35,514 nucleotides of DNA, taken from positions 1 to 35,514 of IMG/VR virus record IMGVR_UViG_3300044732_002378, one strand, 5' to 3'. This DNA is from a virus. The notes beneath the pieces were generated by a model that saw only the letters and a list, made by a program, of their open reading frames with translations, had not been told where the DNA came from and did no database searches. Shown piece after piece: positions 1-35,514 of this stretch (position 1 is its first letter; each line of letters begins with the position of its first letter). Position numbers and translations under genes: made by a program.

Positions 1-2534
1 AATCCAGCAGCATAAGTACCGTCTCGATCAGAACTAGCAACGCTACTTTGAAATAGAGGACCGGCAGACATTCCATCAATAACTAACGCGTCATTAGCCA
101 TTACTCCCATATGTTGAACCCCAGTAACTCCAGCGGTTCCATTTGCAGGCCAACCATTACCCTGACCTGTGTTATTAGTGTTATCTCTAGAATTTGCAAA
201 TCTTAGAGCTCTTACATATTGATTAGATGTTGTAGCTGTAGATCCGGTTCCTAAAGGATTTGTTGTTAGATATGCATCTCCAATACCTTCAAGAGTCATA
301 CCCGATCTTCCGTCAGGAAGTGAGAAATGAGGCTCCATATAACCGGAAGTTCTACCTTGTGCAGTTGGTCCGGTTGCTATAAAAGTTCTTGATAAAGTTC
401 TATCAGCGGATGCAATTCCATAAGATGTAGATCCTAATGCATTTAGGAATCCGGATCCACTGATTAATGAAGTTCTTCTAAGATCTAATATCGATGTAGC
501 TCCTCTTTGTATAGATCCTTCTATTAGAAGACCATTTACAGGAGCAATTGTCTGGGCATTGTGATAACTGTTTGATGTTGATCCTATTCTAACAGAACCG
601 GAAACTGATAATTTAGAATGTGCAGATATCCATAAATTAGGATTTGCGTTTAATTGGCTAACGAATCCAATACCTAAATTACCATGTGTTCCTTCTGGAC
701 CTACCTGCATAAATAATGGAGGTGATACTTTGTCTTGGTAATGATATCCGGAATCTATTCCACTTCTAAGAGCTGCTGTAGGCCCAGTATAGTATGCATT
801 TATTACCGAATCGCTCCAACTCCACTCAACCGCAGTTTCTGAATCTGCGTACCGTGTTGTCGCACCTAATCCAAATCCGATACCAGGTCCAGTTGTGTTT
901 TGAGTTCTACCTGGAGCAAGCCTCCAAGTTGAAGATGCCTCAATATCCATACCTGTTTGTAATACTGATATAAGAGATATTGTAGGAGATCCTGCCCAAT
1001 GAGTACCATTAGTTGCATTCTCATCGAATAGATGTCTAATATGTAATGGAAATAAAGGTCTATATGTATTTCTAGTCCCGCTGCCTGATGATAATCTTCC
1101 GTTTATTCCTAATCTTCTAGATATTAATTGAGCCGTATTTGTGTTTGGAGATCCAATTGTGCTAGATCCTATTACTCTTAATGCATAATCTCCAGTGCTA
1201 CTGGCATTTGTGTTCCATAAAGTTATATGAGAATCTGAAATAGTATCCCATTGATTAATCGGTCTAACTATATTTAAGCCGGATCCAACCTGATAAGCAC
1301 CGAATGGTAAAGTTCCTGCACTATTACTAGTTGGTCCTATAATAACAGTTCCTAATGTATGTGCATATCCAGATCCTGGAATTAAAGATGCGTTAGGAGA
1401 TTGTCTATTTTGTAAAGATATGAATCCCGGATTTGAAAATGCAGGGTTAGCGTTTGATTCAATTACCGAATTAAATTCAATAACATTTGCAATCTGTGTA
1501 TTGAAATTTGGATCTATATACGAAGAACCAATAGCTCTTCTATACATATCAATAGATCTTTTAGCGTCGGCATTTAGAGATTGTCCTGAAAAATCTCTTA
1601 ATCTAATCGTATCCGAAGTTATTCTAAACTCTGGAGATTTTCCATTATTTATGTTAGGATCTATATCTCCGGCCTGTATTTCAAAATCTATAGTATTAGT
1701 TCTGGCTCTAAAAACATGGGAAAATGCTCCGTCATAAACTCTTAGTGCATATCCAGCAGAGAACATATCTCTGGCATCCGACGTAGCTCCAGTAGATCCT
1801 CCGTAAAATGCGGTGGTTCCAATAGTTCCTGTACTTCCGGTCAGACCATAAGCTCCTAATTGCAATCCACCAAATCCAGTTCCATCGATAGAATTTTGAA
1901 CCACCATAAGTTTTGGTGATTTAGTTTGATAAACTCCGTTAGAAATACCATTGAAATTGGATAGGTTCTTTAAAGACTGGTAAGCCCAATCTCTATCACC
2001 TAAGAATAAATTATTCTTGTATATTTTAGAAGGAATGAAAAAGTTTGCGTTTGCATTATCAAGTCCTATCGAAACAGGTCCTTGCTCAGGATACCATCCA
2101 TTGTTAGCTCCATCAATAAGGTTACCGGAAGCTCCTAAATAAAGCTGAAATTCGAAAGATCCTCCGGTTGATCCTCCTGGTCCAGTTGGACCTTTTAGAT
2201 TGGTTCCGGTGAATACCCATGCATTGGTTGCTCCGGCTTGCCACTCCCAAACATCACCATTATTGTCTAACCAATGGTCAGTGTCTTGAAGTGATCCGTA
2301 TACAGGACCATGATCGGATGTAGGACCGGTAAATCCAATTCCACTAGCACCACCAGCTTGCCAGTGATCTCCTCTTTGTCCCTGAGGTCCAGGTATTCCT
2401 TGTGGTCCTATAGCACCTTGTGGTCCAGGAGGTCCACCACCTGCTAAAAGAAGTTGGTCAAAGTTAAAATTTATTTTCTCTAACGCTTCCGATATTGGAT
2501 CTGATGGAAATAGCTCTTTAATTACTATTGGCAT
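1..2534 (-). CDS. Collagen-like tail fibre or baseplate appendage protein (partial, runs off left edge)
   Basis: A frame opens with ATG at 2534 and stays open to base 1, giving at least 844 residues; the C-terminus lies outside the window. The start MPIVIKELFPSDPISEALEK is followed by a collagen-like Gly-X-Y run at about residues 34-57 (eight triplets, such as GPPGPQGAIGPQ). More GPTG/GSTG motifs follow. The rest is rich in Ser, Gly, Asn and Thr with recurring short beta-type segments, as in trimeric fibre shafts. I checked the frame at both ends and at two interior points and found no stop. The start lies 7 bases after the 1644-residue gene, behind an A-rich leader, so it is probably co-transcribed. 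It most likely extends from the virion as a fibre or decoration. The exact role is not recognisable, and a chaperone or adhesin domain could lie beyond the edge. Confidence 0.8.
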   Translation of the reverse strand, partial: MPIVIKELFPSDPISEALEKINFNFDQLLLAGGGPPGPQGAIGPQGIPGPQGQRGDHWQAGGASGIGFTGPTSDHGPVYGSLQDTDHWLDNNGDVWEWQAGATNAWVFTGTNLKGPTGPGGSTGGSFEFQLYLGASGNLIDGANNGWYPEQGPVSIGLDNANANFFIPSKIYKNNLFLGDRDWAYQSLKNLSNFNGISNGVYQTKSPKLMVVQNSIDGTGFGGLQLGAYGLTGSTGTIGTTAFYGGSTGATSDARDMFSAGYALRVYDGAFSHVFRARTNTIDFEIQAGDIDPNINNGKSPEFRITSDTIRLRDFSGQSLNADAKRSIDMYRRAIGSSYIDPNFNTQIANVIEFNSVIESNANPAFSNPGFISLQNRQSPNASLIPGSGYAHTLGTVIIGPTSNSAGTLPFGAYQVGSGLNIVRPINQWDTISDSHITLWNTNASSTGDYALRVIGSSTIGSPNTNTAQLISRRLGINGRLSSGSGTRNTYRPLFPLHIRHLFDENATNGTHWAGSPTISLISVLQTGMDIEASSTWRLAPGRTQNTTGPGIGFGLGATTRYADSETAVEWSWSDSVINAYYTGPTAALRSGIDSGYHYQDKVSPPLFMQVGPEGTHGNLGIGFVSQLNANPNLWISAHSKLSVSGSVRIGSTSNSYHNAQTIAPVNGLLIEGSIQRGATSILDLRRTSLISGSGFLNALGSTSYGIASADRTLSRTFIATGPTAQGRTSGYMEPHFSLPDGRSGMTLEGIGDAYLTTNPLGTGSTATTSNQYVRALRFANSRDNTNNTGQGNGWPANGTAGVTGVQHMGVMANDALVIDGMSAGPLFQSSVASSDRDGTYAAG

Positions 2535-2541
2535 TTCTTAA

Positions 2542-5500
2542 TTATTTTTTCTCTAGAATTACTGTGAAGGCAATAGATGTTCTTGCCGATCTAGGTATTG
2601 TATATATCACATTAAAGTTCAAACTACCGGTCTTATCTTCGATAGTTCTAAAGTTTTTTGACTTTACATATCCATTAGCAATTTTTTCTTGATCGGTCAA
2701 GTTAGTTTCTATCTGTGGCGGATTTGGAACTCCTTTTTGAACTCGCCAATTCTTTTCCCAGAATATGATTTCCTTAACCACGTATCGTTGAAATATGTTT
2801 TCGGCTATGTATATTTTGATATCATCATCTAAACCATAATCACCAAAAGAATAGTTAGGGTTTATGTATTTATAGAATTCTACTCCAAATCCGTCGGCTA
2901 ATAACCAATCTTGTAGAGATTTTGTTACTGAAACGTCAATAGTTAAAACGGTATTTCTAGTAGTTTCTTTTGTTCTTTGAACTAAATTTTTACTTGTATT
3001 GTTTATAGATCCTACTTCTATTAATTGTTCTTCGGTTAAGGTTCCGGCTGGAAACGTTTCTAATCTAATAGTATCTGGTATTGATATGGCTTTAGATCCA
3101 AAGAATGATTTTTCTTCTTTTGGTTCTCTAGTTCCTATTACTGATAAACGAGTATTTCGTCTGTTATATTTTTTGTAATAATCAACATCCCAATTAGATT
3201 TGAATATAAAGAAGTTATCGTGATCTATTGCAATTTCTCCAATTAAAGGATAAATCTCTCTATCGGAATTAGCATTAACTCTTCGGTTACTTAATACAGT
3301 ATTTGGATTCTCTACATTAACTTTATTAAAATAGAGGATAGGTATCTGACCAAAGGTAGGATCTTCATAATAAACATTGCCATTAGAATCTTTCAATTGA
3401 GAAAGTATTTGTATATTTCTATAACTTAAATCTTCATTTTTAAGATCATCGGTATCAATAAATTTAATTATGTCTCTCCATTTAGGATTGAAAGGTCCTC
3501 GATATCTTGATGATATAGAAAGCTCTACTCTAGGTTTTGCGGTGATTTCATATCCTAAAATATCGGCGTTTTCTTGTAAATCTGATGCGGTTTTATCTAA
3601 AACTTTTCTTTCTAAATATGTTGCAGAAATTGGATAATCTGGCTTAATTAGATCCACCGAGTATGTATCGAATTCAACAACTCCGACTGCGTTTACGTTG
3701 ATGTATCTTATTTCTGGATCTCCTAAATTGATACTTGTAGATATCGTAGAAAACGAGATAGAATCTGTTATTGGTGAGAATGCTCCATACCCTCCTCCAA
3801 TGTATATAGGATTATAAGTTAAAGGCAATTCATAGTTTGGCGAATTTGGAGCAATGAACGGGAACCATGAACTAGGAAAAAACATTCCAGGTCCATAATT
3901 GTAATTCCCGTTAGGTACTATTGTTCCTCCAGGCAGACCTTGAATACTTTTACATCTAAATGAACTTGGATTGATATTGAATACATCTACAAAAGTATAT
4001 GCATATCCGTTATATCCATCAACTTTTATATCATTATAATTACCATTTTCTCCTAATGTCAATTCGGTAACTAAGTTAGGTTGATTTCCATTTTGATCTG
4101 GAGACAATTCAACTAGGAAATCCGTACCAGGTCCATTATCTGTCCACTTGGTAATAATTCCAGATAGAAATTTGTCATCGGGAATTAAATTTATAGGAAC
4201 TGTTGTAATCGTAGCTTGTAATTGACTTTCGAGCGCATATAAAAGAGCTCTATCTATAAATCTCTGAGAAGGACCTAATGAGCTGCCTATTCTATATTGT
4301 GTAGTTATATCATCTAAATTAGCCTGTATGACTAAAGTTACCGCTTTAAATTTATCATTCTTGATAAAAGTTAATTGAGTACCTGAAGTTCCATAAGTCA
4401 ATACTGCAGAGAATTTATATCCGTTATATTTTTCGTTAAAAATATACCTCAACGACTCTTTGTTATAATTGATATGACTAAATTCTGCTCTATCTTTTAT
4501 CTCAACCTTAGCTCCTCTGAATAAAGTTTCGGCAGGTCTAACAGAATCACCTAAACCAAACAAAGAGTACTTAAAATCTCGGTTTATATTAAATCCGTTA
4601 ACAGTCTCTCTAGTGAAATATGATAAGAAATAATCTTCTTCTATCGAAAGTAAATTAGCACTTGCGCCTGTAGCTCCAGTCAATCCTGCATATACAGAAA
4701 TTGCTGAAGGAGATGTTGGATCGGGTATTATAGGGAAATATAGATCTTCATCGAAATATGAGAAAGAATTAATTCTTTCTTCTAATGTCATATAAGGTGG
4801 ATATTTTTGTAAATAATACCATTCATGAGTAAAGAATTTTGTATTTCTGCTAACCTCATCAAATGATGGACTAAAATTCGAAAATCCAAAAGCCCCATTA
4901 ACATTTAGACGATATCCATTCTCTCTAACATCAAAACTTTCATTATCATATACCCATTTATTAATGAACGGTACTACTCTAGAAGATAAAGCTAATTGAG
5001 ATATTGAAGTTTCTTTTAATCTATCGTATTCGTTATGAACATCATCTAATGTATCCTCTAGATCATTGGTATATCCAGCAATACGTTGGAATCCTCCATT
5101 GATATTAAATGGCGCAGAAGGACCTATTAAAGATTCTATATAATCTTGCCCTGCAGTTCCTAATGAATTCCAAGAATATACCCATTTTTCACCGAAAGGC
5201 CCGGTAACACCAGCTCCGGATGCACCACTATAAAAATCTAGAAGTTTTAATAAATTAGCATCTCCATCTCGATTGTAATCAGGTGATTCAAAATCAAAAT
5301 GAAAATCTTTTATCGGATATATTGACATATATCCGCAAGTATTTTTTGATAATTTATAAAGAGCTATTTTATTAGAAGATCCGAATTCGAAATTATTTTC
5401 GAAATTTTCAAGATTAATTACAAAGTATTTGTCAACATCTTCAAAACCTATAATTTTACCAGCATCATTTTTTATTGGCTTATCTAAATACAATCCATAA

Positions 5501-7476
5501 CCGCTAGTGGTTTCATATCCTTTATTGGTCTTAACATATATAGTATCTTTTGAATCTCTAAACCCAAAAACCGTGTCTCTTTCTATTATCGCTCTAGATC
5601 CAGGTTGATTATTTCCTCCATAGAAATATGACTGAACAAAATATCCGGGAGCCGGTAGAGATAAGGCAATAGGAGATGGTTGATAGTTGGTTATGTACTC
5701 TACATTCTCATATTGATTTGATATATCAAAAGGAAAAACAGATGCATCACTAAAAAATGAGATTTTTAATTTATTCCAGTTTTCTGATTCTACTCTACAA
5801 AATACTACAATCTCATCTTTATTCACTATCGCAGAAAAGATTACATAATCGTTAGCAAATTTTTCTATATTATTGATCGATTGACAAATAGCAGTTGTTA
5901 TATCTTTAAACGTTCCATTTACACTAAATGTCAATCCGTTTGCGGTTCCTGCTGGTATAGAAGAATCTCCTTTTACGGTATAATCATCTACATAAATAGA
6001 CTCTCTAGGATCTAATGGATCAGTATATTGAATTCTAATTTCATCTCCACTAGTAGGTGTAGCAACTATCTTAAATGAAGTAGCCGGTCTACCTCTTTTA
6101 GAGGTTGCGATAGCAGGTATATAATCAAAAGGAGTTTCAAACCCTCCAAAATCTTTCCAGTCAACTTCAGTATTCTTTATTCGTAAATAATTAGAATCTG
6201 TTAGTTGATATGCTGGACCGGATGGACCGGTAGATCCATCTCCGGGATATGTAAAAATTGAATTCCAATTGTTTAAGTTATCGATAGAATAAAACTTACC
6301 ATTTCTATCTCTAACATATCCGAATCTTGGATTTTGTAACTCAGCAAATGTCAGCAATCTACCATCATAAGGCCCAGAAGGTCCTATATGAGGGTATACC
6401 TTAATTCCATTTTTATTAGTTTGTATGCTACTTTCAACTGATGCGGCATTTCCAACATTATTTAATTTAGGCCTCGGTATTTGAGTCAGCTCGTTATCTC
6501 TATCTTCGTATAGTCTATCTTTATCAATAGTAAATTTCCCAAGTTCAACAGCACTCATGTACATACCAAAGTATCTAGAAAATTTGTAATCTTCTTGATA
6601 TGGATCATCAAAAAGAAATTCCATATTTATGATATTAGCACATACAACTCCAATATCATGGAATTTGCTCGTTATTATGTCGTCTGCCTCAGTTATAGTT
6701 TTATCAACTAAAGTATATGACATATAAAGATCTGTAGATTTTGAACAGAATCCACCATTTCGATATGATATACCGTTGAAATATGAGTAATTACCTTTTT
6801 CTAAAGATGCATATACGGATGATTCTGGGAAATTTTGATCGTTGACATGATTTCTTAAATAAGTTCCTAATGGAGATTGCGTAGTTAGATCGAAAGTTTT
6901 AATTATTTTAGATTTTTGCACATAATTAGAAAAGAAGTTTTTAGGATCTTCTATTAAAGTATTTAAGAATGTAGCATTGTCTAAATTTCCTGTATATCCG
7001 TTTGGATATCCAGTAAATGCGGCATTAGGATTGATAGTAACCGGACCGTCAATCTTAAAAATAACAAAATAATCTGGTATGTTATCATGCTCTAACCAAA
7101 TAGGAGCAAACATAGCAAATTCTTCAGTGTATAATCTGCTATTTTTAGGATAAAATCCGGCACAGTACGTGAAATCATATTGAGAGTGGTATCGATTCTT
7201 TATTTCTAAAGATGCGTCCTCTTCAAAAACTGTATATGCTATATCTTCCGGAAGCACGCTTCCATTTTGAGAATAAAATCTTTTTAGATCGTAAGAATAA
7301 GATCCGTTATAGCTAACTTCATATCCTTTGTATATAGATTTGCTTAATAGAGGATCAGCATCAATACTTTCTAAATAAATTTTACTCTTTGAATCAGCTA
7401 CTAGTTTTATATTTGTCGTTAGTCTCGGATTAGTTCGTAACAATCCGAAAGAAGTCCTTTTAAGTATTTTAGACAT
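2542..7476 (-). CDS. Very large virion structural protein, probably baseplate periphery (1644 aa)
   Basis: This is the largest complete gene in the window. The N-terminus, MSKILKRTSFGLLRTNPRLT, continues into a well-conserved-looking section of about 150 residues rich in Tyr, Phe and Asp. I recall similar N-termini in structural proteins of other large phages, but cannot search for them here. The body is beta-rich with many Gly-Pro-Ser/Thr-Gly insertions (GPSGP near residues 365-370 and 415-420, TGATGAS near 930). There is no signal peptide, membrane segment or enzyme motif. It sits in the run of large proteins downstream of the gp6/gp7-like genes, where T4 keeps outer wedge and short-tail-fibre genes. 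It is bigger than any T4 baseplate protein. Function beyond structural is inferred from context. Confidence 0.7.
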   Translation of the reverse strand: MSKILKRTSFGLLRTNPRLTTNIKLVADSKSKIYLESIDADPLLSKSIYKGYEVSYNGSYSYDLKRFYSQNGSVLPEDIAYTVFEEDASLEIKNRYHSQYDFTYCAGFYPKNSRLYTEEFAMFAPIWLEHDNIPDYFVIFKIDGPVTINPNAAFTGYPNGYTGNLDNATFLNTLIEDPKNFFSNYVQKSKIIKTFDLTTQSPLGTYLRNHVNDQNFPESSVYASLEKGNYSYFNGISYRNGGFCSKSTDLYMSYTLVDKTITEADDIITSKFHDIGVVCANIINMEFLFDDPYQEDYKFSRYFGMYMSAVELGKFTIDKDRLYEDRDNELTQIPRPKLNNVGNAASVESSIQTNKNGIKVYPHIGPSGPYDGRLLTFAELQNPRFGYVRDRNGKFYSIDNLNNWNSIFTYPGDGSTGPSGPAYQLTDSNYLRIKNTEVDWKDFGGFETPFDYIPAIATSKRGRPATSFKIVATPTSGDEIRIQYTDPLDPRESIYVDDYTVKGDSSIPAGTANGLTFSVNGTFKDITTAICQSINNIEKFANDYVIFSAIVNKDEIVVFCRVESENWNKLKISFFSDASVFPFDISNQYENVEYITNYQPSPIALSLPAPGYFVQSYFYGGNNQPGSRAIIERDTVFGFRDSKDTIYVKTNKGYETTSGYGLYLDKPIKNDAGKIIGFEDVDKYFVINLENFENNFEFGSSNKIALYKLSKNTCGYMSIYPIKDFHFDFESPDYNRDGDANLLKLLDFYSGASGAGVTGPFGEKWVYSWNSLGTAGQDYIESLIGPSAPFNINGGFQRIAGYTNDLEDTLDDVHNEYDRLKETSISQLALSSRVVPFINKWVYDNESFDVRENGYRLNVNGAFGFSNFSPSFDEVSRNTKFFTHEWYYLQKYPPYMTLEERINSFSYFDEDLYFPIIPDPTSPSAISVYAGLTGATGASANLLSIEEDYFLSYFTRETVNGFNINRDFKYSLFGLGDSVRPAETLFRGAKVEIKDRAEFSHINYNKESLRYIFNEKYNGYKFSAVLTYGTSGTQLTFIKNDKFKAVTLVIQANLDDITTQYRIGSSLGPSQRFIDRALLYALESQLQATITTVPINLIPDDKFLSGIITKWTDNGPGTDFLVELSPDQNGNQPNLVTELTLGENGNYNDIKVDGYNGYAYTFVDVFNINPSSFRCKSIQGLPGGTIVPNGNYNYGPGMFFPSSWFPFIAPNSPNYELPLTYNPIYIGGGYGAFSPITDSISFSTISTSINLGDPEIRYINVNAVGVVEFDTYSVDLIKPDYPISATYLERKVLDKTASDLQENADILGYEITAKPRVELSISSRYRGPFNPKWRDIIKFIDTDDLKNEDLSYRNIQILSQLKDSNGNVYYEDPTFGQIPILYFNKVNVENPNTVLSNRRVNANSDREIYPLIGEIAIDHDNFFIFKSNWDVDYYKKYNRRNTRLSVIGTREPKEEKSFFGSKAISIPDTIRLETFPAGTLTEEQLIEVGSINNTSKNLVQRTKETTRNTVLTIDVSVTKSLQDWLLADGFGVEFYKYINPNYSFGDYGLDDDIKIYIAENIFQRYVVKEIIFWEKNWRVQKGVPNPPQIETNLTDQEKIANGYVKSKNFRTIEDKTGSLNFNVIYTIPRSARTSIAFTVILEKK

Positions 7477-7487
7477 TAGTCAACCTT

Positions 7488-10400
7488 TTATGTTCGATTA
7501 GCGTTTCCTCCGGCAGAATTTTTAGCAACTCCAACATTTCTAGAAGTTCTAGGTGTTATAGTTTTAATAGTTCCGTTTAGGTCATCCAAAGCAGCTTCGA
7601 AAGTTCTAGTTGGTATATCATTTGTAACTATTGTTCTAGAGTAATATCTAGCCGTTAATTCGATATCAAACGAAAATCTTTCTTTCATTAATGGATTTGA
7701 GTATATATCGATACCGATAGTTTTGGTATATGTTAAATTTGAACCTCTTAAAGAATTAAGATTTCCTGCTAAATTACCAAATCCACTAGATCCATCTCCG
7801 TAATAATCAGTCATTCTATATTGAAAGGTAACTGGTATTGATATAGATTCAGATTCTCCGAATTTAACTCTTCTTACTGATAGAGAATCAGATCCATCAA
7901 CTACAATATCTCCGTAATTATTAGGACTTACGTATAAATATGAACCGGTAGATCTAGGACCTATTAAGTATTGGTCATCCGGATCGAATCCAATTTTATT
8001 AGAAGTTCCAATAGATGCAGTAGATCCCCAATAAGCAAAAGGAGTTTGAATTTGAGATCCAGTAGAACCAACTGGTTGATTACCAAATATCGAGTTTCTT
8101 GTTGAATATGAGGCAGCTAAATTAGGATCACTTTGTGATATGTAATTATCAATCTCTGGATGGTCTATATGTAATAGAATACTGTTTGCATAAGCAGCAG
8201 TGATTGTTGGATCGGTTGATGGGATAACGTCTTTAGTAGTGGTTGTTGCAGTAGCGCCTTTCCAAATAAAGTCTCCGGCAGCCGTAGTACCTATAGCAAT
8301 TGCATTTGTTATTGCGTTTTGGTACGTAGGATCTAAAATATATTCAAGATCCGAATATCCAGTTGATAATGTAGGAACCGGATATGTTATAGGATCAATT
8401 TGTGGACGCGATGAATAAATTCCATGTGTTGCACCTAATACCTGTCCGTATAAAGGTTTAGTTCCATCTATATTGAAATATCTAGATTGTATGAATTGTC
8501 CTAAAACTTGAGATGTTGATTCTGGATAATTTCTTACGAATCCGTAACCTAATTCGATCGTACTAGGATTTGAAAGTCCTAAAGGAACATAATCATATCT
8601 ACGAACTCGGTTATAATCTAGATCATTAAGATCGTAGGTTTCTCCTTGAGAATATGATAATTGTGATATGCTCGTTTTAGAACCCCAGAATCTAGCATAT
8701 AGCTCTAGTGTACTCGCAGAATCATTAGATATTTTGATGAAGTAGTTTTTAGTTATTATAACCCCTTTCTTGATGGTTAATGATGCTACTTGATCTCGGT
8801 AGTTACCAGCAAATAACTTTAATGTAGTATTTGGAGTAACCGCAAATTCTTGACCGCTTTCGTCTATAACTCGAATTACTAATACACCTCTCGTAGATTC
8901 TAGTAATGATCTAACTTCAGCTAATTGTGAATCTAAGCTAGATAATTTATCGAATAAAGAAATTACATTTTGCTCCGATGTTAAGAATCCAGAAGCAATT
9001 TCTAAAGCAGCATGGGCAAAGAATTTACCATTTTGTTCAAATTGATTAGCTACATGTTTAGGAACTCCTAAAGTTTGAAGTTCTGCTTGTAGGTCAATTC
9101 TAACTTTATCATTTTTAGCTTCTTGAAGAATTCCACTAACATCTGGATTTGCCTCAAATTCTGCAGGAAAATCAACTCTTATAATGTCTGACCATGAAGA
9201 TTCTTTAGGTGAAATTGGCCATCCAGATTCTGAAAGAGATTTGATTCTAAACTCAATAGCCTCGTTAAATGAAATAGGAATGTCTACCGAATTTATATTA
9301 ACAGTATCTGCGTTTTCAACATCTTCTACCATCCAAGTAGTATTACCAGTTGTTGGATCTGTTATTCGTTTTCTTACATCAGTTTTAACTTCTACCCAAG
9401 TAGCAAATGTGCCTCTTCTTTGCTGACCGTCGTTATCGATAAAGTTAATTTGATCTGGTTGATTAGATCCACCATCTTTACTTAAATAGCGGTATTGAAT
9501 AATAAATTGAACTACCTCTTGAGGTGCAGTTCTCGGAGAAGTTTTAGCTTCTGGCATAGGAAAGAAACCTCTAACTCTATACTTTGGTGTCAAATCTTCT
9601 ACCGAATTTGTATTTCCAATTTTATTGATATCGTCTACAGTAGATGCATATAATTGAGATTGTGCAGTTTTTTCATCAACTATTCTAGCTAATTCATTTC
9701 TATCCGCATCTTCTAATTGTTTTGTCGTGTATCTTGTAGTTTGTATTTTAGATCTTAACGATGCAATAGAAGAATCTAAGGCATTCATATCCGATTGGAT
9801 ACGTAATTTATCAGATTGCAGTTTCTTAAGATCGGTTAAAGCACTAGTCTCGGTAACGTGTTGGTTAATCTGTAGAGTTTTAAAGTTCTCACTGTTAAGT
9901 AGAGGTGCATCTGGATCTATACCTAAAGTAGAAGGAATAACTCCATCTTTAGCTATTGAATATAAATATGATCCAAAATCAACAACTTTATTTTGATAGT
10001 AGGTTGCTAAACTAATTTCTTGATCAGTTGTATCATCGATTATTGTTAAATCATTTGTATAAATACCAACTCCAGGAGACCAATTTACTGCAGCTATTTT
10101 AGAATCTGGATCGATTCCTTTGATAAAAATAACGCTGTACTCATTAAATCCGATGTTAACATCCACCGAAATAGAGGTTTCATCTTCTGAATAGAAGGTA
10201 AAAATATCGGTTCCTAATTGAATTGGATCGAATCCTTCAATTAATTTAATAGATAAAGTTCTACTAGCAGATTCAATACCAGTGATTTCATATCTAGTAT
10301 TTTTTCTGCCTGAATTAACTACTAAGGAATCTCCAATTTTTAGTGATTGAGTACCTAGAAATTCAGATTGAGAATCGTTGTATTGTAATTTGTCTAATTG

Positions 10401-11117
10401 AACACGTAAAACACGTTTTTGGAACGAAACGCTGTTAACCGTATCAGATACAGTATCATCAACAATTTTAGTCACTGCAAAAGAACCCCAATATCTTAAT
10501 GATCTAGGAGGAACATCAGTAACATCTTTATCTAAAAAGTAAGATATATTGTTATCCAATAAAACTTTTATGAAATTTTGATATTGGATGTTATCTTTAC
10601 TTAAAAATCTTTCGTTAAAAACTTTTCTTTTTGCTTCGCTATCTATATTTAGAATATATCTAGAAACTTCTACCTTTTCTGTATTAAACTTGATCTGATT
10701 AGTTAGGTCGAATTTAACATAAAGTAGTGGATTCAAAAACGATTCAAAGAACCAATTTTCTTTTGTAGCAAATTCTTTCGGAACCGCCATAGAAGTAATA
10801 TCAGCGGCCTCTTGTTGAAGGTTACTAACTAAAATTTTTCTAAAAGATCCATCAGCTAGTTGTAGAGATGAATCACTATCTCCAATACCTGAAAGGTTTT
10901 TAAGATTGTTTTCTAATCTAACTAATTGATTTTTAACAGAACCAAACGAAGGAACTACAACCGTAGTAATTGCTCCATTAGTATCCGCAATTGGAATCTC
11001 TACCGTTTCTGCGTTAGATGAAACTACTTCGGATAGTTTTGTTATGATTTGGTATCCATTGTTCTGTAGTTTTAACAGATCATTGAGTAGTGTGGTTAAT
11101 GAGTATTTAGTGTCCAT
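7488..11117 (-). CDS. Large virion structural protein with central coiled coil (1209 aa)
   Basis: The protein starts MDTKYSLTTLLNDLLKLQNN, with a helical N-terminal segment. About residues 425-490 form a heptad-rich coiled coil (LKKLQSDKLRIQSDMNALDS and onward). The flanking regions are beta-rich, and the C-terminal third is rich in Ser, Thr, Tyr and Gly. There is no recognisable enzymatic motif. It lies 3 bases from the 684-residue gene upstream and 11 bases from the 1644-residue gene downstream. The length, coiled coil and position among wedge and fibre genes suggest an elongated, oligomeric baseplate or fibre component. I do not recognise a named family. Confidence 0.65.
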   Translation of the reverse strand: MDTKYSLTTLLNDLLKLQNNGYQIITKLSEVVSSNAETVEIPIADTNGAITTVVVPSFGSVKNQLVRLENNLKNLSGIGDSDSSLQLADGSFRKILVSNLQQEAADITSMAVPKEFATKENWFFESFLNPLLYVKFDLTNQIKFNTEKVEVSRYILNIDSEAKRKVFNERFLSKDNIQYQNFIKVLLDNNISYFLDKDVTDVPPRSLRYWGSFAVTKIVDDTVSDTVNSVSFQKRVLRVQLDKLQYNDSQSEFLGTQSLKIGDSLVVNSGRKNTRYEITGIESASRTLSIKLIEGFDPIQLGTDIFTFYSEDETSISVDVNIGFNEYSVIFIKGIDPDSKIAAVNWSPGVGIYTNDLTIIDDTTDQEISLATYYQNKVVDFGSYLYSIAKDGVIPSTLGIDPDAPLLNSENFKTLQINQHVTETSALTDLKKLQSDKLRIQSDMNALDSSIASLRSKIQTTRYTTKQLEDADRNELARIVDEKTAQSQLYASTVDDINKIGNTNSVEDLTPKYRVRGFFPMPEAKTSPRTAPQEVVQFIIQYRYLSKDGGSNQPDQINFIDNDGQQRRGTFATWVEVKTDVRKRITDPTTGNTTWMVEDVENADTVNINSVDIPISFNEAIEFRIKSLSESGWPISPKESSWSDIIRVDFPAEFEANPDVSGILQEAKNDKVRIDLQAELQTLGVPKHVANQFEQNGKFFAHAALEIASGFLTSEQNVISLFDKLSSLDSQLAEVRSLLESTRGVLVIRVIDESGQEFAVTPNTTLKLFAGNYRDQVASLTIKKGVIITKNYFIKISNDSASTLELYARFWGSKTSISQLSYSQGETYDLNDLDYNRVRRYDYVPLGLSNPSTIELGYGFVRNYPESTSQVLGQFIQSRYFNIDGTKPLYGQVLGATHGIYSSRPQIDPITYPVPTLSTGYSDLEYILDPTYQNAITNAIAIGTTAAGDFIWKGATATTTTKDVIPSTDPTITAAYANSILLHIDHPEIDNYISQSDPNLAASYSTRNSIFGNQPVGSTGSQIQTPFAYWGSTASIGTSNKIGFDPDDQYLIGPRSTGSYLYVSPNNYGDIVVDGSDSLSVRRVKFGESESISIPVTFQYRMTDYYGDGSSGFGNLAGNLNSLRGSNLTYTKTIGIDIYSNPLMKERFSFDIELTARYYSRTIVTNDIPTRTFEAALDDLNGTIKTITPRTSRNVGVAKNSAGGNANRT

Positions 11118-11120
11118 GTT

Positions 11121-13175
11121 TTATCTTAATATGTCTATATTAAACGAGTAAGAATTTTCATCTTTACAAATTATTTCAAATATCGGAGAGTTTGATATCA
11201 ACATATGAGATGATATGATTCCTATAATCTTACCATAAGCTCCATTTCCAAATATGTTTTCTGAGTCAGTTCGGAATACGATGTCGAATCCGGCAGTATC
11301 TATTTTTTCACTAAATACAAATCTCATTACTTGACCGTTCTTCCATCTAACATTTTTATCTTGGATGTTGATATACAATGTATCTCCAAGATATTCTATG
11401 CCGTTAACTGGATTTTGATTAACTTGTCGGAAGTAATTTGTAAATTTATCCAAAACTAATACGTTTCCGTTTATATTAGATGTAGGAGTTTGACCGTTGC
11501 TAAATCCAGAGTCTATATAACCTGTTGCATTTTTACACGTCATAAAATTAGAATATGTCTGAACTCTATTTACTATCTTTACTTGATTTGGTATAGATCT
11601 GTCAATTATTACACCATCACCGTTCTTTAAAACGTCTGTATTGTAAGATAAATTGATTGATAGAGTTCCGGAAAGAATCTGGTTAATGTTATCCGAGTTT
11701 CTATTAATAAGATCTAATAAAGTTGTGTTAGACTGAAATGCTAAATTAGCGTTATTTAAAGAGGCCTCTAAAGCAGAAACTCTCCTTGCCATAGTATCTA
11801 AAGAATCTTGAGTGAAATAATACTGCTTTAATAGATCTAATTGTTGCTTAATATCAATTATTTCTAACTTCTGTTTAATGAACATATCAGCAGCTTCTTG
11901 CATTCTCGTTGAAGCATCGATAAACAAATCCATTGAGAATGTATTGTAATCATTGATGATAGTTTCAACTCCTACGTTATCAGCGGATGTATCAAATTTA
12001 AGATTAAGCTTTAAACCGTATCCATTACCGTTTAATTTAGTAACTTTATTTGGTTTGAACTTATCAAATCTTTTTAGATATGCAAGACCAGATCCTTGAT
12101 TGACGTAGTCATCTAGAACTAGAATTCCATATAGATTTCTACCTCGGTTTAAAGGATTTGATGCACTATAAGTATCATAATAAACTAATGCGGCATTAAA
12201 AGAGAAATCCTGAGCAGCATCAGATGCATTAAATTCGGCAATAAGAGTTAAAGTCGGATCATCAACAATAGGTTTATATGAGTTAGCATCGGTATCCAAA
12301 ATAACACCATCCATTCTAGAAAGAAGAACAGGTTTTTGTGAAGTTATAGTTGAAGATGCAAACCCAGCCCAATTACTAATATCTCCGAATGTAGGCCATG
12401 ATGTATATTGATCTGTTGAATCTTTATCATAATATGCATTTAATGAAAGTCCGGTCGGATGTGTAGATCCAGAATCTCTACCATCTACAAATTGATTGCC
12501 ATTAGACCATATTCTTGCCGGTGAGTAATTAGAATCTTGGTATGTTTTGAATAAAACTAACGGAGTACTACCATGTGTAACCGGTACGTTTAAGTAAACT
12601 TCACTATACGAATGTCCATCCCTTGATACGTTATTAACAATATCGACGTCTCCAATATATTTAACAACTTTTTTATAGTATTGCGTAGGATCTAATTCCG
12701 TATATCGATTAGTTTGCGTAGATTCTGCCGTAGTAGCATTTCTAAATCTGATACCATTTATATTAGCTAACCATTTCCAAAATAATCTCTCACCTACGGT
12801 ATATAGTTGAGATGGATCGTATGGCTGAGCCAAAGTATTACTACCATCTAAAATTAATTGCTCTTGATTAAGAACATAATTTTGAAAGGATTGAGCAAAA
12901 TTTATATTTTGATCCGAACTTATATCGGAATTTGGTACGGATGAATTTGGATATGCAGTTCCTCCGTAATACGCACCAATTCCCTCCCATACTAGGTTAT
13001 TTTCGTAATTAACTGATGGGGTTGCTACATCAGGTAAATCCAAGAGAACGAACTTAGAGAATACAAATCTAGCATCGTCATCAGTAAATGTCTTAGAAAT
13101 ATCATTAGCTGCTGAAGAGAAGGTGTAAAATGTTCCTCCTTGCACTCTTAGTGCATTGATTAATGGTGTTGCCAT
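11121..13175 (-). CDS. Baseplate wedge-type structural protein, possibly gp8-like (684 aa)
   Basis: The N-terminal half carries a segment at residues 126-145 (TVGERLFWKWLANINGIRFR) preceded by NYVLNQEQLIL. This resembles a motif I associate with baseplate structural proteins of T4-like marine phages. A coiled coil spans about residues 425-490. The C-terminal 200 residues look like a beta-rich domain. T4 gp8 is only about half this length, so direct equivalence is uncertain. The gene follows the gp7-like and 199-residue genes, matching the gp6-gp7-gp8 order of T4. The wedge-protein role is inferred from gene order plus this one motif. Confidence 0.5.
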   Translation of the reverse strand: MATPLINALRVQGGTFYTFSSAANDISKTFTDDDARFVFSKFVLLDLPDVATPSVNYENNLVWEGIGAYYGGTAYPNSSVPNSDISSDQNINFAQSFQNYVLNQEQLILDGSNTLAQPYDPSQLYTVGERLFWKWLANINGIRFRNATTAESTQTNRYTELDPTQYYKKVVKYIGDVDIVNNVSRDGHSYSEVYLNVPVTHGSTPLVLFKTYQDSNYSPARIWSNGNQFVDGRDSGSTHPTGLSLNAYYDKDSTDQYTSWPTFGDISNWAGFASSTITSQKPVLLSRMDGVILDTDANSYKPIVDDPTLTLIAEFNASDAAQDFSFNAALVYYDTYSASNPLNRGRNLYGILVLDDYVNQGSGLAYLKRFDKFKPNKVTKLNGNGYGLKLNLKFDTSADNVGVETIINDYNTFSMDLFIDASTRMQEAADMFIKQKLEIIDIKQQLDLLKQYYFTQDSLDTMARRVSALEASLNNANLAFQSNTTLLDLINRNSDNINQILSGTLSINLSYNTDVLKNGDGVIIDRSIPNQVKIVNRVQTYSNFMTCKNATGYIDSGFSNGQTPTSNINGNVLVLDKFTNYFRQVNQNPVNGIEYLGDTLYINIQDKNVRWKNGQVMRFVFSEKIDTAGFDIVFRTDSENIFGNGAYGKIIGIISSHMLISNSPIFEIICKDENSYSFNIDILR

Positions 13176-13190
13176 TCAGATCTTATTTTA

Positions 13191-13790
13191 TTAAAGTGGA
13201 GATCCACCTAGGGTTACTGGGTACCAAGTTCCTGTAGGTCCAGATTCAGTACATACTGCTAAGTAACATCCGGTTCCTCCAGCATTAACTACGTTAACAA
13301 TAGATCCAATTTGTGGATTTGCTATGTCTTTAATTGTTAAAAGATCCAAACGAGGTAGTGTTACATAACCAACCGATCCAGTTCCTCCGGTAGCTCCGGT
13401 TCCCGAAAGATTCGCAGTTGGTACATTACCTGAAGATACGAAGAAAGATCTTACAATCTTTTCGAAGTATATCGCGTTACCAGATCCAGATCCTACTTGC
13501 AAATATCCATTACCTGAGGTTCCTCCAATAACTACATTTCCATTACCAACTGTAACGTTACCTGAGATAACATTGACACCTCCACCTAAAGATCCTCTAA
13601 CAATAAGATCTTCGGTTTCCATATCATTGTTACTTCCATAACCATAATTGTTGATTTTTCCTGTTGCGATATCAATTATGCTTAACAAGTCATTAAGAGC
13701 ATCAGCGATAGTATTGAAGTTATCATTGAGTGTAATTCTCGAAGCAGCAACTGAATCGGTTCCATTTAATGTTGTGGTTGAAATTGCCAT
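13191..13790 (-). CDS. Small Gly-rich structural or fibre-associated protein (199 aa)
   Basis: The N-terminus (MAISTTTLNGTDSVAASRIT, then LNDNFNTIADALNDLLSIID) matches the attachment segment often found at the start of phage fibre and baseplate-appendage proteins. There, 'LN.NF..I..A.N' precedes a short helix. After it come Gly/Asn/Val repeats (residues about 65-105), a GTGATGGTGSVG stretch, and a compact C-terminal domain with 'GTGCYLAVCTESGPTGTWYPV'-type beta hairpins. It lies 2 bases after the gp7-like gene. It may be a small trimeric fibre or a connector attaching a fibre to the wedge. The role is inferred. Confidence 0.55.
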   Translation of the reverse strand: MAISTTTLNGTDSVAASRITLNDNFNTIADALNDLLSIIDIATGKINNYGYGSNNDMETEDLIVRGSLGGGVNVISGNVTVGNGNVVIGGTSGNGYLQVGSGSGNAIYFEKIVRSFFVSSGNVPTANLSGTGATGGTGSVGYVTLPRLDLLTIKDIANPQIGSIVNVVNAGGTGCYLAVCTESGPTGTWYPVTLGGSPL

Positions 13791-13792
13791 TT

Positions 13793-16700
13793 TTAGATTA
13801 TTTTTATTATTTCTTTTTTAGTTACAGTTTTCTTGTTTCCGTTTGTGTCTTCTAGAGTCAAAGTTAATGTGTAACTTCCTCTTTCAGTAAACATATAGGA
13901 GAAATACTTATTATTGTAGTATATATCCGTAAAATCAAGATCTCCTTCTTTTTGTAATTTCCATACTGGATTTTTCTTTCCATGTACTTTAGAGTTATCA
14001 TACGTAAAGTTAACAACCGTACATAAAGGTAATTCTTGAGCATATTTAAGAACTCGTATTCCATCCCATGATGGATTTTTTATAAGAGATCTTCCATATT
14101 CAGTACCGATTATACCATTTAGATCTACGTTAATTTCTTGATTACTAGTAAAGTCTTTTCTAATACCTTGAATCTTAACTTCGGTAGCTCCGCTAGTTGG
14201 ACCTGATGGTCCAGTCCATCCAGAGTAACCTAAAACTAAATTAAACTCATAATCTCCTAAACTATTATATGACTGAGCGGTTGGCCCGTTCAATTCGTCG
14301 CATAAATTAGTTAAATTAGTTGATCCTATAGAATAAGGAACACTCATTCCTGGCAATAATATAGAACCGTAAGGTCCGGTTGGGGACACTTGATATATTT
14401 CAAAATGAGTAGGAATATCTCCTAAATATCCAAAATAAACAGTTTCGTATGAATCAGGATCTCCTACAAGGTTATCTAATCTAAGTTTATGTCTAGTTGG
14501 AGAATCAAAATCTTTCGATACCGCTCTTATGTAAGAATGCAATCCATAATTATTTGTATACTCTTCATTATAGTAATAAATGAAGTCTTTAAGGAATGGA
14601 TGATCTATTGATTCATAAGGCATAACCTGATTAAGATGTCTTGCAATTTCCAACATATTTTGTTTATCTGTACCAACAAGATTTCCTATTTCGTATGAAT
14701 CTACTTTATCAATTATGTAAGCCCAATCAGTTCCATTCCACATATACGTTCTACAATTTGCATTTGAAACTATAATTTCTCCAGCAGTAGTTCCTATTAA
14801 CGAAGTAGCTCCAGTAGCTCCAGTATATCCTGTAGGTCCTTGAACATAATGAACATTCAATCCAGAATTAAGATCTACGATAGTATTACCTCTAGTCATA
14901 AAAATATGAGAGGTAGGACCGGTAACTTGATTAATTTCCCATTGAGTCATTTTAGTTCCAGTACCATCCCACCAAAGATGATAAAGATTTTCCCATGTAG
15001 GTAATTCGGTAATCAAATTGTAAGTATATGGAAATCTATCAATAAGAGGATTCGTGCTTGGATTGGTTATGTTTTGATAAAATTCTATCGAATCTAAAGA
15101 GTTAAAACTTATTTCGGCCATTCCAATCTCTTCATTAGGATGAAAAGGTAAATCCCATGTAGAAGCATATTCATCCCATGTTAAAAGAGGATTTTTATTG
15201 GTTTGGTATTCGGAAGGTTTTCTGGAAGAATCGCTCTGAACCGGATATCTTTTAGTATCAAATTCATAATCTAATTCTCTGAATTGATACCATCCAATAA
15301 AATCAGAATCTTGCATTTTTACATGGATCCAATTCTCGTTTATTAGGAAAGACCTTGTGTTATATCCATCCCATAAATAAAGTTCTACCTTATAGGTTCC
15401 TACATAAGGAAGAATTAAAGGCAATTCATTTATGTCTTTAATAGCTTGTGGCCCAGTGTCATATTTGAATTCTGGAGTATCAGTCAATTCCTTAGTAATT
15501 ATCCATTGCATTTGGTAATATCCATAATATCCAAGATTCTCCCATGTATAAACATACTGAGAAGGGAAATTACTCGGGAAATTAGGAACAGGAATATAGA
15601 CTGGAGTAGAAGGACTTACCCAGTTTGGCGATATTGTTTGTGAAACTGTAAATGTTGAGTAAAGTAAACTTTCTAACGTAACGTCATATTGATCTATTTG
15701 ATTGTATGTAACATTAGCATCATCCCAAGTTATATCAAATGTATCATTTCTTAAGATTATCGGATATCCAATAGGAATATCTTCATCATCGTTTAATTGT
15801 CTAACTGTTTGATTGATTCTATCAAAATATCCGATAAAAGCATCTCCATAATAACTCATAGGTGCACCAGAAGGTCCAAAAGTTCCAGAAGGACCAGTTG
15901 AAACGTTAATAGATGTTGCAGTTCCTCCAGTTATACTAGGAATTGAGTATCGTCCGGATCCAGGTCCTACGTTAGTATTACTGTACCAAGTAGCAAATAT
16001 AGTTCCATCTCCAATTGATTCTTTTTGTACTACTCTTATAATTCCAGAAGTTCCTCCTTCTTGATATATTACAAAGTTATCTTTTAAGTAACTGGTTGAT
16101 TTCCAATTATCAATTATAGAATCGGCAACTTCCCATGGTTTATAGACTGTTTGTCCGGTATCAGGATCTCTTCTTATAACAGTATCTAAAGTGATGGCAG
16201 TTGATCCAGTTGGAACGTCTACAATTAATCTATAAGTCTGTACTCCGTCTAAAATACCTCCAACAATAACATCATTAGAAGATAAACCTACTCTCCATGA
16301 AAGTAAATTAGAGCTACCTCCAATTGTTAAATCAGGACCTATCGGAACACCAAAGAAATTTAAAGGTCTGAGATCTTGTAGATAACCTTCTCTTTCCGGA
16401 AGAACTGTGAATTTAGGCTTTAGACCTAATTCTATTGAATCTATTCGGTATTGATCGTTCCAAACATTACATTCGTATTTAGCAAAATAAACCGCTTCTC
16501 CTATAATATCAACGATTCTAGCATTGACCGGTAGAAAATAGTTTTGTAATTTCTTTTTTAATGCGTAGATTTTAATTAAAATCTCTTCCGGAGAAAACAA
16601 AAATACCTCTTCAGCTATAGGTAAACCATCTTCGTCATATTGTCCAGATTCTACGGTTATATCATAGAACAAACCAAATTTACTAGTCTTTTTGTAAATT

Positions 16701-17620
16701 TTACTAGGAACTAAACCGGATGTTATGTAATTTGCACTTTCGTCAAATACGTCGGTTATATTGATTTGCTTATATTTTCCATAATAAGGACTTTGAGCAT
16801 CTACATTTAACCAATACTCTTTCATTCTTAGGTTTTGATATCCAAAGAATTTTATAGCATTAATTAGTGCTTTATAGGATCCTAAATAAGGAAATATGTT
16901 TGAGTATTCTAAAAGAAGTTCTTTTCTTTTATTGTTGATTAATATCCAATCTACACCTTCTTCGTTAACATCAGAAATGTCAAAAACTTTAGTATCTTCT
17001 GGGAGTAAATCATATCCAATTGATTGTAGTAAATCTCTTAGACGTTCATCTTCTTCTTCTCCTTCACCATAAAGTAGAATCTCTGCAAATATATGTCCGG
17101 AAGAATCTTCCATATACAATACAGAAGAAAATCCGTCTTCTTTAGAAGGCTGGAATGCTAAATTAAGTTGTATCGGAGTTGGGTAAGATAAAGTTGTATT
17201 CTTTATGTTTGGATAATTACCTGCAGATGCTCCGATTGTCTGTCCGGGATCATAAGCAAAGTTATATTCAATATCATACAGCTTAGAAAGCGTATTCGTA
17301 GTAGGTCCTAAATCAAATGTGTAAATGAACAAATCCTCTACCGGAAATGAAGGATCAAAATATGCAGATAGCTTAATAGATCCTGAGGTAGAACCTGTAG
17401 GTCCAGGAACTAGAGAATTATCGATTTGAGGGTATGTGTATTCAATTTGACCTGAATTAGTATTGTAAACTTCTTCTAAAATGTACAATTGAAAATCTTC
17501 AATAATACCTTCAGATACAGTTCCAAAATCTACTCTACCTATCCATTTATCATATGTTTCATCATACTCAAAATTTGCGTATTCTCCTTTTTTGTTGAAA
17601 AAATTGAGATATTTATACAT
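13793..17620 (-). CDS. gp7-like baseplate wedge protein with PKD-like domains (1275 aa)
   Basis: The protein lies one small gene after the gp6-like gene, as gp7 does in T4 (T4 gp7 is 1032 aa). Residues about 232-275 contain a helical segment with YLGSYKALINAIKFFGYQ followed by an 'EYW' strand. This pattern is shared by wedge proteins such as P2 gpI-type tail proteins. Residues about 690-770 (VGTYKVELYLWDGYNTRSF) and the last 85 residues (SYMFTERGSYTLTLTLEDTN) look like PKD/Ig-type beta sandwiches. Gly-Pro-Thr/Ser-Gly motifs recur between domains. A wedge role connecting the inner baseplate to the fibres is likely from synteny. The PKD-like modules could present carbohydrate- or surface-binding faces. 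Confidence 0.55.
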   Translation of the reverse strand: MYKYLNFFNKKGEYANFEYDETYDKWIGRVDFGTVSEGIIEDFQLYILEEVYNTNSGQIEYTYPQIDNSLVPGPTGSTSGSIKLSAYFDPSFPVEDLFIYTFDLGPTTNTLSKLYDIEYNFAYDPGQTIGASAGNYPNIKNTTLSYPTPIQLNLAFQPSKEDGFSSVLYMEDSSGHIFAEILLYGEGEEEDERLRDLLQSIGYDLLPEDTKVFDISDVNEEGVDWILINNKRKELLLEYSNIFPYLGSYKALINAIKFFGYQNLRMKEYWLNVDAQSPYYGKYKQINITDVFDESANYITSGLVPSKIYKKTSKFGLFYDITVESGQYDEDGLPIAEEVFLFSPEEILIKIYALKKKLQNYFLPVNARIVDIIGEAVYFAKYECNVWNDQYRIDSIELGLKPKFTVLPEREGYLQDLRPLNFFGVPIGPDLTIGGSSNLLSWRVGLSSNDVIVGGILDGVQTYRLIVDVPTGSTAITLDTVIRRDPDTGQTVYKPWEVADSIIDNWKSTSYLKDNFVIYQEGGTSGIIRVVQKESIGDGTIFATWYSNTNVGPGSGRYSIPSITGGTATSINVSTGPSGTFGPSGAPMSYYGDAFIGYFDRINQTVRQLNDDEDIPIGYPIILRNDTFDITWDDANVTYNQIDQYDVTLESLLYSTFTVSQTISPNWVSPSTPVYIPVPNFPSNFPSQYVYTWENLGYYGYYQMQWIITKELTDTPEFKYDTGPQAIKDINELPLILPYVGTYKVELYLWDGYNTRSFLINENWIHVKMQDSDFIGWYQFRELDYEFDTKRYPVQSDSSRKPSEYQTNKNPLLTWDEYASTWDLPFHPNEEIGMAEISFNSLDSIEFYQNITNPSTNPLIDRFPYTYNLITELPTWENLYHLWWDGTGTKMTQWEINQVTGPTSHIFMTRGNTIVDLNSGLNVHYVQGPTGYTGATGATSLIGTTAGEIIVSNANCRTYMWNGTDWAYIIDKVDSYEIGNLVGTDKQNMLEIARHLNQVMPYESIDHPFLKDFIYYYNEEYTNNYGLHSYIRAVSKDFDSPTRHKLRLDNLVGDPDSYETVYFGYLGDIPTHFEIYQVSPTGPYGSILLPGMSVPYSIGSTNLTNLCDELNGPTAQSYNSLGDYEFNLVLGYSGWTGPSGPTSGATEVKIQGIRKDFTSNQEINVDLNGIIGTEYGRSLIKNPSWDGIRVLKYAQELPLCTVVNFTYDNSKVHGKKNPVWKLQKEGDLDFTDIYYNNKYFSYMFTERGSYTLTLTLEDTNGNKKTVTKKEIIKII

Positions 17621-17621
17621 T

Positions 17622-17870
17622 TTATTGATTTAGACTTCCATCATTCTTATCAAGAGTGTAATTCTGATAGAATTGCAATTTTTTTACAGAATCCAGAATT
17701 TCGATGAAATACGGTTCTATTTTTGTGATAAATCCTTCCATTACCGGATTTTGAAACATTCTCTTAGCGAATAATCTATTGACTATTCCTTTTTTACGAT
17801 AATCATATCCAGTAGAAGTAACTACGGTTCCTTCTTCGTACATTTTATTGTATATTGAATCTTTGTACAT
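17622..17870 (-). CDS. Small conserved-position protein of unknown function (82 aa)
   Basis: The start codon overlaps the stop of the gp6-like gene by one base (TAATG), and the stop is one base before the gp7-like gene. This is tight translational coupling within the wedge module. The sequence is Tyr- and Lys-rich, with 'MEGFITKIEPYFIEILDSVK' as a probable amphipathic helix near residues 44-63. No motif identifies it. Its position between two wedge genes suggests a small wedge or assembly component. The frame and the packing make it a real gene rather than a shadow. Confidence 0.6.
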   Translation of the reverse strand: MYKDSIYNKMYEEGTVVTSTGYDYRKKGIVNRLFAKRMFQNPVMEGFITKIEPYFIEILDSVKKLQFYQNYTLDKNDGSLNQ

Positions 17871-19630
17871 TATTTAAGTGAATTTTTACTATTTACCATT
17901 TGTTTAGTAGCTATGGTATTCTTAATAACTTCTTTTATGATAACATTGACAGAAGAGTATTGATTATTACTTAAACCATCTTCGAAATAATTTCCAAAAC
18001 GATCATACCATCCTCCTCTAACAACCGGCATTTCATTTAGTCCTATTTTAATATCTCCAAAATCATCAAGACCTAAATTAGGATCATCTCCTGATGTCAA
18101 AGTTATTTTATTCTCAACTACTGTATTTATTCCTCTAATTCTATCAAATGAATTTGATCTTTGTATAAAAAATCCATCTAATATAGCTCTTTCATTTATC
18201 TCTGATATAAAACTAATGTTAACTGAATCTACTCCATCAATTCCTTCTAAAATTGCAATTATATCAGATTTTGGTATTTTATCTCTTCTGGTAACCGTTA
18301 GTAAGTAATCGGTTATTTTTGCAGTTATTTCGTTACCTATCGTTGCTGCGTTTGCCGTGTCAAAAATTCTTAAGAATACATTAATCACATATTTTGTAAG
18401 AATTGGATCTACTACTTCTAATTCACTTGAAATTATTTGCTGACCTGATTGATTGATGTATTTGTATAAAGCGGTTTTTTCTGCAGGATCTAGGAAAAAG
18501 TTTTCTAAATTGGTAGTGAAATAATCTGCATTTTTAGAAAGTCGTCTTTTAATATCAGGAATCAAGAATAGGTAAACTACATTATCATCGTCAATATATT
18601 CATCATCATAAGTAGTATATGCATCTACAAATGAATAATTAAACCTAGAAAGTAAAGATATGTAATTGTCAGGATTAGCAAGAACGAAAGATCTACTGCT
18701 TTTAGGTGCAATTAATTTTGTTAAGCTTGAAGATTCAGAATCAGCTCCTAAAACTATTGGTTTATCCATTGTTATATTCATGTACTCATTAAGATCTACC
18801 TCTTCTCCGGTATTAGAGTATGCCGGATCTGTCCATTTAAATGTTATTGAACTAGCTTTACCAAATACATTTCCCTGAAATCCATCAGAATTAACATATT
18901 CTACTGATATATTTGATCCTTGAGGAGGAATAAATCCGTAATCTCGGTTTCCAAAATAAAGATCTATTCCACCAGCTAAACCAGTTTTGACCATACATAA
19001 TTTTTCTCCTTTCCTCATATCATACAAAGAATCTACAATTTCGAACGGTATTCCATTAACATATACATTTACATTATCGTTATCTATGGGTTTCTTTGAT
19101 TGGAAATTAAACGATTGTAGCTCAGATCCATTACCTATTCTAGTTTGGGTTTCTAACTCACCTTGAATAATCTTTAATGGAATGAATTGTGATTCGCTTT
19201 TGTTTATTTTGATATGTCCTAGCGCATTTCCTAATTGAACAAAATAAGGAAGAGCGTTATTTTCACATGTAAGTTTAGCTTTATCGCTTAACATTATATA
19301 GCTTATATTAAGATCTACTGCATTAGGTTTCCATTTTAATTTAATAGTTCCTTCAGACGATATAGCTCTTGTTGGGTTGTGTCCGGTTAATCTAGCAAAT
19401 GCATAAATAGACTTTTGTTTAGATGCCGTGTTTATGTTCATCTCTACTATTGCATCTTCGATATACAAAAATATCATTTGCAAAAAAGATTGCATTACTG
19501 TTAAAATCTGCCCAAATGGAGATGCCGGTGAAAAAACATCTCCTCCTTGACTATATACTCTAATTAAATAGGCTTTAACTTGATTGGATATATCACCAAA
19601 CTTTATCTTATTTGAATCTAAAAATCCCAT
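17870..19630 (-). CDS. Baseplate wedge protein gp6-like (baseplate J family)
   Basis: The 586-residue protein has the expected layout of gp6/baseplate-J proteins. An N-terminal helical section (residues about 12-90, with PASPFGQILTVMQSFLQMIF) is followed by a central beta-rich part. A C-terminal ferredoxin-like module comes next, with EITAKITDYLLTVTRRDKIP and IIAILEGIDGVDSVNISFIS (about residues 432-478). T4 gp6 is 660 aa and forms the inner ring of the wedge. The gene lies 4 bases after the gp25-like gene, and gp25 is a direct structural partner of gp6 in T4. Synteny and architecture agree, though I have not aligned the two. Confidence 0.75.
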   Translation of the reverse strand: MGFLDSNKIKFGDISNQVKAYLIRVYSQGGDVFSPASPFGQILTVMQSFLQMIFLYIEDAIVEMNINTASKQKSIYAFARLTGHNPTRAISSEGTIKLKWKPNAVDLNISYIMLSDKAKLTCENNALPYFVQLGNALGHIKINKSESQFIPLKIIQGELETQTRIGNGSELQSFNFQSKKPIDNDNVNVYVNGIPFEIVDSLYDMRKGEKLCMVKTGLAGGIDLYFGNRDYGFIPPQGSNISVEYVNSDGFQGNVFGKASSITFKWTDPAYSNTGEEVDLNEYMNITMDKPIVLGADSESSSLTKLIAPKSSRSFVLANPDNYISLLSRFNYSFVDAYTTYDDEYIDDDNVVYLFLIPDIKRRLSKNADYFTTNLENFFLDPAEKTALYKYINQSGQQIISSELEVVDPILTKYVINVFLRIFDTANAATIGNEITAKITDYLLTVTRRDKIPKSDIIAILEGIDGVDSVNISFISEINERAILDGFFIQRSNSFDRIRGINTVVENKITLTSGDDPNLGLDDFGDIKIGLNEMPVVRGGWYDRFGNYFEDGLSNNQYSSVNVIIKEVIKNTIATKQMVNSKNSLK

Positions 19631-19634
19631 AATT

Positions 19635-20039
19635 TTATTTTAATTTGCTTGGTACTGGTGCTTTATTATCTCTAGGAGTTGCAGCAATACCAAGTACTTT
19701 TTCTCCATCTATTATTATGTCAACTAATATAGAATCCGTTATATCTCCTTTAATAAAATTGACCTCTATATCGAAAGGTATGTCTTGCGATGATGTCGGA
19801 CAGTATGCAAATATCTGATTATTTATTTCAGACTTTATAGTGGAAGCAGTTATGTTAGGATTCCATAAAAAAGCTTCGAGGTTTACTCCCATTCCAGGAG
19901 CTCCGAATACTTCAGTCTTGCTTGTCGTCAATATCATTTCTATGTATTGAACGAAATTAAACAACCTATCATCTACTTCAAATTGAGTAGAATCATAGTA
20001 TGGATCTGTAGGTATTCTAAGATAAACATCAACCGGCAT
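19635..20039 (-). CDS. Baseplate wedge protein gp25-like (GPW/gp25 family)
   Basis: The length (134 aa) fits T4 gp25 (132 aa). The diagnostic region is residues 31-60, QYIEMILTTSKTEVFGAPGM then GVNLEAFLWNP. It matches the family pattern of an 'I..IL.T..GE....P.fG..L..fLf' helix-loop-helix. In this protein GE is replaced by TE, a mild departure. The C-terminal beta strands include ILVDIIIDGEKVLGIAATPR. In contractile machines gp25 joins the wedge core to the first sheath ring. It sits immediately before gp6, as expected for partners. The start ATG at 20039 follows an AT-rich leader with no Shine-Dalgarno. Confidence 0.75.
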   Translation of the reverse strand: MPVDVYLRIPTDPYYDSTQFEVDDRLFNFVQYIEMILTTSKTEVFGAPGMGVNLEAFLWNPNITASTIKSEINNQIFAYCPTSSQDIPFDIEVNFIKGDITDSILVDIIIDGEKVLGIAATPRDNKAPVPSKLK

Positions 20040-20076
20040 TTATAGTATATTATTATTTTAGTACAAAAGTTCACTA

Positions 20077-20106
20077 GAGGTCACGAGATGATCTCTTATG
20101 ATCCTC
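20077..20106 (-). other. RNA hairpin candidate spanning the stop of the possible neck gene
   Basis: Bases 20077-20083 (GAGGTCA) and 20099-20106 (TGATCCTC) form an interrupted stem with one bulged base. Inside it, GAG (20085-20087) pairs with CTC (20093-20095) around a five-base loop. Two further pairs, past a mismatch, extend the stem outward. The stop codon lies inside. No clear U-run follows on the minus strand (only a TTTTG some 8 bases later), so a strong intrinsic terminator is doubtful. It could be an attenuator or a processing site. It occupies much of the 56-base gap before gp25, one of the longest gaps here. Confidence 0.35.
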
Positions 20107-20875
20107 CAGATGTCATAAAGAAATCCATTCCTTCGTCACCTTTTATTTCCTCTTCTATTTTTTGAAGTTCTTCTTGACCTTCGGTACGAATCAAATCATA
20201 GTTAATTTGAATGTTACCAGGTAGATTAAAGTTAAACGTACCCAAGATTCTAGATAACTGAACTTTACATTTAGCAACTACATATCTGTAGAATATCTCA
20301 TCTTTCATTAAGAATTCAAACGGTAGTTTAACATAACAATGAGCAACACAATCTCTATTTGGAGTTTCGCCTCCAATAAAAAGCTTATTAGAACTTCGAT
20401 TGTAATTATAACTTATTGTGTGGTTTATGATATGCGATGCAACATCTAACCAATACAAGTTCAACGTGTAATACATTAAGTTTTCAGTTCCTTGTCCTAA
20501 TGATACAGAATCTGAAAGAAATAAACGTTCAATACCAAAATCTGCGGTACCGTCAAATGAATATGTTCTACCAAAATCTTCTTTTAGTTTCTTTAAAGTG
20601 AATATCGAAAAGATACATTCCGGTAAAACAATCGATCTACTTCTCTTAAATTCAGTAGATTCAAACGCGGCTTTGGGAATAACTAAATATCTTTCTTCTA
20701 CTGCATCTTCGTATTTTTTATAGAACCAATCTGCCGAGAATTTGATGATACGTTTAATTTCTTCAACAGGAACTGTAAAAGGAAGAGCGCATGCAACGGA
20801 AATCTCTTGTTGGACTAAGGCAATAAATTCATCTTGTGTGAATGCTTGCCCTTCTCCGCATTTTTCATCTATCAT
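20096..20875 (-). CDS. Possible neck/connector structural protein, gp14-like (259 aa)
   Basis: The helical N-terminus (residues 12-60) and beta-rich middle lead to a C-terminal pattern of 'FYRYVVAKCKVQLSRILGTF, then LPGNIQINYD, then an EG..EL..IEEEI segment and DFF'. This recalls the neck protein gp14 of T4-like phages, where an 'LPGGV.LNG' turn follows a long helix and an acidic helix ends in 'DFF.G'. The match is from memory and partial: the tryptophan-glycine motif of gp14 is absent. The start ATG overlaps the amidoligase-like gene's stop by 4 bases (ATGA). The 56-base gap before gp25 separates it from the wedge genes. Other virion connector roles are possible. Confidence 0.4.
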   Translation of the reverse strand: MIDEKCGEGQAFTQDEFIALVQQEISVACALPFTVPVEEIKRIIKFSADWFYKKYEDAVEERYLVIPKAAFESTEFKRSRSIVLPECIFSIFTLKKLKEDFGRTYSFDGTADFGIERLFLSDSVSLGQGTENLMYYTLNLYWLDVASHIINHTISYNYNRSSNKLFIGGETPNRDCVAHCYVKLPFEFLMKDEIFYRYVVAKCKVQLSRILGTFNFNLPGNIQINYDLIRTEGQEELQKIEEEIKGDEGMDFFMTSGGS

Positions 20876-22233
20876 AGTAAATCAAATTTTTTTGTTGGAA
20901 TTAAAACTTTATCTCCGGCAACCATATAGCCAGGTTTTAATTTACGATATTCAATAACGACAGTACTTTTAGATACTACCGCGTGAATTCCAATTCCTCC
21001 ATTTCTAAATAAACCTCCGTTCATTTCGCCATTAAGAACTCCATTAACGCCTTCAAATTCGCAATTACTTAGAACTGTAGTTCTGTTAGCAAATGAATCG
21101 ATTAATTTACAACGATCGGCGGTTAAATCTAAAAATAAGTTACATGATTTGATTACTGCATCTTTAATACTTCCTCCATACATATCACAATTTGTTAAAT
21201 TGCCATATTCAATATCACAATTAACAAAGTCTATATTACTAACATTTGTGCATTTTAATTTAGCATCTCTCAATTGAATAGTAGAAAGAGTAGTATCGTA
21301 ATTAAGCTCAAATTCTCCTTTGAATTCGATATTACAAAATAGATCAAAAATTCTATCTCGTATAGCTTGGTAATACGAATCTATCATTTTAGGATTGTCT
21401 AAAAGATCTACCGTTACTTTAACATTTGGGTAGTTTTTAGCAAATACTGAATAATCAAGATATGCATCTCTTAATTTTTGATGTCTAGATACTATCTTTT
21501 CAAATGATGTTATATTCTCTTTTGAGAATCCGGGGTTAACAGTACAATTCCAAGCCGAAACGCAAAATTCACTTATTATGTCTAAGACTTCCTGTGGTTT
21601 CTTAACATAATCAGCTCCTCCTATATATTGTAGTCTTAAGAAACCTTGATTGAGAGTTTCGAAATTAATACCACATTCGGTGGTTTCTGGTATAGCGTAA
21701 AATTTAGGATCTACTGGAGAATCTTCTCTAGGAATGAATTTTTGTTTAGGTTCAAATCGGTTTATTGACTTAGAGATGTAACCATATCTTCTAGATGGGA
21801 ATACGTCATAAACTTTAGATTCATCAAAATCAAGAATCATCTTAAGTTTATCTATTTTGTCAATAGTTACTCCACTATTGAATAAAGTTCCTTTGAATGG
21901 ACCTCTTTCTGAATCGATGAATTTAATATCCACAAACATATTGTGAAGTTTTTCAGTCTTTCCATTTCTTTCAATCCACTTAAATAAACTAAGAATCAAT
22001 AGACGAGAATCTCTATACGTACAAAACGCGGTTTCTAGGCGGTATATACCGTCAGTTCCTCTAGTCAAATTTATATTGTATCCTCCGGCCGGTTGATTGG
22101 AAACCTTCCTCTTTAACTCCTTAGTGAGTTCGCTTAAAACACGATTAGGGCTCATCTCAGAATCAAATTCCGAGATGAACCTTATCAATGTCTTTTCAAA
22201 GAGTGGAGAAAATGCTAATTTATCGTATTTCAA
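20872..22233 (-). CDS. Amidoligase-like protein with C-terminal pentapeptide/beta-helix tail (453 aa)
   Basis: Residues about 1-300 resemble the COOH-NH2 ligase (amidoligase) family. Supporting pieces are the QPAGGYNINLT stretch (47-57), GVTIDKIDKLKMILDFDESK with VYDVFPSRRYG and YISKS (121-155), and CGINFETLNQGFLRLQYIGG then ADYVKK (187-212). The family's usual 'HxN'-type strand appears replaced by KLHNMFVDIKF (95-105), and I cannot find the paired acidic motif near the N-terminus, so activity may be lost. Residues about 316-412 are five-residue-like repeats (LRDAKLKCTNVSNIDFVNCD), suggesting a right-handed beta-helix. The start is TTG at 22233; no in-frame ATG lies upstream. It follows the S1 gene and overlaps the next gene by ATGA. 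It could modify peptide or cell-wall substrates, or be purely structural. Confidence 0.5.
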   Translation of the reverse strand: MKYDKLAFSPLFEKTLIRFISEFDSEMSPNRVLSELTKELKRKVSNQPAGGYNINLTRGTDGIYRLETAFCTYRDSRLLILSLFKWIERNGKTEKLHNMFVDIKFIDSERGPFKGTLFNSGVTIDKIDKLKMILDFDESKVYDVFPSRRYGYISKSINRFEPKQKFIPREDSPVDPKFYAIPETTECGINFETLNQGFLRLQYIGGADYVKKPQEVLDIISEFCVSAWNCTVNPGFSKENITSFEKIVSRHQKLRDAYLDYSVFAKNYPNVKVTVDLLDNPKMIDSYYQAIRDRIFDLFCNIEFKGEFELNYDTTLSTIQLRDAKLKCTNVSNIDFVNCDIEYGNLTNCDMYGGSIKDAVIKSCNLFLDLTADRCKLIDSFANRTTVLSNCEFEGVNGVLNGEMNGGLFRNGGIGIHAVVSKSTVVIEYRKLKPGYMVAGDKVLIPTKKFDLL

Positions 22234-22250
22234 TGTAACGGTCTTCTTTT

Positions 22251-22264
22251 TTCTATATATTCAA
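22251..22264 (-). promoter_or_regulatory. Shared intergenic motif, candidate late promoter element (copy 1)
   Basis: Read on the minus strand this is TTGAATATATAGAA, ending 17 bases before the TTG start of the amidoligase-like gene. The identical 14 bases occur at 30605-30618 upstream of the tube-like gene. T4 late promoters are a simple AT octamer (TATAAATA), so an element of this kind fits a phage-specific late sigma factor. The sequence does not match the Bacteroidota housekeeping -7 box (TAnnTTTG). Confidence 0.4.
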
Positions 22265-22269
22265 GAAGG

Positions 22270-23457
22270 TTACATAGTAAAATCAACTTTTTTGTTTTCA
22301 GTGTCGATTTTAACGATTTTAACCTCTATTTCTTGTCCAACCTCAAATTCAGAATTTTCATCTAATTGAGATTTGTGTAACAATCCAACAACCTTTGGTT
22401 CGATTTCAATAAATACACCGTATTTAACTACTTTACGAACTTTACCAGTCACTGATGATGGAACTTTATATCTTTGTTCGATATCATCCCATGCGGAAAT
22501 TTGAGGTTTTGGTTGTTTTTGCGAAAGTACAATTTTGTTATTGTCTACTATTTCAGATACGAAGAATTCTATCTCTAATCCTGGTTTGATTCGACGATTA
22601 TCAAAATCATCTATTAATGAATCATCAATATCATTTTTAGTTACTAGACCGGTTAAGCAACCGTTAAATTCAACAAAGATTCCGTGCTTACTACATCCAG
22701 TAACGAATCCTACGTATTTTTTATTGAATTCTAATTTAGCAATTTCTTCAGGAATAAATTGTGTAAGATATTCTCTATGAGATACTACGATATAGTCTTT
22801 TTCTCTAGAATAATTGATAGCCATTACGTAAATTTGCTTACCTAAAAGAGATTCAAAATTGATTAATTTGTTCATACCTCCAAGAGATCCTGGCATGAAA
22901 CATGTAGTTCCGTCAATATCTACGAAGTAACCTCCATGAATAAGTTCTTTAACGGTTCCTAGATAAGCAATTGGTTGTCCGATTGAAGCTTTAATTTCTT
23001 CTTTTTTCTTGGCTTGGATATTTTTAGAATATGAAGCAATTATAGAAGATTCTCTTCGATTTGGATTTCTTGTAACTTTCTCAATGATAACTTCAATAGG
23101 GAATCCTGATTGAATGTATTTGAGATATTCTGGATTTTCTTTAGAAAGATCGATCATTGCATCTTCTCTCCAATTAACATCTACGATAGCATATCTATCG
23201 CTTATGGAAACTACTTTACCATTAACTACAGATCCTTCGATTGGCTCTTGTAAATCTAATGCCTTACCGTAATAAAGTTCGTAAAGTTCTTGTGCATAAG
23301 GAGCATGGCAAAAAACTTTGCTGTGATCTCCTGGATGCTTTTTAATTTTTTTGTTCTCTCTTAATTTAGGAGAGTAGGCTTCGTATGCTTCCCAATCAAA
23401 ATCTGGAATTCCTTCCGTTGGTAGATTCTTACGAAGATCTTTTTTTGTTTCTAACAT
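22270..23457 (-). CDS. Ribosomal protein S1 homologue with four S1 (OB-fold) domains
   Basis: The 395-residue protein has four S1 RNA-binding domains, at about residues 74-142, 161-228, 245-313 and 333-395. They follow a 70-residue basic/acidic N-terminal extension. Domains 3 and 4 are the most canonical (YVGFVTGCSKHGIFVEFNG then LTGLV; VTGKVRKVVKYGVFIEIEPK then VVGLLHKSQL). Domains 1 and 2 are more divergent, as in the ribosome-facing domains of bacterial bS1. Cellular bS1 usually has five or six domains, so this is a shortened version. It binds single-stranded mRNA and helps initiation in cells. It sits in the middle of the baseplate module, not among replication genes, so it would be made late. 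The 41-base upstream gap ends in an A-rich leader (ACAACAAAAAA) with no Shine-Dalgarno. Confidence 0.85.
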   Translation of the reverse strand: MLETKKDLRKNLPTEGIPDFDWEAYEAYSPKLRENKKIKKHPGDHSKVFCHAPYAQELYELYYGKALDLQEPIEGSVVNGKVVSISDRYAIVDVNWREDAMIDLSKENPEYLKYIQSGFPIEVIIEKVTRNPNRRESSIIASYSKNIQAKKKEEIKASIGQPIAYLGTVKELIHGGYFVDIDGTTCFMPGSLGGMNKLINFESLLGKQIYVMAINYSREKDYIVVSHREYLTQFIPEEIAKLEFNKKYVGFVTGCSKHGIFVEFNGCLTGLVTKNDIDDSLIDDFDNRRIKPGLEIEFFVSEIVDNNKIVLSQKQPKPQISAWDDIEQRYKVPSSVTGKVRKVVKYGVFIEIEPKVVGLLHKSQLDENSEFEVGQEIEVKIVKIDTENKKVDFTM

Positions 23458-23498
23458 TTTTTTGTTGTTTAAGGGTTTATGAATAAAAAATTATTGAA

Positions 23499-23996
23499 TT
23501 ACGTGATTGTTGCTGGAGCCGAAGGTGCAATAGTTGCACCAGTCACCGGTGCAGGTCCACCACCACCACCGGCTATTGTTATTCCAGGAGGAACTATAAT
23601 CGTTGCTGATTTGATGTAGGTATCAACTTGATCTGCAACATTTTTTGCTATAACTTTAGCAATGATTTTTGAGATATCCGATGATAACCATTCGGCAACT
23701 GAATCCGAAATAGCATTTGACCATTCGTTAGCAGTAACTTTCTTTACTAAGGCACTAGATACCGCCTGTGAAGCTGGATTATCTGCCTTTCCGAAATCAA
23801 TTGCGGATGTTGCAGTTTTTATATTACTAAGAGCTTTATCTATAGATTTTGCTGTTGATAATCCTCCGGTTGCGGATCCTCCATCAAGATAAGTCCTAAG
23901 AGATTTTTTAATATCCGGTTTTTTGAATTCTAAAGTCAATTCTGCTTCTATTCCGGCCTTTAATGCTTGTTCTAATGTTACTTTAATTAGTGGCAT
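23499..23996 (-). CDS. Small unknown protein next to the spike gene (165 aa)
   Basis: The N-terminus MPLIKVTLEQALKAGIEAEL is helical, and the middle is helical (residues about 85-130, with SVAEWLSSDISKIIAKVIAK). The C-terminus is a Pro/Gly stretch (IVPPGITIAGGGGGPAPVTG). It lies 7 bases after the spike gene and 41 before the S1 gene. T4-like phages often place a spike-tip (PAAR) or hub-assembly gene here. I cannot see PAAR motifs, so its function stays unknown. The position suggests a hub or spike-associated protein. Confidence 0.55.
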   Translation of the reverse strand: MPLIKVTLEQALKAGIEAELTLEFKKPDIKKSLRTYLDGGSATGGLSTAKSIDKALSNIKTATSAIDFGKADNPASQAVSSALVKKVTANEWSNAISDSVAEWLSSDISKIIAKVIAKNVADQVDTYIKSATIIVPPGITIAGGGGGPAPVTGATIAPSAPATIT

Positions 23997-24003
23997 AATT
24001 TAA

Positions 24004-24765
24004 TTATTTAACAGTGGTTTTTGGTTTTCCTGATGCTTTACCGCTCAAATGTTGAGCAGGAGTCATGGGTTTTGTTGGTGGTGAAGTAGGTGCTCCTAAA
24101 TTTCCGACATGTGTATGCGTATTAAATAAAGTCATAAATGCATCACCTAATATAACTTTTTCAGTTGCATCTTTACCTAATTGTATTTCTTCTGCTTGAT
24201 CTATAATCACTTTAGAATCCGTTTTAATAGTTATGTCCGATTTTTGTGTTATATTCATTTTACCATCATCTAATATCTCAACTTTACTATCTCCGGAAGC
24301 AGTTTGAATTACTACTGATTTGTCATTTTTGATATTAATCTGAGTTTCTTGATAATCTAGCATAAGTCCTTTTTCCTCGGTAAAGAAGATTTTTAAAGAT
24401 CCTGCAGTTACTGTATCATAGACTATTATATGCGCGTTTTCGTAAGAGTTTTCAATTTCGGCCTTTACTTCATCGGATATTTTTTGATGAAAGAAGTATT
24501 CAGGATGGTATAAATTACCATTGTCGAATTTAACAGAAACTATAGATCCAACCTTAGGAACTGAATGAAATGATCCACCGGTTGCAGAACTTGCAGCTCC
24601 ATTATTTCCTGGATATGCCCATGGAATATCTTCCGGAGGAATTTCGTCAAATTTTCCATATACAACAATTTTTACTCGACCAATCTTCAAAGGATCCGCA
24701 ATATCTACGACTTCACCTAACCAAGAGGTTCCATCTAAATTATCTTTATAGGCATTTTTCAGCAT
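24004..24765 (-). CDS. Baseplate central spike protein (gp5-like/gpV-like, no lysozyme domain)
   Basis: Residues about 14-95 form an OB-fold like that of T4 gp5, phage P2 gpV and VgrG (SWLGEVVDIADPLKIGRVKI; IPWAYPGNNG; PKVGSIVSVKFDNGNLYHPE). Residues about 110-205 are short repeating strands (INIKNDKSVVIQTASGDSKV; MNITQKSDITIKTDSKVIID), typical of the triple-stranded beta-helix needle. A THTH motif (216-219) precedes a Pro-rich tail. The gp5 lysozyme domain between OB-fold and helix is missing, so the spike is a puncturing needle only. It lies 20 bases after the tube-junction gene and next to the hub gene, as expected for hub and spike partners. Confidence 0.85.
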   Translation of the reverse strand: MLKNAYKDNLDGTSWLGEVVDIADPLKIGRVKIVVYGKFDEIPPEDIPWAYPGNNGAASSATGGSFHSVPKVGSIVSVKFDNGNLYHPEYFFHQKISDEVKAEIENSYENAHIIVYDTVTAGSLKIFFTEEKGLMLDYQETQINIKNDKSVVIQTASGDSKVEILDDGKMNITQKSDITIKTDSKVIIDQAEEIQLGKDATEKVILGDAFMTLFNTHTHVGNLGAPTSPPTKPMTPAQHLSGKASGKPKTTVK

Positions 24766-24785
24766 ACTTATTATATGAGATTTTG

Positions 24786-26744
24786 TTATTCGAATACATT
24801 ATCTATTGAACCGGCAGGAGGATTTGCATTACCTAATGAAGGTGAACCGTCTCCATAATTTCCTGATGGATCTTGATCTTCGCCATTTGTAATTGATGAT
24901 GAACCGTCTCCATAATTTCCTGATGGATCTTGATCCGCTCCGTTGCTTATTGATGATGAATCTGATCCATAATTTCCTGATGGATTTTGATCGGCTCCGT
25001 TATTTAATGATACCGATCCGCTAAATGAATTTCCTGTTGGATCTACGTCGGTTCCATTATTTAATGAAACTGAACCTTCAAATATATTACCGGTTGGATC
25101 TATATTAGATGATGGTAATCTTGGTTCTCCTGGTATTCCCGGAGACGCCCAATCAATTGTAGAATTATTTAATGATGTCGAATTAATTGAGATATTTCCA
25201 GAAGGATCTATATCTTTACCATTTGCATTTGATGCCGAATTTTCGAATCCAACATTTCCTTTTATTGACTTAGATGCATTAGATAGAGATGTTGATTCTC
25301 CGGCAGCGGCTCCTTTTGCGGCTCCTATAATTCCATTCAATCCTCCACCTACAGCAGCAACTACTCCAGCACCGGAGAATCCGTAAACATTACCTAAAAA
25401 TAATGAATTGATTTTTGATTGTAAAGCTCCTAATGTGGCATTTGACAATTGAGATAAAGCGCCTTGAACTATTGGAGGTAAATTAAGACTATCAAGTCCA
25501 TATACGTTACCAAAACTTTTTCCTCCATTAAAAGAAAATCCAGCCTTTAAACTATCTAATGCTTTAGATGCTGCATCTTTGAGAGGATTATCAGGTAAGA
25601 ACGAAGTAATTAATTTAGCTAACGACAATGATGCAGAAGCAGAAAGCGGGTTGTCTCCTAAATTACCTAGCGATGTACCGCCCATACCACTGCGTGGAGC
25701 AGGATCGTTACCTCTAGTAGATGAGTTATTGTCTAACGTTCCCGGATTTGGGTTATTAGGATCCCATATACCGTAATTTGCATCTGGACCTAATTTAGGA
25801 TCATCTTTGGCCAACCTATCTAAAGTAGGCAACATAATATCAGTAACCATCTTATCATGGAAGAATCTATATAGATTTTCTTCATATACTTGACGGTAGC
25901 TAAAAACTAGTTTCTGCGCCTTTAATGCCATTTCTTTATTAGAAACTGCATCTGCGATAACGCCAGATTCATCAGGATTCCATTCGCAGTAACTAAAGTT
26001 AAATAGGATCCTGGTTATTTGATCGTTAATGTAATCATGAACTTTATAAGAATCATCTTTTCCTGGATCTGTACCTAAGACTATGTCCATCTCCTGTCTA
26101 GTTGATTTAGCATTATCTTTTTGAGTTTGAGTTTGTTGTATTGTATTAGTTCCGATATTAACTGCATTAAATTCATCATCTACTGGATATGGAGTACCTG
26201 ACCTATTTATGGTTCTAGATTCATACACAAATACCGATACGTTGAAATATCGTAAATTTCTAGGAACTACTTCTCGTCTATTGGACCAATCAAAACAAGC
26301 CTTTCTATACAAATCCATTAGTGCTGTAATTCTTAAATCGATAGATTCATCTAATGTAGATATTGTGATTTTTCTGTCCGCTGGAATTATTGGTTTGAAG
26401 TCTACCTCGTCAAATCCATGTTTCCATGCATCCGCCAATCCATCAATTTGTTGAAAGAACCAAGGACATTCAGAATTAATTCGTTTAAGTAATTGAACGA
26501 ACTTTTTAAGATATGCAGCTCTTTCGTTTTCGCCTCTTTTAAGGAGGTATCCCATCGCAGTATTTGGCTGATCCACCTCACTCAATAAACCAGAATCCGG
26601 TTGATCAAATAGAAAAAATAACTTAAATCCAAGATATGTGGGATCTTGATATTTGAGTAGATTATTTTGTGTATAATGCATATTAGTCTTCTTAAATGTA
26701 TTAAGACTAATATCCGTATATCTTTGTGTTTTCGCTGATGCCAT
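24786..26744 (-). CDS. Tail-tube junction/initiator-type baseplate protein with tandem-repeat tail (652 aa)
   Basis: The N-terminal third contains a run near residues 125-175 (TLDESIDLRITALMDLYRKA, then a Trp, and VVPRNLRYFNVSVFVYESR). This resembles tube-initiator proteins equivalent to T4 gp48/gp54. The middle is Ala/Gly/Ser-rich, with two GNVYG motifs near residues 410 and 450. The last 110 residues hold five 19-residue tandem repeats built on 'DPSGN...S.S...NG' (residues about 539-633) plus a degenerate copy upstream. The start overlaps the hub gene's stop by one base (TAATG). The tail repeats are unusual for a tube protein and may form a flexible or glycan-like surface arm. Confidence 0.5.
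   Translation of the reverse strand: MASAKTQRYTDISLNTFKKTNMHYTQNNLLKYQDPTYLGFKLFFLFDQPDSGLLSEVDQPNTAMGYLLKRGENERAAYLKKFVQLLKRINSECPWFFQQIDGLADAWKHGFDEVDFKPIIPADRKITISTLDESIDLRITALMDLYRKACFDWSNRREVVPRNLRYFNVSVFVYESRTINRSGTPYPVDDEFNAVNIGTNTIQQTQTQKDNAKSTRQEMDIVLGTDPGKDDSYKVHDYINDQITRILFNFSYCEWNPDESGVIADAVSNKEMALKAQKLVFSYRQVYEENLYRFFHDKMVTDIMLPTLDRLAKDDPKLGPDANYGIWDPNNPNPGTLDNNSSTRGNDPAPRSGMGGTSLGNLGDNPLSASASLSLAKLITSFLPDNPLKDAASKALDSLKAGFSFNGGKSFGNVYGLDSLNLPPIVQGALSQLSNATLGALQSKINSLFLGNVYGFSGAGVVAAVGGGLNGIIGAAKGAAAGESTSLSNASKSIKGNVGFENSASNANGKDIDPSGNISINSTSLNNSTIDWASPGIPGEPRLPSSNIDPTGNIFEGSVSLNNGTDVDPTGNSFSGSVSLNNGADQNPSGNYGSDSSSISNGADQDPSGNYGDGSSSITNGEDQDPSGNYGDGSPSLGNANPPAGSIDNVFE
24844..25128 (-). 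repeat. 57-bp tandem repeats inside the tube-junction gene
   Basis: Five units begin at 24844, 24901, 24958, 25015 and 25072, exactly 57 bases apart, and each encodes 19 residues. The first two units are nearly identical at the DNA level (both contain GAACCGTCTCCATAATTTCC); later units drift. The period is a multiple of three, so copy-number change keeps the frame. Confidence 0.9.
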
Positions 26745-28300
26745 TATAGATCTTTATTTGGTGCCGGTATAGGCCATTCTCTTCTAGATAAAATAAGTCG
26801 TGTGTTTACTTGTCCACCTGGTCGATATTTATATTCAATACTTTTTATTATGTAATATCCGCTAAGAAATTCATTTTTTATTTGATCTCTATTATTAGGA
26901 GTTCCTTCCTCATCCGGTACATCTTGTTGTTCGTAATTAGAAATTTTACCAACTCCAGAATCTTTGAATGTATCTGGATTCTTATTAGATTCTCCAATAG
27001 CATCATTTCTACCTTTCATCAATTCAGCATTTTTTGGATTGTTTGATTGGTATATATTGACTGGTATTCTCATGTATTTATACAAATAAAAATTCATACC
27101 GGGTAGTTCAACTTCTAATAAAGTCTTATCAATTTCTTCTAGGTTTTGATGATTAAGGACTCTAGTATAACAATAATTATCATGAACGTTTCCTTGTTCA
27201 GAAACTGGTGCTTGCTTACCCATCCATTTATATTTACTCATTGTTGAGTAAAAATCACCATCGGATCTTCTTCCCTTAAGTAAAATAAAATCAGTTTCTG
27301 CTCCCGGAGTTGTTAACGGATCTGCAAATGCTTTTTCATATGTTATTTCAGTTTCTCCTATATTCATCCATTGAGCATATCGTTTATATCCATTACTCAA
27401 CCAAACATTTCCTGCTTTGTTAAGAACCGTATATTTTTCAATGAACACGTTTTTCCCTGCCATACTTGTTTGATTAGTCAATACTAAAGATCCGTTTATA
27501 GATTCTTCGGTATCTTCCTGTCCAGCCATACCGCTTAAAGGAAATGAAGATGTTATATTAATTTCTTCGACTTTGTCTTCTAATGAAAATTGTTTATTAA
27601 CATTAACAAAGCATAAATAGTAATATGGATCTATATACCAATCAAAGAATGAATCATCATCTTTATAAGCCGAAAATACTACGTCATTAACAAAGGTTTC
27701 ATACGTGTCATATGCACATATTCTAGTCATCGTATCATCTACAGTTTCTTCATTTGTAGCAAAACCGAGTCCGGAATCTTCACAAATATCTTGTAAGTGC
27801 TCAACCGACGTATTTTGAGAAAATGATTTGCATTTTTCTTTAAAGAACTCAGGTATTTTTAGCGAACCAGAGAAGTAGTAATTTTGAGATTCTACGCTAC
27901 ATCCAATAGTCGTTATATTAAAATCTAATCGAATTGGTTTTTGATTAGTAACATCCGGCGGTCTTAAATAGACGGAAATTACATCTCCATCTAGAGGAGC
28001 AGATAGTGATAACTTATTATCGGTATCATGTATAGAAAGATTGACTGTAGGTATTTTACCGTTGAAACTTAAATCAAAGCTAAGTATTTCATCATCAGCA
28101 GGTCTTAATTGATTAATTACAATCATAGGTACTAAAACACCTAAACGAGATGAAGTCTTGAATGGATTAGGTCGGACATTCTGTGTCTTGTCCTGAGCCT
28201 CTTTTGATTCAGAATCCTCTATAAAAATTTCATCAATTTTTAATTTCCCTTTGTAATCGGGTTCTATTAATGATACTATGCTTCTTTCGTATGTACTCAT
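26744..28300 (-). CDS. Baseplate hub protein (gp27-like/gpD-like, 518 aa)
   Basis: The layout fits the hub family shared by T4 gp27, P2 gpD and VgrG N-termini. The first domain (residues about 60-130) has strands such as RLGVLVPMIVINQLRPADD and LSFDLSFNGKIPTVNLSIHD. It is followed by a small helical section beginning KIPEFFKEKC, with 'HLQDICEDSGLGFA' (a typical hub helix), and a second beta-barrel. The position fits too: two genes before the OB-fold spike, next to gp53-like and tube genes. The start overlaps the gp53-like gene's stop by 4 bases (ATGA). As the hub trimer it would bind spike and tube. Confidence rests on fold-like pattern and synteny, not on an alignment. Confidence 0.65.
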   Translation of the reverse strand: MSTYERSIVSLIEPDYKGKLKIDEIFIEDSESKEAQDKTQNVRPNPFKTSSRLGVLVPMIVINQLRPADDEILSFDLSFNGKIPTVNLSIHDTDNKLSLSAPLDGDVISVYLRPPDVTNQKPIRLDFNITTIGCSVESQNYYFSGSLKIPEFFKEKCKSFSQNTSVEHLQDICEDSGLGFATNEETVDDTMTRICAYDTYETFVNDVVFSAYKDDDSFFDWYIDPYYYLCFVNVNKQFSLEDKVEEINITSSFPLSGMAGQEDTEESINGSLVLTNQTSMAGKNVFIEKYTVLNKAGNVWLSNGYKRYAQWMNIGETEITYEKAFADPLTTPGAETDFILLKGRRSDGDFYSTMSKYKWMGKQAPVSEQGNVHDNYCYTRVLNHQNLEEIDKTLLEVELPGMNFYLYKYMRIPVNIYQSNNPKNAELMKGRNDAIGESNKNPDTFKDSGVGKISNYEQQDVPDEEGTPNNRDQIKNEFLSGYYIIKSIEYKYRPGGQVNTRLILSRREWPIPAPNKDL

Positions 28301-28857
28301 TGTTGTAATTGATCAGATGATGGAAACCTTGGAGATGATACGGATGGTGCAAAAATAAGTCTAGTGCCATCAGTTGAAAATGGAACTTCTCCTGGTCTTA
28401 ATAAGTTAGTAGGTTTTGGTTCAATTGAGCCATTCTTTCGTTTAGTTGATATTTTTTGCAATTGCTTTAGGCGATTAATATCTTTTTGACTCGCTCTTTT
28501 AGGATCTAAAAATAAAGCCTTAGTATCCTTGGTTAATTGAGAATTGTTTGCATTCTTTTGATAAAATCTAACAAGAGAATCTGAAGTTGGAACTACTATA
28601 ATATCATATAGCTCAATTGAAAACGGATTGCATATTTGATTAAATTTTAGAATAGCATCTATATAATCAGTATTTCCATATGCCTCGAATGAAAGCAAAT
28701 CAGGTCTACATAGATGTTTATCCTCTACGAGAATTACTTTTTGTATTCGCAAATATGGATCTTTGTAATTAACTTTAAAGTTATTATCAGTAAAATCCAT
28801 GATGTATTCTCCGTTTCTGAGCATCTCATTCTTGAGATCAAATAATTTAATGTACAT
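28297..28857 (-). CDS. gp53-like baseplate wedge protein with LysM-like region (186 aa)
   Basis: Residues 51-90 read RPDLLSFEAYGNTDYIDAIL, then KFNQICNPFSIELYDIIVVP. This matches the gp53 pattern 'RPDLIS...YG..DYW..I...N.I..PF....G..L.IP'. The LysM-like fold binds the wedge and helps dimerise neighbouring wedges in T4 (gp53 is 196 aa). The C-terminus is Pro- and Ser-rich and probably disordered. The gene is coupled to the hub gene by an ATGA overlap and follows the tube-like gene after 6 bases. Confidence 0.7.
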   Translation of the reverse strand: MYIKLFDLKNEMLRNGEYIMDFTDNNFKVNYKDPYLRIQKVILVEDKHLCRPDLLSFEAYGNTDYIDAILKFNQICNPFSIELYDIIVVPTSDSLVRFYQKNANNSQLTKDTKALFLDPKRASQKDINRLKQLQKISTKRKNGSIEPKPTNLLRPGEVPFSTDGTRLIFAPSVSSPRFPSSDQLQQ

Positions 28858-28863
28858 AAGTTA

Positions 28864-30588
28864 TTAGTATTGTCCTTGAGCAGATTGATCTACAATTGCT
28901 AGTTTATCATCATTTTGGTGATTAGGGAATCTCATTGCTAAATTCTCTTTACCTTGAGCGGCTGCAGCTTCATTTTGTTTTTTAATAGTTGCTGGATCGT
29001 CACCATGTGGAGTGGTTCCTCCATTTTGACCTCCTTTACTTTGTCCTGCATATTTTCCTTGAGTTGGCGGAGTACTTACGTACATTCTACCGTTTCTATG
29101 GAACATTGACATAACATCCGAACGATCTCTAGGTCTTGCAGGTTTAAGAGTACACGTAACCGTTAATTTAGTTGGGAAATCATCTGCGCCTAATGCTCCA
29201 TGAAAATACATTTCTGTTTTTTCTAATACCATGTTACCAACTGATATGATTGGATTTGCAGGATTTCCTACCATAACATGCCATTCGCCGGTATCTTCTC
29301 CGGAAAGTAAAGCATTAACCGCTTGAGCTCCAGGTCTACCCATTTTATCTAGTCCACCACCAATGATGTTATCCATAAGTCCACCACCTATATTTTTAGC
29401 AGCATTTGCCAATCCCTCCAATGATAGACCAGCACCTCCTGTTAAGGTTTTCATCCTTCCAGATATTTCGCCTACTAAAGATTTTAGATATCCTCCCATA
29501 TCTCCCTTTTCTAATGCAGCAGTATCTCCGAGTGGTTTAACTCTTCTTGGATTTCCTCCATAATAACGAATATCTCCACCCCAGAATTCACCTCGGTTAT
29601 ATGTACATATTAAAACATTAGAAAGTAAATCCATCATAGCAACTTTTGGATTGATTCCGTCGACAGATCTTAATTCGTATTCAAATTTAAGAGTCATTTG
29701 CTGCTCAAAATTAAGACCTTTATCCCTGACCATCATTTTTTTAACAACGTCTAATGCGGAACCAAATACTACGTTTTTGTTTGCGTATGGATCTATGTTA
29801 GCAGTGTTAGGATTGTAGGTTCTAGCAGCCTCACCTGAACCAGGTTGAGTTAACCAAGATGCTTGTTTGATGATATTACCTAAAGCTCCACCGATAGCAT
29901 CTCCTTCGTTTCCATAACCCTCTTGAGCCTGTAATGATTGAATCTCTGATTCTAACTCTTTCCAAGTAACTGATGTTGTAAATTTTAAACCAACGGATTC
30001 CCATGTGTTAGATTCTCCATCAACCCAAGAAACCATTCGACCGATATCCGGAGCAGGTTGTTTATTAAAATCTAATAAGTCATCAGAACAAGGAACTGCA
30101 AAACGCCTCAAGGTAACCATGTAATTGTTTGGAACTATTCCATAATTCTTACACCAAAGAAAATCTTCCCATGAGTATTCGATAGCATTAGTTCCTCCAT
30201 CGGAACCTCCTTGTCTAGACCAATTGATTATGTTCTTTGCGGTTGGATGATCTATTATGCTTTGAAATCCGAAAGCTCCTCCTGATGATAAATCAGCCAA
30301 ACGATTAGGTTTATCAAAAACTGGTTCAGGAGTAGATCCATGATTGACAATACTGTTAAAATAGAATATAGAATATCGGTTGAAAATAGAAGGAACGCCT
30401 TTTCTCGCTTTAGCTGGCCATTCTTTCTCTTCTCCTTTTTTATCCTTGGTTTTTACTGGTTTTGGTAAAGGAACATCCATTAAACCATCACCGTATAATC
30501 CTCCTAGAGGGAATCCTCCCGGATCTCCATTATTAGTCTTTCCTCTATAATAACTTCCTTCTATATTGTTAGGTGCCTTTATTCCCAT
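28864..30588 (-). CDS. Tail-tube-like baseplate protein (gp48/gp54-type, 574 aa)
   Basis: The N-terminus is Gly/Pro-rich (MGIKAPNNIEGSYYRGKTNN). Residues about 428-495 carry a tube-like segment: GEWHVMVGNPANPIISVGNM, then LEKTEMYFHGALGADDFPTK, then LTVTCTLKPARPRDRSDVM. This is the 'GNP..PI...G..v......G..l...D.Pt...v...L..aR.rd' pattern seen in tube-cap and initiator proteins of T4-like tails. A region near residues 295-350 (FEQQMTLKFEYELRSVDGIN) may form a second barrel. It begins the core baseplate block, followed by gp53-like and hub genes. The 14-base motif lies 16 bases before its ATG. It could equally be a tail-terminator-type protein. Confidence 0.5.
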   Translation of the reverse strand: MGIKAPNNIEGSYYRGKTNNGDPGGFPLGGLYGDGLMDVPLPKPVKTKDKKGEEKEWPAKARKGVPSIFNRYSIFYFNSIVNHGSTPEPVFDKPNRLADLSSGGAFGFQSIIDHPTAKNIINWSRQGGSDGGTNAIEYSWEDFLWCKNYGIVPNNYMVTLRRFAVPCSDDLLDFNKQPAPDIGRMVSWVDGESNTWESVGLKFTTSVTWKELESEIQSLQAQEGYGNEGDAIGGALGNIIKQASWLTQPGSGEAARTYNPNTANIDPYANKNVVFGSALDVVKKMMVRDKGLNFEQQMTLKFEYELRSVDGINPKVAMMDLLSNVLICTYNRGEFWGGDIRYYGGNPRRVKPLGDTAALEKGDMGGYLKSLVGEISGRMKTLTGGAGLSLEGLANAAKNIGGGLMDNIIGGGLDKMGRPGAQAVNALLSGEDTGEWHVMVGNPANPIISVGNMVLEKTEMYFHGALGADDFPTKLTVTCTLKPARPRDRSDVMSMFHRNGRMYVSTPPTQGKYAGQSKGGQNGGTTPHGDDPATIKKQNEAAAAQGKENLAMRFPNHQNDDKLAIVDQSAQGQY

Positions 30589-30604
30589 GGACTATATTAT
30601 TTTA

Positions 30605-30618
30605 TTCTATATATTCAA
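30605..30618 (-). promoter_or_regulatory. Shared intergenic motif, candidate late promoter element (copy 2)
   Basis: This minus-strand TTGAATATATAGAA is identical to the 22251-22264 copy. It ends 16 bases before the ATG of the tube-like gene. It overlaps the stop codon of the upstream 180-residue gene and occupies the only gap (26 bases) between the small-gene cluster and the baseplate core, so it may start a fresh transcript there. Confidence 0.4.
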
Positions 30619-31157
30619 ATAAAATCCGAGAACTCTTCAAAAGATTTATCATCAAATCGATCTCCGTACATTCTACGTAATCTTTCTTTAAACTCTACTT
30701 TTGATGTTATTTTTAACGAACCTGAATATAGACTTCTTAGTGAAGATTCTCTTATAGATCTTATATGCTTAATTAGCAAATAATCTTCAATTTTGTTAAA
30801 AAGTTCCATCATTTCATTTTTTGTTCTTACAACAAAAGAACTTTCTACGCAAAATCTATGAGTACATTCATCGATGAACCAGGTCTCTATTTCAATAACA
30901 TTATTGAATTTTGGTATTTGGAAGGATTTTGGTTTTGCTTTATGTTTAAGCAAAAAAGGTTTTCCTATAAAGTGTTCTTTAAGGAAATTGATATTGTCAT
31001 AAAACTTGATTAGCTTTATTGTGTAATGTGGAATGTCCTCTTCGAAATGAATATCCTCGATTACTCCTTTAATGGGAATAACAACTTCAGGAGAAGATGT
31101 TGAGTATAAAAGAGCATGACATATGCTTTTTTTATCTAAAAGGACATCTTTTATCAT
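30615..31157 (-). CDS. Unknown protein, end of the small-gene cluster (180 aa)
   Basis: A Lys/Phe-rich soluble protein with a beta-rich N-terminal half (VVIPIKGVIEDIHFEEDIPH) and a helical, basic C-terminus (residues about 120-175, with IKHIRSIRESSLRSLYSGSL). No signal or membrane segment is seen. Its ATG overlaps the previous gene's stop (ATGA). Because it precedes the tube-like baseplate gene, a baseplate-assembly role such as T4 gp26/gp28/gp51 is possible, but I see no direct similarity. Confidence 0.6.
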   Translation of the reverse strand: MIKDVLLDKKSICHALLYSTSSPEVVIPIKGVIEDIHFEEDIPHYTIKLIKFYDNINFLKEHFIGKPFLLKHKAKPKSFQIPKFNNVIEIETWFIDECTHRFCVESSFVVRTKNEMMELFNKIEDYLLIKHIRSIRESSLRSLYSGSLKITSKVEFKERLRRMYGDRFDDKSFEEFSDFI

Positions 31158-31540
31158 TTTTCTAGCATTGTAACCGAATTAAATTCCTCATGAAATTTAG
31201 GAATTTGCTGATCTTGATCTACGAGTAAATGGAAATTAACGGGGAATTCGCATTCTCCGAATATATTTTTAAGAGTTGACAAAAAATTAGCATCTAAAGA
31301 ATCCACGTAAAAAAATAAAAACTCAGTCTTACGACATTTTTTGAATGAATAAAGTCTCTTGATTATTTGAAACTCTACGATATCAGAAGATGGAGGAGAT
31401 TTGAATACGTCGTTATTTGTTAGTCTTTGTCTTATCTCATGGTAATTGATGATATCTGAATTTCTCTTTCTTGAAAATGATGATTCAAATTTGCTTTTAT
31501 CACAATTAACTATAAAAATGTTTTTAGACATTATCGACAT
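31154..31540 (-). CDS. Unknown small protein (128 aa)
   Basis: The frame MSIMSKNIFIVNCDKSKFES has a second possible start at 31531 (MSKNIFIVN), which would shorten the overlap with the upstream gene from 17 to 8 bases. The N-terminal strand IFIVNC, a helix and later strands (TEFLFFYVDSLDANF; FPVNFHLLVDQDQQ) suggest a small alpha/beta fold. It ends in an ATGA overlap with the 180-residue gene. I do not recognise a family, and the coupled arrangement suggests a shared function with its neighbours. Confidence 0.55.
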   Translation of the reverse strand: MSIMSKNIFIVNCDKSKFESSFSRKRNSDIINYHEIRQRLTNNDVFKSPPSSDIVEFQIIKRLYSFKKCRKTEFLFFYVDSLDANFLSTLKNIFGECEFPVNFHLLVDQDQQIPKFHEEFNSVTMLEK

Positions 31541-31886
31541 TTTCTAATTGTTTTTTAATTTCTTTTAGTTCGCGAATCTCTGACTGGAGTTCTTTGATTT
31601 TTTCATTGAGTTCTTCAATGGTTGGGATATATTTATCGCCCCAATCTAGATCAAACTTAAATTGAGCACCGTCATGGTCGTTTCCAAAAGTCAAACCAAG
31701 ATCTTTAGAAACATCTTCTAAAAGATCCATTATTTTAAGAAAATACTCCAGTTTAGATTCTGGAGCATCTTCATCAAATTCATATAAAGTGATTATTTCT
31801 GCAGGTTGATCTACTCCATTATATTGAGTATCTATAACCTTTTTAATCACTCCGTTTGTAGCATTAGTTAGCTGTATCGTTATCAT
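31524..31886 (-). CDS. Unknown small protein with C-terminal coiled coil (120 aa)
   Basis: The N-terminal 80 residues look like a small mixed fold (MITIQLTNATNGVIKKVIDT; acidic middle). Residues about 89-118 form a charged coiled coil (PTIEELNEKIKELQSEIREL and on), suggesting oligomerisation. The gene overlaps the upstream gene by 23 bases and the downstream gene by 17. No alternative start exists nearby, so the overlaps look real. Confidence 0.55.
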   Translation of the reverse strand: MITIQLTNATNGVIKKVIDTQYNGVDQPAEIITLYEFDEDAPESKLEYFLKIMDLLEDVSKDLGLTFGNDHDGAQFKFDLDWGDKYIPTIEELNEKIKELQSEIRELKEIKKQLENVDNV

Positions 31887-32238
31887 TTTTGGACTTTTTA
31901 GATGAGGCTAATTCTTTATCATATTCTCGTGTAGCTTCTTTCCATGACATTTTAGGTTCATCGCTAGCCCAAAGGCTTAAAGTTTTAACCCAAATTCCGA
32001 TATATCGATCTATTTCTGCATCGGTTCTTCCTTCAGATTTCATTCTAACAATAATATCTGTTTGCGTTTTTTCTAATCTTTCAGTTTCTGCATTTCTAAC
32101 TGCCTCTACGTTAGATGCATGTATAGAAGCTCCTCTTTCAGCAGCTTTCGATTTCCATTCTCTATAAGCTGCTGGATTGTTTTTCTTTAGCCAAAGTTCA
32201 TATTGGCGTCTTTGTCTTTTTGCTTGTGATTGTGACAT
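31864..32238 (-). CDS. Unknown small charged helical protein (124 aa)
   Basis: A highly charged, largely helical protein. The start is basic (MSQSQAKRQRRQYELWLKKN) and the rest is dominated by Ala, Glu, Lys and Arg, with a Trp-containing helix near residues 80-93 (IGIWVKTLSLWASDE). The end is a Lys/Asn/Asp tail. There are no cysteines and no membrane segment. It follows the 66-residue gene by one base. A small nucleic-acid- or scaffold-binding role would fit the charge, but nothing shows it directly. Confidence 0.55.
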   Translation of the reverse strand: MSQSQAKRQRRQYELWLKKNNPAAYREWKSKAAERGASIHASNVEAVRNAETERLEKTQTDIIVRMKSEGRTDAEIDRYIGIWVKTLSLWASDEPKMSWKEATREYDKELASSKKSKNDNDTAN

Positions 32239-32239
32239 A

Positions 32240-32440
32240 TTATTTGGTTTTTGAGTTATTATTTATCTCGGTTATTTTATATACTAAAGGAGGTAATTCT
32301 TCTCCATCTTCTTGACACATCTTGACATACTTAAGCATATGGTTAAGTGAATCTCTTAGATCCTCGAGTTCTTTGATGCTATTGAACTCTATTTGAAAAT
32401 TTTTGTCGCAATAAGGATTGTCGACTAGACGACATTTCAT
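32240..32440 (-). CDS. Unknown very small protein (66 aa)
   Basis: The sequence MKCRLVDNPYCDKNFQIEFN continues with a helix (SIKELEDLRDSLNHMLKYVK) and ends in a strand and an Asn/Lys tail. It has two N-terminal cysteines (positions 3 and 11). It is 20 bases after the 186-residue gene and one base before the next. A TATATAGAA sequence abuts its ATG. Frame, spacing and a plausible start support it as real. Confidence 0.5.
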   Translation of the reverse strand: MKCRLVDNPYCDKNFQIEFNSIKELEDLRDSLNHMLKYVKMCQEDGEELPPLVYKITEINNNSKTK

Positions 32441-32449
32441 TTCTATATA
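32441..32449 (-). promoter_or_regulatory. Possible partial copy of the shared TATATAGAA motif
   Basis: TATATAGAA on the minus strand touches the ATG of the 66-residue gene. It shares 9 bases with the two full motifs, but the spacing is different. If it acts as a promoter, its start site would fall inside the gene, so it may serve downstream genes or be chance. Confidence 0.15.
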
Positions 32450-32460
32450 GTTTATTGTAT

Positions 32461-33021
32461 TTATTCCGAATGATTTTCGGATATATTAGAAATTCTCTCC
32501 TTTATTGTGGTTTTAATTATGCTGTTTATTTGATCCGAAGACATTTGTGAATACACAAAATTAACAATCTCATCAATCACCTCATCTTCATCAAACATAA
32601 CCATCATAAATTCGATTGCTTTCTCGTTTGGGAAATCCAAAGGAATCTTAACATCTAATTCAATGTTATTAAATTTCTTTTGTTTCTCTAAAATTATTTG
32701 TACCGCGGATTTTTCTTTTTGTTGTATCGGTTGTGGAGGAGCGATAGATGATAGTTGAGGGCTTCCGTTGCCTAACATAGATTCCCATTCTTCGATAGAT
32801 TGCGGAACCGGAGGTGCAGGTGGTTGAAAACTTTGACTTTCTTTTGATATGTAGGTTTCTTCGGATATTTGAATTAATTGAGAATCGAAAAGTTCTTTCT
32901 TTACAAATCTTCCACTTTCAAACCAAACATTGTTATCATCCTCAGCTAAATATATCTCAACTCTACCAGCTCGAGATCCTGAATTCCATTCGTAGTATCG
33001 TTTAATTTCTCCTGATTCCAT
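32461..33021 (-). CDS. Unknown two-domain protein with Pro-rich linker (186 aa)
   Basis: Residues about 5-50 form a small beta-rich domain (IKRYYEWNSGSRAGRVEIYL; VWFESGRFVKKELFD). A Pro/Gln-rich linker follows (residues about 63-100). The last 80 residues form an acidic helical domain (FPNEKAIEFMMVMFDEDEVI). I do not recognise a family. It opens the small-gene cluster after the 68-base gap that follows the fibre gene, so it may be the first gene of its own transcript. Confidence 0.55.
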   Translation of the reverse strand: MESGEIKRYYEWNSGSRAGRVEIYLAEDDNNVWFESGRFVKKELFDSQLIQISEETYISKESQSFQPPAPPVPQSIEEWESMLGNGSPQLSSIAPPQPIQQKEKSAVQIILEKQKKFNNIELDVKIPLDFPNEKAIEFMMVMFDEDEVIDEIVNFVYSQMSSDQINSIIKTTIKERISNISENHSE

Positions 33022-33050
33022 ATAAATTATTTATTGATATTTTATGCAAT

Positions 33051-33084
33051 AAAATCTATACAGTTTCATTGAAATGAGAGCAAA
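33051..33084 (-). promoter_or_regulatory. Weak Bacteroidota-type promoter candidate
   Basis: The 68-base gap 33022-33089 is the longest in the window. On the minus strand it has TTTG (33081-33084) and, 22 bases on, TAGATTTT (33051-33058), seven of eight bases of the Bacteroidota -7 consensus TAnnTTTG. The spacing is slightly longer than usual. It would drive the small-gene cluster. Nothing else stands out in the gap. Confidence 0.25.
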
Positions 33085-33089
33085 CTAAT

Positions 33090-35351
33090 TTACGGATATT
33101 TCATATTACCTTGACTATCGTTAGTTGCTCCTACTATATTTGTTATTGTAGAAGTGTCCCATGATGCAATCGTAGGTCCTATGAAAGTACAGTTTATTAT
33201 TCTTACATCCCTGGCAGTAGCCCCTTCTGCGATTATTCCGTATGTAGCTCCAGATACATTAAAAACTGAGTTCAAAAAATATGAAACGTTAGTTCCGTTA
33301 TCAGGACCCATTTGAATCGCAGGGAGATCCGAATCAGATGAATCTATCGTAGAATTAGTAACTATGAAATTTGATCCTGTAGCACCTATTAGGTATCCTT
33401 CAATCGAACATCCATTTATAGATGATAATACATCTTCATCTAAAATAATCCCTTGAACACCTGTTATTTTAGATTGGTTTATGGTTGTCGAATTTTTTAC
33501 AAGCATTCCATACCCTGCTTCGGTTTCACTTGTTAAGAGAGAGTGTGTTCCAGTACCAATCACTGCACCTACTTGAGTTCCTCTTGCAACGCAATTTCTA
33601 GAATTAGGGATATACATTCCCATACCAGAGCAATTAGGTCTGCTTCCCTCAGCAATACCTTGACAGTCAGATATTTCCCACTTTCCAGCAACATAAAGCC
33701 CATAAGAAGAAGTTCCTGCGGTTCCACCAGTTTTAGTATATCCGTAACAATTCCACATTTTATCTCCTCCACCGTCTATATAAATTCCTGAACCCGTACT
33801 GCCTATTGTAGATGCCGTATTAAATGCTTTTATATTACAATATTCAACAGATCCTCCGTCTTTTGCATAGAATCCGTTAAAATCTTGGGCTCTAGTTCTA
33901 AACTCGATATCTCTTATTTTGGATCCTTCAGCTGGAAGATTAATATATCCGGCATGATAATTTGCGGTTTCAAAATATCCGCCTATAATATCTACTAAGT
34001 CTCCTTGAACTTTTAATGCGGATCCTTTTACTGAATTGTTTATTACTTTTAAACCATCAAAAATTGAAACACCGCCTGCTCTTATTACTCCAGAAGTTGG
34101 ACCTACAATAGGAGAATCTTCATCTATGAATATCGTTCCGTTGTATATATTTCCAATTTTTACTATTGATATTACATCACCAATCGATGTTGGACCTGTC
34201 ATTCCTAAATAATGTCCGTTAAGGTTTATATTTCTATTTTCTATCGTATATGCCGAAGTTACGTTTTCTGTTATAGATCCAAAAAGGTGAATACAATCGC
34301 CTACAACCGAAGCATTTATCGCTTGAGAAAGTGTATTGTATGTAGTTAGAACTCCAGTTCCTTGTCCGTAGATTCCCCATGGTTTTGGAGATGCACCTAC
34401 TCCAATAGCCGGAGAGATTCCACTTTGTAATTGAACTAAATCAATTGACCAATTTGCTAAATCTGCGGTGTAATTTCCTGTCAGTTGAATATCTATTGCA
34501 TCGAATTCTAAAGGTATTGCAAAAAGATTAAGAGGAATAACGACATTTTGCCATTGACTGGTAACCGTTCTGCTTGCAAATGTAGGCGTTACATTAACTG
34601 GATTTCCTACGTAAGAACCATTATTCCGAAACCTTACTGTTAAAGTTCTAGATATGTTTATACTTGAAGTGAAATAAACTCTAAAAGAAAGTAATGCATA
34701 ATTACTTGCTGTTATTCCGGTCGAAGTAGGCTCAGAAAATCTAGCCCATCTTCTACGGTTATTTCCAGTAACATTTAAACAAACTGAACTATTAAATGGT
34801 GTAGGTGTAGTTGAATTAAAGGTAAATGTTCCCAAACCACTAACATCTACTACAGAACCGGTCCATTCTATATTGTTATCATAAATTACAAGAGTAGAAA
34901 TTGGCATTGAAGTAACTCCGGTAGGAACAATTATGTATTGAACTAATAATTGATCAGATGGAATTTCTGGTGTAATAGGATTTGGTGCTGGTGTACCTTC
35001 AATAACTGAAACAAGACCATTCGGATCATCGTCATTAACCACTATCGCATCAATTCTATCATATACAGAATCTCCATTCGAAAGCGTTACTTGAGTAGCA
35101 ATCGCACTTTGTATTGGACCGAAAAAGGTGTAAGTTAATGCGGAAACGTCGAAAGTCATTCCAGTGTTCCACGATGCTCCTCCGGATATGAGTTCCTTTG
35201 TATAAACAGTTCCGGCCGAAGGAGTTGCCGTTGCAATTAACCCTTCCCAGGAATATCCAGTCCATATCCAAGTATCTCCATTAGGACTTGTATACGGAGT
35301 TCCGGTTCCTGATCCGTAGGTAGCACCAGGCCAATCTATAGGTAAAGGCAT
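33090..35351 (-). CDS. Beta-helix tail fibre or tailspike-type protein (753 aa)
   Basis: The N-terminus (MPLPIDWPGATYGSGTGTPY then TSPNGDTWIWTGYSWEGL) is a small virion-attachment-like domain. Residues about 165-315 look like a jelly-roll carbohydrate-binding module (LLSFRVYFTSSINISRTLTV; WQNVVIPLNLFAIPLEFDAI). Residues about 350-740 are right-handed parallel beta-helix repeats (GIYIDGGGDKMWNCYGYTKT; YGMLVKNSTTINQSKITGVQ), the fold of many tailspikes that bind or cut polysaccharide. I cannot point to a catalytic residue pair, so depolymerase activity is unproven. It lies 32 bases after a gene cut by the window edge. It is a likely host-recognition determinant. Confidence 0.75.
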   Translation of the reverse strand: MPLPIDWPGATYGSGTGTPYTSPNGDTWIWTGYSWEGLIATATPSAGTVYTKELISGGASWNTGMTFDVSALTYTFFGPIQSAIATQVTLSNGDSVYDRIDAIVVNDDDPNGLVSVIEGTPAPNPITPEIPSDQLLVQYIIVPTGVTSMPISTLVIYDNNIEWTGSVVDVSGLGTFTFNSTTPTPFNSSVCLNVTGNNRRRWARFSEPTSTGITASNYALLSFRVYFTSSINISRTLTVRFRNNGSYVGNPVNVTPTFASRTVTSQWQNVVIPLNLFAIPLEFDAIDIQLTGNYTADLANWSIDLVQLQSGISPAIGVGASPKPWGIYGQGTGVLTTYNTLSQAINASVVGDCIHLFGSITENVTSAYTIENRNINLNGHYLGMTGPTSIGDVISIVKIGNIYNGTIFIDEDSPIVGPTSGVIRAGGVSIFDGLKVINNSVKGSALKVQGDLVDIIGGYFETANYHAGYINLPAEGSKIRDIEFRTRAQDFNGFYAKDGGSVEYCNIKAFNTASTIGSTGSGIYIDGGGDKMWNCYGYTKTGGTAGTSSYGLYVAGKWEISDCQGIAEGSRPNCSGMGMYIPNSRNCVARGTQVGAVIGTGTHSLLTSETEAGYGMLVKNSTTINQSKITGVQGIILDEDVLSSINGCSIEGYLIGATGSNFIVTNSTIDSSDSDLPAIQMGPDNGTNVSYFLNSVFNVSGATYGIIAEGATARDVRIINCTFIGPTIASWDTSTITNIVGATNDSQGNMKYP

Positions 35352-35370
35352 ATTCTAAATTTTATTTTCT

Positions 35371-35383
35371 TTGTATATATCAA
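35371..35383 (-). promoter_or_regulatory. Variant of the shared intergenic motif
   Basis: Minus strand TTGATATATACAA ends 19 bases before the ATG of the beta-helix gene. It keeps the TTGA and TATATA parts of the motif found at 22251 and 30605, with C in place of G. The similar spacing supports a common function. Confidence 0.3.
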
Positions 35384-35514
35384 TTAGTTAATCTCTATAG
35401 GTTGTATCAATCCTCTTATCGCAGAAGTAGCAGATCCGGTTGATAACCAAATACCCATTACTCCAGTTTGAGTTGGACTAGCGGAAACCGTACATCTACC
35501 AGGAGTAGTAGACA
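35384..35514 (-). CDS. C-terminal end of an unidentified structural gene (partial)
   Basis: An open minus-strand frame enters from the right edge and stops with TAA at 35384-35386. The 43 visible residues end in TPGRCTVSASPTQTGVMGIW, LSTGSATSAIRGLIQPIEIN. The Ser/Thr/Gly-rich composition resembles the neighbouring fibre proteins. Nothing more can be said from the fragment. Confidence 0.6.
   Translation of the reverse strand, partial: STTPGRCTVSASPTQTGVMGIWLSTGSATSAIRGLIQPIEIN

Follow-up and report, generated by a model that had tools for sequence, protein, structure and literature searches.

A four-domain ribosomal protein S1 homologue among the tail genes of a phage without Shine-Dalgarno sequences

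A gene located among the tail genes of a phage encodes a homologue of the ribosomal protein bS1. Gram-negative bS1 has six S1 domains; the phage protein has four and is missing D5 and D6. We consider it rather probable that it is a minimal phage bS1, which docks on the host 30S subunit and favours A-rich messages lacking a Shine-Dalgarno (SD) sequence late in infection. The phage would probably steer the host ribosomes by means of this shortened S1, an idea that, in the portion of the literature available to us, has been proposed before for such viruses.

Reading frame, domain register and predicted fold

The S1 gene occupies positions 22270..23457, on the minus strand, of the window, by which we mean the whole stretch of DNA analysed: an entire IMG/VR record of 35,514 bases that is part of a larger phage. 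The initial annotation, made from the letters alone, had described a 395-residue frame with four S1 domains and had given no strand. The frame is real, starts with ATG, lies on the minus strand and is supported by Pfam, NCBIfam and an AlphaFold model of the 395-aa product; a plus-strand gene at 22270-23457 was ruled out, since there are stops throughout. The S1-domain search that the annotation had proposed, expecting at least two matches, found PF00575 in four stretches (E=5e-25), scoring 88 bits where the cut-off is 22, and the two C-terminal stretches pass alone (Pfam, genome search), in agreement with its claim of two canonical domains. Searches of the window for tRNAs and Rfam RNAs, and of deposited phages for close DNA matches to the window, found none.

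The top NCBIfam models for the protein are all 30S ribosomal protein S1, and residues 66-394 are collinear with positions 39-372 of 580 in the bS1 models. All of these scores are far below the NCBIfam cut-offs: the NF004952-type bS1 equivalog cut-off was not reached (166 bits vs 524), and the Bacteroidota-type bS1 model, NF004953, was not the top scorer (141 vs 166). The four OB domains follow one another on the minus strand. Domain 1 (approximately residues 74-150; 23008..23238) has R97 where E. coli bS1 has K43, and domain 2 (approximately residues 160-232; 22762..22980) carries the GG and F-x-PGS motif that marks D2 of bS1, which fixes the register of the protein as D1-D4. Domain 3 (approximately residues 245-316; 22510..22725) was recognised by Pfam and in the model, and domain 4 (approximately residues 330-395; 22273..22470; Pfam E=9e-15) is the most canonical S1 domain. 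The four-domain form, which the initial annotation had taken as a sign of a specialised version, is not peculiar to this phage but widespread in huge phages.

The AlphaFold model contains four OB barrels (mean pLDDT 82, pTM 0.55), the relative placement of which is uncertain. Its top Foldseek match is ribosome-bound E. coli bS1 in a 30S mRNA delivery complex (9gut, E=1.6e-25), and the structural alignment with E. coli bS1 covers 316 residues, from bS1 residues 2 to 346, with a Z score of 14.5. The rmsd of the whole alignment is large, reflecting the flexible domain order, and single domains fit to 1.5-2 Å, a range that also holds for domain 4 compared with structures of bS1 D4. The top PDB match by sequence is chain A of 9zcd, the bS1 of a Bacteroidia-like ribosome, an entry that contains both bS1 and uS2; a literature search for a paper naming 9zcd found none.

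The N-terminal tag and the ribosome-anchor positions

The N-terminus of about 70 residues, previously described as unique, instead holds a bacterial bS1 motif and a uS2-anchor helix. The motif, DFDWEAYE (residues 19-26; 23380..23403, minus strand), fits the pattern (D/N)F(D/N)W(D/E)xYE, the N-terminal tag of Bacteroidia-type bS1. It is letter-identical in 7 of 78 Bacteroidales bS1s, with close variants in the rest, although this set is biased, having been retrieved partly via the motif and passed through a filter that demanded a similar one. An unbiased draw from the phylum by way of the TIGR00717 model gave 47 readable bS1s: F(D/N)W stands 138-141 residues before the D2 motif in 7 and is missing in the other 40. 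The seven tag-bearing proteins group with named Bacteroidales bS1 (support 100/100), a clustering from which we infer their assignment to Bacteroidia. Across ten phage and three bacterial rows F20, W22 and E26 are invariant, and the tag pattern, looked for in all 768 proteins of the loci, is confined to the S1 proteins.

Among the phages the tag is not universal. Strict or related forms ([FY]xW) were present in 42 of the 51 distinct near-clade N-termini, and in the other nine the tag is lost or degenerate, as it also is in LR756500 and in the four phages with the largest genomes. The Lak phages carry the forms GSFNWTPYE and GSFDWSPYD. A later or independent gain of the tag is conceivable. As a separate observation, bS21 was found in 4/4 of the largest-genome phages without the tag (LR756502, LR745206, LR756501 and LR756504; all >630 kb) and not in six other S1-bearing records searched, three of which are fragments; LR756500 has neither tag nor bS21. 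A link between loss of the tag and a phage bS21 is a lead only, the four phages being one clade and possibly one event, and among bacteria bS21 was present in 30/30 tested, tag-bearing or not.

Behind the tag, the model places a helix (residues 55-63; 23269..23295, minus strand) equivalent to the N-terminal helix by which bS1 is anchored on uS2, and it aligns with E. coli bS1 from residues 2-5 on. In E. coli, bS1 F5 and F9 stack on uS2 F32, K43 reaches into the zinc pocket of uS2, and F120 and F130 of OB2 face the SD region (PMC10123108). Aligned with these residues, the window protein has L58/Y62, R97, and Y177 and F187, respectively, and Bacteroidia bS1 has L/Y, K, M or L, and F. The L/Y pair at F5/F9 occurs in Bacteroidia and most phages, and also in other members of the phylum; most phages have R or K at the K43 position, and F130 is invariant. 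The exceptions are T (relative L016) and S (Lak) at K43, and E at F9 in LR756501. Judged from the alignment, most uS2-contact positions are conserved in kind, and in the window protein both the anchor helix and the basic residue at K43 are kept, by sequence position and by fold.

These features bear on the possibility that the protein works away from the ribosome, as an RNA chaperone, an RNA-protecting protein or a transcription partner. Host S1 does serve Q-beta replicase or RNA polymerase (reviewed in PMC10931766), and Q-beta complexes with S1 (4q7j, 4r71) were among the fold matches; the uS2-anchor helix, the basic residue at the K43 position and the FDW tag point instead to a ribosomal site, and we regard an off-ribosome role as unlikely.

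Gene neighbourhood, relatives and descent

The tail setting described in the initial annotation was borne out: the S1 gene lies between a gpV/gp5-like spike and more tail genes. Upstream are a 165-aa protein that varies among relatives (23499..23996, minus strand), the gpV/gp5-like baseplate spike (24004..24765, minus strand) and a wedge-like protein (28297-28857), with head/tail proteins also among these neighbours. On the downstream side are a pentapeptide-repeat protein recognised by Pfam (20872..22233, minus strand), which follows S1 in nearly all near relatives, a further tail gene (20096-20875), a weakly gp25-like protein (19635-20039) and a head-tail-adaptor-like match. By eye, and without Pfam support, the N-terminal part of the pentapeptide-repeat protein is amidoligase-like, as is that of its counterpart in L025 (22302-23609). 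Elsewhere in the window, the 1275-aa product of 13793-17620, which matches PKD weakly at its C-terminal end, is probably a tail adhesion protein, and an open-ended, structural-looking gene (gene 24; 1-2533, minus strand) has a collagen-like GPQG repeat near its N-terminus.

A tblastn search of 50,697 phage records found relatives in LR756500 (462 kb), in Lak phages, and in LR756502, LR745206, LR756501/503 and LR756504 (635-735 kb), the homology to huge-phage S1 spanning 76-88% of the query, and a profile scan of viral contigs found at least 583. The relatives come from contigs 246-294 kb long and from genomes of 462-735 kb; the window itself is a 35.5 kb fragment. Three phage-labelled records, MT835643, CAKLQH020000011 and CAKLQF020000009, carry full-length bacterial rpsA, which in the one from Acinetobacter (MD-2021a) is flanked by cmk and himD; they are probably bacterial contigs and entered the comparisons as bacterial rows only.

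The neighbourhood raises the alternative that the protein is a structural, virion-associated baseplate protein, or a tail-assembly chaperone, with a re-used S1 fold. Its neighbours are the spike on one side and baseplate genes on the other, and in 77/77 near-clade viral contigs few insertions interrupt the run of tail genes downstream of S1, with the spike upstream wherever the contig extends that far. However, these 77 contigs were chosen by similarity, and their fixed synteny is partly a matter of close kinship. LR756500 retains the tail-gene block around S1, and in LR756502 and LR745206 the genes next to S1 are homologous to others of the window, genes 22 and 23, but in LR756501 and LR756504 it lies outside this block, and in Lak phages it is beside Thg1 and DnaB-like helicase genes, which argues against a purely structural role. 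Moreover, a tail protein would not need the conserved ribosome-anchor positions and the bS1 tag. The position among the tail genes is ancestral to the near clade, yet not required, and the virion-protein option of the initial annotation is weakened to the point that we think it improbable, if somewhat less so than the other alternatives discussed here. Two further observations concern these loci. Upstream of the Lak S1, the gene at 19008-19886 of L030 resembles, by eye and without a Pfam or PHROG match, a gp45-type sliding clamp. Immediately upstream of S1, three phages of the largest-genome group have a gene for a protein of about 130 aa that ends in a UVR (UvrB/UvrC) motif (L026 19439-19855, L029 19430-19840 and L027 19460-19849), found by Pfam in two and by eye in the third.

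In the phylogeny, the 17 phage S1 proteins form one clade (support 100/100), apart from cellular bS1. This clade is deeply divergent, so that a recent transfer from a host was rejected. Its stem is about 3.8 changes per column long, and the tree fixes neither the root nor the place of the clade among bacterial bS1: joining the phages with Bacteroidia was not rejected, though nearly so (p-AU 0.059), joining them with Proteobacteria was not rejected either (p-AU 0.114), and the OB-domain sequences do not put the phage clade inside Bacteroidota. The evidence for a Bacteroidia link is therefore the N-terminal tag, together with the host predictions published for the largest genomes and Lak (PMC7162821), and not the OB domains. 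The S1 family is under strong purifying selection; for the close relatives L007 and L010, dN is 0.029 and dS 0.38 (dN/dS of about 0.07).

Shine-Dalgarno absence, proposed function and known systems

The lack of SD sequences noted in the initial annotation was confirmed, with a strong SD in 0 of 23-25 window genes. Between -14 and -9 the window leaders have an A fraction of 0.6-0.8 and almost no G, and the S1 gene itself has an A-rich, SD-less leader (23458..23487, minus strand). The relatives are alike, with 0-2 SD-like sites per 44-149 genes, and in window and relatives the A-rich peak falls at about -11 to -14, close to the place expected for S1 (PMC6847099). Genes of F. johnsoniae have A at -12/-13, the expected site of S1, as well as at -3/-6 (PMC6847099). 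Bacteroidia ribosomes hide the anti-SD, and host ribosomes ignore the SD (PMC9976891). Because the likely hosts are Bacteroidota, which make no use of the SD anyway, its absence is not independent evidence for the function of S1, and we discarded it as such: a phage of Bacteroidota would look SD-less with or without its own S1. Of the proposal that the protein replaces or competes with host S1, the core stands as the best reading, on the bS1 homology and the retained anchor features, but the arguments drawn from the N-terminus and from the missing SD have to be revised.

Under the minimal-bS1 reading, the protein would go back to a cellular bS1, its likeliest source being a Bacteroidia-type host, and would have retained the FDW tag, the uS2-anchor helix and D1-D4 and dropped D5-D6. 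Made as a late gene along with the tail proteins, as has been argued for phage bS21 (PMC9723584), it would dock on the host 30S at uS2, instead of or beside host bS1, and D2-D4 would hold the A-rich, SD-less phage leaders, leading to efficient initiation on late phage messages. We infer the docking, the exchange with host bS1, the preference for phage messages, the late timing and a Bacteroidota host for the window phage. In E. coli, D1-D3 are essential and sufficient for active initiation complexes, D4 helps and D5-D6 are dispensable (PMC3858243), and the bS1 of F. johnsoniae raised initiation on a single SD-less mRNA twofold (PMC9976891). That the phage form corresponds exactly to the E. coli initiation core D1-D4, and that F. 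johnsoniae bS1 stimulates, favours the minimal-bS1 reading. A more specific version, which we put forward tentatively, is that the FDW tag serves as a docking peptide for Bacteroidia ribosomes specifically, by which a dedicated minimal phage bS1 would turn ribosomes over to phage messages late in infection, in a host that does without SD pairing.

The same architecture could alternatively make a dominant-negative S1, taking the uS2 site and, without D5-D6, lowering host translation (shut-off) instead of promoting that of the phage. The anchor parts are kept and the C-terminal RNA-binding domains are lost, and the Lak forms, which also lack D4, fit this slightly better. However, E. coli with bS1 minus D5-D6 is viable (PMC3858243), implying that D1-D4 are active. 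S1 folds are retained in D3-D4, strong purifying selection acts on the family, and we find such a role quite unlikely.

S1-domain proteins of huge phages and the lack of SD in those phages were reported in 2020 (Al-Shayeb et al., PMC7162821). In the part of that report available to us, the general idea of a phage S1 steering host ribosomes is already published, and the true rpS1 status of these proteins is described as hard to confirm. Its Mahaphage and Lak S1 proteins are homologous to ours and come from SD-less genomes, the window phage being a further near-clade member. That part gives the presence of S1 and the correlation with SD, a link that may just reflect the hosts; the N-terminal tag, domain register and synteny are not in it. 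The present analysis adds the register of the four domains, the anchor positions together with the Bacteroidia tag, a wide near clade whose conserved gene order and departures from it are described, and the point that the host confounds the SD argument. bS1 is the proposed stand-in for start-site choice in Bacteroidota without SD pairing (PMC6847099), and a natural, minimal, strongly selected phage bS1 with a class-specific tag is a compact tool to test the role of bS1 in this phylum.

Compared with known systems, the cellular Bacteroidia bS1s (9zcd chain A, Bacteroides, Dysgonomonas) share with the phage S1 the FDW tag, the L/Y anchor helix and the order D1-D4; they are about 600 aa long, with D5-D6 and a tail, and 25-28% identical to the phage protein, which has 395 aa and a longer linker after the tag. 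The bS21 of Bacteroidetes phages (PMC9723584) is likewise a ribosomal protein whose gene lies in a structural region, with a proposed role in redirecting initiation at a late stage, but it is a different ribosomal protein, and late co-transcription with structural genes was measured there. The jumbo cyanophage PhiMa05 also encodes a bS1 (PMC13157829); unlike the window S1, which belongs to an old, strongly diverged clade, it is close to Vampirovibrio bS1 and accompanied by five other ribosomal proteins. The top viral fold matches, S1 proteins in BFVD (Virus NIOZ-UU157 and an uncultured marine phage), are of the same length class, carry automatic names and are 33-38% identical to the phage S1 over about 360 columns.
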